A stretch of 64,000 nt of DNA. Origin: Gemmatimonadaceae bacterium. Lineage in GTDB: Bacteria; Gemmatimonadota; Gemmatimonadetes; Gemmatimonadales; Gemmatimonadaceae. The translations under genes were made by a program, and so were the position numbers. Positions 1 to 64,000 of the stretch are shown here, one piece after another. Each line of letters starts with the position of its first letter. Positions within the stretch are counted from its first letter, which is position 1. The notes under the pieces were generated by a model, which searched no databases, was not told where the DNA came from, and was given only the letters and a program-made list of their open reading frames with translations. The stretch lies in contig JADLCY010000001.1 in assembly GCA_020846935.1 (NCBI GenBank), positions 1-64,000 on the forward strand. The letters are read 5' to 3'.

Positions 1-19
1 CCCGTAGGTGTGGCGTTAA

Positions 20-39
20 GGGGGGGGGGGGGGGGGGGG
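20..39. repeat. 20-base poly-G homopolymer
   Basis: An uninterrupted run of 20 G residues sits near the left edge, followed shortly by further G/C-only runs. No gene is seen in bases 1-201. It could be a true slippage-prone tract or an assembly artefact at a contig edge. Confidence 0.9.
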
Positions 40-201
40 AAAACTAAACGCGCGGCCCCGGGGGGGGCCCCGCTTCGTTGTCGAGCGATCCGTGCGTCCT
101 TCGCGAGCGTCCATCTGTGCATTCCTTCCGTCGGCCCGGTCCAGCGTCCGCTCGTCTGTTCCTCATCCCTTGCGCGGGGGTTTGCCCTCCGCGCGAGTGG
201 G

Positions 202-1089
202 TCAGGCCGCGAAGCTGCTCAGCGCGCGCCCGACGTCGCCTTCGCGGAGGCGCTTGAGGGCGCGGTCCCGGAGCTGGCGAACCCGTTCGCGGGTGACGCC
301 GAGCATGGAGCCGATTTCTTCGAGCGTGTGTTCGCGCCCGCCTTCGAGGCCGAAGTAGAGGCGCAGGACCTTGGCGTCGCGCGGCGGGAGCGTGGAGAGG
401 GCGAGTTCGATTTCGTCGGTGAGGAAGCGGTTCATGGCTTCCTCTTCGGTGTCGGGCATCTCATCGGCGACAAAGCGTTCGATGAGGGCGCGATCGCCTT
501 CGGGGTCCATGGGCGCATCGAGGCGCACGTCGCCGGTGTTGAGGGCGGCGAGCGACTGGACGACGTCGACGGAGAGGCCGGTGAGCTGGGAGAGCTCCTC
601 GGGAGAGGGTTCGCGCCGGAGCTTTTGGCGGAGGATCTCCGAGGCCTTGATGATGCGCGAGAGGTCGGCCGTGCGATTGAGGGGGACGCGCACGGTGCGG
701 CCCTGGCGCGCGAGGGAGGACAGGATGGCCTGTCGGATCCACCACACGGCGTAGGAGATGAACTTGACGCCCTGGTCCGGGTCGAACTTTCTCGCCGCGG
801 TGAGCAGGCCGACATTGCCCTCGCCGATCAGGTCGATGAGAGGGAGCCCACGATTCTGGTATTTCTTGGCGACGGAGATGACAAAGCGGAGGTTGCGCTT
901 GACGAGTTCCTGCAGGGCATCCTGGTCGCCGGCGCGGATCTTCCGGGCGAGTTCGATTTCTTCCTGGCCCTTGAGGAGCGGGTAGGTGCTGACCTCATAG
1001 AGGTACTGGTCCAGGATATCACGCTCCGGCTCACTCGGCGCGATCCCCTGGGGGGTCGTGCGTCGGCGTCGGCGCTTGACTTCGGTCAT
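202..1089 (-). CDS. RNA polymerase sigma factor, RpoD/SigA-like (group 1 or 2)
   Basis: A 295-residue sigma-70 protein that directs RNA polymerase to minus-35/minus-10 promoters. Region 1.2 starts near residue 24 (DILDQYLYEV), region 2 holds DLIGEGNVGLL and KFISYAVWWIRQAI (core binding, minus-10 recognition and melting), region 3 follows RVPLNR, and region 4 ends with the helix-turn-helix EEIGSMLGVTRERVRQLRDRA for the minus-35 element. It has no region 1.1 and is much shorter than a typical E. coli-type RpoD, so it may be the housekeeping factor of this lineage or a group 2 factor. The basic N-terminus KRRRRR is unusual. Monocistronic, minus strand, divergent from the tRNA cluster. Confidence 0.93.
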   Translation of the reverse strand: MTEVKRRRRRTTPQGIAPSEPERDILDQYLYEVSTYPLLKGQEEIELARKIRAGDQDALQELVKRNLRFVISVAKKYQNRGLPLIDLIGEGNVGLLTAARKFDPDQGVKFISYAVWWIRQAILSSLARQGRTVRVPLNRTADLSRIIKASEILRQKLRREPSPEELSQLTGLSVDVVQSLAALNTGDVRLDAPMDPEGDRALIERFVADEMPDTEEEAMNRFLTDEIELALSTLPPRDAKVLRLYFGLEGGREHTLEEIGSMLGVTRERVRQLRDRALKRLREGDVGRALSSFAA

Positions 1090-1269
1090 TGTGCAAGGTC
1101 CTCGAGGACGCTGATGTGTAGTTGGGAATCCTGCGGCGCGGGGGGAAGTTTCCGCGCGTGCTGCAGTGCGCTGGAGGCACCAGATTCGGGCACTCGTCAG
1201 GCAGCAAATGGGTGCAGCGAAAGTCGAGTCAAGATACTGGTAGCACGCGATTTCGCCAGAGTGATTTTC

Positions 1270-1298
1270 TTGACTTCGACACTACCCCCGGATACCAT
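1270..1298 (+). promoter_or_regulatory. sigma-70 promoter of the tRNA cluster
   Basis: TTGACT at 1270-1275, a 17-base spacer, and TACCAT at 1293-1298 give a good sigma-70 promoter about 40 bases before the tRNA-Ala gene, in a locally AT-richer stretch. Confidence 0.65.
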
Positions 1299-1337
1299 TC
1301 CCGGTTCCTGATCCGGGCCTTGGCCGGGGTCTGGATG

Positions 1338-1410
<73 letters not shown>

Positions 1411-1475
1411 TGGCCGGCGGGGGATGTGAAGGGGAGCCGGTAGCGGTCTCATCAGCCCCTCACACAGCAGCAGAC

Positions 1476-1548
1476 GCGGGAATAGCTCAGTTGGTAGAGC
1501 ACAACCTTGCCAAGGTTGGGGTCGCGGGTTCGAGTCCCGTTTCCCGCT
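1476..1548 (+). tRNA. tRNA-Gly (GCC)
   Basis: Acceptor GCGGGAA pairs with TTCCCGC; anticodon stem CAACC/GGTTG encloses TTGCCAA, anticodon GCC; T loop GTTCGAGTC. Discriminator base T; CCA not encoded. Confidence 0.95.
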
Positions 1549-1652
1549 CTCAAGGGCGGGTGGGCGGGTGAGTGAGCAGGTGGCTGGTCGATCGGCTCGG
1601 AGAGTCGGCGGCCCATCCTGATCCGCTCACCGGCCCACCCGCCTCAAGTTCC

Positions 1653-1726
1653 GGGCGGTTAGCTCAGTTGGTTAGAGCGCCACGTTGACATCGTGGAGGT
1701 CACAAGTTCGAGTCTTGTACCGCCCA
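1653..1726 (+). tRNA. tRNA-Val (GAC)
   Basis: Acceptor GGGCGGT pairs with ACCGCCC; anticodon stem CCACG/CGTGG encloses TTGACAT, anticodon GAC; D arm AGCTCAGTTGGTTAGAGC and T loop GTTCGAGTC are canonical. CCA not encoded. Confidence 0.95.
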
Positions 1727-1767
1727 CTGGGACACGCTCAAGTAGTTGCAGGGCAAGAAGTTGGTGT

Positions 1768-1841
1768 GCGCTCGTAGCTCAATTGGATAGAGCATCTGAC
1801 TACGGATCAGAAGGTTGGGAGTTCGAGTCTCTCCGAGCGCG
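1768..1841 (+). tRNA. tRNA-Arg (ACG)
   Basis: Acceptor GCGCTCG pairs with CGAGCGC; anticodon stem TCTGA/TCAGA encloses CTACGGA, anticodon ACG. In bacteria the A34 of this tRNA is normally deaminated to inosine so that it reads CGU, CGC and CGA. Confidence 0.95.
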
Positions 1842-1864
1842 TCCACAATCAGTCTTTACCGATT

Positions 1865-1940
<76 letters not shown>

Positions 1941-1951
1941 ATAGAGAAGGC

Positions 1952-1983
1952 AAACGCCGACGGACCCAGTCCGGCGGCGTTTT
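1952..1983 (+). terminator. intrinsic terminator after tRNA-Pro
   Basis: AAACGCCG at 1952-1959 pairs with CGGCGTTT at 1975-1982; an inner CGGAC/GTCCG helix with a CCA loop extends the stem, and TTTT follows. It likely ends transcription of the five-tRNA unit. Confidence 0.8.
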
Positions 1984-2219
1984 GCGTTGGACGCTTTTCT
2001 GGAAGAGGCTCCCATTCTTCGCTCTCGCTTTGCCACCGACGCGCGCCGGCGCAGGTGTTGCCTCCCGTTCGTTGGCGCGCCTTCCACGGGGTGCTTCGAT
2101 TGAGACCGGCCGCGGCGCCCCTCGAGACGCCGCGCGGCCCACTCTGGGTATCGAGGCCGGCGAAGGTGGCCGCCGCAGTGGCATTTGGTCGGGTCCTCCC
2201 CTTACCCTTCCGCACTCCT

Positions 2220-2293
2220 GCGCCCTTAGCTCAATCGGATAGAGCGTCTGACTTCGGATCAGAAGGTTGGGGGTTCGAGTCCCTCAGGGCGCG
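2220..2293 (+). tRNA. tRNA-Arg (TCG)
   Basis: Acceptor GCGCCCT pairs with AGGGCGC; anticodon stem TCTGA/TCAGA encloses CTTCGGA, anticodon TCG; T loop GTTCGAGTC. It lies beyond the terminator at 1952-1983, so it is probably transcribed separately, although no promoter stands out. Confidence 0.95.
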
Positions 2294-2308
2294 TTGGCCG
2301 GGCGAGAA

Positions 2309-2998
2309 CTACCCGGTCGCTTTCGCGTTGCTCGCCACGATCTCATCGGCAACGGCCTGCCGGTCCTCGCGCTGACGGAGCGTAGCGTTGGGGTCCCAGG
2401 GTGCCCGGTGCAGCAGCGCCGGCACCTGCTCGCCCATGATCTCCGACATGGCGGGGTGCAGGATGCTCACGAGGCGTGCAACGCGGGTCTCCATGTCGCT
2501 GAGCACGGCCGAGGCGTAGGCGAGCTGCTGGCTGGTGATGTCCTGGAACTGCATGTGGCCCATGAGCGCGAAGAGTTCGTCGCGCATGCCGTTCCGAATC
2601 ACCGGGCCGCGCGTGGACTCGTCCGGCGCGCCGGCGAGCCCATCGAGCTCGTCGACCATCGACGAGCAGCGCTCGAGCCCATCGAGGATGTCGGTCGCGG
2701 CCACCTCGGTGGCGGCGGACACTTCCCGCAGTTTGTCGTGGGTCTGCTGAAGCCGGTCGACCGATGAGCGCTGGAGCGCGCCGCGGCTCTCACGGAGGCC
2801 CTCGAGGACGCGATGCAGTTCGCCGTAGCCCTGCACGACGAGGGCAACGAAGTCCGTGAGATCGGCGGGCGGCCTGGGCGCATTCGACACGGGTTCCGCC
2901 ACGCTCCCGGGCTCTCCGGTCATGTCGAGCAGGGCGGAGTCGACGAGGCGAAGGGCGGCCTCGGAGTCGTACAGGCGCTCGCGCGTTGGGTGGCTCAT
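2309..2998 (-). CDS. cheZ: CheZ-family CheY-P phosphatase
   Basis: A 229-residue, mostly helical protein. Near residue 150 the segment MQFQDITSQQ matches the CheZ catalytic motif, with the acidic residue and the glutamine four positions later (D143 and Q147 in E. coli CheZ) both kept; these position water for CheY-P hydrolysis. A long helix before it and a helical tail after it fit the CheZ hairpin, but the C-terminal CheY-binding helix is not obvious. The ATG lies 2 bases after the cheY stop, so the pair is translationally linked. It would end the motor-switching signal at the flagellar pole. The start was chosen because the reading frame upstream overlaps cheY. Confidence 0.82.
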   Translation of the reverse strand: MSHPTRERLYDSEAALRLVDSALLDMTGEPGSVAEPVSNAPRPPADLTDFVALVVQGYGELHRVLEGLRESRGALQRSSVDRLQQTHDKLREVSAATEVAATDILDGLERCSSMVDELDGLAGAPDESTRGPVIRNGMRDELFALMGHMQFQDITSQQLAYASAVLSDMETRVARLVSILHPAMSEIMGEQVPALLHRAPWDPNATLRQREDRQAVADEIVASNAKATG

Positions 2999-3000
2999 GG

Positions 3001-3372
3001 TTACGCCGCCGCGGACTGTCCGGCCAGCACGGCGTCGACCTTTTCCTTGAGCACCTGCGGCGTGAAGGGCTTCACGATGTAGGTGTTCACCCCGGCCTGG
3101 ATCGCCGCCATGATGTCTTCGCGTACGCTGCGCGTGGTGACCATGAGGATCGGCGTGGTGACACCATTCGCACGCAGCGCCTTGGCGAACTCCAGGCCGG
3201 ACATGTTGGGCATGTTCCAGTCGGTGATGATGAACTGAATGGATGCGTCGCAGCGATCGAGCGCCTCCTTCCCATCCGCGGCCTCGACACACTCGGTGTA
3301 GCCGATGCGCTGCAGTGAGTTCACGAGGATCCGGCGCATCGTGGCGGAATCGTCAACGACCAGGAACTTCAT
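3001..3372 (-). CDS. cheY: CheY-type single-domain response regulator
   Basis: A 123-residue stand-alone receiver domain. Acidic pocket D7-D8 (VVDDS), phospho-acceptor D51 (ITDWNMPNMSG), T79 and K101 (IVKPF) are all present and match CheY closely. When phosphorylated it would bind the FliM N-terminus (an LSQNEIDALLG peptide is encoded in fliM in this window) to change rotation. It lies between flgM and cheZ on the same strand. No CheA, CheW, CheB, CheR or chemoreceptor gene lies in the window, so its kinase is elsewhere. Confidence 0.93.
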   Translation of the reverse strand: MKFLVVDDSATMRRILVNSLQRIGYTECVEAADGKEALDRCDASIQFIITDWNMPNMSGLEFAKALRANGVTTPILMVTTRSVREDIMAAIQAGVNTYIVKPFTPQVLKEKVDAVLAGQSAAA

Positions 3373-3393
3373 GATGGGCGCTCGAGGAATCGC

Positions 3394-3693
3394 TTACGCG
3401 TCGCCGCGATCGAGGATGCGCCGGGCGACATCGGCCACGACGGCATCAGCATTGTAGGCACCTTCGAGGACGCGCCGGCGGATCTGGGCGAGGCGGTCGG
3501 CCGCATCGGTCGCCACAGGATGAACACGGGCGGCGCGTGCACGGCCGGCATCCGATATCTCGACGCGATCGAGGCGCTCCACCGCTGACGGTGCCTTCTT
3601 GCACCCCTCGCCGACGGGCAGGATGTGCGGCGCCCCCGGCTCGCGCGGACGCTCGGGTCGAACCGGCCCCTGGTTCCCGTTGTTCACTTTCAT
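3394..3693 (-). CDS. flgM: FlgM-like anti-sigma-28 factor
   Basis: A 99-residue protein with a disordered, Gly/Pro-rich N-terminal half and a helical C-terminus (RLAQIRRRVLEGAYNADAVVADVARRIL) preceded by DRVEISDAGR, the usual FlgM arrangement. FlgM binds and holds FliA until the hook-basal body is complete, then leaves through the flagellar export channel. FliA is encoded near 49 kb. A good ribosome-binding site (GAGGAGG) precedes the ATG, and a FliA-type promoter lies just upstream, giving the expected autoregulatory loop. Confidence 0.78.
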   Translation of the reverse strand: MKVNNGNQGPVRPERPREPGAPHILPVGEGCKKAPSAVERLDRVEISDAGRARAARVHPVATDAADRLAQIRRRVLEGAYNADAVVADVARRILDRGDA

Positions 3694-3714
3694 GGGATTC
3701 CTCCTCTGTCTTCA

Positions 3715-3742
3715 GTATCGGCAGGAAACGGGCCTGAGTTGA
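3715..3742 (-). promoter_or_regulatory. FliA (sigma-28)-type promoter of flgM-cheY-cheZ
   Basis: Read on the minus strand: GCCGATAC (3715-3722) as minus-10, a 16-base spacer, and TCAA (3739-3742) at the minus-35 position. The minus-10 is one base from the GCCGATAA consensus and is shared with the flagellin and flgL upstream regions; the minus-35 matches TAAA only partly. Confidence 0.55.
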
Positions 3743-3796
3743 GGTGACCGACGGGGTGCGCCGGGGACACAGCGCCTTCCCGACAAACGGTCAGAG

Positions 3797-4108
3797 CTAC
3801 CGTTTGGCGTCCACGGTGCTCGGAGCCGCCGGGCCCCTGGGGGAGCGTTCGCGGCGCTGCCGGAGCAGTTCCTGGAGCACGCCGGCTCCCAACACGGGCG
3901 CGATGGCGGCCATGGGGGCGTGCTGACCGTCGAGTCGCTGGAGTCCGGCTACCGCGCTGGCGACGAGATCCTGCACTTCTTCAGAGGTCAGTTCGACCTG
4001 CCCCTCGGCGGCCTCGAGATCCCGGCGGAGCGTGCGCAGGACTTCGGCCAGCATCGCGGTGTCGCGGTCCGGCGTCGCGTCCGGCTCGGAGGGCCAGCGC
4101 GGGGGCAT
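3797..4108 (-). CDS. hypothetical protein in the fliS operon
   Basis: A 103-residue protein that I do not recognise. It is rich in charged residues, with a helical middle (TAMLAEVLRTLRRDLEAAEG) and an alanine-rich second helix, and it has no signal peptide or membrane segment. Its ATG lies 2 bases after the stop of the fliT-like gene, so it is part of the fliD-fliS-fliT transcription unit. A small helical export chaperone or filament assembly accessory is possible, but only from context. Confidence 0.6.
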   Translation of the reverse strand: MPPRWPSEPDATPDRDTAMLAEVLRTLRRDLEAAEGQVELTSEEVQDLVASAVAGLQRLDGQHAPMAAIAPVLGAGVLQELLRQRRERSPRGPAAPSTVDAKR

Positions 4109-4110
4109 GC

Positions 4111-4530
4111 CTAACGGGTTTCGTCGAGCCCGAGGGCGTGGCGGGCTTCGGCCGGCCGGGCGTGGTACGCCTTGCCGGCCTCGGCGTCACGGCGAAGCAG
4201 GTCGAGCTGGCGTCCGATGTCACCGCGCAGGTCTGCAGCGCGTTGCAGCAGTGCGCCGTTGAGCGTGGCGGCGTGGCGAACGACGCGCTCAACGGGCGCG
4301 AGGATGGCGTCCGCGTCGGCCCGCTGCCCGCGCGGCATGACGCGGCGCAACGCGGACACGTGTCCGGCCACGGTCGCGAAGCGCGCCGAGACCAGGTCGC
4401 GCGCGTCGAGCGCGGTGGCAAGCGCGCCGTCGTTGCTCTCCACGCACGCCTGCAGCCCGGCCTCGGAGAGCGCGATGAAACGCTCGGCGAGCGTATGAAG
4501 CTCGGTGGCGGCGCGCTGCAGCGACGTCAT
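4111..4530 (-). CDS. FliT/FlgN-like helical flagellar chaperone (putative)
   Basis: A 139-residue all-helical protein located directly after fliS, with the ATG overlapping the fliS stop codon (ATGA). Size, position and low-complexity helices (for example RFIALSEAGLQACVESNDGA) match export chaperones of the FliT/FlgN type, which keep FliD or hook-associated proteins unfolded before secretion. Similarity to FliT is not strong enough to be sure by eye. The C-terminus (RHALGLDETR) is polar, as in chaperones that dock on FliI/FliJ. Confidence 0.55.
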   Translation of the reverse strand: MTSLQRAATELHTLAERFIALSEAGLQACVESNDGALATALDARDLVSARFATVAGHVSALRRVMPRGQRADADAILAPVERVVRHAATLNGALLQRAADLRGDIGRQLDLLRRDAEAGKAYHARPAEARHALGLDETR

Positions 4531-4937
4531 GACACCGCGCGCGACGTCACGGGCGTCGCCAGGGTCATCGCCTCGGCAAAGGCGGCGCGCAGGTCGGTGA
4601 CCATGGCGCTGATGGCGTCGAGGCGCTCGACCTTCGGCTTGACCCCAAGCACCGACAGCTCCGAGAGCCAGAACGTGTAGAGTGACGCAAGATTGCCGGC
4701 GATCTCGCCGCCCTTTTCGCGATCGAGCGTGACGAGCAGCTCGGTCACGCCGGCGCGCGCACGATCGAGCGCCTCGCTGCGCGCGCTGCCGTCGACGTCA
4801 CCGGCCCGGAGCCTGGCACGCGCCAGGTTCACGAGCACGTGGTCGTAGATGATGAGGACGAGCTGTCCCGGCGACGCGGAAGCGACTTCGGCTTCGCGAT
4901 AGCGGGATCCCTGCCTGGCAACCGCGGCGTACGACAT
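4527..4937 (-). CDS. fliS: FliS, flagellin export chaperone
   Basis: A 136-residue protein with the FliS signature YREAEVASASPGQLVLIIYD at residues 12-31, followed by helices and the conserved GGEIAGNLASLYTFWLSEL segment. FliS wraps the flagellin C-terminus in the cytoplasm, stops premature polymerisation and delivers it to FlhA. It is also the competitor that frees FliW from flagellin in the FliW/CsrA circuit. Located between fliD and the fliT-like gene, with the flagellin gene just upstream of fliD. Confidence 0.94.
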   Translation of the reverse strand: MSYAAVARQGSRYREAEVASASPGQLVLIIYDHVLVNLARARLRAGDVDGSARSEALDRARAGVTELLVTLDREKGGEIAGNLASLYTFWLSELSVLGVKPKVERLDAISAMVTDLRAAFAEAMTLATPVTSRAVS

Positions 4938-4961
4938 GGTGGCTCGCTCGTGGGCGGACGA

Positions 4962-7628
4962 CTAGTTGTTGGCCTGAGCCTGCATCGAGGTGATGAAGCT
5001 CGAGAGCGCCGATCCCTGCTGCTGAATGCGGCTGATCGCCCGTTCCATCTCGACGAACTGCTTGACGAGGGCCTGTCGACGACGGTCGAGCGACTGCTGG
5101 ACAGTATCGGCACGGACCTGCAGATCCGTGATGTTCCGGTCGAGCGCGTCGCGCTGGGCCGTGATCGGGCCGTTGGCATCGATGACGAGATCCGCGGCGT
5201 TGCCGAGCATGCCGCCGACGCCAAGGGTGAAGGCGATGTCGCCGACCGCGCCGGTGGTCGTTCCGGTCCACGTCACCGCGAGGCCTTCGGTCACACCGCC
5301 CTGATTGCCGGTGAGCACCTGGCCGGATCCGGTGGCCGCGAGCCCGCCGATGGTTCCGGCCACGTCGGTCCCGGCGAAGGGGCCTGCCGCGATCCCCAAC
5401 TGTCCCGTGCTGTCTGCTCCTCCGGCCGTGTATGCCACGGTGAAGGTGGCGCCACTCCCGTAGCGGGCGCCGGTGAGCACGAGGTCATTCCCGCTCTTCG
5501 ACGCCGTCACCGCCATCTTGTTGCTGGTGAAGAGCGTGTTGAGCCTGGTGACGATGGTGTCGATGGTGTCGCCGTTGGCGAGCGACACGTTGCCGGTGAC
5601 GCCGCTCGACGAATCGGTGATGGTCAGCGTGTCAGCCGTGCCGTCATCGACATAGGTGCCTGAGAAACCGGCGCCGGTCGCGACGGCGGTGGTCGCCGCC
5701 TGCGTGATGTCGACGGCGTAGGTTCCGGGGATGCTCTTCGCGGTCGACACGAAGTAGCTGAGCGATCCGTTGGTCGTGGCGCCACCGGTCGTGAACAGCG
5801 TCACGACGTCGGAGAAGCTGGACTGGAGCGCCTTGGTGAGGGCGTCGGTGTCGAGCCTGAGCGTGCCGTCGGATTGCAGGGCGAGCCCGGCGTTGCCGGC
5901 GCGCTTGAAGGCACCGGTCAGGCCGGCGACGTCGTTGAGCAGCTGTCCGGTGAGCGAACCGAGCGAGCCGCGCAGGGTCGCGTTGAGGCGAAGCGGCGCC
6001 TTCTCCTTCGACTGCTCGGTGCGGAACTTGAGGAGTTCGTTGTAGGCCGTCGCGACTTCACCGAGCGTCTTGGCCACCGCGGCCGTGTCGCGGTCGACGG
6101 TGATGCTGGTGACGGTGCCGACTTCGGCCTGCTGCAGCGCGAGAGTGAGACCGGCGACGGCGTCGGTGATGGTGTTGCTGGCTCGCTGGATGACAACACC
6201 GTCGATGCGAGCCTGAGCATCGGTGCCCTTCACGACCTCACGCTGACGGCCCACGGTGGACGTGAGCTGGCGGCCCAGGTTGACGATGCTGGAATCGGCG
6301 GCCCGTGTCCCGGTGATGGTGAGCGCGAGCTGCGAGTCACCAGCGGCGCTGTCGGTGAGGACGATCTTCCCGTTCACGATGGAGGCCGTCGCCGAGCGCG
6401 TGCCGGCCCCAAAGCCGGACGTGGCGTCGTTGATACGATTGACCAGCGTCTGCATGGTGTCGCCGGCGCCCACGGTGAGGCTCATGGCAACGGCGCTGCC
6501 GTCGCCGCGCTTCCCGCCGATGCTGATGGTGTCGCCGCTGACGAATCCCAGCGGGTTGCCCGCGACACGCAGATCCGAAAGGAGCGTCGACGCGACGGCG
6601 TTGGCACCGCCTGCGTCGGTGTAGGTGTTTTCGCTGGTGATGACCTGGGTCACGCCCGAGCGGCCACCCTTCATCAGGCCGAGGACTTCGAGCGTGCGCT
6701 GTCCGTCGACGGTCGACGCGGAAACGGTGTCGCTGGTGACGAGTCGGTGGTCAGTCTTGCCATTGACGGTCTCCGACACGACGCTGGCATTGCCACCAGC
6801 CGCCATGATACGCGCGGCAATGGCCGAGAGCGAGTCGACGGAGAGGTCCACCGTGATGACCCGTCCACCGATCTCGATGGTGCTCGGCGGCGGGAACGAG
6901 ACGCCGAGCATGGTGGCGATGGCCGCGGTCGCGGATGAGACGCGGTAGCTCTGGACGCCACCGTCTGCGCCGATATTGAGTGACTTGGTGCTGTCCACCA
7001 CGCCCAGGGCCTGCAGCGTGCCGCTGGTGTCGTCGACCAACTCGATCCCGCGGGCGCCGGTGGCGTCGGCGCTGAGCACGAGACGGTGTTCGGCACCACC
7101 GGTACTGAGCACGCTGGCGGTGACGCCGGTTGCGTTGGTGCCGGTATTGAGCGCGCTGATCTTGTCACGCACCATCGACAGTGTATCGGTGGCGACGACG
7201 GTGACCTTCTGCCCGTTGACCGAGAACTCCCCGGTGATGCCGAGCGCGGTGGTGGCGCTCGCGACGATGTTGCCGCTCAGCTTGTTGGCGCGCGCGAGGT
7301 CGAGCACCTCCACCGCATAGGTGCCGGGGCTGGCGCCGACCGACGCGCTGGAGGTGAGCAGCGTGCGCCCGGTGCTCGCCGACGTGCCGCCACTCGTGCT
7401 GAACTTCGCAAAGGCGGCGCTGTCGCGCACGGCACGGACCGCGTCGCGGAACCTGGTGACGAGACCCTGATAGCTGCTCCACGCATCGACGCGCGACTTG
7501 GCGAGCGCCTGGCGCGCGGTGACCGGGTCCAGCCGCCGCTGCTTTTCGATGGCCATGATCTGGTCGACCATGTCGCGCCACTGAAAGCCGCTGGAGAGTC
7601 CGCTGAATGAGCCGATGGGGTCCGACAT
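4962..7628 (-). CDS. fliD: FliD, flagellar filament cap (HAP2), enlarged
   Basis: An 888-residue capping protein, against about 450-650 in many bacteria. The N-terminal domain starts FSGLSSGFQWRDMVDQIM and the C-terminal helix has RIQQQGSALSSFITSMQ, both typical of FliD. The middle holds several repeats of the flagellin-IN type: segments starting PGTYAVEV and PGTYAVDI recur, with many Thr/Ser/Gly beta repeats. It forms the pentameric or hexameric lid under which flagellin folds. A Shine-Dalgarno AAGGAGG (complement of 7633-7639) precedes the ATG, which supports this start. Confidence 0.94.
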   Translation of the reverse strand: MSDPIGSFSGLSSGFQWRDMVDQIMAIEKQRRLDPVTARQALAKSRVDAWSSYQGLVTRFRDAVRAVRDSAAFAKFSTSGGTSASTGRTLLTSSASVGASPGTYAVEVLDLARANKLSGNIVASATTALGITGEFSVNGQKVTVVATDTLSMVRDKISALNTGTNATGVTASVLSTGGAEHRLVLSADATGARGIELVDDTSGTLQALGVVDSTKSLNIGADGGVQSYRVSSATAAIATMLGVSFPPPSTIEIGGRVITVDLSVDSLSAIAARIMAAGGNASVVSETVNGKTDHRLVTSDTVSASTVDGQRTLEVLGLMKGGRSGVTQVITSENTYTDAGGANAVASTLLSDLRVAGNPLGFVSGDTISIGGKRGDGSAVAMSLTVGAGDTMQTLVNRINDATSGFGAGTRSATASIVNGKIVLTDSAAGDSQLALTITGTRAADSSIVNLGRQLTSTVGRQREVVKGTDAQARIDGVVIQRASNTITDAVAGLTLALQQAEVGTVTSITVDRDTAAVAKTLGEVATAYNELLKFRTEQSKEKAPLRLNATLRGSLGSLTGQLLNDVAGLTGAFKRAGNAGLALQSDGTLRLDTDALTKALQSSFSDVVTLFTTGGATTNGSLSYFVSTAKSIPGTYAVDITQAATTAVATGAGFSGTYVDDGTADTLTITDSSSGVTGNVSLANGDTIDTIVTRLNTLFTSNKMAVTASKSGNDLVLTGARYGSGATFTVAYTAGGADSTGQLGIAAGPFAGTDVAGTIGGLAATGSGQVLTGNQGGVTEGLAVTWTGTTTGAVGDIAFTLGVGGMLGNAADLVIDANGPITAQRDALDRNITDLQVRADTVQQSLDRRRQALVKQFVEMERAISRIQQQGSALSSFITSMQAQANN

Positions 7629-7690
7629 GGGTCCTCCTTGCCCGAAGCCCCGAAGCCGGCAGGTGCGCCGACTCCGGGGGTTTCGTCCTG

Positions 7691-7714
7691 CCTCCCGCCG
7701 ATGGTGACGGGAGG
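7691..7714 (-). terminator. stem-loop after the flagellin gene
   Basis: CCTCCCG (7691-7697) and CGGGAGG (7708-7714) form a 7-bp stem with a 10-base loop just past the flagellin stop codon. There is no T tract, so it may be a Rho-assisted terminator or a 3-prime mRNA stabiliser. Confidence 0.45.
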
Positions 7715-7733
7715 TTCGCGTGCGGTGGTGCGC

Positions 7734-8828
7734 TTACCCGCGGAGCAGCGTGAGCACGTTCTGGCCAGCGGCGTTCGCCTGGGCGAGCATCGCGGTACCG
7801 GCCTGCTGCAGGATCTGGTTCTTCGAGAAGGTCGTCATCTCCGCCGCCATGTCGAGGTCACGGATCGTGCTCTCGGCGGCCGAGAAGTTCTGCACCGAGG
7901 TGCGGACGTTTTCCGTGGCGATCTCGATACGGCTCTGGAGCGCACCGATGACACCGATGGCGACGTTGGCGTTGGTGATGGCCGTGTCGATCTGCGAGAG
8001 CGCGGTCTGCGCGTTCGCCAGGGTCGTCGGGTCCGCGGTGACCGACAGGCTTGCCGACGTCAGGTTGAGCTGCGAGCCCGTGATGGTGATCGCGTCATTG
8101 CCGGAGTACTGGCCCGACGCGGACACGAGGAACGTACCCGAGCCGCCACCGACGGTGACGTTGCCCGCCAGGGTGGCCGCACCGACGGCCGACGTCGTGT
8201 CGACGGTGATACCGAGCGAGGTGAAGTTGAGCGTCTGCTTGGTCGCCGCCGTGACGCCGAGGGTCTGCGACACCGACCCGTTGGAGAGCGTGACGACGCT
8301 ACCGCCTGACGACAGCGTGTAGGCACCCGTCGACGCGCCCGACAGCTTGATGTCGTAGACGCCGGTGGTGGTGGCCAGCGCGGTCGAAGCGCTGTCGATC
8401 GTCGCGCCGAAGGCACCGTTGAGCAGCGTGTTGCCCTGGAACTTCACGGTGGCGACGGTACGGTCGATTTCGTTGCGGAGCGCCTGGTACTCGTTGGTGA
8501 TGCGGGCGCGGCCGGCCGAGTCGACGCTGTCCGACGCCGCCTGGGCGGCGAGTTCCTTCATGCGCTCGAGCATCTTCTGGATCGTGCCCGTCGCGCCTTC
8601 GGCGATACCCAGCACCGAGTTCGCCTGCTCCGAGTTGCGGGCCGCCTGGCCGAGCGCACGGATGTCCGCGCGAAGGACGTTGGCGATACCCAGACCGGCA
8701 GCGTCGTCTGCAGCACGAGTGATGCGGAAGCCCGAGGACAGCTTGGCCATGGACTTCGAGACATCATCGTTCACGCGGGTGAGGTTCCCGTGGGCGCGCA
8801 GCGCGCTGACGTTCGTGTTGATCCTCAT
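7734..8828 (-). CDS. fliC: flagellin
   Basis: A 364-residue filament subunit. The N-terminal D0/D1 helices (MRINTNVSALRAHGNL, LSSGFRITRAADDAAGLGIA) and the C-terminal D1/D0 helices (ENVRTSVQNFSAAESTIRDLD and a QAGTAMLAQANAAGQNVL tail) are conserved. A variable Ser/Thr/Gly-rich centre at about 140-270 is exposed on the filament and offers many possible O-glycosylation sites, which fits the glycosyltransferase genes upstream. Monocistronic, with its own FliA-type promoter and a structured leader. It is the only flagellin gene in the window. Confidence 0.97.
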   Translation of the reverse strand: MRINTNVSALRAHGNLTRVNDDVSKSMAKLSSGFRITRAADDAAGLGIANVLRADIRALGQAARNSEQANSVLGIAEGATGTIQKMLERMKELAAQAASDSVDSAGRARITNEYQALRNEIDRTVATVKFQGNTLLNGAFGATIDSASTALATTTGVYDIKLSGASTGAYTLSSGGSVVTLSNGSVSQTLGVTAATKQTLNFTSLGITVDTTSAVGAATLAGNVTVGGGSGTFLVSASGQYSGNDAITITGSQLNLTSASLSVTADPTTLANAQTALSQIDTAITNANVAIGVIGALQSRIEIATENVRTSVQNFSAAESTIRDLDMAAEMTTFSKNQILQQAGTAMLAQANAAGQNVLTLLRG

Positions 8829-8835
8829 GATGGTG

Positions 8836-8870
8836 CTCCTTGGGTGTTGGGTCGGGGAATCCGTTCCCCG
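8836..8870 (-). promoter_or_regulatory. flagellin mRNA leader: GGA-loop hairpin plus GGA in Shine-Dalgarno (probable CsrA sites)
   Basis: On the transcript, CGGGGAA and TTCCCCG (8853-8870) form a 7-bp stem closing a CGGA tetraloop, and AAGGAG (8836-8841) is the Shine-Dalgarno 7 bases before the ATG. CsrA binds GGA in hairpin loops and blocks ribosomes at a second GGA in the Shine-Dalgarno. The two GGAs lie about 22 bases apart, as in leaders bridged by one CsrA dimer. Confidence 0.6.
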
Positions 8871-8910
8871 TCGAGCGCCGGGCGTTAGTGCCGGTGCCCT
8901 CCACGAGCCT

Positions 8911-8938
8911 GTATCGGACGGTGGCGGCCGGGACTTTA
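8911..8938 (-). promoter_or_regulatory. FliA (sigma-28) promoter of flagellin
   Basis: On the minus strand: TAAA (8935-8938), 16 bases, TCCGATAC (8911-8918). It is the best match in the window to TAAA-N15-GCCGATAA; counted as TAAA-N15-GTCCGATA the spacing is exact. The predicted leader is about 75 bases. Confidence 0.75.
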
Positions 8939-8985
8939 GCGGTCCCCGTGCGCGCGTTGCCTCGGCGGCCGATGTGTGCGCTGCA

Positions 8986-9813
8986 TCACGCGGCGACCGC
9001 CGGCGCTTCGGGGTGACGGAACAGGAGGTTGAACACCGAGTTCGTCTCGGGCGTCTGGTCGGGCGTGATGCGCTGCACGAACGTGCGACCGGGCTGGAAG
9101 AGGTATGTCTCGTAGCCCTGGTCGGTCATGACGCCGCGCAGCAGGCGCTCGCTCGCGCCCATCGACTCCAGACCAAAGCGATTGACCTCGGCGATCACGA
9201 ATGGCACATGGTGCCGCCTGAGGAGTTGGCGCGCGCCGACGAGGATCGCGAACTCGGCGCCTTCCGCGTCGATCTTGATCGCGCGGAGCCGGCTCATGTC
9301 ACGCTCCGCGAAGAACTGGTCGAGGGACGTGACGAAGACCTTGCGGGTGCGCGGCGGTCCCTGGCGCGACTGTTCATTGAAGGGGTGTCGGCCCACTTCC
9401 CAGAGCGCGTGGCCCCCATCGTTGTCGGCGTTCACGAAGAACTCGGCGATGGCCGGCGTGGCGCCGACCGCCATGTGGATCGGGCGCACGTTGGTGGCGC
9501 CGTTCACCTCGATGTGCTCGAGGAGGTCGGCAAAGTTGTTCGCGTCCGGCTCGAACGAGAACACGGTGCCGGTCGGGCCCACGAGGTGCGAGGCCAGCAT
9601 CGAGAAGTAGCCGACGTGCGCGCCGATGTCGATGAACGTGTCGCCCGGCTGCAGGATCGCGCCGATGAAGTTGCTGGTCTCGGATTCGTAGAGGCGCCCT
9701 TCCGCGAAGTCATTGAGCATGAAGCGCTGACTCATCTGAGTGGCATCGAGCAGGTAGGTCAGCTTGTGCTGTCCACCGGGTGCGGTGAGCGTGAAGGAGA
9801 ACTCGGTCTTCAT
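8986..9813 (-). CDS. FkbM-family SAM-dependent methyltransferase
   Basis: A 275-residue methyltransferase. SAM motif I is DTFIDIGAHVGYFSMLA, the acidic loop is VFSFEPDANNF, and the substrate-side motif is LRAIKIDAEGAEFAIL, all as in FkbM O-methyltransferases. These enzymes usually methylate hydroxyls of sugars or polyketides. It follows the large TPR/glycosyltransferase gene in the flgL operon, so an O-methyl group on a flagellin glycan is the likely product; the acceptor is inferred from context only. Confidence 0.85.
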   Translation of the reverse strand: MKTEFSFTLTAPGGQHKLTYLLDATQMSQRFMLNDFAEGRLYESETSNFIGAILQPGDTFIDIGAHVGYFSMLASHLVGPTGTVFSFEPDANNFADLLEHIEVNGATNVRPIHMAVGATPAIAEFFVNADNDGGHALWEVGRHPFNEQSRQGPPRTRKVFVTSLDQFFAERDMSRLRAIKIDAEGAEFAILVGARQLLRRHHVPFVIAEVNRFGLESMGASERLLRGVMTDQGYETYLFQPGRTFVQRITPDQTPETNSVFNLLFRHPEAPAVAA

Positions 9814-9859
9814 TGGATGAGTGGACGGATGGGCGGTGGGACGAGCGTTCGGATGCGGG

Positions 9860-12800
9860 TCAGCACAGGGGCGTCAGCGCATCGAGCAAGGCGCCGACCT
9901 GATGGTGCCAGGTCCAGCGGGTCATGGCGTCGGCGCCGCGGGCGGCAAGAGCGCACATCGCGGCACGGTCCGTGTAGGCCGTCTCGAGGGCAGCGACGAC
10001 TTCGTCCACATCGGACTCGCCCCAGCCCTCGATGCCGTCGAAGTACCTCGTCGGCCTCGGCGGTTGCAGCTGCGTGGTCAGCGGCTGGCAGCCCCCCGTG
10101 GCCACGAGGTCGAGGTGGCCCGTGTTCGCCGCGAGGATCGTGGGCACGCCGGCGGCCATGCATTCCATGGCCACGAGGTTCGTGCCGCCTTCGGCGCGAT
10201 TGGGGAACAGCGCCACGTCGGCCTCTCGCACGAGCTGACCCATGACCGCATTCGGCTGTCGTCCGACGTCGATCACGTTCATGGCCGGTACGCCGTTGCG
10301 GGCGAGCCATGGCACGAGGTCGAGGCGATCGCCGTTGAGCTGTGGCAGTCCTTCCACGTGGCCGGCGAGGTCGAGGTCGCCGATCAGCTGCGGCCACGCG
10401 TTGTGCCACGCAGCGACGAGGAGGGCGTCCGGGTGCGTGGCCACAAAGCGCCGAAAGGCGGCCACTACGATGTCCTGCCCCTTGCGGTATTCGAGCTTGC
10501 CGCCGGAGAACACCACGAATCGGTCGGCAAAGAGTCCGCTGCGCGGCGCCGGGTGAAAGATCGAGGGATCGATCCCCTGTGGTACGGTGACCACGTGGGC
10601 GATCCCGTTGGCAGCGAGGACCTCGGCGTTCCAGGTGGAGCCGGCGACCAGGAGGTCGAAGCGGGAGGCGATGGCGTCGGCGTCCGTGCCAAGCACCGTG
10701 TCCTCGAAGAACACCACACCGGCGCGGCGTGCGGCAGGTGCGACGAAGCTGTCGGCGCCGGCGAGGCGATTGCCTAACGCGCACAGGACGAGGTCCGGCG
10801 CGGCCGGCGCTGCCGGCGCGAACAGGGGCGCGAGGCGTGCCGCCACCAGGGGCGACACCTCCATCGGCCCCACGGCGCGCACGACCGGAGTCGCCCGACC
10901 ATCCTTGAGCAGTTCGAGCGCGAGGTTGGTGCCATAGATGCCCCAGCCCGTATCGCTGCGCAGCTCCCAGTCGATCCCAACGGTCGGCGACCCGACATCC
11001 GGAACGGCGGCTGGCGCGGGAACGTGAGCCGTCTCGGGCACCTCCTGATGCGGAACCTCGCCCGCGGTGAGCGCCGCGAGCACCATCGGGCTCATGGCGA
11101 CCAGCGCGCCGCTACCGCCGTCGGTCCATGGGTCCAGCGTGACCTCGCCGTCGACCGTCGAGAGCGCAAAGACGTGCATGCCCTGCTCCATGAACTCACG
11201 CACACCCGCGACGCTCGATGTCGTGTCGCACACGACCACGTCGGCGATGGCCGCGCCCGCGGCGAACAGCGCGCGAAGCGTGCCCACGTCGGTGTCAGCG
11301 AGCCGCACCACGAGCCGCCCGTCGGCGGGGAGCGCCGTCGCGGCACTCACCGACGAGTACGCCGACCATCGCGCGGCCGGCGCCCTGCGGGAGACCATGG
11401 CACCGATGCGCGCGGTCGCTCCATGCTCGCCAACGATCCGCAGCGAGCACACCGACGACGCTGCCACGTCGACACTCACGAGGCCGAGCCCCGGGGCAGC
11501 GTCCACGAGAGCGTCGCCCGGCTGGAGCAGGTCGACCAGGAACGCGCGCACCTCGGCATGGGCCGCACGCCCGGTGAGTTCGGCCTCGTATTCGGCGAAC
11601 ATGCGCTCGTCGGCGAGTTCAGCCAGGGGAACCCACACGTCGAACGGCCGGCCGTCGCGCACGTGCGTCGAGGTAACCGTGACGATGTCGATGGGGGCAG
11701 CGGCGGCTGCAGCCGCCGGCACACGCTCCGTCGCCACCTTCGCGAGTTCGCGCTCCACCTCGGCGAACACCGAGGCCCAGTCGCGAGGTGTCGGTTGCCT
11801 GAAGAGCCGCATGGAGGGATACCACGGCGAGTCCGTGCGATCGAGCATCCAGCGGAAGTCCGGCACGTGAGGCAAGAGCAGCCAGGTCGGGACGCCGAGC
11901 GCCCCGGCGAGGTGCGCCACCGACGTGTCGACGGTGATCACGAGGTCGAGCGCCTGGATCGCGGCTGCCGTGTCCCTGAAGTCGACGAGCCCCGGTGCGA
12001 GATCTTCGATGGTACGACCGGGCAGCTGGGCGAGTTGCCGTTCGGGCTCGGCGCCCTTCTGCAACGAGAAGAAGGCGGTGCCTGGAACCCGCGCGAGGTC
12101 AGCGAAGGCGGTCAGTGGCGCCGAGCGCAGGAAGTCGCGCGCATGACCCGGATTCCCTGCCCAGACGATGCCGACCTTGAGTCGATCCGGCGGTGCGGCG
12201 ACGAGCGCTGACGTCGCGCGCGGCTCCACATCGAGATACGGGATGTCCGCGGGGACGGTCTCGATGGTGGTGCCGACGAGGCCGGGCAGCGACATGAGGT
12301 TGGCGTGGACATCGTATCTGGGCAGCGCGGCGCCACGCGCGACCACCGCGTCCACCCCGCGTGCGGCCGCGAGCAGTGGCACGATGGGGAACGGCGCTTC
12401 CACCACGACGCGGCCGGCGCCGCGGTCCTTGAGCACGGGCGCGTAGCGAACGAACTGGATCGCGTCGCCAATCCCCTGCTCGGAGTGCAGAAGGATCGTG
12501 CGGCCGTCGAGCGGATCGCCCTGCCATGCATTCGGGCCGTAGTCGCCGTGATCGAACACCACGGACTGGAGGCGCTTGCGCCATTCGAACTGCGGCCAGC
12601 CGCGTACGAAGTCGCCCTGGAGGAGCCACAGGAGGGCGAGGTTCCAGTTCGCGTTGCGATTCTCCGGATCCGTCGATCGCACGCGTTCGTACAACGCCTC
12701 GGCCTCGGCGAAGTTGCCGGACTCCATGGCGACGTTGGCGAGCAGGTTCCAGGACTCGGCGTAGCCGGGATCGGCGTCGATGGCGCGCTGGGCCCAATGT

Positions 12801-13504
12801 CGCACGCGGTCATGTTCGCCGGTGCGCTCGAAGACCGAGGCGAAGTTTGCGAGGATCGCCGCGTTGTCGGGGGCGACGGTGATCGCCCGTTCGAACGCGC
12901 GCGTGGCGTCGTCGTAGCGGCGCGCTTCCTTGAGCACGACGCCGAGGTTGCTGAGGGCATTCAGGTGCGATGGATCGAGCTCGACGGCGCGTGCGAGCGA
13001 GCGGATCGCCTCGGCCTCCTCGCGCATCCCGCGCAGCGCGATGCCGCGATTGCTCCAGACGTCCGCGTCGTCGGGCGAGAGGGCGATCGCGCGATCGAAC
13101 GCGGCGACCGCATCGGGAAAGCGGAACAGCTCGATCAGCGTGTTGCCGTGATTGTTGTGCCACCCGGCGCGCCCGGGTTCGAGCGCGGTGGCGCGTTCGA
13201 AGCATCGATTGGCCTCGTCGTGGTCGCCGCCTTCGGCGAGGAGGATGCCCAGGTTGTTGAGGGCCTCGCCGTAGTCGGGCTCGACGCTGGTCGCGCGCCG
13301 AAAGAGCGCTTCGGCTTCGGCGCGTTGGCCACGCGCGGCGAGGATGGCGCCGAGGTTATTGGCCGCGGCGGTATGCGAGGGGTCGTCGTCGAGCGCCTGG
13401 CGATAGAGGTCGGCGGCGACCGCAGTGTGACCGGCGAGGTGCTGCTGCACCGCCCGGTCGAAAGCCGCGTCGCTGGTCCGCGGCGAGTGGGCGGTCTTTG
13501 TCAT
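9860..13504 (-). CDS. multidomain TPR / glycosyltransferase protein, probable flagellin glycosylation
   Basis: A 1214-residue composite protein. Residues ~10-290 are about eight tetratricopeptide repeats (for example YGEALNNLGILLAEGGDHDEA). Residues ~310-590 resemble a GT9/GT41-type GT-B fold (EQGIGDAIQFVRYAP near 343, DTSVAHLAGALGVPTW near 525). Residues ~635-840 look like a degraded FkbM-like domain (LLQPGDALVDAAPGLGL) without a clear SAM motif. Residues ~841-1214 are a GT4-type glycosyltransferase (VTVPQGIDPSIFHP, then EGGTNLVAMECMAAGVPTIL). The TPR part would hold the protein acceptor. It begins 2 bases after the fliW stop and shares the flgL operon. No signal peptide, so cytoplasmic. Confidence 0.85.
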   Translation of the reverse strand: MTKTAHSPRTSDAAFDRAVQQHLAGHTAVAADLYRQALDDDPSHTAAANNLGAILAARGQRAEAEALFRRATSVEPDYGEALNNLGILLAEGGDHDEANRCFERATALEPGRAGWHNNHGNTLIELFRFPDAVAAFDRAIALSPDDADVWSNRGIALRGMREEAEAIRSLARAVELDPSHLNALSNLGVVLKEARRYDDATRAFERAITVAPDNAAILANFASVFERTGEHDRVRHWAQRAIDADPGYAESWNLLANVAMESGNFAEAEALYERVRSTDPENRNANWNLALLWLLQGDFVRGWPQFEWRKRLQSVVFDHGDYGPNAWQGDPLDGRTILLHSEQGIGDAIQFVRYAPVLKDRGAGRVVVEAPFPIVPLLAAARGVDAVVARGAALPRYDVHANLMSLPGLVGTTIETVPADIPYLDVEPRATSALVAAPPDRLKVGIVWAGNPGHARDFLRSAPLTAFADLARVPGTAFFSLQKGAEPERQLAQLPGRTIEDLAPGLVDFRDTAAAIQALDLVITVDTSVAHLAGALGVPTWLLLPHVPDFRWMLDRTDSPWYPSMRLFRQPTPRDWASVFAEVERELAKVATERVPAAAAAAAPIDIVTVTSTHVRDGRPFDVWVPLAELADERMFAEYEAELTGRAAHAEVRAFLVDLLQPGDALVDAAPGLGLVSVDVAASSVCSLRIVGEHGATARIGAMVSRRAPAARWSAYSSVSAATALPADGRLVVRLADTDVGTLRALFAAGAAIADVVVCDTTSSVAGVREFMEQGMHVFALSTVDGEVTLDPWTDGGSGALVAMSPMVLAALTAGEVPHQEVPETAHVPAPAAVPDVGSPTVGIDWELRSDTGWGIYGTNLALELLKDGRATPVVRAVGPMEVSPLVAARLAPLFAPAAPAAPDLVLCALGNRLAGADSFVAPAARRAGVVFFEDTVLGTDADAIASRFDLLVAGSTWNAEVLAANGIAHVVTVPQGIDPSIFHPAPRSGLFADRFVVFSGGKLEYRKGQDIVVAAFRRFVATHPDALLVAAWHNAWPQLIGDLDLAGHVEGLPQLNGDRLDLVPWLARNGVPAMNVIDVGRQPNAVMGQLVREADVALFPNRAEGGTNLVAMECMAAGVPTILAANTGHLDLVATGGCQPLTTQLQPPRPTRYFDGIEGWGESDVDEVVAALETAYTDRAAMCALAARGADAMTRWTWHHQVGALLDALTPLC

Positions 13505-13505
13505 G

Positions 13506-13955
13506 CTAGAGCGCGAAGGCTTCGCGCATGCTGAATCCGTCGTCGGTGCGAATCGACTGATGCGCCTGGCCGAGTCGGGCGTTGAAGAGCAGGGGCGCGT
13601 GCAGGTTGGCGGTGCACGGCTGTCCGGCCTCGCCCATGGTCACGATCGAGAGGACGAGGATGTCTTCACCGCTGCCGGTGCCGAGGCGTGCCTTGTCGGC
13701 GTCGCCGAGTTCCAGGTGATAGTGCGGGAAGACGGGGAACGGATCGACGAGCAGGAAGACGAGCGCCGAGTGTTCGACCGACTGGAGCCAGAAGAGCCCC
13801 TCGCGCGGTGTGGGGAGGAGCGCAAAGCGGCGCGCCTCGGGAAAGCCGTAGAGTCCCTCGCTGAACTCGACGACCTGGTCGCTCGGCACCGGGAGCGTGC
13901 CGAGCAGTTCGGAGTGCACGGGAAGGACGGAGGGTTCCACGGTGCTCGCGGTCAT
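13506..13955 (-). CDS. fliW: FliW, flagellar assembly factor and CsrA antagonist
   Basis: A 149-residue FliW. Typical segments are VVEFSEGLYGFPEARRFAL, FWLQSVEHSALVFLLVDPF and the late CTANLHAPLLFNARLGQAHQ. FliW binds either flagellin or CsrA; when flagellin is secreted, freed FliW removes CsrA from the flagellin mRNA. Its ATG overlaps the flgL stop (ATGA), a common pairing. csrA is encoded near 56.4 kb and the flagellin leader has matching GGA sites. Confidence 0.95.
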   Translation of the reverse strand: MTASTVEPSVLPVHSELLGTLPVPSDQVVEFSEGLYGFPEARRFALLPTPREGLFWLQSVEHSALVFLLVDPFPVFPHYHLELGDADKARLGTGSGEDILVLSIVTMGEAGQPCTANLHAPLLFNARLGQAHQSIRTDDGFSMREAFAL

Positions 13956-14833
13956 CGGAGGTACTCGGTGAGGTTCATGCCCATGACGCGTGAGGTGGCG
14001 AGCATGGCGGCCTGGTAGGCGGTCTGGCGGCTCACGAGGTCGGAGACGGCCTTCTCGAGGTCGGCCTCCTGCAGGTTGGACTTGAAGGTGCGGAGCGAGG
14101 TGTCGAGGGCGCGCAGGTTGGACGTGGCCACTTCGAGCTGCGCCGCCTGGGTGCCTGACTCGCCGATGAGGACCTGGACGTTGGCGTGGCCCGCGTCGAG
14201 GGCAAAGATCGACTGCCGGATCGCCGGGGCGTCATCATTGCCTAACGCGGTGGACACCTGGTCGATCGCCGCCAGAACGCCGGTGGTGAGGAAGACGTCG
14301 GTGGCGTTGTGCGTGGCGCGCACGTACATGCCTGACGAAATCTCGGCGCGTCGGAAGCCCGTGGGCGGCGTGGTCGTGAACGGCGGGGTGGTCGTCTGGA
14401 GCGGTGCGACGTTGCTCTGGTCACCGCCAAAGAGGAACTCGCCCTCATGCACCTGGTTGGCCAGTTGGAGGGCCTGCTGCATCAGGTGGTCGACTTCGGC
14501 CTTGGCAATGAGGCGGGTCTGCGCGCTGGCGGTCGACGTACCCTGACTCACGGCGAGTTCCTTGACGCGCTCGAGGATCTGCGTGAGCGAGTTGAGCGAC
14601 TGTTCCTCGACCGCGATGCGGGCCGATGCCGAGTTGATGTTGCGCTGGTACTGATCGATCGCACGGAGCGAAGCGCCGGAACTGACGATGCTGCTTGCGG
14701 CCGACGGATCGTCGCTCGCGACTTCGACGCGGAGCCCACTCGTGACGCGCTGCTGGGCGTCGTCCATCGCGCGGAGCGACTTCTGAAGTGCGTGGAGCGA
14801 GTTGCCGGTCGTGATGTGGTTGGTGATGCGCAT
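13952..14833 (-). CDS. flgL: FlgL, hook-filament junction protein (HAP3)
   Basis: A 293-residue flagellin-like protein. N-terminal helix MRITNHITTGNSLHALQKSL, then VTSGLRVEVASDDPSAA, parallels flagellin D0/D1; the C-terminus SDLVSRQTAYQAAMLATSRV is typical of FlgL. It joins the filament to FlgK at the hook. The chosen ATG gives the standard N-terminus; the longer reading frame runs through the intergenic promoter. First gene of flgL-fliW-glycosyltransferase-FkbM. Confidence 0.93.
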   Translation of the reverse strand: MRITNHITTGNSLHALQKSLRAMDDAQQRVTSGLRVEVASDDPSAASSIVSSGASLRAIDQYQRNINSASARIAVEEQSLNSLTQILERVKELAVSQGTSTASAQTRLIAKAEVDHLMQQALQLANQVHEGEFLFGGDQSNVAPLQTTTPPFTTTPPTGFRRAEISSGMYVRATHNATDVFLTTGVLAAIDQVSTALGNDDAPAIRQSIFALDAGHANVQVLIGESGTQAAQLEVATSNLRALDTSLRTFKSNLQEADLEKAVSDLVSRQTAYQAAMLATSRVMGMNLTEYLR

Positions 14834-14910
14834 GCACCCGTCCGAGGAGGAAGGATCGCCGGCAGGGCGGAAGAAGTTGCCTATCCCGTCCGTGGGGCGT
14901 CTCCTCGGCA

Positions 14911-14938
14911 GTATCGGCGGGGTTTTTCGGTCCTGAAC
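14911..14938 (-). promoter_or_regulatory. FliA-type promoter of the flgL operon
   Basis: GCCGATAC on the minus strand (14911-14918), identical to the flgM minus-10. The minus-35 position (GTTC at 14935-14938) is poor, so strength is uncertain. It lies in the 136-base gap between the divergent flgL and response regulator genes. Confidence 0.45.
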
Positions 14939-14969
14939 CCTCGGCACCCTTTTCCGCACGGCACCGCGA

Positions 14970-16403
14970 ATGGCGACGATCCTGTACGTGGACGACGAAC
15001 CCTCGGTCGGCCTGGTCCTCGAGGACACGCTGACGCAGGCCGGGCACCGGGCAATCGGAGCCCAGCACGTCGTCGAAGCCCTGCAGGTTCTGTCGAGGGA
15101 GACGATCGACCTGATCATCTCCGACTATCGGATGCCCGGGCTGACGGGGCTGGAGTTTCTGAACCTGCTCCAGCGCGAGGGCTATGACATTCCGCTGATC
15201 ATGGTGACCGGCTACGCATCCATTGAGCACGCGGTGTCGGCGATCAAGGCCGGGGCAATCGACTACATCACCAAGCCGATTCGCACCCAGCAGCTGGAGC
15301 TGGCGGTTGAGCAGGCGCTGGAGTACGTGCGGCTGCGTCGCGAGAACGAATCACTCCGTCGGGAGGTGATGGAGTTCCGCAACGAGAGGGCGATCGTGGG
15401 CGAAGCGCCCGCGATCCGCCGGATCCAGCAGACCATCGCGATGGTGGCGCCGACGCGTGCGACCGTGCTGCTGCAGGGGGAGAGCGGCACGGGCAAGGAG
15501 TTGTTTGCCCGCGCGATCCACGATCAGAGCGATCGCCGTGACAAGCCGTTCATCAAGCTGAACTGCGCCGCGCTGCCGGAGGGCCTGATCGAAAGCGCGC
15601 TGTTCGGCCACGAGCGTGGAGCGTTCACCGGCGCGGTGAAGCGCGTGGAGGGGGCATTCGAGCGCGCGAACGGCGGGACACTGCTGCTCGACGAGATCTC
15701 GGAAATGAAGCTCGAGCTGCAGGCGAAGCTGCTGCGAGTGCTGCAGGAGCAGGAGTTCGAGCGCGTGGGCGGCACGAACCCGATCCGCGTGGACGTGCGC
15801 GTGATTGCGACCACCAACCGGCATCTGGCCGACTATGCCGCGGCGGGTGCCTTCCGCCAGGACCTCTACTATAGACTGAGCGTGGTGCCGGTCGAGATCC
15901 CTGCCCTGCGGGAGCGCCCGGACGATATCCCGATGTTGGCCTATCGCTTTGCGCTGCGGACGGCGGCGGACGTGGGCAAGGAGGTCACGGGGATTGCGCC
16001 AGACGCGCTGCAGATGCTGCAGAGTTATCCCTGGCCCGGGAACGTTCGGGAGTTGCAGCACGCGGTGGAGCGTGCGGTGATCCTGACGCACGACAAGACG
16101 CTGCAGGCGCACCTGTTCGACCAGCAGCGTCAGGGGAGTCTGCAGTCGCTGGTGCAGCAGGTGATGCAGCGCGCGACGCCGACGACGCTGGCCGCGCTGA
16201 ACTTCGGGCCGAGCCAGCCGCCGGACGGGATCGTGCTGGCCACGTTGAATGTGGACGAGGCGGAGCGTGCGCTGATCAAGCGGGCGCTGGAGATGACGGG
16301 CGGCAATCGCACGCGCACGGCGGAGCTGTTAGGCATCTCGGTGCGGACGTTGCGGAACAAGCTGAACGGGCCGCAGCGTGCGGAGGCGGCGGTCGAGTCA
16401 TAG
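14970..16403 (+). CDS. NtrC-type sigma-54 response regulator, probable flagellar master regulator (FlrC/FleR-like)
   Basis: A 477-residue regulator. Receiver domain 1-120 with D8/D9, phospho-acceptor D52 (IISDYRMPG) and lysine in ITKPI. AAA+ domain ~140-375: Walker A GESGTGKE, intact GAFTGA loop that contacts sigma-54, Walker B LLLDEI, and arginine fingers in FRQDLYYRL. C-terminal Fis-type helix-turn-helix NRTRTAELLGISVRTLRNKL. Sigma-54-like elements precede flgB, fliL and flgF, so it is the natural activator of the class II operons. Its histidine kinase is not in the window. Confidence 0.9.
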   Translation: MATILYVDDEPSVGLVLEDTLTQAGHRAIGAQHVVEALQVLSRETIDLIISDYRMPGLTGLEFLNLLQREGYDIPLIMVTGYASIEHAVSAIKAGAIDYITKPIRTQQLELAVEQALEYVRLRRENESLRREVMEFRNERAIVGEAPAIRRIQQTIAMVAPTRATVLLQGESGTGKELFARAIHDQSDRRDKPFIKLNCAALPEGLIESALFGHERGAFTGAVKRVEGAFERANGGTLLLDEISEMKLELQAKLLRVLQEQEFERVGGTNPIRVDVRVIATTNRHLADYAAAGAFRQDLYYRLSVVPVEIPALRERPDDIPMLAYRFALRTAADVGKEVTGIAPDALQMLQSYPWPGNVRELQHAVERAVILTHDKTLQAHLFDQQRQGSLQSLVQQVMQRATPTTLAALNFGPSQPPDGIVLATLNVDEAERALIKRALEMTGGNRTRTAELLGISVRTLRNKLNGPQRAEAAVES

Positions 16404-16629
16404 CGTTCGCGCCCGAGGGGGCCGACCGTCGAGCCGAGCAGGCCTCCGATCAGGATGCCGGCCAGGCGTCCACGCGCGCACAAGGCACGCCCTCCACGCA
16501 GACCGTGGCCCCCCGTCCGCACGCACATCGGGCCCTTCTGCGCCGCGGCATCGGGCGACGATCCCGACCGGCGACTTGCCCCCGGACCGGCGAACTCGCA
16601 CGTTCGGGCCTGTCCCTACACCCGCGCGC

Positions 16630-16875
16630 ATGTCCGAGCTGGTCGTGCTTCACAAGTATCACAGCGAAGTCGAGGCCCAGGTAGCGGCCGCGATTCTCGA
16701 AGCGAGCGGCATCCCCGCGCGCGTGCTGGCTGACACCGCAGGTGGAGCCTTGCCCAGTTTGTCCCTGCTGTTTCCGGCGCGCCTGCTGGTGCGCGTCGAG
16801 GATGAGGCGGCGGCACGGGAGGCGTTGAAGGCTTCCGAGCAAGCCGCGGACGCGGAGCCGGACGAAGGCACGTGA
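16630..16875 (+). CDS. DUF2007-type small protein (putative signal-transducing)
   Basis: An 81-residue protein. It opens SELVVLHKYHSEVEAQVAAAILEASGIPA and continues with a second beta strand (ARLLVRVEDEAAAREAL), the compact beta-alpha-beta fold of DUF2007. Function of the family is unclear. The C-terminus is acidic. It stands alone between the regulator and flgB. The start was set at the ATG that begins the conserved fold; 226 bases between the regulator stop and this start show no other gene. Confidence 0.72.
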   Translation: MSELVVLHKYHSEVEAQVAAAILEASGIPARVLADTAGGALPSLSLLFPARLLVRVEDEAAAREALKASEQAADAEPDEGT

Positions 16876-17237
16876 AGCCGCCCGCTGGCGTGTGAGCGGG
16901 CCCTGCACCACACCACGAGCCACCAGGGAACCCGCGGGCTCCCGTGGACATCTCCCTCGCGTGGCGGGGCAACTCCGTCCTCACGATGTCCGGCAATCTC
17001 TTCCGCCCGGAAGAACGTGCGCGCCGTGAGGCCCGCCTGACGAGAGGCGAACTCCGACGCATTCGCACGTACTGACCGCACACGCAAGCCGCACGAACGC
17101 AATGAGTTGAGCGACCGTACACGACGCCTCGCCTGCCGGGGCGTTCGTCGTTTTCGGCGTGCTCGTCGCGTGGTCCGCGCATTGCCCTAGCACGGGGTGT
17201 CGTCGTGCGTTCGTTCGCTCCCCCTGTCCTCCCATCC
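16876..17237 (+). other. 362-base gap upstream of flgB
   Basis: No gene is supported here. The only element I see is the sigma-54-type promoter at 17171-17185; the rest is GC-rich with scattered short reading frames lacking coding character. Confidence 0.6.
17171..17185 (+). promoter_or_regulatory. sigma-54 (RpoN)-type promoter of the flgB operon
   Basis: TGGTCCGCGCATTGC fits TGGCACG-N4-TTGC with GG and GC at the required spacing. The predicted start is near 17197, about 40 bases before flgB. The neighbouring regulator has an intact GAFTGA motif. Confidence 0.65.
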
Positions 17238-17516
17238 ATGCTCTACGGCTTCTTTGGTCGCGTGTCTGCAGCGCCCCAGATGCGGGATGCGCTCGATGCG
17301 AGTGCGATGCGTCGGGATGCAATCGCCCAGCGCGTGGCCACGGCCTCGCTGCAAGGCCAGGGCGGGTTCGCGCTGCCGGAGCCCGGTGGTTCGACCGGCG
17401 TTGACCTGGAGGCGGAGATGACCGCGCTCGCCGACGAACAGATCCGGTACGAGACCACGGCCAAGCTCCTGGAGCGCACGTACTCCAAGCTGCGCCTCGC
17501 CATCCGGGAGCGCTGA
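17238..17516 (+). CDS. flgB: FlgB-like proximal rod protein, short
   Basis: A 92-residue protein at the expected flgB position. The C-terminal half (VDLEAEMTALADEQIRYETTAKLLERTYSKLRLAI) is typical FlgB, and DALDASAMRRDAIAQRVATA corresponds to the N-terminal helix. The usual NIANVNTPGYK-type motif after that helix is missing and the protein is shorter than the usual ~130 residues. It would form the cell-proximal rod with FlgC and FliE. The stop codon overlaps the flgC ATG by one base. No good Shine-Dalgarno; an upstream GTG at 17205 is an alternative start. Confidence 0.8.
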   Translation: MLYGFFGRVSAAPQMRDALDASAMRRDAIAQRVATASLQGQGGFALPEPGGSTGVDLEAEMTALADEQIRYETTAKLLERTYSKLRLAIRER

Positions 17517-18037
17517 TGTCGACGATCAAGTTGCTGCCGCTCCTGACCAACTCGATGGAGCAGGGTCCGCGCCCGCCCTTCGCCCGTCCGCTGGACATAT
17601 CCAAGAGCGGCATGTCCGTGCAGCGCCTCCGCATGGAGGTCGCGGCGAACAACATCGCGAATGTCGAGACGACGCGCACGGAGGCTGGTGGCCCTTATCG
17701 CCGACGCGTCGTGCGCCTCGAAGAGGCGATGCGCGATGGCGGCGTCCCGCAGTTCCCGCCCCTGCCCCTCGATCCGGCCAACCCGGCACCGGTCCCGAGT
17801 GGCGTCGATGGCCGCGAAGGGGTACAGGCGGTCGCCATCGAAGAGGATCCGAGCGAGGGACCGCTGGTCTACAACCCGGGCCACCCCGACGCCGACAGCG
17901 CCGGCTACGTGCGGATGCCGAACGTGCGCGTGACCGACGAGCTGGTGGACATCATGGAAGCAAAGCGCATCTACGAAGCCAATGCCACGGTGTTCCAGGC
18001 GGCCAAGCAGATGCTGCGTCGCGCGCTGGACATCTGA
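17516..18037 (+). CDS. flgC: FlgC, proximal rod protein
   Basis: A 173-residue rod protein. Residues ~27-55 (LDISKSGMSVQRLRMEVAANNIAN) carry the axial-protein motif, and the C-terminus (DELVDIMEAKRIYEANATVFQAAKQMLRRALDI) is the conserved D0 helix. About 25 extra N-terminal residues precede the usual start of the family. Rod subunit exported by the flagellar type III system. Confidence 0.94.
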   Translation: MSTIKLLPLLTNSMEQGPRPPFARPLDISKSGMSVQRLRMEVAANNIANVETTRTEAGGPYRRRVVRLEEAMRDGGVPQFPPLPLDPANPAPVPSGVDGREGVQAVAIEEDPSEGPLVYNPGHPDADSAGYVRMPNVRVTDELVDIMEAKRIYEANATVFQAAKQMLRRALDI

Positions 18038-18139
18038 GGTGGCGGGCACCTGGCGCGCGCCGAGTGGCATCGATGACGCCACCGCTGACCAGCGGTCGCG
18101 TCATCCCGAGCACGAGTCCTCAATCACGAGTCGATTGCG

Positions 18140-18475
18140 ATGAGCATCAACGGAGTTCGCGGGCCCTACGGCACGATCCCCCAACGACCGGCTGCGCCAT
18201 CCTCGGCGGGCCAGGCGGAGTCGGCGCGCGCGAAGCCGCTCGCTCGGCCCGCGCCGGCAGGCGCACCCGCGGGTCCGCAGGCTGCGCCGTCGGTCTCCGT
18301 CGCACCTCCGCCCGGCACCGACCCTGAGCTGTGGACGGTGCTCACGCCTGACGAGCGATCGTACTTCGCCAAGCTTGGCGCCATGGGCCCGCTCACCTAC
18401 GGCCGCGTACTGAGCGGCCAGATGCAGCCGCCGCAGCCCTCGGTTCGGGGCGGTCGCCTCGACGTCAAGGCCTGA
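18140..18475 (+). CDS. hypothetical protein between flgC and fliE
   Basis: A 111-residue protein, not recognised. The first ~55 residues are a Pro/Ala-rich, disordered segment; the C-terminal half has a compact conserved-looking stretch (ELWTVLTPDERSYFAKLG, then MGPLTYGR). No signal peptide or membrane helix. It ends 3 bases before fliE, so it is co-transcribed with rod genes. It could be a small exported rod or assembly factor, or a chaperone; this is contextual only. Confidence 0.6.
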   Translation: MSINGVRGPYGTIPQRPAAPSSAGQAESARAKPLARPAPAGAPAGPQAAPSVSVAPPPGTDPELWTVLTPDERSYFAKLGAMGPLTYGRVLSGQMQPPQPSVRGGRLDVKA

Positions 18476-18478
18476 GCC

Positions 18479-18820
18479 GTGAGCGACCCCATTGGAGCCG
18501 CGTCGAGACTGGGCGCCGGTGCGGCTCGGCCGCTCGGCGTCGACGGGCCGAAGACGTTCACGTTCGAGATCCTCAGGCCCGAAGGCGCGCCGAGCGCCGG
18601 CGCTGGCTCCTTTGGCGACACGATCAGTGGCTTCGTGAACCAGGTCTCCTCCCTGGAGAACGCCGCCGGTTCGCTGCGCGATCGCTACCTCGCCGGTGAG
18701 CAGGTGGAGATCCACCAGGTCACCGCCGCCGCCGAAGAAGCGGGCATCGCGCTCGACCTGATGGTCGAGCTGCGCAACAAGGTGCTCGAGGCCTACCGCA
18801 CTCTCGTCAACCTCCAGTAG
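18479..18820 (+). CDS. fliE: FliE, MS-ring/rod adaptor
   Basis: A 113-residue protein with GTG start. The C-terminal two thirds (GFVNQVSSLENAAGSLRDRY, VTAAAEEAGIALDLMVELRNKVLEAYRTLVNLQ) match FliE, which links the FliF ring to the rod and is the first exported substrate. The N-terminus is Gly/Ala-rich. Followed by fliF after 18 bases. Confidence 0.9.
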   Translation: MSDPIGAASRLGAGAARPLGVDGPKTFTFEILRPEGAPSAGAGSFGDTISGFVNQVSSLENAAGSLRDRYLAGEQVEIHQVTAAAEEAGIALDLMVELRNKVLEAYRTLVNLQ

Positions 18821-18838
18821 CCCAGGACCCGTCCGTTC

Positions 18839-20407
18839 ATGTTCGAGTCGTTGAATCCGCTGTTCGATCGCCTTGGCGGCGTCCGTCGCGCGATGACGCT
18901 GGGCGTCGGCGTCCTGGCCATCGGCCTGATCGTCGTCGTGTCGCGCTGGGCGACGCGCCCGGCGCTGGTGCCGGTGGTGGCCGGCGTTCCCCTCGAGCAG
19001 GTGGACGGCGTGACTCGGCGTCTCACACAGGAAGGCGTCACGTGGGAACTGGGCCGCGGCGGCACCGACGTCATGGTCAAGGAGATCGACCTCGCGCGCG
19101 CGCGCGTCGCGCTGGCCAAAGACGGCATGCCGTCGGCGGGCCGCCCCGGCATGGAGATCTTCGACAAGCCGGCCTACGCGATGACCGATTTCACGCAGCG
19201 CATCAACTATCGTCGCGCGCTCGAGGGTGAACTGGAGCGCACGATCGGCCAGATGCGCGGCATCGCCGGGGCGCAGGTTCACCTGGCCATCCACGAGACC
19301 TCGACGTTCCGACGGAGCGACACGCCGTCCGAAGCGAGCGTGGTGCTTCGCCTGCGGAGCAACGAGGAACCCTCGCCGGACGTCGTGCGCGGTATCGCGC
19401 AGATGGTGGCGTCGAGCGTGGACGGCCTCGACGCCGAACACGTGACGGTGAATGACGATGCGGGTCGCCTGTTGTCGCGGCCCGTCGATGCCTCCGCCAC
19501 GGGGCTGTCGAGCCGCCAGCTGGAACTGCAGCGGGAGATCGAGGAGCACTTTCGCACGAAGGCCGCCGAGATGGTGAATCAGGTCGTCGGCACCGGCAAC
19601 GGCAAGGTGGCCGTGACGGCCTCCGTGAACTTCGATCGCCTGGAGCGGACCACGCAGACCGTGGACCCCGAACGCCAGGTGACGGCGACGGAACAGAAGG
19701 CCGAAATCGTGCCGGGTGCGCAGGGTGGTGCGGGCTCGACCAACCAGGCGATCCAGTATGAAAACAGTCGCAGCACGGAATCGTTTGCCCAGGCGGTGGG
19801 CAGCGTGCAGCGCCTCAACGTGTCCGTGCTCGTGAATGACCGGCTGATCGGGACCGGAGACTCGGCGCGCTCGGAGCCACGCAGCGTGGCCGAGCTGGCC
19901 CGCCTCGACACGCTGGTTCGCAGCGCCGTGGGATACGACTCCACGCGCGGCGATCGGATCACCGTGGTCTCCGTACCGTTCGCGCGCCCTGAAGTGGTCG
20001 CCGAGCCCGCACCGCCGGCGCCGACGCTCATCGAGCGTGTCCAGGTGAATCAGGGACTGATTCTGAACTCCGGTGCGCTGGTGTTTGCGTTCGTCATCGG
20101 CTTCATGGCGCTGCGGTCGATGCGTGCGCCGGCCAACGCGACCGCGCTCGCGGCAGCAACTGGCGCCGCCGCCCTGCCCACGGGCGCCGGGTACGCGCCC
20201 GCGGCGATCGCGGCACCGGAGCGGTTCGACTACGCGGCCCTGCCCAGCGGGCCTGAGGTCCACGACGGCCCGCGCAGCATGACGATGACTCCCGAGCTTG
20301 CCGCCCTGCAGGCCAATCAGGAGACGAAGCATCGCGTCGCGACGACCGTCGATCAGCAACCCGAGGTGGCAGCGAAGCTGATCCGCGCGTGGATGAAGGA
20401 GGCCTGA
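18839..20407 (+). CDS. fliF: FliF, MS-ring protein
   Basis: A 522-residue inner-membrane ring protein. First membrane helix at ~17-38 (MTLGVGVLAIGLIVVVSRWA), the YscJ/FliF ring-building domain up to ~200, the beta-collar region, the second membrane helix at ~400-420 (NSGALVFAFVIGFMALRSM), and the C-terminal FliG-binding tail PEVAAKLIRAWMKE. It is the platform on which switch and export gate assemble. Starts the membrane part of the operon. Confidence 0.96.
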   Translation: MFESLNPLFDRLGGVRRAMTLGVGVLAIGLIVVVSRWATRPALVPVVAGVPLEQVDGVTRRLTQEGVTWELGRGGTDVMVKEIDLARARVALAKDGMPSAGRPGMEIFDKPAYAMTDFTQRINYRRALEGELERTIGQMRGIAGAQVHLAIHETSTFRRSDTPSEASVVLRLRSNEEPSPDVVRGIAQMVASSVDGLDAEHVTVNDDAGRLLSRPVDASATGLSSRQLELQREIEEHFRTKAAEMVNQVVGTGNGKVAVTASVNFDRLERTTQTVDPERQVTATEQKAEIVPGAQGGAGSTNQAIQYENSRSTESFAQAVGSVQRLNVSVLVNDRLIGTGDSARSEPRSVAELARLDTLVRSAVGYDSTRGDRITVVSVPFARPEVVAEPAPPAPTLIERVQVNQGLILNSGALVFAFVIGFMALRSMRAPANATALAAATGAAALPTGAGYAPAAIAAPERFDYAALPSGPEVHDGPRSMTMTPELAALQANQETKHRVATTVDQQPEVAAKLIRAWMKEA

Positions 20408-20408
20408 G

Positions 20409-21458
20409 GTGGGAACCGCGTTAGCCCCCCGCAGCACGGGGATCGACGTCAACGATCCGGGCACCATGGCCGGCCGCCACAAAGCGGCCATCCTCTGCCT
20501 GGCGCTTGGCACGGACACGGCCGCCAAGATCACGCAGAAGCTCACGCCGGACGAGGTGGACGCGCTGTCGTTCGAGATCGCGCGCGTGGAACAGATCTCG
20601 CCCGACGTCGTCGACGCGGTGCTGGACGAGTGGCTGACGCGCATTCGCGTAGCCGATTCGCTGGCCTCGGGCGGCATCGACGCCGCGCGCGAGATCCTCG
20701 AGAAGGCGTTCGGCTCGCGCAAGGCGACGCAGGTGCTGGAGCGCATCCAGGGCCAGCTGCAGAACACGATCGGGCTCCATCGCTTGCGCAACGCCGACGC
20801 GCAGCAGCTCGGTCAGATGCTGGCCGGCGAGCACCCGCAGACGATCGCGCTGATCCTCTCGCACCTGGAGCCGCAACACACGGCGAACATCCTCAAGGAG
20901 ATCGACACGACCATCGGGTCGGAGGTCGTGTTCCGGATGGCGCGCATGGAGAAGGTCTCGCCCGAGCTGATCATGCTGATCGAGCGGACGCTCAGCGCGG
21001 ACGCCGACCTGACGAACACCGCGGGCATGAGTGCCTCGGGCGGACCGGCCGCCGTGGCCTCGGTGCTCAACTACGTTGCCGCCTCGCTGGAGAAGGTGCT
21101 GCTCGACGGCGTCGCGACGGTGGACCAGGCGCTCTGCGACCAGATCAAGAACCTGATGTTCGTGTTCGAGGATCTGAGCGGGCTCGATAGCCGCGCGCTG
21201 CAGCGCCTGCTGCGCGACGTGGACTCGAAGGAGCTCGCGCTCGCCCTCAAGGCCGCGAGCGTGGATCTCAAGGGCAAGATCACCGGGGCCATGTCGCAGC
21301 GCGCCGTGCAGGCGCTGAACGACGAGATGGAGATGATGGGCCCGGTGCGCATGAAGGACGTGGAGTCGGCCCAGGCGAACATCGTCGCGATGGTGCGCAA
21401 GCTCGAGGAAGCCGGCGAGATCGTGCTGAGTGCCGGAGACGACGATGTGGTGCTCTGA
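20409..21458 (+). CDS. fliG: FliG, motor switch/torque protein
   Basis: A 349-residue switch protein. FliF-binding N-domain (HKAAILCLALGTDTAAKI), middle domain with the EHPQT motif (LAGEHPQTIALILSHL), and the charged torque helix near the C-terminus (DLKGKITGAMSQRAVQALNDEMEMMG) that meets MotA. GTG start 1 base after the fliF stop; an ATG at 20466 (MAGRHKAA) would remove 19 residues and also gives a normal FliG N-terminus. Confidence 0.96.
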   Translation: MGTALAPRSTGIDVNDPGTMAGRHKAAILCLALGTDTAAKITQKLTPDEVDALSFEIARVEQISPDVVDAVLDEWLTRIRVADSLASGGIDAAREILEKAFGSRKATQVLERIQGQLQNTIGLHRLRNADAQQLGQMLAGEHPQTIALILSHLEPQHTANILKEIDTTIGSEVVFRMARMEKVSPELIMLIERTLSADADLTNTAGMSASGGPAAVASVLNYVAASLEKVLLDGVATVDQALCDQIKNLMFVFEDLSGLDSRALQRLLRDVDSKELALALKAASVDLKGKITGAMSQRAVQALNDEMEMMGPVRMKDVESAQANIVAMVRKLEEAGEIVLSAGDDDVVL

Positions 21459-21459
21459 C

Positions 21460-22098
21460 ATGACGCTTCCTTCGCGCCCTGTTCCGCCGACTCCGGTGCC
21501 CGCGTCATGGGCACTGGAGGAGCTCGACCCCGAGGCCGCCGCATCGGTCGTGTTCCGCGAGTCGTCAGGCGTGCCGAGCCTCGATATCGACGCCATCACA
21601 CGCGAGGCCTACGAACGTGGGCTCGAGGACGGCCGCCGAGCGGGCGCCGCGGCGGAGGGTCAGCGGCTGCAGCCCACGCTGCAGGCGCTCGATCGCGCGC
21701 TCGCCTCGCTGCGGGACGAATCCGACAAGTGGATCGCCAACGCGCAGGAGAACGTCAGTGCGATCGCGATCGCGGTGGCGCGACAGGTGATTGGCCACGA
21801 GGTACAGGCCGACGCACTCACGATCGACGCACTCGTCAGGCAGGCGCTTGCCGAGTTTCCGCTGGAGCACGCGGTGGTCGTGCGGCTGCACCCGGCCGAC
21901 CTCACGATGATCACCGCGGCGCGCGTCGGCACCGGCATGAACGCCCCTTCGATGGAACGCACCGAGGTACAGTGGCTTCCAGACCCGCGCGTGACGCGAG
22001 GCGGGTGCGTGGTCGAGGGCCGCGACCGGATCGTGGACGGCCGCGTCGACATGGCGCTCGAGCGCCTCTACCGCCGCCTGACGCTGACCGATGCCTGA
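21460..22098 (+). CDS. fliH: FliH, export ATPase regulator
   Basis: A 212-residue protein: Pro-rich N-terminus, coiled middle (EAYERGLEDGRRAGAAAEGQ, with the small-residue periodicity of FliH), and a C-terminal domain (AIAVARQVIGHEV, then EFPLEHAVVVRLHPADL, and GGCVVEGRDRIVDGRVDMALERL) shared with V-type ATPase subunit E. It brings FliI to FlhA and the C-ring. The ATG just after the fliG stop was preferred. Its end overlaps fliI by 8 bases. Confidence 0.92.
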   Translation: MTLPSRPVPPTPVPASWALEELDPEAAASVVFRESSGVPSLDIDAITREAYERGLEDGRRAGAAAEGQRLQPTLQALDRALASLRDESDKWIANAQENVSAIAIAVARQVIGHEVQADALTIDALVRQALAEFPLEHAVVVRLHPADLTMITAARVGTGMNAPSMERTEVQWLPDPRVTRGGCVVEGRDRIVDGRVDMALERLYRRLTLTDA

Positions 22099-23422
22099 GA
22101 CCCTGATCGAGCGCCTCGCCGGCACGCCGCGGTTTGCCAGCTATGGCCGGGTGACGCGGGTGGTCGGACTCGTGATCGAGGCCGTTGGCCTCGACGTCGG
22201 CGTCGGCGAGCTGTGCCGCATCAGCAGCCTCACCTCGGATCATTCGGTGCTCGCCGAAGTCGTGGGTTTCCACGAGCGGGGCGTGCTGCTCATGCCGCTG
22301 GGCGACCTCTCCGGCCTGCACCCGGGCAGCAGCGTGCTGCCCCTGGGTCGCAGCTTTGGTGTGGACGTCGGCCCGGACATGCTCGGCCGCGTCCTCAACG
22401 GCCTTGGTCACCCGATCGATGGCAAGGGCAAACTCGAGACCCGGGAGCGCGTGCCGCTCGCGGGCGAGCCGCCGCACCCGCTCGAACGCCAGACCATCGA
22501 TGCACCGCTGACCACGAGCGTGCGCGCGATCGACGGGCTGTTGACGCTCGGGCGCGGTCAGCGCGTCGGCATCTTCGCCGGATCCGGCGTCGGCAAGTCG
22601 ACGCTGCTCGGCATGATCGCCCGCCAGGCCACGGCGGACGTGAACGTGATCGCTCTGCTCGGCGAGCGGGGCCGCGAGGTGCGCGAGTTCATCGATCACG
22701 CGCTGGGGCCCGAAGGCCTCGCCCGCACCGTTCTCATCGTGGCAACGGGGGATCAGGCCGCGCTGGTGCGCGCTCGCGGCGCGCTCGTCGCCACCTCGAT
22801 CGCCGAGTACTTCCGCGATCAGGGCAAGCAGGTGCTCCTGATGGTCGACTCGATCACGCGTGTGGCGATGGCCTGGCGCGAGATCGGCCTCGCCGTCGGT
22901 GAGCCACCCACGACGAAGGGCTACCCGCCGTCGGTGTTCGCCAATCTTCCGCGGCTCCTCGAGCGCGCGGGCAACGGATCAAAGGGCGGCATCACCGGCA
23001 TCTATACGGTGCTGGTGGACGGCGACGACTTCAACGAACCCGTCGCCGACGCGTCGCGCTCCATCCTGGACGGCCACATCGTGCTCACGCGACGCCTGGC
23101 GAGCGCGGGCCACTTTCCCGCCATCGACATCCTGGAGAGCAAGAGCCGCGTGCGCGACCAGATCATCGACGAGCCGCAGCGGCAGTCGGCGGGCACGCTC
23201 ATGCGGCTCGAGGCCGCGTACCGCGAGAAGGAGGACCTCATTCTCGTCGGCGCATACCAGAAGGGCAGCGATCCCATGGTCGACCAGGCCATGCGGTCGC
23301 GCGAGCGTTCGCTCGCGTTCCTTCAGCAGCGTCCCGACGAAGTCACCGGCTTCCGGGAGACTCGGCAGTCGCTCCTCACCATGTTTCCGCCGCGCACGGA
23401 CAGCGGCACACAGGCGGCCTGA
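22091..23422 (+). CDS. fliI: FliI, flagellar export ATPase
   Basis: A 443-residue ATPase of the F1-beta type. Walker A GIFAGSGVGKST with K169, the conserved LLGERGREVREFIDHALG, Walker B VLLMVDSITRVAMAWREIGLA, and GEPPTTKGYPPSVFANLPRL as in all flagellar and type III ATPases. It hexamerises below FlhA and unloads chaperone-substrate complexes. Sits between fliH and fliJ, with short overlaps on both sides. Confidence 0.97.
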   Translation: MPETLIERLAGTPRFASYGRVTRVVGLVIEAVGLDVGVGELCRISSLTSDHSVLAEVVGFHERGVLLMPLGDLSGLHPGSSVLPLGRSFGVDVGPDMLGRVLNGLGHPIDGKGKLETRERVPLAGEPPHPLERQTIDAPLTTSVRAIDGLLTLGRGQRVGIFAGSGVGKSTLLGMIARQATADVNVIALLGERGREVREFIDHALGPEGLARTVLIVATGDQAALVRARGALVATSIAEYFRDQGKQVLLMVDSITRVAMAWREIGLAVGEPPTTKGYPPSVFANLPRLLERAGNGSKGGITGIYTVLVDGDDFNEPVADASRSILDGHIVLTRRLASAGHFPAIDILESKSRVRDQIIDEPQRQSAGTLMRLEAAYREKEDLILVGAYQKGSDPMVDQAMRSRERSLAFLQQRPDEVTGFRETRQSLLTMFPPRTDSGTQAA

Positions 23423-23886
23423 TGTTCAAGTTCCCGTTGCAGCGCCTGCTCGCGCTCAAGGCCCGAAAGGAACAGGAGATGGCGCGCCAGCTCGCCGTCG
23501 CCCGCCTCGAGGTGCGTGTCGAAGAGGAGCGGCGCGATGCCCTGGCCAACCTGCAGAATGCCGGTACGGAGCAGGTGGCCGCCGGCACGGAGTCGGCGCT
23601 GTCGGTCGGTGAGTTGGTGAACATGCGGCATGCCCTTGCGCAGGTGGAGGAACACCTGGCCGTCGCCGAGGAGCGGACCGACGCCGCACGCCAGGTGGAG
23701 GCGGAGAAGAACCAGGCCCTCTCCAGTGCTGTGCAGGACCGCCAGATGCTCGATCGCCTGCGCGACCGCCGGCTCGAACAGCACAAGGCCGCTGAATCAC
23801 AGGGGGACCGCGCCGCGATGGACGCCATTGGCCTGACGCGCTTCAACGCCACGCGCTCCGGTGAACACCAGACCACCAACGAATAG
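23422..23886 (+). CDS. fliJ: FliJ, export apparatus stalk protein
   Basis: A 154-residue protein predicted to be a two-helix coiled coil. The start MFKFPLQRLLALKARKEQEM is typical of FliJ, as is the late LDRLRDRRLEQHK. FliJ sits in the FliI hexamer like the gamma subunit of F1 and contacts FlhA. Its first base is the last base of the fliI stop codon. Confidence 0.92.
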   Translation: MFKFPLQRLLALKARKEQEMARQLAVARLEVRVEEERRDALANLQNAGTEQVAAGTESALSVGELVNMRHALAQVEEHLAVAEERTDAARQVEAEKNQALSSAVQDRQMLDRLRDRRLEQHKAAESQGDRAAMDAIGLTRFNATRSGEHQTTNE

Positions 23887-23889
23887 CCC

Positions 23890-24522
23890 ATGATCAAGCT
23901 CATCATCTTTGCCGTCCTCGGTCTGGCTGTCGGTCTCGGCGGCGGCGCCGCGGCGTCGGTCATGAAGGCGCGCAAGGCGTTCGGTGCATGGGAGGCCGCC
24001 CGCGCACAAGTCGTCGCCGACTCCATCCTGAAGGCCGCCGAACACGAGGCGAGCGATGTCGTCGTCACCGCGGGTCACGGTGACTCTGCAGCGACGGACA
24101 GCGCGGGCTCTCACGCGGCAGCGCCGGCGCCTTCACCAGCGCCTGAGCCATCCTCAAAGACGAAGCACGCCGCTCCGTCCGCGCCGGCGTCGCATGCACC
24201 CGAGCCCTCGGCCAGGACTCCGACCTCCAAGGCCGTCGAGACGGTGGTCTCCGGTGGCGCGACCGCGCGTCCAAAGCCGATTCCCGTTCCCCCAGGGCCC
24301 GTCGACGTTGCTGCGAACGTGTTGACCGAGAAGGTGTCGCGGATCTTTGGTGCGATGCCGGCCAAGGACGCAGCGCGGGTCCTCGAACAACTCGAAGACG
24401 CCGACGTGAAGGCGATTCTCACCGGACTCTCGGACAAGCAGGCGGCAGGCATCATGCAGCACCTGCCAGCCAACCGGGCGGCCGCGATCAGCAAGCTCGT
24501 CCTGCGCGGAGGTGCCAGGTGA
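23890..24522 (+). CDS. MotE-like / MgtE N-domain protein
   Basis: A 210-residue membrane-anchored protein: one N-terminal membrane helix ([21 protein letters not shown]), a long Ala/Pro/Ser-rich linker (~60-135), and a C-terminal MgtE intracellular-type domain (VSRIFGAMPAKDAARVLEQL, then SDKQAAGIMQHLPANRAAAISKL). Proteins with this plan lie between fliJ and fliK in many bacteria; in alphaproteobacteria the equivalent MotE acts as a chaperone of the periplasmic motor protein MotC. Here the domain would face the periplasm if the N-terminus is inside. The exact role is inferred. Confidence 0.8.
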   Translation: MIKLIIFAVLGLAVGLGGGAAASVMKARKAFGAWEAARAQVVADSILKAAEHEASDVVVTAGHGDSAATDSAGSHAAAPAPSPAPEPSSKTKHAAPSAPASHAPEPSARTPTSKAVETVVSGGATARPKPIPVPPGPVDVAANVLTEKVSRIFGAMPAKDAARVLEQLEDADVKAILTGLSDKQAAGIMQHLPANRAAAISKLVLRGGAR

Positions 24523-26831
24523 CGATGCCCATCGTTCCACAGATCGTGACGCCCGAGACGGCGTCACACGACAACGCGTCGCCGTCGTCCACCGATCCCA
24601 GCACGGCCGCGACCGAGTTCCGTGCGGCGCTGGCCACGGCACTCGGTGAGCCGCGCGCGACGGGCCGCCGTCAACGCTCGGCCAAGGCCGCAGAAGGCGG
24701 AGAGGAAGGCCGTCGCTCGTCAGGCAGGGCCGCGCCTCCGGGCTCGCGATCGCTGAGCGCCACGCCCTCCGCTGCGGGGAGCCCAGCGGAGTCCGGCGCG
24801 CGGGATGCGCTCGCGATGGCGCAGGGCAGCATGACACCCCTGCCTGCCGCTGCGTCCGATCGACCTGGTCTCGCGGCCGAGGGATCGGGCGCCGAACCGG
24901 GGATCGTGAACGCTGATACCGGCGGTGTGCGGCACGCAGGGCGCCAGACGGTGCGCGAGCGCGCCGCATCACTCGCCGAAGAGGGCGGGTCGTCATCCGA
25001 AGTTCGGGTTGCTGGCGACGCCGAGTCCGCCGAGCCCGCGCCGGGCGTGCCGGAATTCAGTCCGATCGATCTCCTGACCTTCCTTGTACCGGGCGCTGCG
25101 GTCGCACCTGCCAACAGGAGGTCTGCAGCCGGAGGCGCGCATGACGCGCTCGACTCCGGTGGGGCGGCGAGCATCGAGGGAGACGCGGGAGCCGGTGAGC
25201 CGACACGTGTGACGTCGGCGCGCGACGTCACGCCGGCGCCAACGCCAACGGTCGGCTCGCCCCTCGATCCGCGACGCATTCCCTCGATCGGTGCGTTGCT
25301 GCCGGAAGCTGGCGAGGTGCGCGAACCCACACGCGGCGAGCATCGACTGCTCCCTGAGTTCGGCGATCGACTGGGCCGCGTGATCGAGCGGATGCAGCGC
25401 GAGTTCGGGTACACGATCGAAGTCGTGGAGACCGTGCGCACGCAGGAGCGCCAGGACGCGCTCTTTGCCCAGGGCCGCACGCGCCCCGGGCCCGTCGTCA
25501 CGTGGACGCGCAGCTCCAATCACACACAGGGACTCGCGGCCGACGTGACGGTGAATGGCGGATGGACCGATCGTGCGGGCTTCGAGCGTCTTGCGCGCAT
25601 TGCGCGCGAAGAAGGGCTGCGCACGCTGTGGCCTCGCGATCCGGGGCACATCGAGCTGGTCACGCCGGCGACGGGTGATGAACGCGTCGCACACACGGGC
25701 GTGGCGCGAACACGGGGCGCGCGCGGCGAAGCGCTCATGGTGCCGCGGCCCGCGTCGCCCGTCGCCGCAGAAGTCGTGGCCGTGCCCGCATCGACCGACG
25801 GCGCTGTGATCCTCCCGCACGCGCCGCACGACGAAGGCGAGGCGCGCATCCTGCCGTTCACGCCACCTCGTGCGGTCGAGCCTCGGCATGGGCGTGACTC
25901 GCAGCCTGCGGCCGGGTCATCGCCGGAAGGCGGCCCCCGACTCGCCACGGTGGCGCGCGTGGCCGACGTCGCACGCGTGGCGGAAGTCGCACGTGTGGCC
26001 GAGGTGACGCGCGTCGCGGCCAGCGCCGGGGCGACCGCGCCCGTCGTCGACGCCGCGGCTCCGACGCCCCCGCACGAGCGTCGCACTGTCGCCGCGGCCA
26101 CGAATACTCCAGCGATTGAAAGCAGCTCGGCTGGCAGGGTGGCGCCGTCGATCGAGCCGGTGATGGCTGGCGCCGGACGCGAGCCTGGGCGAGGCGGCGC
26201 GGACAGGGAGCGGCGCGACGGTCGCGAGGGACAGCGCGCGGCGATCGATGCCATTCGCGAGGCTGACTCGGCGCTGCTGCGCGCCGCGATGGGAGGGGAG
26301 ACAACCGGGGACCGCCGCGGCAGTGAGGCCACCGCACCGGTGGCCGGCATGGAACGGACGGACGCGGCCGAGCGCATTGCGCGCGTGCTGCGCGTGCAGG
26401 AGTCGATGGCGGAGCGGCCGATGTCGTCGGTGCTCCTGCGGCTCGACCATCCGGAAGGCGGCGAAGACCGCATCCGGGTGGACCTGCGCGGCTCGACGGT
26501 GGGTGCGACGCTCGACATCCGGGATGCGGCAGCCGCCGACAACCTGCGTGCGCATGCCTCGGAACTGCAGGCGCAGCTGGGACGGCATGGACTGGACGGG
26601 GAGGCGATCGCGGTCCGCACGATGACGCGTGGCAGTGAGTCCGCGCTCAACGTGGCGGGCGCCGCGGCCGCCGAGCGCGAAGGGATTCGTGCGGGGCAAT
26701 CAGGGAACACGGGCAACAGTGGCACGAACCAGGGGTCGCGTGACCCCCGCGCCCCGTGGCGCGAGGACGCGCAGTCCCGACAGGACCAACCGCCGTCGCG
26801 CCAGAAGCGCGACCAGAGGGGGCAACGCTGA
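24519..26831 (+). CDS. fliK: FliK hook-length control protein with an embedded M15-type peptidase domain
   Basis: A 770-residue protein, about twice the usual FliK. Residues 1-270 and ~385-630 are Ala/Pro/Thr-rich linkers, as expected for a molecular ruler; ~455-500 includes a short tandem VARVAEVARVAEVTRVA repeat. Residues ~635-710 (SSVLLRLDHPEGGEDRIRVDL, then LRAHASELQAQLGRHGLDGE) are the C-terminal Flg_hook domain that signals FlhB to switch substrate. Inserted at ~274-385 is an M15/VanY-like fold with the zinc signature SNHTQGLAAD (H335, D342) and DPGHIEL (H377), the motif of D-Ala-D-Ala carboxypeptidases and endolysins. The operon position before flgD supports FliK. Confidence 0.9.
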   Translation: MTMPIVPQIVTPETASHDNASPSSTDPSTAATEFRAALATALGEPRATGRRQRSAKAAEGGEEGRRSSGRAAPPGSRSLSATPSAAGSPAESGARDALAMAQGSMTPLPAAASDRPGLAAEGSGAEPGIVNADTGGVRHAGRQTVRERAASLAEEGGSSSEVRVAGDAESAEPAPGVPEFSPIDLLTFLVPGAAVAPANRRSAAGGAHDALDSGGAASIEGDAGAGEPTRVTSARDVTPAPTPTVGSPLDPRRIPSIGALLPEAGEVREPTRGEHRLLPEFGDRLGRVIERMQREFGYTIEVVETVRTQERQDALFAQGRTRPGPVVTWTRSSNHTQGLAADVTVNGGWTDRAGFERLARIAREEGLRTLWPRDPGHIELVTPATGDERVAHTGVARTRGARGEALMVPRPASPVAAEVVAVPASTDGAVILPHAPHDEGEARILPFTPPRAVEPRHGRDSQPAAGSSPEGGPRLATVARVADVARVAEVARVAEVTRVAASAGATAPVVDAAAPTPPHERRTVAAATNTPAIESSSAGRVAPSIEPVMAGAGREPGRGGADRERRDGREGQRAAIDAIREADSALLRAAMGGETTGDRRGSEATAPVAGMERTDAAERIARVLRVQESMAERPMSSVLLRLDHPEGGEDRIRVDLRGSTVGATLDIRDAAAADNLRAHASELQAQLGRHGLDGEAIAVRTMTRGSESALNVAGAAAAEREGIRAGQSGNTGNSGTNQGSRDPRAPWREDAQSRQDQPPSRQKRDQRGQR

Positions 26832-27526
26832 TGACCAGTCCGGTGAACTCCACCTCGCTCGCAGGGCAGCTCGTCAACCAGGCGAATGCCGGCGGGCCCG
26901 CAGGTGGCAAGATGGGGAAGAACGAGTTCCTCAAGCTGCTCACGACGCAGCTGCGTTACCAGGATCCGCTGGACCCGATGGACGGCAAGGACATGGCGGC
27001 CGACCTCGCCCAGTTCTCCGGCCTGGAGCAGCTGCTGAACATCAACGAGCAGCTGGAGGCGCAGCAGGGGCAGTATGACGCGCTCGCCCTGACCGTCGCC
27101 AACGGGCAGGCGATGAACACGATCGGCAAGACGGTGATGGTGGCCGGGGACAAGGTGCTGCTCGCGAAGGACGCGAACGGCGACATGGTGGGGTCGGTGA
27201 CGGCGGACATCACCACGCAGGGCAACGCGACGCTGAAGTTGTATGACAAGTCCGGCAAGGAGGTCGGATCGCGGTCGTTAGGCTACCTGGGGACTGGACA
27301 GCAGACCTTCGACATCGGCGCGGCCGCGGCGAAGGTGGGCGTGGAAGGCGCCTATGCGTACAGGATCACGGTGGTCGACGCGGCCAGCGGCAAGGACGTG
27401 CCGCAGAAGACGTACACCGTCGGGAAGATCGACGGCATCTCCTACGGCGAGGACGGCAAGGCGGCGCTGACGATGGGCCCGCTCACGATCGAGTTCGCAG
27501 CGATCGTCCGCATCCTCTCCACCTGA
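26831..27526 (+). CDS. flgD: FlgD, hook cap / hook assembly scaffold
   Basis: A 231-residue protein. The N-terminal KNEFLKLLTTQLRYQDPLDP plus FSGLEQLLNINEQL is the FlgD signature; residues ~90-220 form the Ig/Tudor-like part. FlgD caps the growing hook and is then discarded. Its ATG overlaps the fliK stop codon (TGATG). A longer frame upstream overlaps fliK and is not used. Confidence 0.95.
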   Translation: MTSPVNSTSLAGQLVNQANAGGPAGGKMGKNEFLKLLTTQLRYQDPLDPMDGKDMAADLAQFSGLEQLLNINEQLEAQQGQYDALALTVANGQAMNTIGKTVMVAGDKVLLAKDANGDMVGSVTADITTQGNATLKLYDKSGKEVGSRSLGYLGTGQQTFDIGAAAAKVGVEGAYAYRITVVDAASGKDVPQKTYTVGKIDGISYGEDGKAALTMGPLTIEFAAIVRILST

Positions 27527-27556
27527 CCTCCACTCCAGCACGAGGACTTTTCACCC

Positions 27557-28852
27557 ATGATGCGATCGCTGTTCTCCGGTGTGTCCGGACTGCGCAACCA
27601 CCAGGTGCGCATGGACGTCATCGGCAACAACATCTCCAACGTCAACACCGTCGCCTTCAAGTCGGGGCGCGTGACGTTCAAGGAAGGCTTTACCCAGTTG
27701 CTGCAGGGCGCCTCGCGCCCGCCCGGTGACCTGGGCGGCATCAACCCGATCCAGGTCGGACTCGGCATGCAGATCGGATCGGTGGACATGATGTTCAACC
27801 AGGGCAACCTGGAAACCACCGGCCTGGCGACCGACCTCGCGATCCAGGGCGACGCCTTCTTCGTGGTGAAGAAGGGCACGCAGAACTACTACACGCGCTC
27901 GGGCAACTTCCAGCTCGACGCGAGCGGCAATCTCGTGTCGCCGACCAACGGGTTCGTGGTGCAGGGCAAGATGGCAGACAACGGGGTCTTCCTCGACGGG
28001 ATCCGCGACATCGTGCTCCCCGTGGGGCAGAAGACGGCGGCCAAGGCCACCACCTCGACGTCGCTCGCCGGCAACCTCAACGCGGCCGCGCCGGTGTTCA
28101 CCGGCACGTTCGACGCCGTGGGTCGTGCGGACCCGCAGAACAAGAACTCCTGGACCGAAACGGCGATCACGATCTATGACTCGCTCGGCAACCAGCACGA
28201 CCTCAAGCTGCAGTTCTGGAAGACGGCGGCCGACACGTGGTCGTGGCAGGTGGATGGCACCAACCTCCCCACCGGTTTCACGCCGCCGAACAGCACGCCG
28301 CAGACGCTGACCTTCGGCACCACCGGCCTGCTCACGACCGTGGCGCCGACCGACCCGCCGCTGATCACGTTCCAGCCGCCGGGCGCGGACCTCGTCTCGG
28401 TGACGCTCGACCTCGGCGGTGGCGGTGTGAACGGCATCACGTCGTTTGCCGGCACCAGCACCGCCGTGCTCAAGGACCAGAACGGCTACGAAGCGGGCCA
28501 GCTCGAGAACTTCTCGATCGACCGCACGGGCCTCATCACCGGTTCGTTCACGAACGGCACGAACGTCACGCTCGCGCAGATAGTGCTCGCCGACTTCAAC
28601 AACCCCGGCGGCCTGCTCCGCGTCGGTGACAACATGTACGGCGTGTCGGGCAACTCGGGCGGCGCGGTGCTGGGTTACGCGCTGGAAGGCATCCAGTCGA
28701 CGCTCACCAGCGGCGCGCTCGAAATGTCGAACGTCGACCTCGCCCAGGAGTTCACGAACATGATCGTGACGCAGCGTGGCTTCCAGGCCAACAGCCGCGT
28801 GATCACGAACTCCGACGAGATGCTGCAGGAGCTGGTGAACCTGAAGCGGTAA
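27557..28852 (+). CDS. flgE: FlgE, hook protein
   Basis: A 431-residue hook subunit. N-terminus MMRSLFSGVSGLRNHQVRMD followed by NNISNVNTVAFKSGRVTF is the axial-protein motif; C-terminal NVDLAQEFTNMIVTQRGFQANSRVITNSDEMLQ closes the D0 helix bundle. The middle has beta-rich D1/D2 domains. Ordered after fliK and flgD; last gene of the 17-29 kb operon and followed by a strong hairpin. Confidence 0.96.
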   Translation: MMRSLFSGVSGLRNHQVRMDVIGNNISNVNTVAFKSGRVTFKEGFTQLLQGASRPPGDLGGINPIQVGLGMQIGSVDMMFNQGNLETTGLATDLAIQGDAFFVVKKGTQNYYTRSGNFQLDASGNLVSPTNGFVVQGKMADNGVFLDGIRDIVLPVGQKTAAKATTSTSLAGNLNAAAPVFTGTFDAVGRADPQNKNSWTETAITIYDSLGNQHDLKLQFWKTAADTWSWQVDGTNLPTGFTPPNSTPQTLTFGTTGLLTTVAPTDPPLITFQPPGADLVSVTLDLGGGGVNGITSFAGTSTAVLKDQNGYEAGQLENFSIDRTGLITGSFTNGTNVTLAQIVLADFNNPGGLLRVGDNMYGVSGNSGGAVLGYALEGIQSTLTSGALEMSNVDLAQEFTNMIVTQRGFQANSRVITNSDEMLQELVNLKR

Positions 28853-28924
28853 CGGGTGACCGGTGGATGGTGAGCCGTGCCTGAGGCTCGTCACTCACCG
28901 GTTGACTGTCGCCTCGCCTGCCTG

Positions 28925-28961
28925 ACGAATCGTCCGCCTCCCTCGGGGGCGGACGATTCGT
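28925..28961 (+). terminator. strong stem-loop after flgE
   Basis: ACGAATCGTCCGCC (28925-28938) and GGCGGACGATTCGT (28948-28961) form a perfect 14-bp stem with a 9-base loop, 72 bases after the flgE stop. A T tract is missing. It marks the border between the flagellar operon and the accessory island. Confidence 0.7.
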
Positions 28962-29100
28962 GCGATGAAGAGCCTGCACCCCCAGCGCACCTCCCGCGAA
29001 TGCCGCGGCGCTCCCTTCGCGCCCCCGGAGCGCACTGGATCTGTTGCGGTTCCGCGCCGGCCTCTGGACGGCGGCCACTCGGCGGAGCGATCATCACCGC

Positions 29101-31833
29101 GTGCACGACCCGCTCCTCCCACGCTCCCCATCGCGGGAGGAGTGGCTCACGCTCGAGCCATTCCTCGACGAGGCCATGGGACGACCGTGGACGGAAGCGC
29201 GCGAGATCCTGCGTGCGCCCGCCAACGGAGATGCCGCACTGCTCGCCTGGCTCGAGCGGTTCATCGCCGGCGCCGCCAACGACGCCTTGCCGATCGAGCT
29301 CTCCCCTGCCCTCGTGGCCGACGCGCTCGCCGGCGACGATCGCGCGACCACGCTCGACACGCGGGTGGGTGCGTGGCGCCTCGTGCGTGAACTGGGACGC
29401 GGCGGCATGGGCGCCGTGTTCCTCGCCGAGCGCTCGGACGGACAGTTCGAGCAGCAAGTTGCGATCAAGGTCGTGCATCGCGGCCTGGCCGCCGCCGAGG
29501 CGCGGCAGCGCTTCCTGCGCGAGCGGCAGATCCTGGCGCGCCTCGATCACCCCAACATCGCGCACCTCGTGGACGGCGGCCTCACCGACGACGGCGAGCC
29601 GTGGTTCGCGATGGAGTACATCGACGGCGCGCCGCTCGACACCTGGTGCGACGATCGCCGCGCCGACGTCACGCAACGCCTTCAGCTCTTTCTTGCCGTG
29701 TGCGACGCGGTGCAGTTCGCGCACCAGAAGCTGGTGATCCATCGCGACCTCAAGCCGTCGAACATCTTTGTCACGTCGGCCGGGCAGGTCAAGCTGCTGG
29801 ACTTCGGCATCGCGCGGCTGACCGAGGGCGAAGACGACGGTGTCACGCGCACGGGCTTGCGCGCGTTCACCCCGGAGTACGCCGCACCGGAACAGTGGCG
29901 TGGCGAGCCGGTGACGACGTCGAGCGATGTGTACTCGCTGGGCGTGGTGCTGTACGAACTGCTCAGTGGCGCACGACCGCACCAGCTGCGAGGCCGACCG
30001 GAGACCGACTGGCCGCGCATCGTGCTCGAGGGAGCCATCACGCCACCGTCGAGAGCCGTGACGCCAACCGGCGCCGTCGCACGCGCGCTGTCCGTGGAGG
30101 GACTCGCGCGCCGGCTGCGCGACGACCTCGAGACGATCGTGCTGGCGGCGCTGCGCACCGAGGGAAGCCGCCGGTATCGCACGGTGGAGCAGCTGGCCGA
30201 CGATGTGCGCCGGCACCTCGCCGGCCATCCCATCAGCGCGCGACCCGACACATGGCGGTATCGCACCGGCAAGTTTCTCCGACGCAATACCGTGGCGGCG
30301 ACGGCGGCAGCGCTGGTCACGCTGAGCGTCATCGGTGGCAGCGCCGGCATCGTGTGGCAGTCGCGTCGTGTGGCACAGAGCGCCGCGCGTGCCACCGCGG
30401 CGCGCCAGTTCCTCGCGGGCGTGTTTCAGGAGTCCGACCCCTCCAACGCACGCGGCGACAGCCTCACGGCCGGCGAGATGCTCGACCGCGCCACGGCGCG
30501 CCTCGACGCCCGATTCGCCGACCAGCCCGACACGAGATTCGACCTGCTGCTCGCGCTCGGGGAGATCTATCGCAACCTGGGTCGCTTGCCGACGGCCGAC
30601 ACGCTGCTGCAGCGAGCCGTCCTGCTGGCCGACAGTGTCGACGACGGCGCGGACGACGCCCGCGCGCGAGCCCTCGTCATGCACGCGACCGTGCGCCTCG
30701 CGCTGGGCGAACTGCCGTCCGCGGATTCCCTCGCCAGACGCGGCATTGCGGTGCTGCGCTCGTCAGGCGCGCGTGACACGGCGGTCGCCCAGGCCTGGAA
30801 CATCCTCGGCAGCATCCAGCGGCTCGCCTTCAACTATCCCTCCGCAGACTCGGCGTTTCGCGAAGCGATCGCCCTCGCCGAACGTGGACACGCCGACTCG
30901 GCGGTTTTGTCGACGTTCTGGAACGACTACGGCGTCCTGCTCATCGATGCCGGACATTATCGGAGTGCCGACACCGCCATTCGCAGGGCGACCGCGTTCG
31001 AGAGCGCCCGGGTACCGGCCAACGATCCCGGGCACGTCGTGATGGTGATGAACCAGGGACTGATCCTCGACGCGCTGGGCCTGAAGGACTCGGCCGCCGT
31101 CATTCAGCGTGAGGTTCTGCGGCTCCAGCGCATGACCTATCCCGATGGCCACGAGCGTGTCGCCGAGGCGATGAACCTGGTGGCCTTCAACCTCATGGAC
31201 CACGGCGAGTTCGCCGCGGCCGACTCGATGTTCCGCGCGACCATCGAAATGCTCACGCGACTCCGGGGTCCGGACTACGTCCCCGTGCTGATCGGGCGGA
31301 ACAACCTGGCGCGCACGCACCTCCTCGCGGGATACGCTGGCCGAGCCGAGGTCGAGTTCCGGCAGATCCACCGTGATGCACGCCGAGTGTTGGGCGACGA
31401 GCATGGATACGTATCGCAGCCGCTGCACTGGCTCGGGCGCGCCCTGCTCGCGCAGGGGCGCACGCAGGAAGCGAAGCGCATGCTCGACTCGGCGCTGCAC
31501 GTGGCGCGGCGCTCGTTGCCGCCGGAGCACGAACGCTTCGCGGACCTCCTCGCCGCGCTCGCAGCCGCGGCACTGGCGCTCGGTGAAAAGGCGGAAGCGG
31601 ACTCCATGGCGAAGGTGGCGCTGGCCCATCGGGAGGCGCACCTGGGGCGTGCATCGGTCGAAGCAACGGAGCCCCTGCTGATCATGGCGCGCGTGCGTGC
31701 CGCGCTGGGCCAGCGCGCGGCCGCCGACTCAATGTATGTGGAAGCGCTGGCGACGCTGGAGTCGAAGCCCTGGGTCGCGTGGCGCGCTGCGCCGGTCCGC
31801 CGCGAGTTCGACGCCTGGCGCGCGAAACGTTAG
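29101..31833 (+). CDS. Ser/Thr protein kinase with membrane helix and TPR domain
   Basis: A 910-residue transmembrane kinase. Kinase domain ~90-370: glycine loop LGRGGMGAVFLAE, ATP lysine K123 (VAIKVV), catalytic HRDLKPSN, metal-binding DFGIARL and the YAAPEQW segment are all intact. A membrane helix at ~400 (AATAAALVTLSVIGGSAGIVW) is followed by ~500 residues of degenerate tetratricopeptide repeats. The plan matches kinases linked to ECF sigma factors; here the sigma gene converges from the other side and the stop codons overlap. Start GTG is tentative (a TTG at 29044 is in frame); no clear ribosome-binding site. Confidence 0.9.
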   Translation: MHDPLLPRSPSREEWLTLEPFLDEAMGRPWTEAREILRAPANGDAALLAWLERFIAGAANDALPIELSPALVADALAGDDRATTLDTRVGAWRLVRELGRGGMGAVFLAERSDGQFEQQVAIKVVHRGLAAAEARQRFLRERQILARLDHPNIAHLVDGGLTDDGEPWFAMEYIDGAPLDTWCDDRRADVTQRLQLFLAVCDAVQFAHQKLVIHRDLKPSNIFVTSAGQVKLLDFGIARLTEGEDDGVTRTGLRAFTPEYAAPEQWRGEPVTTSSDVYSLGVVLYELLSGARPHQLRGRPETDWPRIVLEGAITPPSRAVTPTGAVARALSVEGLARRLRDDLETIVLAALRTEGSRRYRTVEQLADDVRRHLAGHPISARPDTWRYRTGKFLRRNTVAATAAALVTLSVIGGSAGIVWQSRRVAQSAARATAARQFLAGVFQESDPSNARGDSLTAGEMLDRATARLDARFADQPDTRFDLLLALGEIYRNLGRLPTADTLLQRAVLLADSVDDGADDARARALVMHATVRLALGELPSADSLARRGIAVLRSSGARDTAVAQAWNILGSIQRLAFNYPSADSAFREAIALAERGHADSAVLSTFWNDYGVLLIDAGHYRSADTAIRRATAFESARVPANDPGHVVMVMNQGLILDALGLKDSAAVIQREVLRLQRMTYPDGHERVAEAMNLVAFNLMDHGEFAAADSMFRATIEMLTRLRGPDYVPVLIGRNNLARTHLLAGYAGRAEVEFRQIHRDARRVLGDEHGYVSQPLHWLGRALLAQGRTQEAKRMLDSALHVARRSLPPEHERFADLLAALAAAALALGEKAEADSMAKVALAHREAHLGRASVEATEPLLIMARVRAALGQRAAADSMYVEALATLESKPWVAWRAAPVRREFDAWRAKR

Positions 31834-32381
31834 GCGCCCAGCTCGGCGGCGAGCCAGCCCCGGGCCCTGAGCCAATCGCGCCGGACGGTGCGCTCCGACG
31901 TGCCTAACGCCATCGCCGTTTCGAGGTCGGTCATGCCGCCGAAGAACCGGCACTCGACGACCTGGACGAGCCGCGGGTCGATCGCCGAGAGGCGCGTGAG
32001 GGCGTCGTCGAGCGGGAGCAGATCGTCTGCGGCGTCGCCGGCCGGGAGCCCGAGCGCGTCGTCGAGCGTGACGCGCCGTCGCAGACCCCCGCGCTTGTCG
32101 GCCTTGCGGGCGCGGGCGTAGTCCAGGAGCACACGACGCATGGCCACCGAGGCCGCCGCCAGGAACCGCGCCCGGTTCTCCTCGGGCAGCTCCGGCACGT
32201 TCACGAGCCGCAGGTACGCCTCGTGGACCAGGGCCGTGGTGGAGAGCGTGTGCCCCGCCTGCTCGTTGCGCAGATGCCGCCGGGCGATCTCGCGCAGCTG
32301 GTCGTAGACCAGGGGGACGAGCCGCTCGACGACCGGCGCGGAGGGATCCGTGGAGAGAACGAGCGCGGTGATGTCCTGCAC
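31830..32381 (-). CDS. ECF-type RNA polymerase sigma factor (kinase-linked subfamily)
   Basis: A 183-residue sigma factor: region 2 begins VVERLVPLVYDQLREIARRHLRNE, then TALVHEAYLRL and FLAAASVAMRRVLLDYARARKADKRG; region 4 is ECRFFGGMTDLETAMALGTSERTVRRDWLRARGWL. This is the ECF subfamily found beside Ser/Thr kinase-TPR genes in Gemmatimonadota, Planctomycetes and Acidobacteria, where phosphorylation is thought to control activity. GTG start chosen to give the family's N-terminus; the frame stays open upstream without coding character. It converges with the kinase gene, sharing 4 bases. Confidence 0.85.
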   Translation of the reverse strand: MQDITALVLSTDPSAPVVERLVPLVYDQLREIARRHLRNEQAGHTLSTTALVHEAYLRLVNVPELPEENRARFLAAASVAMRRVLLDYARARKADKRGGLRRRVTLDDALGLPAGDAADDLLPLDDALTRLSAIDPRLVQVVECRFFGGMTDLETAMALGTSERTVRRDWLRARGWLAAELGA

Positions 32382-32595
32382 GGGGGCGGGAAGGTCGGTG
32401 GACGGCAGAATGACCGAGCCGTGGGGAGACGTCGTCCGCTGTGCGATGCACGTCGCGGGCCAGCTGATCCCTGTGGCCGGATTCTCGGGTCGATCACGCC
32501 TTCGGGGAAGGCCCGCCAGGCGCATTCGGAGGTGCGTTGGCCGGGTTGCCGCACCGATTTCGCCTCTCCTTTGGACCATCGAACCCGGAGCTCTG

Positions 32596-32865
32596 ATGTA
32601 CGCCGTGACCCTGCTGGCGTCGACGCTTGCCGCGACGCACACCGTGATGCCGAGAGAATGCGCCGCCTGCGGCGTTTACGCGGGACCCAACGCGCATCAC
32701 GTCATCGATCCCTACCTCCGGCGCGCGGACATCTGGCCGGAGTTCGAGGGCGCCACCTGCCAGTTCGAAGTCGCGCGCGGCGCGTTCGTGAAGCTGTCGC
32801 CGGCTGCGTGCACGAGTGAAGCGCGCTATCGGGCCGGACGCGCCCTGATCGCCGGGAGGGTCTGA
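32596..32865 (+). CDS. small exported four-cysteine protein, copy A
   Basis: An 89-residue protein of a family I do not recognise, with three copies in this window. A short hydrophobic N-terminus (MYAVTLLASTLAATHTV) looks like a signal peptide. The core has CAACGVYAGPN, IDPYLRRADIWPEF, TCQFEVARG and AACTSEARYRAGRA; the four cysteines and the IWPEF and CQFEVA blocks are shared by all copies. The CxxC pair suggests metal binding or disulfides outside the cytoplasm. It precedes a HAF-repeat lipoprotein by 3 bases. Confidence 0.72.
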   Translation: MYAVTLLASTLAATHTVMPRECAACGVYAGPNAHHVIDPYLRRADIWPEFEGATCQFEVARGAFVKLSPAACTSEARYRAGRALIAGRV

Positions 32866-32868
32866 GCC

Positions 32869-34014
32869 ATGCGGCAGCTTGCTCGATCTTCGGCGATCGT
32901 CGCTGTTGGCCTTCTCGGCGCCTGTTCACTCGATACGGTTGCGGCGCCGAGCCGCGCGTTGGTTCCCATGGACGCCAATGCCGACGTGAGCGCCGCGGCC
33001 ACCACATGGGAAGTGAACCTGCTGCCTCTGCTTCCCGGCGGCACGTGGTCGCACGCGACGGCGATCAATGAGGGCGGCGTGGTGGTCGGCTATGGCAACG
33101 TGGCCGGCGGCGCGGTTCACGCGTTCAGGTATGCGAACGGTGTGCTCACGGATATCGGGACGCAGGCAGGGTATCGGAACACCCGCGCGCACGGCATCAA
33201 CAAGAACGGTTCGATCGTCGGTGTGGCCACACTCACCAAGCGCGGGCGCGTGAACACCGCCGTGATGTGGGACGCAGCTGGCGTCGTTGGTCCGCTGCCA
33301 GGGACGGACACGGTGGGTGCATCCGTCGCCTACGCCATCAACGACGGGAACACGGTGGTCGGGTCGTTCCGGAACGCCCGCGGCGACCGCCATGCATCGC
33401 GCTGGGCCAAGGGCAAGCTCGAGGATCTGAACCCGTGGTTCCAACCCGGTCTGCACAGCGACGCGCGCGCGATCAACAACGCGGGCGTGATCGTCGGGTT
33501 CGGGGACTTCCACACGACGTTCTCGCTGTACTCCGGGGCGCGATGGGACGCCGCCAAGACCTTCACGCCGATCTATCCGCTCAACAACGGTGTGATCTAC
33601 GCGGACTCGAACCGGGTTTACGACATCAACAACAACGGCGACTGGATCGGCTGGAGCAGCTATCCAACCAACGCGGTGCCGTCGACGATTCACAGCTCAC
33701 TCCAGCCAGAGTACCTGAGCGGGATGGTGGGTGCGCACGAGGTCGCGCTGAGTGACAAGGGCCGCATGGTGGCCACGACGCTGCTCAATTCGCGAAAGCG
33801 CGCCGTCACGAGCACCTGGTACGTCGGCGGACCGACGAGTCCCGACCGGTTGCCGCTGCTGCCACAGTTCTCGGTCAGCCAGGCGACGGACGTGAACACG
33901 TGTGGTCGCGTGGTTGGCATCATGCAGCCGGCGAACCAGCCAGCAGCCCGCCGGGCGGTGGTGTGGGCTCGTTATGTGGTGGTTCGCGGGGTCAGGCGCT
34001 ACCCGTGCGACTAG
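32869..34014 (+). CDS. HAF-repeat lipoprotein
   Basis: A 381-residue exported protein. Lipoprotein signal VAVGLLGAC with the lipid cysteine near residue 19. At least five repeats of the HAF (extracellular repeat) type, each with an AIN-x2-G-x-VVG core: AINEGGVVVGYG, GINKNGSIVGVA, AINDGNTVVGSF, AINNAGVIVGFG, DINNNGDWIGWS. The repeats likely form a beta-propeller-like surface domain of unknown function. Directly follows copy A of the four-cysteine family, so the two are probably co-expressed. Confidence 0.82.
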   Translation: MRQLARSSAIVAVGLLGACSLDTVAAPSRALVPMDANADVSAAATTWEVNLLPLLPGGTWSHATAINEGGVVVGYGNVAGGAVHAFRYANGVLTDIGTQAGYRNTRAHGINKNGSIVGVATLTKRGRVNTAVMWDAAGVVGPLPGTDTVGASVAYAINDGNTVVGSFRNARGDRHASRWAKGKLEDLNPWFQPGLHSDARAINNAGVIVGFGDFHTTFSLYSGARWDAAKTFTPIYPLNNGVIYADSNRVYDINNNGDWIGWSSYPTNAVPSTIHSSLQPEYLSGMVGAHEVALSDKGRMVATTLLNSRKRAVTSTWYVGGPTSPDRLPLLPQFSVSQATDVNTCGRVVGIMQPANQPAARRAVVWARYVVVRGVRRYPCD

Positions 34015-34208
34015 GCTCCCACTCGGTTCGAGATCACGCGGCGCTTCTCCACGCGGGTCCGCGGCTTCGTGGTCGCGTGAGGGAAGTGGTCGGTCGACGC
34101 GTGGCCATCACCAGACCTGCGGCATCCGTTCAACCACAGCTCAACATGCTTACACCACTTCTACTGACATCGGCGCTCGATGATGACACACACCGCGAGG
34201 CCAGGCAC

Positions 34209-34475
34209 ATGATCACGACTGGATTGGCTGTCTTAGCCCTCCACCTCACACACACCGCGAAGCCGCGCACTTGCGCATGGTGCGGCGTCTATGCCGGGCC
34301 GAACGTGAGCCGCGTGCTCGATGCGTACCTGCTCAAGCCGGACATCTGGCCAGAGTTCTCGGCGCCGACGTGCCAGTTCGAGGTCGCGCACGGGGTGTTC
34401 GTGACCCTCTCGCGCGCGGCGTGTGCGAGCGAAGCCAGGTATCGGGCAGGGCGCGCCGTCGCACGACGGGGCTGA
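34209..34475 (+). CDS. small exported four-cysteine protein, copy B
   Basis: An 88-residue paralogue of the 32596-32865 gene. Signal-like N-terminus MITTGLAVLALHLTHTA, then CAWCGVYAGPN, DAYLLKPDIWPEF, TCQFEVAHG and AACASEARYRAGRA. All four cysteines are kept. It lies between two HAF-repeat genes and uses the ATG after a purine-rich stretch; an upstream in-frame ATG at 34147 would add an unlikely charged leader. Confidence 0.7.
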   Translation: MITTGLAVLALHLTHTAKPRTCAWCGVYAGPNVSRVLDAYLLKPDIWPEFSAPTCQFEVAHGVFVTLSRAACASEARYRAGRAVARRG

Positions 34476-34587
34476 ACGGCCAGGAGCTGGCCCGCTCAAC
34501 GTTGCTCTCGGTGGGTGGGACCACCGGGCGCGGCAAGCCCTGACCCCCCGCGCCAGGGGGCCGCGGTCGCCTCACCAGATCCCGCGC

Positions 34588-35646
34588 CTAACACCCCGGG
34601 TCCCAGATCGCGGGTTGTGCCGTGTAGGGATGCCCCGGGAAGCCCCACGCCGTGCCGACCACGACCCCGCACGTGTTGATTCCGTACCCGTAGGTCGCCC
34701 GCCATGCAAAGCCGAACACCACGGTGGGCAGCGGAAGGAACGTCACATTGCCTCCGCGATCGGCCACGAAGGCGCCCGTGTTCTGCGGCCAGCCCGTCGA
34801 CGCCGCCACGGCGTCCCCCGTCGCCACCCCGCGCGCGTTCACGCCCCAGGCCATCGATGACGCGCCCGTGAGAAAGAAGCCAGCGTGATCCGGATTGCCA
34901 AACGATGCCGTGCTTCCCGTGCTGCCAACGATGCCGAAGCCGGAGTCGATGTCGTTGCCAAAGATCCCGCCGTTGACCGCGCGTGGCGTCCACCCGCTCC
35001 CGTTCCACTGCCAGACGACCGACTGCCACCCGGCGGGCCCATCCGACGTGCCAAGGATGATCCAGTCGGCGTTGATGGCGACGGCGCTCGTGTTCCGCCC
35101 GCCGGGCAGCGGCGGCAGGAACCATAGCGGTTTGCCGGTCACCCCGCTGACATCCCACGCATACGCATAGCTGCGACCCCGGCGTTCGATCTGGCCGACG
35201 GCGATCCCGGCGTCGTTGATTTCGTGTGCGACGCCGACGTGCGGCAAAAGGATCGGGTTCAGTCCGACGCGAGGCCAATAGGCTGGTCGGGCCACTGGTG
35301 CGGCCACGGATCCAAAGATGACCGAGCCGACGATGCCACCTCGGCCGTTCACGCCGTTGGCGCGCGAGGCGTAGCCCGGCGCCGTCGTCAGCTGAACCAC
35401 GGTGCCGTGCAGCGGCATCGCGATTGCGGTGTCGTTCATGAAGCCGACGATCAGGTTCGCGTCGCTGATATCGCTGAAGTAGCCCTCACCCGCGATCGTG
35501 ATCGGCTTGTATTGACCTGCTGGGTACACGCTGCTCGCCGTCGTCGCCTCGGAGATCACTCTCGGGGGTGGCGCCGTCGCGGCGTCGGGCCGGCAAGCGC
35601 CCATGAGGAGTACCAGTACTGGCCCGATCGCCCGCTGCTGTCCCAT
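34588..35646 (-). CDS. HAF-repeat lipoprotein, second copy
   Basis: A 352-residue exported protein. Lipobox in VLVLLMGAC (cysteine near residue 18). Repeats with the same core as the 32869 gene but diverged: DISDANLIVGFM, GVNGRGGIVGSV, EINDAGIAVGQI, GVNARGVATGDA, GINTCGVVVGTA. The final GINTCG block corresponds to DVNTCGRVVGIM in the first copy, so the C-termini are homologous. Minus strand, downstream of copy C of the four-cysteine family. Confidence 0.8.
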   Translation of the reverse strand: MGQQRAIGPVLVLLMGACRPDAATAPPPRVISEATTASSVYPAGQYKPITIAGEGYFSDISDANLIVGFMNDTAIAMPLHGTVVQLTTAPGYASRANGVNGRGGIVGSVIFGSVAAPVARPAYWPRVGLNPILLPHVGVAHEINDAGIAVGQIERRGRSYAYAWDVSGVTGKPLWFLPPLPGGRNTSAVAINADWIILGTSDGPAGWQSVVWQWNGSGWTPRAVNGGIFGNDIDSGFGIVGSTGSTASFGNPDHAGFFLTGASSMAWGVNARGVATGDAVAASTGWPQNTGAFVADRGGNVTFLPLPTVVFGFAWRATYGYGINTCGVVVGTAWGFPGHPYTAQPAIWDPGC

Positions 35647-35699
35647 GCGTCACTCCTGTTGTTGCCTTCCTGCTCAACGGACGCACGGGTCGATGTTTC

Positions 35700-35948
35700 T
35701 CAGCGGGTGGCGCGCCAGGTGGTTTCGCTCGAGCATGCCGCCCGGGTGAGCGTGACGAACGATCCGCGCGCCACCTCGAACTGGCAGGTCGCGGGGTCGA
35801 ACTCGGGCCAGATGTCGGGCCGGCGCAGGTAGGGGTCGATCACGCGCGTGACGTTGGGACCGGAGTACACTCCGCAATGGGGGCAATCGCGTGGGCGAAG
35901 TGGGGGTGCGGCCACGGTGGTGGACACGAAGAGCACGACGGCGAACAT
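35700..35948 (-). CDS. small exported four-cysteine protein, copy C
   Basis: An 82-residue paralogue: MFAVVLFVSTTVAAPP leader, CPHCGVYSGPN, IDPYLRRPDIWPEF, TCQFEVARG, AACSSETTWRATR. All four cysteines are kept; the tail is shorter. It is followed on the same strand, 53 bases on, by the second HAF-repeat gene, repeating the copy A plus HAF arrangement. Confidence 0.7.
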   Translation of the reverse strand: MFAVVLFVSTTVAAPPLRPRDCPHCGVYSGPNVTRVIDPYLRRPDIWPEFDPATCQFEVARGSFVTLTRAACSSETTWRATR

Positions 35949-36278
35949 CAGGCCTCCGGGTGGGGTTGCTGGAGAGGCGCGCTCTGACGTGCGTTCCGGC
36001 CACGTCGAGCCGTGCGTCCGCGCTACACGGCCTGCGAAAGAGCCGCGCGCCGCCGTTTGGCCCAGGTCGTCAGCCTCTGAACGACACGCCGGTCGGACGC
36101 CACCAGTCACCAAGGATGCCACTCCCTCCGCCACCGCCGCACCTGTGGATGTGTTGAGTCGGTGAGCGGCGACACGGCCGGTGCGACGTGGCGACCGGAC
36201 GTGCACGCTCATCGTGACTTGCGTGTTCTCGCCCGATGCGGATGAAACTCCGCTGCGCGATGGTGTCGTAGTCCGCTG
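35949..36278. other. 330-base divergent intergenic region
   Basis: Between copy C (minus) and the TonB receptor (plus). It must hold both promoters, but I see no convincing minus-35/minus-10 pair and no supported gene. Confidence 0.5.
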
Positions 36279-38699
36279 ATGTCGACCTGTGCCCTTCTGC
36301 CGATGCCCGTCTCATCATTGCCCACCCGTGCGCTCCGCATCACGGGTGCGCTGCTCTTCCTCGCCATCGCCCTGCCCGCCACGGCCCAGGCCCAGGCCAC
36401 CGTTCAGCTGTCGGGCTACATCCGACACGCCGAAAGCCGCGACGTGGTGCGCTATGCCATCCTTGCCGCAGACGGGGACAGCGCCCGCGGACAAAGCAAC
36501 ACGGACGGATTCTACTTCCTGAACCTGACACCCGGCGAGCACCGCATTCGCGTGCGCGCGGTGGGCTTTGCCCCTCTCGACACCAGCATCACGCTCACCG
36601 CCTCGTCCACGCGGGACTTCTTCCTCGTGCCGCGCGTCGTCGAACTGCAGCGCGTGCAGGTGGCCGCCGACGAGCAGAAGTCGGATATCGATCCAACGAC
36701 CGCCGAGATGAGCGTCGCGCGGCTCGACCTGCAGACGATTCGCCAGGCTCCCGCCGCCCTGGGAGAGGTGGACCCGCTGCGCAGCATCACGCTCCTGCCC
36801 GGCGTGTCACGATCGAGCGACTTCTCGACGGCCTTCAGCGTGCGCGGCGGCAGCAGCGACCAGAACCTGATCCTCCTCGACGAAGCGACGATCTACAACC
36901 CGGCGCACGTGCTCGGCTTCCTCAGCGTGTTCAATGCCGACGCGGTGGCCGACATGACGCTGCACAAAGGCGCGATCCCACCGCGTTTCGGTGGGCGGTT
37001 GTCGTCGGTGCTCGATGCGCGCCAGCGCGAAGGCAACGCCTCCGACTTCGGCGGAACGGCGTCCATCGGACTCCTCTCGAGCCGGCTCCTGCTCGAAGGC
37101 CCCCTCAAGGGCACCCGGGGCTCGTTCCTGATCGCCGCCCGCCGCTCCTACGCCGACGTCTTTCTCAAGCTGTCGCCGGACAGCTCGGTGCGCGACACCA
37201 GGGCCTGGTTCTACGACCTCAACGCCAAGGCCAATGTACCGTTAGGCAGCACGGGCACGCTGATGGCCTCGGGCTACGCCGGCCGCGACCTGCTCAGCCC
37301 GTCGAAAGACTTTGCCGCCGGCTGGGGCAACGTGTCCGGCACGCTGCGCTGGAATCAGATTTTCCGCTCCCGCCTCTTCTCCAAAGCGTCCTACACACTC
37401 GGGAGCTACGACTACCTGCTGGGGTTCACGTTCCTCGACTCTCGGGTGGACTGGACGTCGCGCATCACGAGTCAGGAACTGCGGCTCGAGGAGTCCTGGC
37501 ACTTTTCCGAACGGAACATCCTGGAGTTTGGCTTCGAGGGCGCCACGCATGCCATGCGTCCCGGCGACCTTGTGCCCCGCGACACCTCGGCGGTGCAGGC
37601 CGTTCGCGTCACCACGCGGCACGGACGATCGGGCGCCGTCTACCTGGGGCACGTGGTCGACATCGGACCGAGCGTCACGCTCGCCTACGGCACCCGATAC
37701 TCCCATTTCGCGCGCGTGGGCCCCGGCACGACCTATCGGTATCCCGGTGACAAGCCGGTCGTGTGGAACGATGCGCTGCATCGCTACGAGCCGGTTCTCC
37801 CGATCGACAGCACTCGCACGTCGTCTGGCGTCATAGCCGATGCCGGCGGCCTGGAGCCTCGGGTGTCGCTACGCGTTGGGATCACGCCCGTCACGTCGAT
37901 CAAGGCCAGCTACGCGCGCACCCGCCAGTACCTCCTGCTGGCCACGCGCACCAACGCGCCAACACCGCTCGACGCGTGGGAGCCCATGGGTCCCTACACT
38001 CGCCCGCAGCGCGCCGACCAGGTGGCGCTCGGGTACCAGGCGACCTTGCGCGACGGCGGCTACGAGTTTTCCGCCGAGTCGTACTTCAAGCGGTCGTACA
38101 ACGTGCTGGACTTCGTGGAGGGGTCCGACCCCATCCTGAACCCGCAGATCGAGACGGTGCTGCTGCAGGGAGTTGGACGGGCCTATGGGCTCGAACTGTT
38201 CCTGCGCAAGCAGGTCGGCGACCTTACGGGATGGGTGTCGTACGCGCTGAGCCGCGCCGAGACCCGGTTCAGGGCCGGCCAGGACGCCGGCATCAACGAT
38301 GGTGCATGGCTGCGTGCGCCCACCGACAAGCTCCACGACCTCGCGATCGTTGCCGTGCGACCCGTGTGGAAGCGCTGGACCCTCGGCAGCACGTTCACAC
38401 TCGCCAGCGGGCTGCCGGCGACGTATCCGGTCTCGCGCTACGTGGTGGACGGGTACGTCATCCCCGACTACGGGCCACGCAACAGTGCGCGCTTGCCCAT
38501 GTACCATCGCCTCGACCTGAGCCTCACGCGCTCGGGCCGTCGCAACGAGCTGCAGTTCGGCGTGTTCAACGCGTACAACCGGTTCAACGCACAGAGCATG
38601 ACGTTCCGCCAGGCCGAGTCCGATCCGCTCCGCACGGAGGCCGTGCAGTTCTCGGTGTTCGGCATCGTGCCGAGCATCTCGTACACTTTCAAGTTTTAG
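36279..38699 (+). CDS. TonB-dependent outer-membrane receptor with carboxypeptidase-regulatory-like domain
   Basis: An 806-residue outer-membrane protein. Signal peptide ending LPATAQAQA (~40), then a carboxypeptidase-regulatory-like domain (~45-115: QLSGYIRHAESRDVV, GFYFLNLTPGEHRIRVRAVG), a plug domain (~150-260: FSVRGGSSDQNLILLDEATI), and a beta-barrel ending with aromatic IVPSISYTFKF. This plan is common in Bacteroidota and Gemmatimonadota for uptake of glycans, peptides or iron complexes; the substrate is unknown. Followed after 9 bases by its DUF4249 partner. Confidence 0.88.
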   Translation: MSTCALLPMPVSSLPTRALRITGALLFLAIALPATAQAQATVQLSGYIRHAESRDVVRYAILAADGDSARGQSNTDGFYFLNLTPGEHRIRVRAVGFAPLDTSITLTASSTRDFFLVPRVVELQRVQVAADEQKSDIDPTTAEMSVARLDLQTIRQAPAALGEVDPLRSITLLPGVSRSSDFSTAFSVRGGSSDQNLILLDEATIYNPAHVLGFLSVFNADAVADMTLHKGAIPPRFGGRLSSVLDARQREGNASDFGGTASIGLLSSRLLLEGPLKGTRGSFLIAARRSYADVFLKLSPDSSVRDTRAWFYDLNAKANVPLGSTGTLMASGYAGRDLLSPSKDFAAGWGNVSGTLRWNQIFRSRLFSKASYTLGSYDYLLGFTFLDSRVDWTSRITSQELRLEESWHFSERNILEFGFEGATHAMRPGDLVPRDTSAVQAVRVTTRHGRSGAVYLGHVVDIGPSVTLAYGTRYSHFARVGPGTTYRYPGDKPVVWNDALHRYEPVLPIDSTRTSSGVIADAGGLEPRVSLRVGITPVTSIKASYARTRQYLLLATRTNAPTPLDAWEPMGPYTRPQRADQVALGYQATLRDGGYEFSAESYFKRSYNVLDFVEGSDPILNPQIETVLLQGVGRAYGLELFLRKQVGDLTGWVSYALSRAETRFRAGQDAGINDGAWLRAPTDKLHDLAIVAVRPVWKRWTLGSTFTLASGLPATYPVSRYVVDGYVIPDYGPRNSARLPMYHRLDLSLTRSGRRNELQFGVFNAYNRFNAQSMTFRQAESDPLRTEAVQFSVFGIVPSISYTFKF

Positions 38700-38708
38700 G
38701 GTCCCGGC

Positions 38709-39557
38709 ATGAAGCGACTTCTCCTGGCCCTGGTGCCCGCGCTGACGGCGTGCGAACGGGTGGTGGACGTCGACGTGGATGAGGGTCCGCGTCGCCTGGT
38801 GGTCGAGGCACGGCTCGAGCGTATTCTCGGCAATGTGACGGGTCAGCAGGCGATCCGCCTGAGCACCACGGGTTCGTACTTCTCGGGAACGCTGCCGCCG
38901 GCGGCCACCGGCGCAACCGTGAGGGTGACCGACGACCGAGGCCAAACCACGACGTTCAGCGAGTCGAACGTACCGGGCACGTACCAAACGAGCGCTCTCG
39001 TCGTCACGCGCGATCGCATGTACACGCTGCGCATCAACTGGGAGGGGCAGCGGTACGAGGGCGTGGAACGCACGATGACCGTGAGTGTGATCGACTCCCT
39101 GTACTTCGCGGCACCCAAACCGGGTCGCTTCTCCGGCGAAGACGGCGTGCGTGCGACGATCGACACGCGCGATCCGGCGGGCGAGAAGAACTTCTACCTC
39201 TGGGACCAGTTCGTGGACGGCCGCCGGATGCTTGGCCCCGACTCGACGTTCAAGATGCGCATCATCGCGCCGGACGACGCGGTCGATGGAAAGCCGGTGC
39301 TCGGTTTTCAGCCGTTCGAAGGCATCGGCATCGCGGTGGGCTCGAGCGTCCTCGTGCGCCAGGTGGGTATCTCGGAGGCCACCTATCGATACTACTTCGC
39401 CTTGTCCGACCAGGTTGGCGCGGACGGATCGGCGTTCTCGGTTCCCCCGGCGAGCGTTCGCGGCAATGTCGCCAACCTGACAAACCCTCTGCAACCGGCG
39501 CTGGGATACTTCTACGTCAGCGAGGTGGCCGAGGCGCGGGGGGTGCGGGCGCGTTGA
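38709..39557 (+). CDS. DUF4249-family lipoprotein, TonB-receptor partner
   Basis: A 282-residue exported protein with lipobox LALVPALTAC (cysteine at residue 15). The mature start (VVDVDVDEGPRRLVVEARL) and the IRLSTTGSYF, VSVIDSLYF and NFYLWDQFVDG segments match DUF4249, a family encoded next to TonB receptors with carboxypeptidase-regulatory domains. Likely a surface or periplasmic partner that helps present substrate to the receptor. Same operon as the receptor. Confidence 0.8.
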   Translation: MKRLLLALVPALTACERVVDVDVDEGPRRLVVEARLERILGNVTGQQAIRLSTTGSYFSGTLPPAATGATVRVTDDRGQTTTFSESNVPGTYQTSALVVTRDRMYTLRINWEGQRYEGVERTMTVSVIDSLYFAAPKPGRFSGEDGVRATIDTRDPAGEKNFYLWDQFVDGRRMLGPDSTFKMRIIAPDDAVDGKPVLGFQPFEGIGIAVGSSVLVRQVGISEATYRYYFALSDQVGADGSAFSVPPASVRGNVANLTNPLQPALGYFYVSEVAEARGVRAR

Positions 39558-39951
39558 TCGTCGCGGTGGCAGCGCCCTGAATCGTGTCGAACGGCGTCGC
39601 GATGACCCGCGGTAGGCGCACCGTGGGTACGCTGTCGATCTGCATTGCACGCGCTCGTGCCGAGAACGCTTCGCCATTGGACGAGGCGGAGCGTATGGTG
39701 CGGTCCCGCGTCCAGGCGGCCGGCTGACCGGCAATCGCGTCCCCATCGACCTCGGCAATTCGTGCCGCCGCGCCGCCGTTGCCGGGTGGCTCCCCGCGCC
39801 ATGGGAACCGCCTAACGGCCCCGCAACCCGCTGTGACTCCGTGCGTTAGGTCGCACACCGCACCCTCGCGACCTCCCCCAACGACATGGCCCGCGGCCTG
39901 CCTTTCCCATGACCGGGCGAATTGCGCCCAGCTCACCCGGTCTGGCCCACC
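39558..39951 (+). other. 394-base gap before fliL
   Basis: No supported gene. It holds the sigma-54-type element at 39887-39901 and one GCCTAAC oligomer (39810), with a second near match at 39845. Confidence 0.6.
39887..39901 (+). promoter_or_regulatory. sigma-54-type promoter of the fliL operon
   Basis: TGGCCCGCGGCCTGC fits TGGCACG-N4-TTGC with one mismatch in each half; GG and GC spacing is exact. Predicted start near 39913, about 39 bases before fliL, nearly the same leader length as at flgB. Confidence 0.6.
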
Positions 39952-40545
39952 ATGTCCGACGCACCAGAAGCAGCACCCGAAGCCACCGACGTCCCCAAGG
40001 CGAAGAAGCCGCCCAAAGGCGCCGTCCTGATCGGCGCCCTCGTCGGCGGCCTGGTCATCGGCGTCGCCGGCGGCCTCTTCGCCGTTGGTCCGATGGTCGC
40101 GAAAAGCTCCGGCTACGTCGTCACCGCCGACACCACGCACGCAGAAGGCGAAGGTGAAGCCGCCGACGGTGAACACGGCGCAGCGGCCGCCGCAGGGGAA
40201 CACGCGCCGGAAGGCGAAGGCGGCGGCGGAGCGCCCAACCTGCACCTGATCGACAACCTCGTGCTCAACCCGGCGGGCTCGAACGGCACCCGCTTCCTCA
40301 TGATCGCGGCCGCGATCGAGTTCAAGGATGCGGCGCTGGTCGAGTCGTTCAAGAGTCGCGACGCCGAAGTGCGCGACATCGTGCTGCGCGTGATGGGCGC
40401 CAAGTCGGTGGATCAGCTCTCCGACATGTCGATGCGCGACTCCCTGCGTCGCGAACTCGCCGACTCGCTCACGAACCTCGTGCCCAAGGCGCAGCGCAAG
40501 CAGGCGATCCGCAGCGTGTTCTTCCCGCAGTTCGTCATCCAGTAA
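39952..40545 (+). CDS. fliL: FliL, motor-associated membrane protein
   Basis: A 197-residue protein: short cytoplasmic tail, one membrane helix (~25-50, GAVLIGALVGGLVIGVAGGL), an acidic His/Glu/Gly-rich linker, and a periplasmic domain (~95-197, NLVLNPAGSNGTRFLMIAAAIEF) ending FFPQFVIQ, as in FliL. FliL forms a ring around the stator and supports torque. First gene of the export-gate operon. Confidence 0.92.
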   Translation: MSDAPEAAPEATDVPKAKKPPKGAVLIGALVGGLVIGVAGGLFAVGPMVAKSSGYVVTADTTHAEGEGEAADGEHGAAAAAGEHAPEGEGGGGAPNLHLIDNLVLNPAGSNGTRFLMIAAAIEFKDAALVESFKSRDAEVRDIVLRVMGAKSVDQLSDMSMRDSLRRELADSLTNLVPKAQRKQAIRSVFFPQFVIQ

Positions 40546-40552
40546 GGCGCCC

Positions 40553-41590
40553 GTGTCATCCGAGTCCCTCTCGCAGAACGAGATCGACGCGCTCCTCGGG
40601 AGCGCCAGCAGCGGCGCGGCACCAGCGGGTGAGCCCGACGTCGCAACCACGCGTGGCGGCACGGCTGGCGGCGAGTCGCAGGTCTACGACTTCCGCCGCC
40701 CGCACCGGATCTCCAAGGAAAAACTGCGCTCGCTCGAAGCCGTCTACGAGCGATTCGCCAAGTCGGTCGAGGGCTGGTTGCTCGGCCGAGTACGCGGCGG
40801 CGTTCAGCTGCAACTGCAGAGCGTCGAACACTTCAGCTTTGGCGAGTTCACGCTCTCGCTGCCCACGCCGTGTGCCTCGTACACCTTCGAGATCGGCGAG
40901 ACGGGCCAGCACGGCGTCATCGACTTTGGCCACGAGTTCGCCTACTTCCTGGTCGATCGACTGTTTGGGGGCAGCGGTACACCGGCGGTCCCGGGCCGCA
41001 GCCTCACGCCGATCGAACGCATGGCGGTGCGCGTCGTGGCCGAGCGCATGTTGGGCGTGCTGAGCGAAGTCTGGTCCGACTGGCTCAAGCTCGATCTCGA
41101 ACTCGTGGGCTTCGAGTCGATTCCCGAGATTCTGCGCGTAGCGAACCGCGAAGATCCGATGCTCGTGGCCAGTGTCGAGGTCACAGCCGCCGAGACGAGC
41201 AGCCTGGTGCTGGTGTGCCTGCCGTTCGCGGTGCTGGAGGACTTCTTTGCCCACGGCAACGAATCGCGCGTGGCCACGCAGGGATCGCCCGTCGAGCGCG
41301 ACGCGAACCGTCAGCTGGCCGAGCATTCGCTGCGCGGCGCACGCACCTGGGTCTCGGCGCGCCTGCCGACCTTCCAGCTCTCGATGCGCGACCTGCTCGG
41401 GCTCTCGGTGGGCGGCGTGCTACAGACGGGCATTCAACGCACCGCCGAACTCGACGTGTTCGTCGGCTCGCAGCGCCGCTTTCGCGCGTCGCCGGGCCGC
41501 ATGGGTCCGTCGCTCGCCGTTCGCCTTACCGACGGCCTCCAGTCCGCCCCGGAGGCCGATGCCATTCCGCTCACCCGACTCAAGCCATGA
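40553..41590 (+). CDS. fliM: FliM, motor switch protein
   Basis: A 345-residue C-ring protein, GTG start. Residues ~4-14 SLSQNEIDALLGS form the CheY-P binding peptide. YDFRRPHRISKEKLRSLEAVYERFA begins the middle CheC-like domain with the GGSG loop (~140), and the C-terminal SpoA domain (~255-335) docks FliN. With cheY and cheZ in the window this completes the switching pathway apart from the kinase arrays. Overlaps fliN by 4 bases. Confidence 0.96.
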   Translation: MSSESLSQNEIDALLGSASSGAAPAGEPDVATTRGGTAGGESQVYDFRRPHRISKEKLRSLEAVYERFAKSVEGWLLGRVRGGVQLQLQSVEHFSFGEFTLSLPTPCASYTFEIGETGQHGVIDFGHEFAYFLVDRLFGGSGTPAVPGRSLTPIERMAVRVVAERMLGVLSEVWSDWLKLDLELVGFESIPEILRVANREDPMLVASVEVTAAETSSLVLVCLPFAVLEDFFAHGNESRVATQGSPVERDANRQLAEHSLRGARTWVSARLPTFQLSMRDLLGLSVGGVLQTGIQRTAELDVFVGSQRRFRASPGRMGPSLAVRLTDGLQSAPEADAIPLTRLKP

Positions 41591-41922
41591 CTTCAGGCGC
41601 TGCGCAGGAACCCATGGACGCCTCCTTCGAGGAGTTGCAGGCAGCCCTCGCCGGTGGCGGTGAAGTGCCGTTAGGCCTGCTCCTCGATCTCACGCTGCCG
41701 GTCTCGATCGAACTGGGCCGCACGTCGATGACGGTGCAGGACGTGCTGCGCCTGGGGCGTGGCTCGGTCATCCAGCTCGAACGCCTCGCGGGCGAACCGA
41801 TCGACATCTTCGTTGGCGACCGTCGCTTCGCCGAGGGCGAGGTGGTGGTGCTCGGCGAACACTTCGGTGTGCGGCTCACGCGCATCCTCTCCAGGAAGGG
41901 CCCGGCGGAGGCCGCGGCGTGA
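41587..41922 (+). CDS. fliN: FliN, motor switch protein
   Basis: A 111-residue SpoA-domain protein: LLLDLTLPVSIELGRTSMTVQDVLRL, then GSVIQLERLAGEPIDIFV and EGEVVVLGEHFGVRLTRIL are nearly the family consensus. It forms the lower C-ring with FliM and binds FliH to localise the export ATPase. The ATG overlaps the fliM stop (ATGA). Confidence 0.96.
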   Translation: MTSGAAQEPMDASFEELQAALAGGGEVPLGLLLDLTLPVSIELGRTSMTVQDVLRLGRGSVIQLERLAGEPIDIFVGDRRFAEGEVVVLGEHFGVRLTRILSRKGPAEAAA

Positions 41923-43190
41923 CCTTCAGCGCGTTCGTCGGCGTCTGCCTGACGCTTGCGTTCGTTCTCGGGCTGGTCGCGATCACCATGCGACTGCTGC
42001 GCCGCGTGTCGATGAGCACTCCGGCGGGTCGCCGGTCGTCGCGCATCACGCTCGACGTCGTCCAGCGTATCCCGCTCGGCCCGCGTCAGGGCATTGCCGT
42101 CGTGAAGATCGGCGAACAGCTGGTGGCGGTGAGTGTGGGCGAAGGGGGCGTCAGGCCGATCCTCGAGATCGAGACCACGGCCGACGAAGCGGCCACCGAG
42201 GCCGTTGTTCCAACCGTCGTCGACGCACAGGGGTTCGCGCCCGCGCTGCTCTCGCGCTTGCGCCAGGCGGGCCTCCCGCTCCTGCTCGCCGCCGCGGTGC
42301 TCGGCGCGCTCCCGCATCCTTCGTTCGCGCAGCAGACGACGGCGGCGACGCAGTCGACTGGGGCGACGCAAACGTCGGCCGCGCGCGCAGGCGCGGGCCA
42401 GCAGTCATCGCCGCCCGCGCGCGCATCGACACGGCCGACCGTCGCACAGCCGGCCACCGTGCCGCTCCCCCAGGCGCCGGGCACCACCTCGCTCGATCGC
42501 GCGCTCGGCCAGGCCCTGCCGTCGCTCGACCTCAACCTCGCGAAGGACGGCGACGGCAACGGACTCCGCATGAGCGGGTCGGTCGGCATCGTCATCATGC
42601 TCGGGCTGCTCACGCTGCTGCCCTCGCTGATCCTGATGATGACGAGCTTCACGCGCATCCTGATCGTGCTGAACTTCGTCAAGCAGGCCCTTGGCACGCA
42701 GAACTCGCCGCCCGGACAGCTGGTGGCCGCGCTCGCGCTCATTCTCACCGGCTTCGTGATGGCGCCCACCGTCGACGAGGTCAACACGAAGGCCATCACC
42801 CCATGGTTGGACGGGCGCATCGAGCAGGGGGCCATGATGAAGGAAGCGATCGGGCCGATGCGCGAGTTCATGCTGCGTCAGGTGCGCGAACGCGACCTCG
42901 CGACGTTCGTCGAGCTCTCCAACTCACGACCGACCGGGCCGGAAGACGTTTCCACGGTGGTCCTGATGTCGGCGTTCGTCACCAGCGAACTGCGCACGGC
43001 GTTTCAGCTGGGCTTCGTGCTGTTCCTCCCCTTCATCGTCATCGACGTCGTCGTGTCGAGCGTGCTGATGAGCATGGGCATGTTCATGCTCCCGCCGGCG
43101 ATGATCTCGCTGCCATTCAAGCTGCTGCTCTTCGTGCTGGTCGACGGATGGTCGCTGCTGATCCAGAGCCTCGTGCAGGGGTTCCGATGA
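41919..43190 (+). CDS. fliP: FliO-FliP fusion, flagellar export gate
   Basis: One 423-residue reading frame. Residues 1-~95 are FliO: a membrane helix (FSAFVGVCLTLAFVLGLVAI) and a small beta domain (SSRITLDVVQRIPLGPRQGIAVV). Residues ~115-140 are a second hydrophobic segment ending ALPHPSFAQQ, like the cleavable FliP signal peptide. After an Ala/Thr/Gln linker, ~210-423 is FliP (IVIMLGLLTLLPSLILMMTSFTRILIVL, then PLDGR-like PWLDGRIEQGAM and FLPFIVIDVVVSSVLMSMGM). FliO normally helps assemble the FliP5FliR1 gate; here both are joined. GTG start overlaps the fliN stop. Confidence 0.9.
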   Translation: MTFSAFVGVCLTLAFVLGLVAITMRLLRRVSMSTPAGRRSSRITLDVVQRIPLGPRQGIAVVKIGEQLVAVSVGEGGVRPILEIETTADEAATEAVVPTVVDAQGFAPALLSRLRQAGLPLLLAAAVLGALPHPSFAQQTTAATQSTGATQTSAARAGAGQQSSPPARASTRPTVAQPATVPLPQAPGTTSLDRALGQALPSLDLNLAKDGDGNGLRMSGSVGIVIMLGLLTLLPSLILMMTSFTRILIVLNFVKQALGTQNSPPGQLVAALALILTGFVMAPTVDEVNTKAITPWLDGRIEQGAMMKEAIGPMREFMLRQVRERDLATFVELSNSRPTGPEDVSTVVLMSAFVTSELRTAFQLGFVLFLPFIVIDVVVSSVLMSMGMFMLPPAMISLPFKLLLFVLVDGWSLLIQSLVQGFR

Positions 43191-43456
43191 CCCACACCCT
43201 CGTCACGGACCTCGCGCGCAACGCGATGATGGTCACTGCGCTCGTGGCAGCGCCGCTGCTCGCAGTCGCGCTGCTGATCGGACTCCTCGTGAGCGTCTTC
43301 CAGACCGTCACGCAGATCCAGGAGCAGACGCTCTCCTTCGTCCCCAAGTTGATCGGCGTCGGGCTGACGCTGGTGGTGGCGCTGCCATGGATGCTGCAGC
43401 TGCTCGTGGAGTACACCACGCAGCTCCTTCGCTCGCTCCCGGCCCTGGTGCAATGA
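43187..43456 (+). CDS. fliQ: FliQ, export gate subunit
   Basis: An 89-residue protein with two membrane helices (LVAAPLLAVALLIGLLVSVF and FVPKLIGVGLTLVVALPWML) and the invariant QTVTQIQEQTLSFVPKL loop. Four copies wrap around FliP/FliR in the export gate. The ATG overlaps the fliP stop. Confidence 0.96.
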   Translation: MTHTLVTDLARNAMMVTALVAAPLLAVALLIGLLVSVFQTVTQIQEQTLSFVPKLIGVGLTLVVALPWMLQLLVEYTTQLLRSLPALVQ

Positions 43457-44244
43457 ACACGGCTCCGGCCTTCGACGTGTTTGCGCCCGGAGCGCTTCCG
43501 ATGCTCGTGCTCTTTGGCTCGCGCGTGTCCGGCCTCATGCTCGTCGCCCCGGTGTTCGCGGCGCGCACCATTCCGCCAAAGACCCGTGCGGGCATCCTGA
43601 TCGTGCTGGTGGTCCTGATGATGCCGGTGGTGGCGGCCACGTCGGCACCGGTCCAGGCCACGCCCGCGTCGGTGTTGAGTGAGGCGCTCGTTGGCTTCAC
43701 CATCGGACTCGGCGCCGCGCTCCTCGTTGGCGCGGCCGAACTGGCCGGAGAACTGCTCGCGATCCAGATCGGCCTCCAGGGCAGTGCCATCGTCGACCCG
43801 CTGTCGCTGCAGCAGAGCACGGCCCTCGGCCAGTTCATGCAGCTCTTTGCCATTGCCCTGCTGCTCTCGCTCAATGCGCACGTCGTGATGCTCGATGCGC
43901 TGCGGGCGAGCGTCGACCTCATCCCGGTCGGTGGTGCGCACCGGCTGCAGGACGGCCTTGGCGCCATGCTGCAGATGGCCGGCGCGCTCTTCGTCATCGG
44001 GCTCCGCTTCGCCGCGCCGGTGATCGCGGTCGTGCTGATGGTGAACGTCGCGCTCGCAGTGCTGAGCCGCGCCGCGCCGCAGCTCAACATCCTGTCGCTC
44101 GCGTTTCCGATCCAGATCCTCGCCGGCCTCGCCGCGCTGATCGCCCTCATCCCGATCCTTGGTTCGTGGTTCCTCGGATGGGAAACCACCTACGCCGACC
44201 TCATCGGGCGGGCGCTGACGCCGTTCCATGCCGGGGGCCGCTAG
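43453..44244 (+). CDS. fliR: FliR, export gate subunit
   Basis: A 263-residue polytopic membrane protein. FGSRVSGLMLVAPVFAARTIPPKTRAGI and EALVGFTIGLGAALLVGAAELAGELLAIQIGL match FliR closely. One copy completes the helical FliP/Q/R pore. It overlaps fliQ by 4 bases and abuts flhB with no gap. Confidence 0.95.
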   Translation: MNTAPAFDVFAPGALPMLVLFGSRVSGLMLVAPVFAARTIPPKTRAGILIVLVVLMMPVVAATSAPVQATPASVLSEALVGFTIGLGAALLVGAAELAGELLAIQIGLQGSAIVDPLSLQQSTALGQFMQLFAIALLLSLNAHVVMLDALRASVDLIPVGGAHRLQDGLGAMLQMAGALFVIGLRFAAPVIAVVLMVNVALAVLSRAAPQLNILSLAFPIQILAGLAALIALIPILGSWFLGWETTYADLIGRALTPFHAGGR

Positions 44245-45330
44245 ATGGCGCTGAGCGACCAGGAGAAGACCGAGGCACCAACCCAGCGACGGCGGGATGA
44301 GGCAAAGAAGGAAGGCCGCATCCCGCGCAGTCCCGAGCTAACGACATCGTTCGTGCTGCTCGGCAGTGCGTTGCTGCTCAACCTCGCGGCGCCGATGGGG
44401 CACGCGATGGTGGGCATCTTTGGCGACGGGCTGCGTGCCATGGCCGCGCTCCCCAACGGGACCGACTCGGCAATCAACCTGCTGCGCGCCACGGGCGTGC
44501 GTACACTGCTAGTCGTCGGTGGCTGGGGCGCGGCCCTGATGGCCATGGGACTTGCGATCGCCGCTCCGCAGGCACGCGGCGTGTTCTCGCTCAAGCCCCT
44601 CACGCCCGACTTCGCGCGGCTCGACCCGTCAAAGAACGTGAGTCGCGTGGTGGGCACCCAGTCGCTGGCAAACCTCGTGACCTCGCTGGCCAAGCTCGGA
44701 CTCGTGTCTCTGGTGGTGTACAAAGCGCTGGGCGCCTCGTGGCACGACATGATGGCGCTTTCGCAGCAGTCGAGCTTTGGCTTCGTGATGGTGACGAAGA
44801 CCTACGTCGTGAAGCTGCTGATGACGGCTGGGCTGGCCTATCTCGTGCTCGCCGCCGCCGACTACGCGTGGCAGCTCTGGCGCCACGAGCAGCAGCTCAA
44901 GATGAGCCGCGACGAGATCCGCGAGGAGATGAAGCAGTCCGAGGGCGATCCCCTCGTGAAGCAGCGCATGCGGTCGTTCGCCCGGGCGATCGCGCGCCGG
45001 CAGATGATGCGCAACGTGCCGAAAGCGGACGTGGTAGTCACGAACCCGACGCACATCGCCGTGGCCCTGCAGTACGACCCCGACAAGGCGCCGGCCCCGA
45101 TCGTCCTGGCGATGGGCCAGCGGAAGGTGGCGGAGAAGATCAAGAAGATCGCGCGTGAGTCCGGCGTCCCCTGCATCGAGAACAAGCCGATCGCCCGTGC
45201 GCTGCTGGCCGGCGCGCGCGTCGGCCAGCTCATCCCGGCCGACCTCTACATCGCGGTTGCTGAGATCCTCGCCTTCGTGATCCGCCGTCGCCTCGTGCGC
45301 GGCAAGGCGCTCGGGGAGTTGGTCGCATGA
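44245..45330 (+). CDS. flhB: FlhB, export switch protein
   Basis: A 361-residue protein. N-terminus DQEKTEAPTQRRRDEAKKEGRIPRSPEL is typical; four membrane helices reach ~residue 215; the cytoplasmic domain contains the autocleavage motif N267-P268-T269-H270 in VVVTNPTHIAVAL. FlhB switches export from rod/hook to filament substrates on a signal from FliK, here the enlarged FliK at 24.5 kb. Confidence 0.97.
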   Translation: MALSDQEKTEAPTQRRRDEAKKEGRIPRSPELTTSFVLLGSALLLNLAAPMGHAMVGIFGDGLRAMAALPNGTDSAINLLRATGVRTLLVVGGWGAALMAMGLAIAAPQARGVFSLKPLTPDFARLDPSKNVSRVVGTQSLANLVTSLAKLGLVSLVVYKALGASWHDMMALSQQSSFGFVMVTKTYVVKLLMTAGLAYLVLAAADYAWQLWRHEQQLKMSRDEIREEMKQSEGDPLVKQRMRSFARAIARRQMMRNVPKADVVVTNPTHIAVALQYDPDKAPAPIVLAMGQRKVAEKIKKIARESGVPCIENKPIARALLAGARVGQLIPADLYIAVAEILAFVIRRRLVRGKALGELVA

Positions 45331-47417
45331 GCACCGCTGTCCGCCCGCTGCCCGGCGTCGAAGGCGCCGCGCGCCGCAACGCCGAGGTCGGCCTCGCGAT
45401 GGCGGTGGTGTTCGTCATCGCGCTGCTCATCGTCCCGCTTCCGGCGTTCCTGCTCGACCTCTTCCTGGCCACGAGCATCGGCCTCTCGCTCGTCGTGCTG
45501 CTCACGGCGATGCAGACGCAGGACGCACTGGAGTTCTCGTCGTTCCCCGCCCTGTTGCTCCTGCTCACGCTCTTCCGGCTCGCGCTCAACGTGGCGAGCA
45601 CGAGACTCATCCTCGGGCAGGGCCACGCCGGCGAAGTGATCCAGGCCTTCGGGCAGTTCGTCATCGGCGGCAACTACGCCGTGGGCCTCGTGCTGTTCCT
45701 GATCCTGATCGGCATCAACTTCATCGTGATCACCAAGGGCGCGGGGCGCGTGGCCGAAGTGGCGGCGCGCTTCACGCTCGACGCGATGCCGGGCAAGCAG
45801 ATGGCGATCGACGCGGACCTGTCGGCCGGCATCATCGACGACGCCGAGGCACGCCGCCGCCGCGAGGAGGTCGCTCGTCAGGCCGACTTCTACGGCGCCA
45901 TGGACGGCGCGTCCAAGTTCGTGAAGGGCGACGCGATCGCCGCGCTGCTCATTACCGGCATCAACATCGTCGGCGGCATCTTCATCGCCGTCGTCCAGAA
46001 GAACCTCGGCCTCGCCGACGCGGCCACGAAGTACACCATCCTCACGGTCGGCGAGGGGCTCGTCGCGCAGATCCCTGCGCTGATCGTCTCGACGGCCGCT
46101 GGTATCGTGGTGACGCGCGCGTCGGGCCAGACGCAGATGGGCACGCAGCTCGCCGGTCAGCTCGCGGCCAACCCCCGGGCGCTCTGGATCGCGGCGGCGG
46201 TCGTGGGGTCGTTCGGCCTCGTCCCCGGGCTTCCCAAGCTGCCGTTCCTCACGCTGGGCGCGCTCATGGCCTTCGTCGCGCGCGGCGCCTCGGCGGCCGA
46301 GGTCCGACGCAACGAGGCCAGGGCGATCGCGCAGCTGCCACCGCCGCCGGAAGCCGCGGCGCCGGATCCCGTGCGTGACCTGCTGCAGCTCGATCCCATT
46401 GAACTCGAAGTGGGCTACGCCCTCATCCCGCTCATCGACGAGCGCCAGGGCGGTGACCTGCTCGAACGCATTCAGCTGCTGCGCAAGCAGGCCGCGCTCG
46501 AGGTGGGCATCCTCATCCCGCCCATCCGCGTCCGCGACGACATCCGCCTGCCGGCCAACGAATACGTCATCAAGCTGCGCGGCGCCGAGATCGCGCGCGC
46601 CGAGGTGATGCCACGCTTTCAGCTCGCCCTCGATACGGGGGGTGTTTCGTATTCCATCGAGGGCATCGAGACGATCGACCCGGCCTTTGGCCTGACGGCT
46701 CGCTGGATTGCCGCCGCGCGCCGCGTCGAGGCGGAGTCGTACGGATATGTGGTCGTGGAGCCCACAACCGTGATCGCCACGCACTTGATGGAGTCGCTCA
46801 AGGCCAACGCAGCCGAGCTGCTCGGGCGGCAGGACGTGCAGCAAATGGTGGAGACGCTCAAGCAGACCCATCCCGCGCTCGTCGACGACCTCATTCCCGC
46901 ACGGATCTCGCTCGGCCTGTTACACCGCGTGCTGCAGCGCCTGTTGAGGGAACGGCTCCCGATCCGCGACCTCGTCACCGTGCTCGAAGCCATGGGTGAC
47001 GGCATCGAACACTCCAAGGACGCCGAAGTGCTCACCGAACACGTGCGCCGCGCGATGGCCAATGCGATCGCCCGCATGTTTGCCGACGAGACCGGCGCGG
47101 TGCGCGGCATCTCGCTCGGTCCCCGGATGGAGGGCGCGCTCATGCAGCTCTTCTCGCCACGGACTGCGCAGCCCGGAGCCACACCGCTCACGCCGGACTC
47201 GCTGGCCGCCTTGCTGCGCGAACTCAACCTGCTGGCGACCACCTACGCGATGGAGGGTCGCATGCCTCCGCTCATCGTCCCGCCGTCTCTCCGCGTTGGC
47301 ATCCGCCGCTTGGTGGAGCCCGTGCTGGGCGCCCTGCCCGTGATCTCGCTCGCCGAATTGCCGCCGGCCGTGAAGCTCAACTCCGTAGCCACCTGGGAGC
47401 TGCCGTATGCTGCTTGA
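45327..47417 (+). CDS. flhA: FlhA, export gate nonamer
   Basis: A 696-residue protein: eight predicted membrane helices in residues 20-330, with the conserved cytoplasmic loop MPGKQMAIDADLSAGIIDDAEARRRR, and a C-terminal docking domain (~360-690). FlhA forms the nonameric ring that binds chaperone-substrate complexes and couples proton flow to export. Overlaps flhB by 4 bases and flhF by 11. Confidence 0.97.
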   Translation: MSTAVRPLPGVEGAARRNAEVGLAMAVVFVIALLIVPLPAFLLDLFLATSIGLSLVVLLTAMQTQDALEFSSFPALLLLLTLFRLALNVASTRLILGQGHAGEVIQAFGQFVIGGNYAVGLVLFLILIGINFIVITKGAGRVAEVAARFTLDAMPGKQMAIDADLSAGIIDDAEARRRREEVARQADFYGAMDGASKFVKGDAIAALLITGINIVGGIFIAVVQKNLGLADAATKYTILTVGEGLVAQIPALIVSTAAGIVVTRASGQTQMGTQLAGQLAANPRALWIAAAVVGSFGLVPGLPKLPFLTLGALMAFVARGASAAEVRRNEARAIAQLPPPPEAAAPDPVRDLLQLDPIELEVGYALIPLIDERQGGDLLERIQLLRKQAALEVGILIPPIRVRDDIRLPANEYVIKLRGAEIARAEVMPRFQLALDTGGVSYSIEGIETIDPAFGLTARWIAAARRVEAESYGYVVVEPTTVIATHLMESLKANAAELLGRQDVQQMVETLKQTHPALVDDLIPARISLGLLHRVLQRLLRERLPIRDLVTVLEAMGDGIEHSKDAEVLTEHVRRAMANAIARMFADETGAVRGISLGPRMEGALMQLFSPRTAQPGATPLTPDSLAALLRELNLLATTYAMEGRMPPLIVPPSLRVGIRRLVEPVLGALPVISLAELPPAVKLNSVATWELPYAA

Positions 47418-48243
47418 CACCTTCACCGGAAGCGACCTTCGCATCGTCTTCGACGAGGCGCGTCGCGCGCTTGGCGAAGACGTGCTGGTGCTGCGCACCG
47501 CGATCAATCGCGAAGGCCGCCGCACGCGCGTCGAACTGGTCGCCGCATCGGCCGCCGCGATCCAGGACCTGCGACAGCGCCTCGACCCTCCCCCGCCGAT
47601 CTTTCCGCGCGAAAAGGGCGGGCGTGGCACGAGTGGCCCGTTCGTCCTTGCCCTCGTCGGGCCCACCGGCGCCGGTAAGACCACCACGGCGGCCAAGCTC
47701 GCGCTGCACCCCCGCGCGTTTGGCGCGCGAAGGGTCGGTCTGCTCACGCTCGACACGTTCCGCGTCGGCGCCATCGAGCAGATCGCCCAGTACGCCGAGG
47801 TGACCAGCCTTCCGCTCGAGGTCGTGTACGACGTGCGCGAGATGCCCGGCGCGCTCAAGCGCCTCGATGCGTGCGACGTCGTGATCATCGACACGCCGGG
47901 GCGGAGCCCGCGCGCGAAGGACGCCAACGTGCAGTGGCAATCCATGCTGCGCGCGGCCGCGCCCGACGAGGTGCACCTCGTCGTGCCGGCTTCGCTGCGC
48001 AGCGACATGATCCCGACGCTCATGACGGCGATGGCCGCGTGCCGGCCAACGCACGCGTGCCTCACCAAGTTCGACGAGCTGTACGACGACAAGGCGATCG
48101 CCGACGTGGCGACCCGGCTCGAACTGCCGATCCGCTGGGTGACGAGCGGCCAGACGGTCCCCGACGACCTGCACGCAGCGAAGGGCGCGATCCTGAGCGC
48201 GCTCGGTCTGCCCATGACCACCCGCCGAGGTGCCGCGGCATGA
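47407..48243 (+). CDS. flhF: FlhF, SRP-type GTPase for flagellar placement
   Basis: A 278-residue GTPase with a short basic N-domain and an SRP54-like NG domain: P-loop GPTGAGKTTTAAKLA, LLTLDTFRVGAIEQIAQYAE, VVIIDTPGRSP and THACLTKFDELYD. Shorter than the 360-450 of many FlhF proteins, mainly in the linker. It recruits the first flagellar components to the pole or other assembly site and works with FlhG, the next gene. Confidence 0.94.
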   Translation: MLLDTFTGSDLRIVFDEARRALGEDVLVLRTAINREGRRTRVELVAASAAAIQDLRQRLDPPPPIFPREKGGRGTSGPFVLALVGPTGAGKTTTAAKLALHPRAFGARRVGLLTLDTFRVGAIEQIAQYAEVTSLPLEVVYDVREMPGALKRLDACDVVIIDTPGRSPRAKDANVQWQSMLRAAAPDEVHLVVPASLRSDMIPTLMTAMAACRPTHACLTKFDELYDDKAIADVATRLELPIRWVTSGQTVPDDLHAAKGAILSALGLPMTTRRGAAA

Positions 48244-49061
48244 GGACGCCCGCCGACGCTCGCCCGCTTCCGTCGCCCGCCGGTCGCCATGCGGCCGCGG
48301 GGCCACCGGTCGTGGCGATCGGCGCCGGCAAAGGCGGCGTAGGTACATCGACCGTGGCGGCCCTCTTTGCGGCCACCGTGGCCGCTGATGGCACCCGGGT
48401 GCTCCTCATCGATGCGTCGCAGCACTTTGGCGGGCTCGCCGCGATGCTCGGCATCGAACCGCAGGTGACGCTTGCCGACGTGCGCGGAGGCCGTCGCGGT
48501 ATTCACGAACTCGCGATCGCGGTGTCGCCAATGCTGTCGCTCGTCTGCGCCGGCCAGGTCCCGGAAGGCGTCACCGTCACCGAGCACCAGCTGCTTCTGC
48601 GGCGCCTCGTCGATCTCTACCAGTCGTTCGGCCTCGTCGTGATCGACGCCGGAGCCAGCGCGGCATCGCTGCGCAACGCCATCCGCTGCGGGGCCACGCG
48701 CGTCCTCGCGGTGACGGCGCACGATCGCATCGCCCTCATCGCCACGTACGCGCTGGTCAAGCTGCTGCACGAACAGGCGCCTGACGTGCGTGTCGACGTC
48801 CTGGCCAACCGCGTCGACGCGAACGCGGCCGACCGTCTGCACGAGTACCTCAATGGCGCGTCGGTGCGCTTTCTCTCCCGCACGGTCCCGTTTGCCGGTC
48901 TGATCCCCGACGATCCGGGATTCGAGAAGGTGATCGCCGCGGGGCTCGGCACCGATGAAGCGGCGAGCGGATCACCCGCCGCCCTGGCCGTGCGCGACAT
49001 CGGCGCCCGGCTCCTCGCCGACGCCGCCGCTCCACCGTTCCTCCGCCTCGTGAAAGGATGA
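48240..49061 (+). CDS. flhG: FlhG/FleN, MinD-like ATPase for flagellar number
   Basis: A 273-residue MinD-type ATPase. Deviant Walker A GAGKGGVGTST, LLIDASQHFGGLAAMLG (usually DADLQLGN in FlhG), and VVIDAGASAASLRNAIRCGATRVLAV as Walker B. The final part may contain an amphipathic membrane-binding helix. It limits flagellar number by stimulating FlhF GTP hydrolysis. No DQAxxLR motif is seen at the N-terminus. Overlaps flhF by 4 bases and fliA by 4. Confidence 0.9.
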   Translation: MRTPADARPLPSPAGRHAAAGPPVVAIGAGKGGVGTSTVAALFAATVAADGTRVLLIDASQHFGGLAAMLGIEPQVTLADVRGGRRGIHELAIAVSPMLSLVCAGQVPEGVTVTEHQLLLRRLVDLYQSFGLVVIDAGASAASLRNAIRCGATRVLAVTAHDRIALIATYALVKLLHEQAPDVRVDVLANRVDANAADRLHEYLNGASVRFLSRTVPFAGLIPDDPGFEKVIAAGLGTDEAASGSPAALAVRDIGARLLADAAAPPFLRLVKG

Positions 49062-49822
49062 CACCCATGGCGACCGACCATCTGTGGCGAGCCTTCGCCG
49101 ACGGCGATGTGCAGGCCAGGGACCTCCTGCTGCAGGAGAACCTGAGCCTCGTGCATCATGTGGCCCGCCAGCTGTCGCGAGCCCTCGCGGCACCGGCGGA
49201 CTTCGACGAACTCGTCTCGTGCGGCACGATCGGGCTCATGAACGCGCTGCAGGCATTCGATGCGACGCGTGGCCTCGCGTTCAGCACGTTCGCCGTGCCG
49301 CGCATTCGCGGCGCGATCCTCGACGAGTTGCGCCGACAGGATCACGTCCCGCGCTCCATCCGCCGCAAGACGCGGGAGATCGCGCAGGCGCGCGAAACGC
49401 TCACGCGCATATTCGCTCGCCCCACCACCGACCACGAACTCGCCGAACACCTCGGCGTCGACCTGCCGACCCTCTGGCGATGGCAGGCCGAAACCGAGAG
49501 TGCGGTCCACGTGTCGATCGACCACTCGGGCACCGACCAGGAGGCGTCCGGTGGGGTGCCGCCGGACCTCATCGCCGCCGAGCCGGAGTCGACTGTCGAA
49601 GACGAGATTTCGCGCGAACAGGAGCGCGAGATCCTCAAGGCCGCACTGCTGAAGCTCAAGGAGCAGGAGCGCATCGTACTCACGCTCTACTACTTCGAGG
49701 AGCTCAGGCTCCACGAGATCGCCGAGGTCCTGGACCTCACGGAATCGCGCGTCTCCCAGATCCGCACCAAGGCGCTGGGGAAGCTTCGCACCGAGCTCGC
49801 CCACTTTCGCACTCCCGCCTGA
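49058..49822 (+). CDS. fliA: FliA, flagellar sigma-28
   Basis: A 254-residue sigma factor: region 2 with ENLSLVHHVARQL, DELVSCGTIGLMNALQAFD and FSTFAVPRIRGAILDELRRQD (the FliA minus-10 region), region 3 with IRRKTREIAQARETL, and region 4 ending HEIAEVLDLTESRVSQIRTKALGKLR. It would transcribe flagellin, flgM and flgL from CGATAC-type promoters and be restrained by FlgM. The first ATG has a good AAAGG Shine-Dalgarno; an in-frame ATG 9 bases later is an alternative. Confidence 0.94.
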   Translation: MTPMATDHLWRAFADGDVQARDLLLQENLSLVHHVARQLSRALAAPADFDELVSCGTIGLMNALQAFDATRGLAFSTFAVPRIRGAILDELRRQDHVPRSIRRKTREIAQARETLTRIFARPTTDHELAEHLGVDLPTLWRWQAETESAVHVSIDHSGTDQEASGGVPPDLIAAEPESTVEDEISREQEREILKAALLKLKEQERIVLTLYYFEELRLHEIAEVLDLTESRVSQIRTKALGKLRTELAHFRTPA

Positions 49823-49824
49823 CG

Positions 49825-50187
49825 ATGCCTACCCTCATCCGAATCTTCGAACTCGTGACAGCCGATGCGCTCAGCATGGCTGCCGCCGGTGCCCTCGCGC
49901 TCGGCGTCATTGGCCTGTTGCTGGTGGTGTCGTGGCCATCGAGCGATGCGCCCTCGCGCGCAGGGATCTCCGCGACCCGATCCATGACGGCGCGCTCGCT
50001 CGCCGCCGCAGGCACGCCTGCACTCGAGATTGCGCGCCGCACCGGACTGTCGCGGGACGCCCTGGCCCTGGTGCTTGGGGGCAAGGTGGCCCGGCAGAAC
50101 TCGCCGCAACCGGCACGCTTTTCCCTCTTCAGGCGATTCAAGCGCGCGCCTGGTCACGCGCTCGGAGGTCGTCAAGTCGCTGCCTGA
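49825..50187 (+). CDS. hypothetical membrane protein with HTH-like segment
   Basis: A 120-residue protein, not recognised. One membrane helix near the N-terminus (SMAAAGALALGVIGLLLVVSW), a linker, then a possible helix-turn-helix (ARSLAAAGTPALEIARRTGLSRDALALVL) and a basic tail. Its position directly after fliA recalls small membrane proteins at the end of flhF-flhG-fliA operons in other phyla. It ends 30 bases before a strong terminator. Confidence 0.65.
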   Translation: MPTLIRIFELVTADALSMAAAGALALGVIGLLLVVSWPSSDAPSRAGISATRSMTARSLAAAGTPALEIARRTGLSRDALALVLGGKVARQNSPQPARFSLFRRFKRAPGHALGGRQVAA

Positions 50188-50217
50188 CAACGACTTGCCA
50201 CAGTGAAGCGGGCGCGA

Positions 50218-50241
50218 GGGCAACCGGCACACCGGTTGCCC
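50218..50241 (+). terminator. intrinsic terminator of the fliL-fliA operon
   Basis: GGGCAACCGG (50218-50227) and CCGGTTGCCC (50232-50241) make a perfect 10-bp stem with a CACA loop, followed by TTTGTGTTTGT. A sigma-54-like element overlaps its 3-prime half. Confidence 0.8.
50225..50239 (+). promoter_or_regulatory. candidate sigma-54-type promoter of the flgF operon
   Basis: CGGCACACCGGTTGC matches YGGCACG-N4-TTGC with correct GG/GC spacing. The predicted start is near 50251, 30 bases before flgF. It lies inside the terminator hairpin, so part of the match may be due to the palindrome. Confidence 0.5.
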
Positions 50242-50280
50242 TTTGTGTTTGTAGCACGTTCCCGTCGCCAGGAGCCGCCG

Positions 50281-50973
50281 ATGAAAACAGATGGCATTGC
50301 CAGCGCTGCTGCAGCGCTCCGCTACTGGGAGCGGCGGCAGGAGATCGCGGCCAACAACCTGGCCAACGTGAACACGACCGGCTTCAAGGCCGAACTTGGC
50401 TACGCTCGGCTCACCGGAGACACTCCCGCGATGGCGGCGTCTACCGACTGGCGGGAAGGGCCGCTCACGCCGACCGGCAATCCGCTCGACCTCGCGCTCC
50501 GCGGCCATCAGTTCTTCGTGGTCACGACACCGTCAGGCGAGCGGTTCACCCGCGGCGGAGCGTCGACGATCGACCCGCAGGGCTACCTCGCCGATGCCGA
50601 CGGCAGCCGCCTGGCCGGAGAAAAGGGCCCGATCCGCGTTGGCGGGAGCGACGTCTCGATCGACCGCACGGGCCGCGTGGCCGTCGATGGCGTGTGGATC
50701 GACCGTTTGCGCATCGAGACCGTCGCCCCAAACACGACGCTGCAGCACGAGGCAGGCACGCGCTGGATCCCCGACGCCACACGCACCGCGGTCGCCCTCG
50801 ACGCACGTGACGTGCGTCAGGGACACCTCGAAGGCAGCAACGTGAACTCCATCGACTCCATGGTCGACATGATCACCATCCAGCGGAACTTTGCGTTCGC
50901 GCAGAAGGCCCTGTCGACCCTCGATGACATCCGCGCCACCATCTCCAACCAGCTTGGCAAGCCGACGGGATGA
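50281..50973 (+). CDS. flgF: FlgF, proximal part of distal rod
   Basis: A 230-residue axial protein: RRQEIAANNLANVNTTGFKAELGYA near the N-terminus, the FlgG-like middle (PLDLALRGHQFFVVTTPSGERFTRGG), and C-terminal VNSIDSMVDMITIQRNFAFAQKAL. Shorter than FlgG and lacking part of the middle, as expected for FlgF. The ATG with AGGAG 7 bases before it was preferred over an upstream start that lies inside the terminator. Confidence 0.9.
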   Translation: MKTDGIASAAAALRYWERRQEIAANNLANVNTTGFKAELGYARLTGDTPAMAASTDWREGPLTPTGNPLDLALRGHQFFVVTTPSGERFTRGGASTIDPQGYLADADGSRLAGEKGPIRVGGSDVSIDRTGRVAVDGVWIDRLRIETVAPNTTLQHEAGTRWIPDATRTAVALDARDVRQGHLEGSNVNSIDSMVDMITIQRNFAFAQKALSTLDDIRATISNQLGKPTG

Positions 50974-51059
50974 ATGACCAGCGCGGCTGACCGCGTGCGC
51001 GCGTGAAACGCGCCCGCTGCACCCGCTGACTCGCTCGTCCCTCCTCACACCCGCTCCGT

Positions 51060-51851
51060 ATGAACCCCGCGCTCCGTACCGCCGCCACCGGCATGATGGC
51101 CCAGCAGCTCCGCACCGAGGTGATCTCCAACAACCTCGCCAACGTCAACACGACGGGGTTCAAGCGGAGCCGCGCGCACTTCGAGGACCTGCTGTATCAG
51201 ACGGTGCAGAATCCGTCGGTCATCGGCACGCCGGACAGCAACACCAACCCGGCCATCCAGGTCGGCCGAGGCACACACCTCTCCTCGGTGCAGCGATTGC
51301 ACGCGCAGGGTGCCGTGGAGCAGACGAGTTCTCCGCTCGACATCGCGATCGACGGCGACGGATTCTTCCAGGTGCAGATGGCCAATGGCCAGGTGGGCTA
51401 CACGCGCGACGGCAGCTTCAGCATCTCCGACACCGGCACGCTGGTGACCTCGGGAGGGCTGGTCGTGGTACCGGGCATCAAGTTCCCCACCGACGGCTCG
51501 AACATTTCGATCTCCCCCACCGGCGTGGTCTCGGTGCAGGTCGGCAACGATACGAGCAAGGTGCAGGAACTCGGCCGGATCGAGATCGCACGTTTCATGA
51601 ATCCGGCCGGCCTCTCATCCGCCGGGCAGAACCTCTACACCGAGACCCCGGCGTCAGGGGCCGCGATCAGCGGCTTTCCGCAGGACGAGGGGATGGGTCG
51701 GCTCCTCCAGGGCCATCTCGAGAGCAGCAACGTGGAGATCGTGCAGGAGATGGTCGACATGATCACGTCCATGCGCGCCTACGAGATCAACTCCAAGGCG
51801 ATCAAGAACGCCGAGGAGATGATGCAGGTCGCCAACAACATGGTGCGTTAG
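51060..51851 (+). CDS. flgG: FlgG, distal rod protein
   Basis: A 263-residue axial protein, close to the family's usual length. MNPALRTAATGMMAQQLRTEVISNNLANVNTTGFK-type N-terminus, SPLDIAIDGDGFFQVQMANG, and C-terminal EGRLLQGHLESSNVEIVQEMV-like end with MRAYEINSKAIKNAEEMMQ. It forms the distal rod that crosses the P and L rings. The stop codon TAG lies inside a CGTTAGGC oligomer. Confidence 0.96.
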   Translation: MNPALRTAATGMMAQQLRTEVISNNLANVNTTGFKRSRAHFEDLLYQTVQNPSVIGTPDSNTNPAIQVGRGTHLSSVQRLHAQGAVEQTSSPLDIAIDGDGFFQVQMANGQVGYTRDGSFSISDTGTLVTSGGLVVVPGIKFPTDGSNISISPTGVVSVQVGNDTSKVQELGRIEIARFMNPAGLSSAGQNLYTETPASGAAISGFPQDEGMGRLLQGHLESSNVEIVQEMVDMITSMRAYEINSKAIKNAEEMMQVANNMVR

Positions 51852-51855
51852 GCAG

Positions 51856-52317
51856 ATGCCGGCGCCGCGCGTGCTCGTCGCCTTCGCCCTCGCGGCGGTC
51901 CCGATGATGGGGTCGCACGCGCAGGGCGCCGCGCCCAGCGAGCAGGTCGTTGCCGTGGCCACGCGCCGCCTGGCCCGCGGCACGGTTCTCACCACCGCGG
52001 ACTTCACGATCACGCGCGCGATGGTTCGTGGCGTCGACTCGCTGGCGCGCGCCGGCTGGGTCACGCGCCGAGTCATCGAGGCCGGCGAAGTGCTCCGACG
52101 CCCTGCCGTGGCTCCGCGCCCCATGGTGGTCGCCGGTCAGCCCGTGCTCTTCGTGATGGAAGAACCAGGCCTCCGCCTCACGCTGGATGGACGCGCCGTG
52201 GGCGCCGGGGAACTCGGCGATCAGGTCGCCGTCCGCCTGGGCGCCAACCGCACGGTCGAAGGTACGGTCACCGGAGCCGGCGAAGTGACGCGCTCCGTTC
52301 CCCCGAGGATCCAATGA
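51856..52317 (+). CDS. flgA: FlgA, P-ring assembly chaperone
   Basis: A 153-residue exported protein with a signal peptide (VLVAFALAAVPMMGSHAQG) and a SAF-type domain: ATRRLARGTVLTTADFTITR, VTRRVIEAGEVLRRPAVAP and QVAVRLGANRTVEGTVTGAGEV. It helps FlgI form the P ring in the periplasm. Shorter than the E. coli form (219), as it lacks the extra N-terminal domain. Overlaps flgH by 4 bases. Confidence 0.88.
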   Translation: MPAPRVLVAFALAAVPMMGSHAQGAAPSEQVVAVATRRLARGTVLTTADFTITRAMVRGVDSLARAGWVTRRVIEAGEVLRRPAVAPRPMVVAGQPVLFVMEEPGLRLTLDGRAVGAGELGDQVAVRLGANRTVEGTVTGAGEVTRSVPPRIQ

Positions 52318-53036
52318 TTCACCACTGCGATGTCATCGCAACGCCGCGTCGCGTGACGGTCATCCCGACCGTTCCGGCCGCAGAGCCCGCACCAAAGGTT
52401 CCGCGCCTGGCGATCGCCGCCGCGGCCGTCGTGGCGCTGCTCGTACTCGGTGCCGCCCAACTGGGCGCGCAGGCCGCCGCGCGACCCGACTCGGCGAAGG
52501 CCGCACCGGCCGCGCGCAACCTCAACTGGACGTCGGACCGCCGCACGTTCGCCGTCGGCGATGTCATCCAGGTGCTGGTGGACGAATACGCGCTCGCGCA
52601 GGCGACCAAGGACAACACGAACAGTGCATCGCGGAGCCGCCAGCTTGGCGTGCAGGTCGAGCCGCCGTCGCTGCCGGGCTCCGGGGCCGCGATCGGCGAC
52701 GTCGCCGGCAGCGTGCAGACCGGAGATGCCGGTGCCTCCATGCAGCGCGGCAACGCCACCCGCAACACGCGCTACGTGGGCCAGCTCGCGGTACGCGTGG
52801 TCGCCGTGACGCCCGAAGGGCTCCTGCAGGTGAAGGGCACCAAGATGATCGACGTGGACAAGAACAAGGCGACACTGACCCTGTCCGGCTTCCTCCGCCC
52901 CATCGACGTCGGTTCGCGCGACGCTGTGGGCTCCGAGGCCATCGCCGACGCCCAGATCTCCTACAGCGCGAAGGGCTCGCTGGGCAAACCGAAGAACGGG
53001 CTCGTCGGCAAACTCATCGGACTCTTCTGGCCGTGA
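52314..53036 (+). CDS. flgH: FlgH, L-ring protein, apparently not a lipoprotein
   Basis: A 240-residue protein. FAVGDVIQVLVDEYALAQATKDN, RQLGVQVEPPSLPG-like middle, GQLAVRVVAVTPEGLLQVKGTKMID and RPIDVGSRDAVGSEAIADAQISYSAKG are FlgH features. The N-terminus has ~30 residues before a hydrophobic helix (LAIAAAAVVALLVLGAAQLG) that ends AQAAARP, with no cysteine for lipid attachment; FlgH is a lipoprotein in E. coli. The L ring would therefore insert in the outer membrane by another route, or the start is wrong. Confidence 0.88.
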   Translation: MIHHCDVIATPRRVTVIPTVPAAEPAPKVPRLAIAAAAVVALLVLGAAQLGAQAAARPDSAKAAPAARNLNWTSDRRTFAVGDVIQVLVDEYALAQATKDNTNSASRSRQLGVQVEPPSLPGSGAAIGDVAGSVQTGDAGASMQRGNATRNTRYVGQLAVRVVAVTPEGLLQVKGTKMIDVDKNKATLTLSGFLRPIDVGSRDAVGSEAIADAQISYSAKGSLGKPKNGLVGKLIGLFWP

Positions 53037-54106
53037 CGCACCCCGCCCCCCTCCGTTCCCCCCTCCGCATCGCGCTGGCCATCGGGCTGGCGCACGCGGC
53101 GTTTTGTGTCGATGCGGCCCGGGCCCAGGCCGTCCCCATCCGTGACCTCGTCGTCGACCATCAGGCGGTGCCGGTAAGGCTCGTCGGATACGGCATCGTC
53201 ACCGGCCTCTCCGGTACGGGCGACAATGCCTTCGCCGGCCGCGGGTCGCAACACACCGTGCAGAGTGTCGCGAACCTCCTGCGCCGCTTTGACATCATCG
53301 TCCCGCCGGAACTGCTGCGCACGCGGAATGTCGCGGCGGTGCTCGTCACCGCCGAGGCCTCGCCGTATCTGAGGCCGGGCGGACGGTTCGACGTGCAGGT
53401 GAGCTCGGTCGGCGATGCGCGATCGCTGCGTGGTGGCGTCCTGTGGATGACGCCGCTCGTCGCCGAAGCCGGCGGCAAGGCGATGGCGACCGCACAGGGC
53501 GAACTGCTCGTCGATGACACCGACGTCGCACGCCGACGCGTCGGCTTCGCCGCGGCGAGCGCAAAGCTCGCCAACGGTGGCCTGCTCGAAGTGGACCTGC
53601 CACGCCCGCAGTTCACGGCGTCGAGCACGCTCATCCTGCGCCAACCCGACATCGGCGTCGCCGCACGCATGGCCGCCGTGATCGACTCGGTGATGGGCAA
53701 AGAGACCGCCAGGGTTGAAGACCCGGGCGCGGTCACCTTGACCCTCGGCGACAGCGCCGGTGGACCGGCCGCGGCGCTCGCACGCATCCGTGACCTCAAG
53801 GTCGAGATTCAGCGCGTCGCGCGCATCGTGATCGACCAGCGCTCCGGGACCGTCGTCGCCGGCGGCGACCTCACGCTGGGGCCCGGGATGGTTTCCGTGG
53901 GAGGCCTCGCGCTCTCGATCGGTGCAGCCTCCGCCGATACTTCGACGCAGGGGCCGCCAGGTCAGGTCCGCGTGCCGACCGGTGCGACGGTCCAGCAGCT
54001 GGCTGCCGCGCTGCACGCCGTGAGAACACCACCGCAACAGGTGGCGCTCGTCTTCGAAGCCCTGCGCAACGTCGGGGCGCTCTCCGCTGAGGTGATTGCC
54101 CGATGA
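53033..54106 (+). CDS. flgI: FlgI, P-ring protein
   Basis: A 357-residue exported protein (signal peptide ending DAARAQA). Conserved LVGYGIVTGLSGTGDN, RNVAAVLVTAEASPYLRPGGRFDVQVSSVGDARSLRGG and the C-terminal QLAAALHAVRTPPQQVALVFEALRNVGAL match FlgI. It polymerises around the distal rod in the peptidoglycan layer. GTG start overlaps the flgH stop. Some residues of the last third are diverged. Confidence 0.95.
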   Translation: MTHPAPLRSPLRIALAIGLAHAAFCVDAARAQAVPIRDLVVDHQAVPVRLVGYGIVTGLSGTGDNAFAGRGSQHTVQSVANLLRRFDIIVPPELLRTRNVAAVLVTAEASPYLRPGGRFDVQVSSVGDARSLRGGVLWMTPLVAEAGGKAMATAQGELLVDDTDVARRRVGFAAASAKLANGGLLEVDLPRPQFTASSTLILRQPDIGVAARMAAVIDSVMGKETARVEDPGAVTLTLGDSAGGPAAALARIRDLKVEIQRVARIVIDQRSGTVVAGGDLTLGPGMVSVGGLALSIGAASADTSTQGPPGQVRVPTGATVQQLAAALHAVRTPPQQVALVFEALRNVGALSAEVIAR

Positions 54107-54408
54107 ACCCGATTGGCAGGGACGCAGGGCCCATCACGCCCGCGGGTGACGATCGCCGCCTGCGCGAGGCCGCGCGCGCACTCGAGGGCGTGTTCGTGGC
54201 GCAGTTGTTCAAGGCCATGCGCGAGACCGTTCCGCAGGACGGCGCGCTCTCGGGCGGCGCCGGCGAAGAGATGTTCAGCAGCATGCTCGATGAGCGCATG
54301 GCCGACCTCGTGCCGACGCAATGGAACAGCGACCTCGGTGACGCGCTCCTCAGGCAGTTCCGCACCCGCCTCGCCCCGACCCAGGGCGCCGACCCGTCCG
54401 CACCGTGA
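54103..54408 (+). CDS. flgJ: FlgJ-type rod-binding protein without hydrolase domain
   Basis: A 101-residue protein equal to the N-terminal rod-binding domain of FlgJ: REAARALEGVFVAQLFKAMRET, then SGGAGEEMFSSMLDERMADLV and LGDALLRQFRTRL. The C-terminal peptidoglycan hydrolase domain of enterobacterial FlgJ (~313 residues in total) is absent, and no lysozyme-like gene follows. It would cap the growing rod; cell-wall cutting must be done by something else, possibly the M15 domain in FliK. Confidence 0.9.
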   Translation: MNPIGRDAGPITPAGDDRRLREAARALEGVFVAQLFKAMRETVPQDGALSGGAGEEMFSSMLDERMADLVPTQWNSDLGDALLRQFRTRLAPTQGADPSAP

Positions 54409-54947
54409 ACGCGATCGTCCATCCCCCGACGCCGCTCACGCCGGCACAGCAGGCACAGCGGACGACGTTCGTCAACGGACTCACCGATGCGCTCCGCAGC
54501 GAACGTCGCCTGATCGATGAGCTGGTGACCGCGATGCACCAACAGCGAGAGGCCGTGGCCGCCGACGACCTCGCGTCGATCGACGACTCGGTCTTTGCCG
54601 TGCAGCGCATCCTCCTCACGCTCGGCGAGGCGCGCAAGCGTCGTCGAACGCTCAACGAGCGCCTCGGCCAGCCCGGGGACCTGCCCTTGCGCGACCTCAT
54701 CGCCGCGCTCGGCCCCTCGGCAACCGAAGAGCTGCGGGTCGCGCGCGATGACCTTCAGGTCGCTGCCCAGCGCCTGGCGCGTGACGTGGCGACCAACCGC
54801 CAGATCCTGCGCGAGGCGCTGGCGACGGGCGAAGAGACCGTGCGGTCGCTCGCAGGCGCGGCGGCACCGCGCGTGGGCTATGGGGAGAAGGTCGGCGCCA
54901 ACACCGGTGCGCAGCACGCGTCGTACCTCGTGAACCGGCGGGCCTAG
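54405..54947 (+). CDS. flgN: FlgN, chaperone of FlgK and FlgL
   Basis: A 180-residue, fully helical protein (LTDALRSERRLIDELVTAMHQQREAVAADD, LGEARKRRRTLNERLG) in the usual place before flgK. It holds hook-associated proteins for export. GTG start overlaps the flgJ stop; its stop overlaps the flgK GTG. Confidence 0.85.
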   Translation: MNAIVHPPTPLTPAQQAQRTTFVNGLTDALRSERRLIDELVTAMHQQREAVAADDLASIDDSVFAVQRILLTLGEARKRRRTLNERLGQPGDLPLRDLIAALGPSATEELRVARDDLQVAAQRLARDVATNRQILREALATGEETVRSLAGAAAPRVGYGEKVGANTGAQHASYLVNRRA

Positions 54948-56407
54948 TGTCGACCTTCGGCAGCATCCTCAGCATCGCGCGCGGCGCGATCGCGTCGCAC
55001 CAGGCCGCGATCCAGACCACGTCGCACAACCTCGCCAATGCCGAAACCGAGGGGTTCTCGCGGCAGCGCGTGGAGCTGGTGCCGTCCACACCGCAACGAT
55101 TCCCCTTCTACAGCATCGGGACCGGCGTGTCCATCTCGGACATCGTCCGGTATCGCGATCAGCTGCTGGACAACACGTACCGCCGGGAGGTCGGAAACAG
55201 CGAGGCCTTTTCGCTGCGACGCGACCTGATGTCCGAGATCGAGTCGGTGCTCGGCGAGCCAAGCGACACCGGACTCGCCGCCACGCTCGACGAGTTCTGG
55301 AATGCGTGGGCCGACCTGTCGAACAATCCCGGCAACGGCGCCGCCCAGGGTGTCGTTCGCCAGCGCGGTGCGCAGGCGGCGTACATGCTCAATACGTTCG
55401 CCACCCAGTTGGCGGACCTGGGCAACCGCACGCGTTCGCGCATGTCCGACACCGTCGACCAGATCAACGGGCTCGCCCAGCAGGTGGCCACGCTGAATCG
55501 CCAGATCACGGCCGCCGAGGTGGGGGGTCAGCAGGCGCCCGACCTGCGCGACCAGCGCGATCGCCTGGCCGACCAGCTCGCAAAGCTCACCGGCGCCCGC
55601 ACGGAGCCGCAGGCCAACGGGACGGTGGGGGTGCACCTCGGGACGATGATGCTCGTCGACGCGGCAAACGCGCGTACCCTCGAAGCACGCGGCGGCACGC
55701 AGGTCTCGCTCGGCATGAAGGGCGATCCTGATCCGCTGGTGGGTGTGACCGGCCCCCTCGCGGCGATGGTCGACTTCATCAACACCGATCTGCCCTCCGT
55801 CACCGGACGCCTCGACCAGCTCGCCCGGGCGCTCGTGAACGGAGTGAACGAATACCACATGAGCGGGTGGACCGCCGCCGGTGACGCGTTAGGCAATTCC
55901 AACTGGGTGCCGGCCAACGGACCGACCGGCTCGCGCGTCGCCTTCTTCGATCCGGCGTTCGTGAGCGCCGGCACCATCCGACTGTCCTCGGCAGTAGTGG
56001 CGAATGCCGCCGTGATCGCCTCGGGCGACGTGCAGAACGCGCCGGGGAACAATACCATCGCGCTTGCGGTCGCTGCCCTTCGCAACGACACCGGCGTGGA
56101 CGCGCTGCGCACGCGCATGGGTGCAGCGTTCGCCACGCAGGTCGGCCTCGCCACCGACACGTCGTACCTCGACCACTACACCCAGGTCGTCACCGATGTC
56201 GGGGTCTCGGTCGACGAGTCCGGCAACCAGTTCGCCATCTACGACACGCTCGCGCGCCAGGCCGATACGCGCCGAGCGTCGGTGAGCGGCGTCTCCATCG
56301 ACGAGGAGCTGACGCTCCTCATGCGGCACCAGCAGGCCTACGCGGCGGCCGCGAAGCTCGTGAAGGCAGCCGACGAGATGGCGCAGGTCATCCTGGGGAT
56401 GGTCTAG
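54947..56407 (+). CDS. flgK: FlgK, hook-filament junction protein (HAP1)
   Basis: A 486-residue protein: FGSILSIARGAIASHQAAIQTTSHNLANAETEGFSRQR-type N-terminus (D0), DEFWNAWADLSNNPGN, DQINGLAQQVATLNRQI and C-terminal SGVSIDEELTLLMRHQQAYAAAAKLVKAADEM. First of two junction zones at the hook tip; FlgL is encoded at 14 kb. GTG start. Confidence 0.96.
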   Translation: MSTFGSILSIARGAIASHQAAIQTTSHNLANAETEGFSRQRVELVPSTPQRFPFYSIGTGVSISDIVRYRDQLLDNTYRREVGNSEAFSLRRDLMSEIESVLGEPSDTGLAATLDEFWNAWADLSNNPGNGAAQGVVRQRGAQAAYMLNTFATQLADLGNRTRSRMSDTVDQINGLAQQVATLNRQITAAEVGGQQAPDLRDQRDRLADQLAKLTGARTEPQANGTVGVHLGTMMLVDAANARTLEARGGTQVSLGMKGDPDPLVGVTGPLAAMVDFINTDLPSVTGRLDQLARALVNGVNEYHMSGWTAAGDALGNSNWVPANGPTGSRVAFFDPAFVSAGTIRLSSAVVANAAVIASGDVQNAPGNNTIALAVAALRNDTGVDALRTRMGAAFATQVGLATDTSYLDHYTQVVTDVGVSVDESGNQFAIYDTLARQADTRRASVSGVSIDEELTLLMRHQQAYAAAAKLVKAADEMAQVILGMV

Positions 56408-56409
56408 CG

Positions 56410-56637
56410 ATGCTCATCCTCAGTCGGAAACCCGGTGACGCGGTCCTCATCGCGGGCGGGATTCGCATCGTCGTGCTGGCCTCCGACCGGCGCGGCGTTC
56501 GCATCGGCATCGAGGCGCCGCCGCACGTGAACATCGTGCGCGAGGAAATCGTGGCACAGGTGGCGGACGCCAACCGCAGCGCCACGGCTGGCGCGGACGC
56601 GAGGGCGCTGGTCGGCGGCGTCAAGTCCACCGGGTAA
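56410..56637 (+). CDS. csrA: CsrA, translational repressor
   Basis: A 75-residue CsrA: MLILSRKPGDAVLIAGGIRIVVLASDRRGVRIGIEAPPHVNIVREEI, with R6 and the VREEI end of the RNA-binding surface present. It dimerises and blocks translation of target mRNAs at GGA sites, here probably flagellin. The C-terminal extension with FliW-contact residues is longer than in E. coli CsrA (61), as in FliW-regulated CsrA proteins. Placed 2 bases after flgK. Confidence 0.95.
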   Translation: MLILSRKPGDAVLIAGGIRIVVLASDRRGVRIGIEAPPHVNIVREEIVAQVADANRSATAGADARALVGGVKSTG

Positions 56638-56661
56638 TGCCCTCTCACGCGAGACGCACCC

Positions 56662-56669
56662 GCCGATAC
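56662..56669 (+). promoter_or_regulatory. possible FliA minus-10 element before motA
   Basis: GCCGATAC, identical to the flgM and flgL minus-10s, lies 46 bases before motA in a 78-base gap. No TAAA at the minus-35 position, so a weak or fortuitous site. Confidence 0.35.
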
Positions 56670-56715
56670 TCCATGCAGCGCTCACTCCTGACCTTCGCCT
56701 GATCCCGGCCGTCTC

Positions 56716-57573
56716 GTGTTTCAGATCATCGGACTCGTCGTGGTGCTTGGCTCCGTCATCGCGGGCTACACCATGCACCACGGAAAGCTGGGCGTCCTCT
56801 GGCAGCCCACCGAATTCATCATCATCGGTGGCGCTGGGCTTGGCTCGTTCATCATGGCCAACCCGCCGAGTGTGCTCAAGGCGTCGATTGCCGCGTCCGT
56901 CGCGCTGCTCAAGCCCAACCCGTTCACCCGGAAGGCGTATGGCGAGCTGCTGCAGGCGCTCTTCGAGGTGTTCCAGACCGCCCGCAAGGACGGACTGATC
57001 GCGCTCGAGGCGCACATCGAAGACCCGAAACAGAGCGCGATCTTCTCGAAGTACCCCGGCTTCCTGCACCATCACCACGCCGTGGTGTTTCTCTGCGATA
57101 CGCTCAAGGTGCTCCTCACGGGCGCGGTGGAGGATCACCACCTCGCCGAGATTCTCGACCTCGACCTCGAGCGCCTCCACGAAGAGGAGCATCAGGTGCC
57201 CAACGCGATCACGCAGGTGAGCGACGCCATGCCGGGCTTCGGCATCGTCGCCGCGGTGCTCGGCGTCGTGATCACCATGGGCTCGATCGGGGGCGCGGCC
57301 TCGGAAATCGGCAACAAGGTGGCCGCCGCGCTCGTCGGCACGTTCCTCGGCATCCTGCTCTCGTACGGCATGATCGGCCCGTTCGCCAAGGCGATCGAGG
57401 CCCGCCAGCGCGCCGAGGGCGCGTACATGTCGTGCATCCGGACCGCGCTGCTCTCGTTCGCCCGCGGCGATGCGCCGATGACCTGCGTGGAGTTCGCGCG
57501 GCGCAACATCGAGCCCGTCGATCGGCCAAGCTTTGCCGAACTCGAAGGGTTGACCCGAAGGAAGGCAGCGTAG
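56716..57573 (+). CDS. motA: MotA, stator proton channel subunit
   Basis: A 285-residue, four-helix membrane protein, GTG start. FQIIGLVVVLGSVIAGYTMHHG, IIIGGAGLGSFIMANPPSVL, and the cytoplasmic loop ending PGFGIVAAVLGVVITMGSIGG match proton-type MotA. Charged residues of the cytoplasmic loop face FliG. Followed after 1 base by motB. Confidence 0.95.
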   Translation: MFQIIGLVVVLGSVIAGYTMHHGKLGVLWQPTEFIIIGGAGLGSFIMANPPSVLKASIAASVALLKPNPFTRKAYGELLQALFEVFQTARKDGLIALEAHIEDPKQSAIFSKYPGFLHHHHAVVFLCDTLKVLLTGAVEDHHLAEILDLDLERLHEEEHQVPNAITQVSDAMPGFGIVAAVLGVVITMGSIGGAASEIGNKVAAALVGTFLGILLSYGMIGPFAKAIEARQRAEGAYMSCIRTALLSFARGDAPMTCVEFARRNIEPVDRPSFAELEGLTRRKAA

Positions 57574-57574
57574 C

Positions 57575-58405
57575 GTGGCCAAGGGCGGCAGCAAGGTCGT
57601 CATCGTCAAGAAGGTGAAGAAGGGCGGCCACGGACACCACGGCGGCTCGTGGAAGGTCGCCTACGCCGACTTCGTGACGGCGATGATGGCCTTCTTCATG
57701 GTGATGTGGATCCTCGGCATGGACGAGAACACGCGGAAGGCCATCGAGGGGTACTTCTCCAATCCCATCGGCTTCAAGAAGGGCTACTCGTCAGGCTCGA
57801 GCCCCCTCGCGTCCGGCTCGTCGCCCGCGTCGGTGCAGCAGCAGGCCATGCAGATCGCCCTGCGGTCGCTCCAGCAGCGCCGCTTCGAGGAAATCAAGGC
57901 GATGCTGGCCACGCGCGTGGACTCGCTCGCTGCGCGCGGCGCGTTCCGTTCGAAGGTCGAGATCACTCTGACCAATGCCGGGCTGCGCATCGAGCTGATC
58001 GAGAACCAGCAGGGCAACACCTTCTTCGACTTCGGCTCATCGCGCATGAAGCCCCAGGGTGAGCTGGCGCTGAAAGTGGTGGCCGAGGAGCTGGTCGGGA
58101 TGGAGAATCCACTGGTCATCGAGGGGCACACCGATGCCGCGCAATACACGCGACCCGACTACAGCAACTGGGAACTGTCGAGCGAACGGGCCAACGCGGC
58201 ACGACGGTTTCTCGAGCGCGTGGGGATTCCGAGGTCCCGCATCGTCGAGGTGAACGGCCTGGCGGACACGCAGCCCAAGTACCCGCTCGATCCCATGAAT
58301 CCGTCCAACCGGCGTATCTCGATTCTGCTGCCCTACATCACGGCGCCGCAGCCGGCGACGCTCGAAGCGCTCAAGGAGCGGCTGGGGACGGCTGCCGGCG
58401 GCTGA
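57575..58405 (+). CDS. motB: MotB, stator anchor subunit
   Basis: A 276-residue protein: membrane helix with the proton-carrying aspartate D32 in WKVAYADFVTAMMAFFMVMWIL, a plug/linker, and an OmpA-type peptidoglycan-binding domain (~140-265: EGHTDAAQYTRPDYSNWELSSERANAARRFLE). The residue number of the aspartate equals that in E. coli MotB and the surrounding helix is nearly identical, pointing to a proton-driven motor. Confidence 0.96.
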   Translation: MAKGGSKVVIVKKVKKGGHGHHGGSWKVAYADFVTAMMAFFMVMWILGMDENTRKAIEGYFSNPIGFKKGYSSGSSPLASGSSPASVQQQAMQIALRSLQQRRFEEIKAMLATRVDSLAARGAFRSKVEITLTNAGLRIELIENQQGNTFFDFGSSRMKPQGELALKVVAEELVGMENPLVIEGHTDAAQYTRPDYSNWELSSERANAARRFLERVGIPRSRIVEVNGLADTQPKYPLDPMNPSNRRISILLPYITAPQPATLEALKERLGTAAGG

Positions 58406-58876
58406 GCAGCGCACGATTTGCCGCTCCTGCTGGTGATGTCGTCATGCGCCAACGCACCGCATGAATCGCGGTGGCATTGGTCGCATCAGCGGACGCACAC
58501 AGTGACCGTCCACGTTGGCCCAGTTCGCGCCGCGTGCCGTCTTGCCGGCGAAACGAGACCGAGGCCGCCGCTACCGACAACGCTCGCGCCAGGCCTCTTG
58601 CTCGGCGTGACTCGTCCAGAGCGCCGCGAGATCCCACTGCCCGTCGCTTTGAACCTCGCAGTCCCGCGGCACGAGCGCCTCGGCATCCGCGGCTCGGCGC
58701 GACGGCGATGACCAACGCCGGCTTCGTCATCGAGAGATGCGAATCGGATCGATTCGATATGGGCTGGAACGTTTTGTTATAGCGCCAGAAGCTTGCTATA
58801 TTCTCGTAACTCGTTGCCTGTGAAGTAGTTGCATGGGCGTCTTGAAATGGTGCCGGTCTTGCCAAGGAGATGATGC
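58406..58876 (+). other. 471-base gap after motB
   Basis: No supported gene. The first 330 bases are GC-rich without clear signals; the last ~130 bases turn AT-rich and hold the sigma-70 promoter at 58774-58802. Confidence 0.6.
58774..58802 (+). promoter_or_regulatory. sigma-70 promoter of the lipoprotein pair
   Basis: TTGTTA (58774-58779), 17 bases, TATATT (58797-58802): the closest sigma-70 consensus in the window, in the most AT-rich stretch I noticed, 75 bases before the first lipoprotein gene. Confidence 0.75.
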
Positions 58877-59401
58877 GTGGCCACGCAAACTCTCGTTCAT
58901 CCTCCTTCTCCCAAGACCCCTCGACCAATGCGTATCAACCTGATCGCTCCCCTCGCGCTGTTCGCCGCGCTCATCCTGTCCGCCTGCGCCGACAGCCCTG
59001 TTTCGCCCCTCACCGACGACGTGACCGCAGCGGCCTCAAAGGGCTCCGACAACTCCGGTTCCGCGACATCGGCCGGCCGCATCCGCGTCTTCGCGCAGTT
59101 GACGGCACCCACGAGCGCGCCGTACGTGAGCGCCAGGGGCAAGGCCAAGTGGGACTCGCGCAACAACAACACGAAGCGCGAGTTCGAGATCGAAGCGGAG
59201 CACCTCCCCGCGGGCCTCGTCGTCGAGTTCTACCTTGCCGGAGCCAGCCTTGGCAAGGCGACCACCAACACGTTCGGCAAGGCGCAGTTGAACTTCAGCA
59301 CCCAGCTCGGTCAGCCGGTACCGATTTCGGTCTCGGGTGCGACGGCCGAAGTGAAGACCGCGGCAGGTGTCGTCATCGTCAGGGGCGCGTTCGCCAGGTA
59401 G
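58877..59401 (+). CDS. putative lipoprotein, unknown function
   Basis: A 174-residue protein. A lipobox (ALFAALILSAC) lies ~37 residues from the GTG start. The GTG was chosen because a strong Shine-Dalgarno (AAGGAG at 58863-58868) serves it; the ATG at 58928, which would give a more normal signal peptide, has none. The mature part is Ser/Ala-rich at first, then beta-rich with a conserved-looking FEIEAEHLPAGLVVEFYLAG segment. No family recognised. Next gene is a second lipoprotein. Confidence 0.7.
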   Translation: MATQTLVHPPSPKTPRPMRINLIAPLALFAALILSACADSPVSPLTDDVTAAASKGSDNSGSATSAGRIRVFAQLTAPTSAPYVSARGKAKWDSRNNNTKREFEIEAEHLPAGLVVEFYLAGASLGKATTNTFGKAQLNFSTQLGQPVPISVSGATAEVKTAAGVVIVRGAFAR

Positions 59402-59420
59402 TGGACAGCAGGTCATCGAC

Positions 59421-59466
59421 CCGGTCGCGCAGGGCGCACGCACTTCGTGTCGTCCTGCGCGATCGG
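59421..59466 (+). terminator. long intercistronic stem-loop
   Basis: CCGGTCGCGCAGG (59421-59433) pairs with CCTGCGCGATCGG (59454-59466), 13 bp with one G-T pair; the loop can fold further (CAC/GTG). No T tract. It lies between the two lipoprotein genes, 10 bases before the second gene's Shine-Dalgarno, so it may attenuate or stabilise. Confidence 0.6.
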
Positions 59467-59489
59467 GATTCTACCGAGGAGAAGATCGT

Positions 59490-60128
59490 ATGCGTTTCCG
59501 CCATGCCGCCGTGCTGGCTCTGGTCGCCGTGGTCACCATCGTCGCGGGGTGCGCGGATGCCGCAGTCGACCCCCAGGCGCCGCTAACGCCGACCGCGCGC
59601 GATACGAGCCTGCTGGTGAACTCGCTGTCGCCCGCCCCCGGCGCGCCTGCCATCGCGAATCCCGTGGTCGCGTTCTACGCGAAGGCGGGCGACAGCCGCC
59701 AGGCCTTCATGTACTACCGCTCGCGTCCGGGTCGATCCGACTCCACAGTCTTCATCCGGTTCCGCGTCTCGAAAGGATCGTTGCTCAGCCGTCCAAACGG
59801 GACACCGTTCGTGGATGGTGACTCGATCCTCATCACGATGACCCTGATCGATCCTGCCAGGCTCATCGTCCGGTTCGAGCCGTCCGGTCTGCGTTTCGCG
59901 CCGCTGGATCCGGCGGACATCAAGTTCAACTTTCGCGAGACCAACGACGACCGCAATGGCGACGGGGTCGTCGACGGCACTGACGCGACGTACACGTCGC
60001 TGCTCTCGATCTGGAAGCGCGAGAACGTCTCGGCGCCGTGGCTGAAGCAGAGCAGCGTCCTCGCTCCGGCGCTTCATGAGATCGAGGCCGACGTCACCGG
60101 CTTCACCGACTACATCATCGCCTGGTGA
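59490..60128 (+). CDS. putative lipoprotein, unknown function
   Basis: A 212-residue protein with lipobox VVTIVAGC (cysteine at residue 21), a Pro/Ala linker, and a beta-rich body including [39 protein letters not shown] and an Asp-rich [14 protein letters not shown] that could bind calcium (EF-hand-like or dockerin-like). A strong GAGGAGAAG Shine-Dalgarno precedes the ATG. No known family recognised. It shares the transcription direction with the preceding lipoprotein and the sigma-54 activator. Confidence 0.72.
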
Positions 60129-60132
60129 CCAG

Positions 60133-61518
60133 ATGGCGAGTGCTGCGAGTGCGGAAGGCTCAACGGACGGCGGGGCGCCGGCCATGACACCGGCCACGTT
60201 GCTGGTGCATGGCATCAGTGACTCTTTCGGCGAGCTCTGGCCCCGGATCGCGGCGGAAGTCGGGCTCGGGTACGCACACACACGCACCGCTCCCAGGGGC
60301 GTCGATCCCACGCGCACCGTCGTCCTCCTCGCGGCCGGCGGCGAAGAGACGGCGCTCGCGCGTGCCGCGCGCGAACTCCGGGCCGACGGGGAGGTCACGT
60401 TCGCCGCCGTCGCCGCCGAAGCTGGCCATCGCCTCGCGGCGTCGGTGCTGCGTGCCGGGGCCGATCAGCTCTTCGTCATCCCCGAAGACCTCGACCTGCT
60501 GCGCGCATGGATCAAGGATGCGTCCGAACGCCTGCTCTTCCACGAGCATCGACGCTCCTTCGCGGCGACCGAGACCCGAAAGTACACGTTCGAAGGCATC
60601 CTCGGCGCCAGCGGCTCGCTCGCCGCCGCGCTGGAGCGCGTGGCCAAGGTGATCCCGCACAGCAACGTCACGGTGCTGGTCACGGGGGAAACCGGCACCG
60701 GCAAGGAACTCATTGCCCGCGCGATCCACTACAACGGACCGCGCCGGGAAATGCCGTTTGTCGACATCAACTGCGCGGCGCTGCCCGAACACCTGCTCGA
60801 GAGCGATCTGTTCGGCCACGAGAAGGGCGCGTTCACCGACGCGTCGGCCACCAAGCCTGGGCTCTTTGAGATGGCGCAGGGCGGGTCGATCTTCCTGGAC
60901 GAAGTCGGCCACCTCGCGCTCCCCCTGCAAGGGAAGTTGCTGCGTGCGCTGCAGGAGCGGAGCATCCGCCGCGTTGGCGGTGTGCGGAACATCCCGATCG
61001 ACGTGCGGGTCATTGCCGCAACGCACGTGAACCTCGAGGCCGCCGTGCGCGCTGGCGAGTTCCGCGAGGATCTCTACTATCGGCTCAACGTCCTGCCCGT
61101 CGCGCTGCCGCCTCTGCGCGATCGGCACGAGGACATCATCCCGCTCGCGCGACTGTTCCTCGCCCGGTTCGCGTCCGAGTACGGGGTTCCGCGACCGGAG
61201 CTGAGTCCGCGCGCTGCCAGCGCGCTGCGCCACCGAGCATGGCCCGGCAACATCCGCGAGCTGCGAAACGTCATCGAACGCACGATCCTCCTCGCGGACA
61301 AGGCAGTGCTCGAGCCCGAGGACTTCGAGTTCGAGACGATGGGCAACGACCGGCGGCTCACGGCCACGCAGCCACCCATCGCCCTCGCCGACATCATCCG
61401 CGATGCCGTGCGTGAGGCACTCGAACGCTGCGGCGGCAACAAGAGCGAAGCCGCGCGTCGGCTCGGCATCTCACGCCCGCGGCTGGTTCGTCTCCTCGAA
61501 GGAGACCACGATGCCTGA
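60133..61518 (+). CDS. sigma-54-dependent activator with GAFTDA loop and degenerate receiver
   Basis: A 461-residue regulator. Residues ~20-135 have receiver-like length but lack the phospho-acceptor aspartate pocket ([15 protein letters not shown] in its place). AAA+ domain ~155-395: Walker [15 protein letters not shown] where most have GAFTGA, Walker [19 protein letters not shown]-terminal Fis helix-turn-helix [26 protein letters not shown] occurs in active members, so loss of function is not implied. Starts 4 bases after the lipoprotein and overlaps the TPR gene by 8. Confidence 0.85.
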
Positions 61519-62536
61519 CGGGTCGAGCGAGCTCCGGGAGGTGCGCGTGCAGGCGCAGCGACTCGCCGATGCCGGTGCCTGGACCGACGCGGGTGCGCTG
61601 CTGCTCGCGCACCGGGACGGGGTGCGCGCGTATCCGGACACTGCGGCCCTGCTTGCCGAATCCCTGGTCCGCACCGGGCGCGCGCGCGAGGCCCGCGAAT
61701 GGCTCGCGCTCGTGCTGCCATCCATCGAGGTGAGTGACGACAGAGCGAGCCTGCGACGCGCGACGGTGCTCAATGGCGCCGCGCACTTCGTGCTCGGGGA
61801 GCTCGACGTCGCCCGCGCCGGGTTCAACGACGCCATGGAGCTCGCTCGCGTCGACGGCGACGACGCGCTGGTCGCCCGCGCCATGAACAACCTCGGCGCG
61901 ATTGCCAACATCGAAGGGGATCGCACCGGGGCTCTGGCACTCTACAACCTCGCCATCTCGGCGCACCAGCGCACGGGCAACACGCGCGGGCTCGCGGAGT
62001 GCTTCCACAACATGGCGATCACGTACCGCGATCTTGGTCGCTTGCGTGAGGCTGACGAACTCGAGCTGCGCAGCATCGAGTTCGGGCGCGATGCCGGGCA
62101 GCCGTTGATCGTCTCCATTGCGCGGTTGGGACGCGCTGAACTCGCGCTGCGACGCGGCGATCCCACCTTTGCCGAAGCCACGGCGAGACATGCCGCCGTC
62201 GCATTCGCCGCCGCGGGCGACGTCGTGCGCGAGGCGGAGGCGCACCGGCTGGCGGGCCTGGCCTGTACCATGAGCGGCAACTTCGCCGAAGCCCGCACCT
62301 TGCTCGACTTCGCCGTGGAGCGCTCGCAGCTCCATGGAGCCGTCCTGCACCAGGCCGAGTCCCTGCGCGCGCGCGCGGAACTCGCGGCGGCGGCAGGTGA
62401 CACCAGCGCCGCCCTCACGGACGCCCGCAGAGCGCTCGTGTTGTTCGACCAACTCCGGGCAGCCGATGAATGCGAGGCGCTCCGCCGATGGATCGCCGCT
62501 ACTGACGCCGCCGCTCCACCTCCGGCGTCCCCCTGA
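61511..62536 (+). CDS. tetratricopeptide-repeat protein
   Basis: A 341-residue helical protein of about seven TPR units (for example [25 protein letters not shown] and [25 protein letters not shown]). No signal peptide or enzymatic domain. The ATG lies 8 bases inside the regulator gene, so the two are translationally linked; TPR partners often sense ligands for such activators. Function is inferred. Confidence 0.8.
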
Positions 62537-62538
62537 CG

Positions 62539-62566
62539 GCGCCGCGCGCGTCGCCTAACGCGGCGC
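62539..62566. terminator. GC-rich hairpin between convergent genes
   Basis: GCGCCGC (62539-62545) and GCGGCGC (62560-62566) pair with a 14-base loop that contains GCCTAAC. No T tract. It lies just past the TPR gene stop and could end transcription from that side. Confidence 0.4.
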
Positions 62567-62663
62567 GTCTATGGGAGGGCGTCGTGTCGCGGGCAGACAT
62601 CGGCGGCCGGTTCGCCGCGGGGTGATGAGCCGATGTGGAAGGTCGTCTCGGGATCGCCCGCGA

Positions 62664-63923
62664 TCACGCGGCGGCCAGTCGCTCCTTCGACCACTCGACG
62701 GCCACCAGGTACAGTTCCCCGAGCTGACGCGGATCCATGCCGATGGCATCGGACTCGGCGTGCACGACGTCCCAACGCCCCTGCTCCCACGCCTCCAGCA
62801 GCGAGAGCACGCCCGCATACGGCCCCGACCGCACCAGCAGCGCGCGACGAATCTCGGGCGCGAGATCGATGCGCTCGAGCAACTCGCTGAGCGGCGTCCG
62901 CAACAGCGCATCGAGCAGCGAAAACAGCCCAACCATGAACAGCGACTCGGCGCCTCGGCGATCGCCCGACCGCCGACCGATCAGCTCCGCCAGGTGCGCG
63001 CGCGTGAGCGCCGTACGCACCAGTTCCACGTCGGTCCCGCCACGAGCAGCGATCGACGAGACCAGCAACAGCGACAGCCACTTGTGCAGCTCGCCACGCC
63101 CCACCATCCGCACGGCGTGCCGGATCGACTCGATGCCCTGCCCTCCCATCGATGCAGAGTTCACCGTCCGGAGCAACTTGACGGTCAGCGAGACGTCGCC
63201 GCGGAAGGCGTCTTCCAGCTGCGCATCACTGGATTCGGCATTTCGGAGCAGGTTCATCAGCTGCAGGATCGTGACGTGGCCGGCGGCCAGCTCGCGACGC
63301 GACAGCAGCTCGGGTCGCTGGTAGTAATAGCCCTGGAAGAGCCTGAACCCCATGCTCCGACACGCCGCCTCGACTTCCCGCGTCTCGACGCGCTCCGCCA
63401 ACAGCATGAGTGAACGACCGCGCAGCTGGCCGGCCACGGCGGCAATCTCGTCGAACGCGCGTCCGAGCACATCCACCTTCACCACGTGCACCAGGTCGAG
63501 GAGCGGCTCGTGAGCCGGCGTGTACACAAAGTCATCCAGCGCCACCGTATACCCGGCATCCACGAGCGCCTGAACCGCCGCGATCACTTCGGCGTCTGGC
63601 GCAACCGATTCGAGGATCTCGATCACGACGCGCGCAGGATCAAAGAGCGACCACGTGCGCTGAACCAGCATGTCGCGCGTGAAGTTCAGGTAGGCGCGGG
63701 ATTCTCCCGTCACCCGGTCGAGCCCGATGTTGAGGAAGGTTTGCACCAACACCTCGGCGGCCATCACGTCCGCCGTCGCGTCGGTCGCGCTCTGACTGTT
63801 CCCCGACTTGCGATACAGCAATTCGTAGCCAGCGATGCGGCCGTCGCGCTCGAAGATCGGCTGCCTCGCCATGAAAACGTCGAAGCAGGCAGAGGCTTCC
63901 GTGAGATCGGGTTGTGCAGTCAT
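62664..63923 (-). CDS. EAL-HDOD signalling protein (YuxH/CdgJ type)
   Basis: A 419-residue protein. Residues ~15-200 are an EAL-like domain (MARQPIFERDGRIAGYELLYR, VIEILESVAPDAE, YTVALDDFVY, VVKVDVLGR) in which the catalytic EAL is replaced by ELL and other metal ligands are lost, so it is probably not an active cyclic-di-GMP phosphodiesterase. Residues ~210-400 are an HDOD domain (LRTVNSASMGGQGIESIRHAVRMVG). Such proteins control motility in Vibrio and others. A FliA-like minus-10 (GTCGATAC, 63978-63985) lies upstream. Confidence 0.88.
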   Translation of the reverse strand: MTAQPDLTEASACFDVFMARQPIFERDGRIAGYELLYRKSGNSQSATDATADVMAAEVLVQTFLNIGLDRVTGESRAYLNFTRDMLVQRTWSLFDPARVVIEILESVAPDAEVIAAVQALVDAGYTVALDDFVYTPAHEPLLDLVHVVKVDVLGRAFDEIAAVAGQLRGRSLMLLAERVETREVEAACRSMGFRLFQGYYYQRPELLSRRELAAGHVTILQLMNLLRNAESSDAQLEDAFRGDVSLTVKLLRTVNSASMGGQGIESIRHAVRMVGRGELHKWLSLLLVSSIAARGGTDVELVRTALTRAHLAELIGRRSGDRRGAESLFMVGLFSLLDALLRTPLSELLERIDLAPEIRRALLVRSGPYAGVLSLLEAWEQGRWDVVHAESDAIGMDPRQLGELYLVAVEWSKERLAAA

Positions 63924-63977
63924 GGGGGCAGAGCGCGAGAAGCTCAGGTCGCTGGCCAGGGAGGCACCTCTCGGCCA

Positions 63978-63985
63978 GTATCGAC
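63978..63985 (-). promoter_or_regulatory. possible FliA minus-10 of the EAL-HDOD gene
   Basis: On the minus strand GTCGATAC, close to the flagellin TCCGATAC, 55 bases before the start codon. The minus-35 position falls at or beyond the window edge, so it cannot be judged. Confidence 0.35.
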
Positions 63986-64000
63986 CGGAAGCGGCCGCGA

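Follow-up and report, generated by a model that had tools for sequence, protein, structure and literature searches.

Flagellin, fliW and csrA in the window

The window, i.e. the complete 64 kb stretch of DNA analysed here, belongs to the 4.5 Mb genome of a member of the Gemmatimonadota and contains a flagellin gene, fliW and csrA (Table 1). Relatives of the flagellin at 78-93% identity are found in Gemmatimonadota MAGs, and the genome possesses one flagellin besides FlgL. The initial annotation had placed fliW at 13.5 kb and csrA at 56.4 kb; Pfam confirms both, each as a single copy in the genome. The start of fliW overlaps the stop of flgL by 4 bp. In many relatives (L062, L067, L068, L072, L077 and similar) fliW immediately precedes the flagellin gene in the same orientation, while the fliW of the window follows flgL. 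The region between the flagellin gene and fliW (8986-13504, minus strand) encodes an FkbM-type methyltransferase together with a TPR-glycosyltransferase protein of 1214 aa and may represent a flagellin glycosylation island.

Table 1. Features of the flagellin leader and of the associated flagellar and regulatory genes in the window.
Feature	Position	Strand	Remarks
SL1, 7-bp hairpin CGGGGAA-CGGA-TTCCCCG	8853..8870	-	CsrA core A-N-G-G-A in loop; proposed high-affinity CsrA site
Shine-Dalgarno (SD) AAGGAG with second GGA (8839-8837)	8836..8841	-	proposed second CsrA site; would block the ribosome
Flagellin gene, 364 aa	7734..8828	-	proposed regulated target; PF00669 E 6e-34, PF00700 E 4e-22
Sigma-28-type promoter TAAAGT-N14-TCCGATA	8912..8938	-	predicted; -35 8938-8933, -10 8918-8912
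fliW, 149 aa	13506..13955	-	CsrA antagonist and flagellin binder by homology; PF02623 E 4e-29
flgL	13952..15118	-	upstream neighbour of fliW; TIGR02550 above cut-off
csrA, 75 aa, with C-terminal extension	56410..56637	+	PF02599 E 2e-18; L4, R6, R44, V51 and N55 kept
flgK	54947..56407	+	directly upstream of csrA, 2-nt gap

On the minus strand the leader reads ...GCTCGA CGGGGAA CGGA TTCCCCG ACCCAACACCC AAGGAG CACCATC ATG. The hairpin with GGA in its tetraloop that the initial annotation had described is present as SL1, with seven perfect pairs between the arms 8870-8864 and 8859-8853, the loop at 8863-8860 and a folding energy, taken alone, of -10.1 kcal/mol. Read as a hexaloop it presents A-C-G-G-A-U, with the GGA at 8862-8860, and thus has the form ANGGAN preferred by CsrA/RsmE, for which hexaloops of high affinity are reported (PMC4894983). 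The second GGA, noted there at about 22 bases away, indeed lies within the Shine-Dalgarno sequence, 23 nt from the first (start to start) and upstream of the flagellin ATG at 8828. When both strands of the 64 kb were scanned for GGA-tetraloop hairpins, SL1 was the only one with 7 Watson-Crick pairs; four others reach 6. Taken as a whole, the 131-nt region has an unremarkable fold energy (z -0.05), so the evidence for SL1 is local and comparative and does not concern global stability. No Watson-Crick pairs (0) surround the SD of this leader, which thereby lacks the second hairpin of the Campylobacter type, and tRNA is the only Rfam family detected in the window.

The predicted sigma-28-type promoter is situated about 30 nt upstream of SL1 and places the transcript start near 8904, giving a predicted leader of about 76 nt. 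At a score of at least 10, such an element occurs in 85 of 106 leaders of the phylum (shuffled: 2/106). A transcription start inside the hairpin, which the initial annotation had named as a case that would speak against the circuit, is unlikely because of this conserved predicted promoter. In a fold from the estimated start (8829-8904, minus strand), the 5' end of the leader, GGCTC, is able to pair with GGAGC of the SD region; since part of the SD is paired here, its access may depend on structure as well, and the pairing may add a further level of SD control in the species of the window.

Conservation of the leader hairpin among Gemmatimonadota

Of the 110 Gemmatimonadota flagellin leaders read, 103 possess a hairpin with a GGA hexaloop and 4 or more Watson-Crick pairs, and 108 possess one with 3 or more; the former occurs in 1.5% of dinucleotide shuffles and in 2.9% of random windows taken from these loci. 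A strict definition by the CGGA tetraloop missed 46 of the 110, since the A-N pair that closes the loop is open in many leaders, and was dropped in favour of the hexaloop definition.

The stem covaries strongly. An alignment with 75 leaders, in which identity was thinned to less than about 80%, shows changes on both sides in 6 of the 7 pairs. Double-change cells number 117, compared to 29.8 after shuffling and at most 12 when the partner is slid by 1-3 columns, the shuffle counts not being probabilities because related leaders are not independent. The comparison of relatives for stem covariation, proposed along with the initial annotation, has hence been carried out with a positive outcome. 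RNAalifold recovers the stem unaided (5 pairs). The A-N-G-G-A of the loop is invariant; its GGA was a selection criterion for the leaders, but the first A, two bases before GGA, was not selected for and is invariant nevertheless. A further hairpin upstream, lacking GGA and noticed by eye, found no support from RNAalifold on 92 aligned leaders.

The spacing between the two GGA motifs has a median of 24 nt in the phylum (middle half 23-25). Both this value and the 23 nt of the window fall inside the range of 10-63 nt that one CsrA dimer can bridge (PMC7652899). Among 107 leaders of the phylum, 59 have the SD itself in a hexaloop closed by 3 or more pairs, with a covariation of 0.33 (0.15 shuffled, 0.10-0.17 in slid registers). 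These 59 leaders, unlike the leader of the window, possess the SL1-SL2 layout of Campylobacter flaA. Four leaders of one family, f5, namely L129 (G187), L135 (G288), L137 (G189) and L115 (G211), contain two tandem GGA-loop hairpins before the flagellin SD, e.g. GGAGCAAGGACGCTCC-A-GGAGCAAGGACGCTCC, and therefore three potential CsrA sites.

Occurrence and predicted targets of CsrA

The CsrA of the window retains V51 and N55, which belong to the residues in contact with FliW (PMC7829508); the RNA-binding residue R44, V51 or I51, and N55 are found in 19 of 20 CsrAs read from the phylum. CsrA and FliW are homologues, by sequence, of the Geobacillus CsrA-FliW complex 5dmb, with FliW matching its counterpart in the solved structure at E 3e-16. 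Both proteins pass the Pfam cut-offs and stay below the NCBIfam equivalog cut-offs (CsrA, TIGR00202: 58.4 vs 70.1 bits; FliW: 113 vs 165).

A survey of 395 Gemmatimonadota genomes yields flagellin in 100, FliW in 97 and CsrA in 102. All three are present in 94 of the 105 genomes that possess any of them, several exceptions being incomplete assemblies, and all three are missing from the other 290. This three-way co-occurrence indicates that CsrA in Gemmatimonadota goes with the flagellar filament. The leader of one flagellin-like gene (L186), from a genome without FliW and CsrA (G248), has no GGA hairpin; the gene may be a contaminant or diverged.

A covariance model built from the 75 leaders matches the flagellin leader in the genome of the window at E 1.3e-8, a score flattered by the inclusion of this very leader in the model. 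The next match is at E 1.27, and no second site of comparable strength was detected in this genome-wide scan. Across the phylum, matches better than E 1e-5 are flagellin leaders with two exceptions: the leader of a lipoprotein-like gene in a genome that lacks CsrA (G283), and, right at the threshold, the leader of a small protein in f11, the deepest family. Several of the weak matches (E > 1e-3) in other genomes stem from genomes without CsrA and are taken as chance. The predominance of flagellin leaders among the matches is a sign that flagellin may be the main, perhaps the only, strong target of CsrA, which is compatible with weaker or differently shaped targets.

The small-protein leaders of f11, L235 (G003:C7:4584-4644) and L233 (G007:C109:21958-22017), have the same layout as the flagellin leaders, ACGGGCACGGATGCCCGG followed by ATCACGGAGGAT, and precede a protein of 76-79 aa without Pfam or NCBIfam match. 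Both genomes have two CsrA genes. This leader is a possible second CsrA target.

Somewhat short of even odds, and thus tentatively, Gemmatimonadota CsrA could be a dedicated flagellin repressor instead of a global regulator. Each genome would then contain practically a single strong mRNA target, and CsrA would be retained or lost jointly with FliW and flagellin. If so, it would represent a living example of the original, flagellar role that has been proposed for CsrA. Because CsrA, FliW and flagellin nearly always occur jointly and there is a single strong site per genome, the hypothesis of a flagellar origin of CsrA regulation can be tested directly, in a simple system with one target.

The proposed circuit and its relation to known systems

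The leader is best explained as the site at which CsrA acts in a flagellin homeostasis circuit, the flagellin-FliW-CsrA module, with a probability of about 0.88. Hairpin conservation, covariation, the promoter, co-occurrence and site uniqueness make it very likely that the circuit is this known module, and as nearly all flagellated relatives in the phylum keep the hairpin, flagellin output in these is very probably throttled by the CsrA-FliW feedback already described for Bacillus and Campylobacter. From the parts, residues, spacing, covariation, co-occurrence and uniqueness of the site that are observed, we infer binding, repression and partner switching by FliW as follows. Sigma-28 would produce a flagellin transcript whose leader measures about 76 nt. 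A single CsrA dimer would hold the SL1 loop, ANGGAN, at high affinity and bridge to the GGA of the SD, some 23 nt further downstream, so that the ribosome is kept away. FliW would bind CsrA near V51/N55 and thereby release the mRNA. Unexported flagellin would in turn bind FliW, leaving CsrA free to stop translation, until flagellin export frees FliW and translation restarts.

CsrA might also repress the flagellin leader and be relieved by another antagonist, a small RNA or a protein, in place of the partner switch between FliW and flagellin. Three flagellated genomes with CsrA in which FliW was not seen (G278, G011 and G319) would fit such relief, but they are MAGs of only 86-91% completeness; FliW, flagellin and CsrA otherwise co-occur or are jointly absent, CsrA keeps V51/I51 and N55, and tRNA is the sole known RNA family within the window, all of which renders another antagonist improbable. 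Considerably less probable still is a role of SL1 independent of CsrA, as a stabiliser of the mRNA 5' end or an RNA switch of SD access. The stem is stable and the SD of some species also resides in a short hairpin, yet the stem sequence varies freely around a fixed A-N-G-G-A, a loop that a plain stabiliser does not need, and the flagellin-like leader of G248, whose genome is devoid of FliW and CsrA, has no hairpin. That SL1 is a chance hairpin in a G+C-rich leader would agree with the average fold energy of the whole leader; phylum-wide conservation and covariation refute this, leaving it a negligible probability.

For the flagellin homeostasis circuit, the closest experimentally proven relative is flaA of Campylobacter jejuni, a diderm with a CsrA-FliW circuit acting on two GGA hexaloops 21 nt apart (PMC4894983), compared to 23 nt in the window. 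Both leaders share ANGGA in a hairpin loop, a second site (proposed here) that overlaps the ribosome-binding site, compensatory changes in the stems of related leaders, transcription by sigma-28 (predicted here) and a fliW that is not adjacent to csrA. In contrast to C. jejuni, the SD site of the genome of the window is outside a hairpin (inside one in many relatives), the leader is longer (about 76 nt as predicted vs 45 nt), and only the flagellin leader scores strongly, whereas C. jejuni CsrA has other targets. The Hag-FliW-CsrA system of Bacillus subtilis (PMC6529632, PMC7652899), with which the initial annotation had drawn a parallel, likewise combines two CsrA sites in the leader (candidates here), one of them over the SD, with FliW as antagonist and N55 in CsrA. 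The stress on a distant diderm lineage carries less weight, the circuit being already proven in the diderm C. jejuni, which is nearer than B. subtilis hag. B. subtilis is furthermore monoderm, with fliW and csrA adjacent in one operon, while the genes here are split into flgL-fliW and flgK-csrA.

The glgC leader of Escherichia coli (PMC7652899) also has a high-affinity GGA in a hairpin loop and an SD GGA bridged by one dimer, as proposed here, but its target is not flagellin and its antagonists are the small RNAs CsrB/C, without FliW. In the diderm Geobacter sulfurreducens (PMC13407953) FliW binds CsrA through N55, as is probable here; that system was studied for biofilm and not for a flagellin leader.

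Our literature search found no published study on a flagellin-FliW-CsrA circuit in Gemmatimonadota. As far as this search shows, the circuit is new for the phylum and the module itself already known; the finding is well supported but hardly unexpected, because its nearest proven relative, C. jejuni, is a diderm too. A translational feedback loop proven elsewhere is extended by it to Gemmatimonadota, with comparative support at the level of base pairs. GGA hairpins are also present in flagellin leaders of a few Armatimonadetes, Symbiobacteriaceae, Dethiobacter, Riflebacteria and Lachnospiraceae (eight leaders from outside Gemmatimonadota were read), in agreement with the conservation of the module in deep branches (PMC6529632).

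Follow-up and report, generated by a model that had tools for sequence, protein, structure and literature searches.

The window analyzed here is a stretch of 64,000 nt from contig JADLCY010000001.1 of a Gemmatimonadaceae bacterium, and all coordinates are positions within it. The fliK gene (24519..26831, + strand) was assigned from its open reading frame, a Pfam match to the Flg_hook domain and its gene neighbors. The frame begins with a GTG start codon and is maintained throughout 770 codons. As in relatives, fliI, fliJ and a MotE-like gene are located upstream, and flgD and flgE downstream. This position among fliI/fliJ and flgD/flgE, which characterizes the FliK family, was observed in the window and, within contig reach, at 73 named Gemmatimonadota loci. 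The hook cap gene flgD lies directly 3′ of fliK (26831..27526, +; PF03963, E 9.1e-21). The gene between fliJ and fliK (23890-24522) encodes a product with an MgtE_N-like C-terminus, and a gene of a similar kind occupies the same place in several of the relatives that were read.

The predicted FliK protein (770 aa) contains two folded islands, at residues ~271-383 and ~613-712, amid disordered linkers; 488 of the 770 residues had pLDDT values <50 in the full-length model. The second island includes the Flg_hook export-switch domain (residues 629-702; 26403..26624, +), which was matched by PF02120 with an E-value of 3.9e-6, although the score of 27.0 bits is below the cut-off of 29.8. A C-terminal Flg_hook domain following an embedded peptidase, as proposed in a preliminary description of this DNA, is therefore present. 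The first island is an M15/LAS zinc peptidase domain (residues 271-383; 25329..25667, +). No second wall-binding domain was evident in the full-length model or the Pfam scan. A (V-A-x) triplet repeat is located downstream of the M15 domain (residues 475-501; 25941..26021, +). The repeat comprises 4-11 units in 39 of 49 complete FliK-M15 proteins, compared with a rate of 1e-4 expected from shuffling, was absent from all four FliK proteins checked that do not have an intact M15 domain, and was predicted without confidence in structural models. The Salmonella protein (405 aa) consists of ruler domain, linker and switch domain without an enzyme (PMC6972891). The protein described here shares with it the C-terminal Flg_hook switch, disordered linkers and gene location between fliI/fliJ and flgD, but differs in its longer linkers and in the M15 peptidase at its middle. 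From family membership, we infer that it is also exported and acts as ruler and switch. The combined architecture is not a frame error or chimeric assembly, as it recurs in at least 84 genomes and at 73 named loci, two sets that partly overlap.

The M15 assignment was based on phmmer matches (2vo9 and 6akv), AF2 modeling, Foldseek and PHROG comparisons, all of which agreed with the preliminary proposal. In a phmmer search of the PDB, FliK residues 280-404 matched the phage L-Ala-D-Glu peptidases Ply500 (5.8e-7) and LysB4 (6.7e-7), and the isolated domain matched a PHROG endolysin family at 3.5e-19. An AF2 model of the domain built with 28 relatives had a pLDDT of 88.7 and a pTM of 0.81, and Foldseek aligned this model with Ply500 (4.1e-7, TMq 0.76). 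The proteins matched were Ply500, LysB4, LysECD7, ChiX, VanXY, LdcB, VanX and VanY, and all 15 Foldseek matches with E ≤ 0.001 were M15/LAS peptidases. The Pfam scan of whole FliK gave a weak match to Peptidase_M15_3 (E 0.049), and the domain scored below the curated Pfam cut-offs (PF08291, 18.5 vs. 23.2 bits; VanY, 15.6 vs. 25) and also below cut-off in NCBIfam; these cut-offs are model thresholds, not defining biochemical features. Current annotation misses FliK-M15 because the domain falls under them. In sequence and modeled structure the domain appears nearest to the M15C L-Ala-D-Glu endopeptidases, VanY and VanX relatives also match, and the predicted specificity is uncertain. The likeness to Ply500 and LysB4 comprises the fold (TMq 0.76-0.77), the H-x6-D ... 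D-x-x-H motif, and the R..Q, QGR and SxH..G.A.D blocks. In contrast to these endolysins, the FliK domain is ~113 aa with shorter loops, is not accompanied by a cell-wall-binding domain and resides inside a flagellar export substrate. The possibility of a prophage remnant or a free phage lysis gene was rejected: the domain is in frame inside fliK, has flagellar neighbors and is conserved in several families. The resemblance to phage endolysins is confined to the M15 domain and does not extend to gene context.

The zinc site is complete. The motif SSNHTQGLAADV, which holds H335 and D342, and the motif RDPGHIEL, which holds D374 and H377, are positioned as the preliminary description placed them. 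Together they provide the H-x6-D pair, the second histidine and the acid three residues before it (DxxH) that are characteristic of M15/LAS enzymes. These residues align with Ply500 and with His68, Asp75, Asp120 and His123 of ChiX; H335 (25521..25523, +) coincides with the histidine of the Ply500/LysB4 SNH motif, and the presumed catalytic acid D374 (25638..25640, +) with Ply500 Asp130 and ChiX Asp120, the latter being required for activity (PMC5778951). The remaining zinc ligands are encoded at 25542..25544 (D342) and 25647..25649 (H377), both on the + strand. All four residues were invariant in a set of 28 sequences (this FliK and 27 relatives of family f1), along with R..RQ, GR, VTWT and GH.E blocks; as this set was drawn from a whole-protein search it is less biased than the contig pattern scan. 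Among the 73 named loci from that scan, H335 was present in 72, and D342, D374 and H377 in all 73, counts that lean toward conserved members because the patterns contained the conserved motifs RQ..QGR or TL..DxGH. All four residues are likewise retained by FliK proteins from class-level families f4-f7. Thus, conservation of the zinc ligands in relatives, which the preliminary description had named as a test, was confirmed, and an inactivated domain can be rejected for this FliK. One locus of the scan (L171:514-3576), the FliK-M15 gene of a metagenome-assembled genome labeled Planctomycetota, has its M15 domain divided between two reading frames; mistakes in binning or assembly may account for both the taxon label and the break.

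Purifying selection on the M15 domain is strong. Six closely related same-genus pairs with intact domains were compared, and in five of them dN/dS was 0.07-0.17 for M15 vs. 0.43-0.59 for the remainder of FliK. As the values come from the Nei-Gojobori method and dS was frequently close to or >1, the contrast within a pair is more informative than the absolute numbers. The sixth pair was nearly identical and had zero amino acid changes in M15. One flagellated member of f1, G030, has an inactivated domain: M15 is recognizable at 36.7 bits, but all four active-site residues are lost. This natural loss of the active site (L034:4833-6551) is accompanied by retention of Flg_hook and of the flagellar gene neighbors. 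The dN/dS value for G030 M15 against its congener G056 was 0.71, revealing that purifying selection is gone. The erosion in G030 and the low dN/dS elsewhere therefore show that the domain can decay and that, where it has not, selection on its residues maintains it. The same data bear on the idea that folded M15 serves the ruler only as a spacer or brake, its enzymatic activity being a relic. A folded block could conceivably slow export, and hedgehog domains are known LAS-group members used in signaling (PMC4102407). However, the zinc ligands and catalytic acid are invariant or nearly so, and the sole case of ligand loss is also the case in which purifying selection was lost. A purely structural insert is accordingly extremely improbable.

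The distribution of FliK-M15 follows that of flagellar genes. FliF is encoded by 106 of 395 genomes of the phylum, and 84 of these 106 gave a strong FliK-M15 match. All the positive genomes belong to five families in which 89 genomes possess FliF: f1 (70/73), f4 (2/2), f5 (10/11), f6 (1/1) and f7 (1/2). Apart from the eroded domain in G030, the misses in f1, f5 and f7 are contigs that end near or before fliK: those of G362, G212 and G226 end before the gene, G046 retains only the FliK C-terminal part at a contig edge, and the G031 contig is cut. FliK-M15 was found in 0/10 FliF-positive genomes of f2, 0/1 of f9 and 0/6 of f11; FliK itself was not located in f9 and f11. FliK of f2 was read in four genomes, one of them partially, the other f2 contigs being cut, and M15 was absent from the readable proteins (G075, G332, G079 and part of G078), which have Flg_hook-type ends. 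FliK-M15 is restricted to genomes with flagellar genes, save for G004, the only strong match without FliF, which is a fragmented assembly that is 82% complete. A poorly resolved tree of the M15 domain (113 columns) set FliK-M15 apart from free-standing M15 proteins of Bacillota; two free M15 proteins from f6, both on long branches, fell inside FliK-M15, possibly as an artifact. In the collection scan, the nearest relatives beyond this phylum were the Bacillota proteins (L175-L181; ~180-230 aa), which have the same R..RQ, VTWT and S.H blocks.

The flgJ gene (54103..54408, +) encodes a protein of 101 aa that matched the Rod-binding domain (PF10135, 1.6e-10) and nothing else. FlgJ consists of the Rod-binding part alone, as the preliminary description had it, and is not of the dual-domain type in which this part is fused to a hydrolase. 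The same bare FlgJ was encoded at all 30 f1/f2 loci read and at the f4-f7 loci read. In f11, the outgroup and sister class, the FlgJ proteins of all six genomes (L195, L196 and L198-L201) combine Rod-binding with an SLT lytic transglycosylase domain (SLT E 1e-29 to 1e-31). The survey therefore identified sampled FliK-M15 lineages without a FlgJ hydrolase, a FlgJ-SLT class without FliK-M15, and f2 without either; strict one-to-one complementarity between FliK-M15 and a FlgJ hydrolase is ruled out by f2. A single-domain FlgJ is by itself little proof, and the contrast between f11 and the FliK-M15 lineages carries more weight. Elsewhere, single-domain FlgJ proteins occur widely, with SLT partners that are separate proteins (PMC8517470). 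SltF of Rhodobacter and LTase-Bb of Borrelia are examples in which another enzyme solves the problem posed by single-domain FlgJ; in contrast to FliK-M15, these are separate, FlgJ-interacting lytic transglycosylases that are not fused to FliK (PMC8517470).

No other wall hydrolase gene was found in the flagellar cluster of this organism. Three general SLT genes lie elsewhere in the genome, outside the window (two neighbors on contig C10 and one on C2); no glucosaminidase match was found in the genome. In a rival account, the wall might be opened by general lytic transglycosylases that bare FlgJ brings in, leaving FliK-M15 as a useful but dispensable trimmer that, for example, widens the hole or cuts peptides around the P-ring or hook. 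Such recruitment has precedent in the pairing of single-domain FlgJ with a separate SLT (PMC8517470), SLT is present in nearly all relatives, and both the f2 flagellar genes with neither enzyme and the eroded M15 of G030 fit a dispensable role. However, SLT number is not raised with flagella: f1 had 93 SLT genes in 30 FliF-positive genomes vs. 107 in 28 genomes without FliF, and no SLT was seen near flagellar genes. Because FliF-positive f1 genomes are not richer in SLT genes, no flagellum-specific SLT is visible, and the proposal that one of the three SLTs in this genome has such a role was set aside. Moreover, M15 is conserved more strongly than the rest of FliK. An auxiliary trimmer is therefore an unlikely, although not far-fetched, account.

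The reading that we favor, with moderate confidence, is that FliK combines the hook-length ruler and export switch with a peptidoglycan endopeptidase delivered to the periplasm that lets the rod through the wall; the activity, the bond cut, the timing and a need in motility are elements that we infer. From rod growth onward, unfolded FliK would leave the cell intermittently via the flagellar type III exporter. Copies exported before the rod crosses the outer membrane would enter the periplasm at the tip of the rod, and their M15 domain would then fold, bind zinc and cut stem peptides beside the growing rod, most likely at L-Ala-D-Glu. This local cutting would allow the rod to pass the wall, and FliK-M15 would do the job of the FlgJ hydrolase domain of other phyla and of the sister class. 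Salmonella FliK is secreted through rod and hook assembly, and a FliK-β-lactamase fusion gets to the Salmonella periplasm as an active enzyme (PMC13344023); a natural FliK enzyme fusion could therefore arrive there in active form. ChiX of Serratia marcescens, a Gram-negative M15/LAS zinc L-Ala-D-Glu peptidase with the same DxxH aspartate, demonstrates that secretion can make use of cleavage of this kind, but it is free-standing, tied to chitinase secretion and not fused to a flagellar protein (PMC5778951).

Delivery by FliK is supported by the M15 fold, the complete zinc and catalytic set, the presence of the domain in 84 of 106 FliF-positive genomes, the dN/dS contrast and the pattern of FlgJ-SLT vs. 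FliK-M15. Set against it are f2, which has FliF and FlgJ, yet no M15 in readable FliK proteins and no FlgJ hydrolase; G030, which kept FliK but lost every M15 ligand; and the three general SLTs of the genome, which could open the wall. FliK is also known chiefly for its work in hook growth, by which time the wall has been crossed, and this too counts against delivery. A different destination can be envisaged, in which FliK escapes into the medium once the hook has crossed the outer membrane and attacks neighboring cells or shed wall. Release of Salmonella FliK to the medium has been reported (PMC6972891) and phage endolysins are the closest match to the domain, but the absence of a second wall-binding domain from the model and Pfam scan, together with the retention of FliK-M15 alongside flagella in many genera of several families, renders an exolysin very unlikely. 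FliK export probably also brings a predicted wall cutter for passage of the flagellum.

Dual-domain FlgJ proteins, with glucosaminidase or SLT domains, are likewise type III exported and proposed to open the wall for the rod, but they cut glycan strands from the rod cap, whereas FliK-M15 would be a peptide cutter on the ruler. Wall opening may tentatively be viewed as having moved, in the ancestor of one class of Gemmatimonadota, from the FlgJ-SLT rod cap to the FliK-M15 ruler, with a change from glycan to peptide cleavage and with wall opening, length control and export switching united in FliK. The preliminary description had raised this relocation in simpler form; the FlgJ-SLT of f11 and the bare FlgJ of FliK-M15 lineages fit it, and f2, G030, single-domain FlgJ elsewhere and the SLT genes of this genome leave it short of proof.

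Searches of the open-access literature gave no title or abstract describing a FliK with an M15 peptidase, consistent with the preliminary statement that no FliK of this build is known to have been described. The ruler and the enzyme family are both known; their combination, and probably the role, are undescribed. In flagellated bacteria the rod has to pass the wall, and those flagellar wall enzymes that were found described (the FlgJ domain, SltF and LTase-Bb) all cut glycan strands. If the delivery reading is correct, wall passage would be solved in another way, by a ruler that cuts peptides, and the secreted ruler would gain a second, catalytic task. It would also explain how flagella could be built by bacteria whose FlgJ is bare and in which no transglycosylase dedicated to the flagellum is visible.
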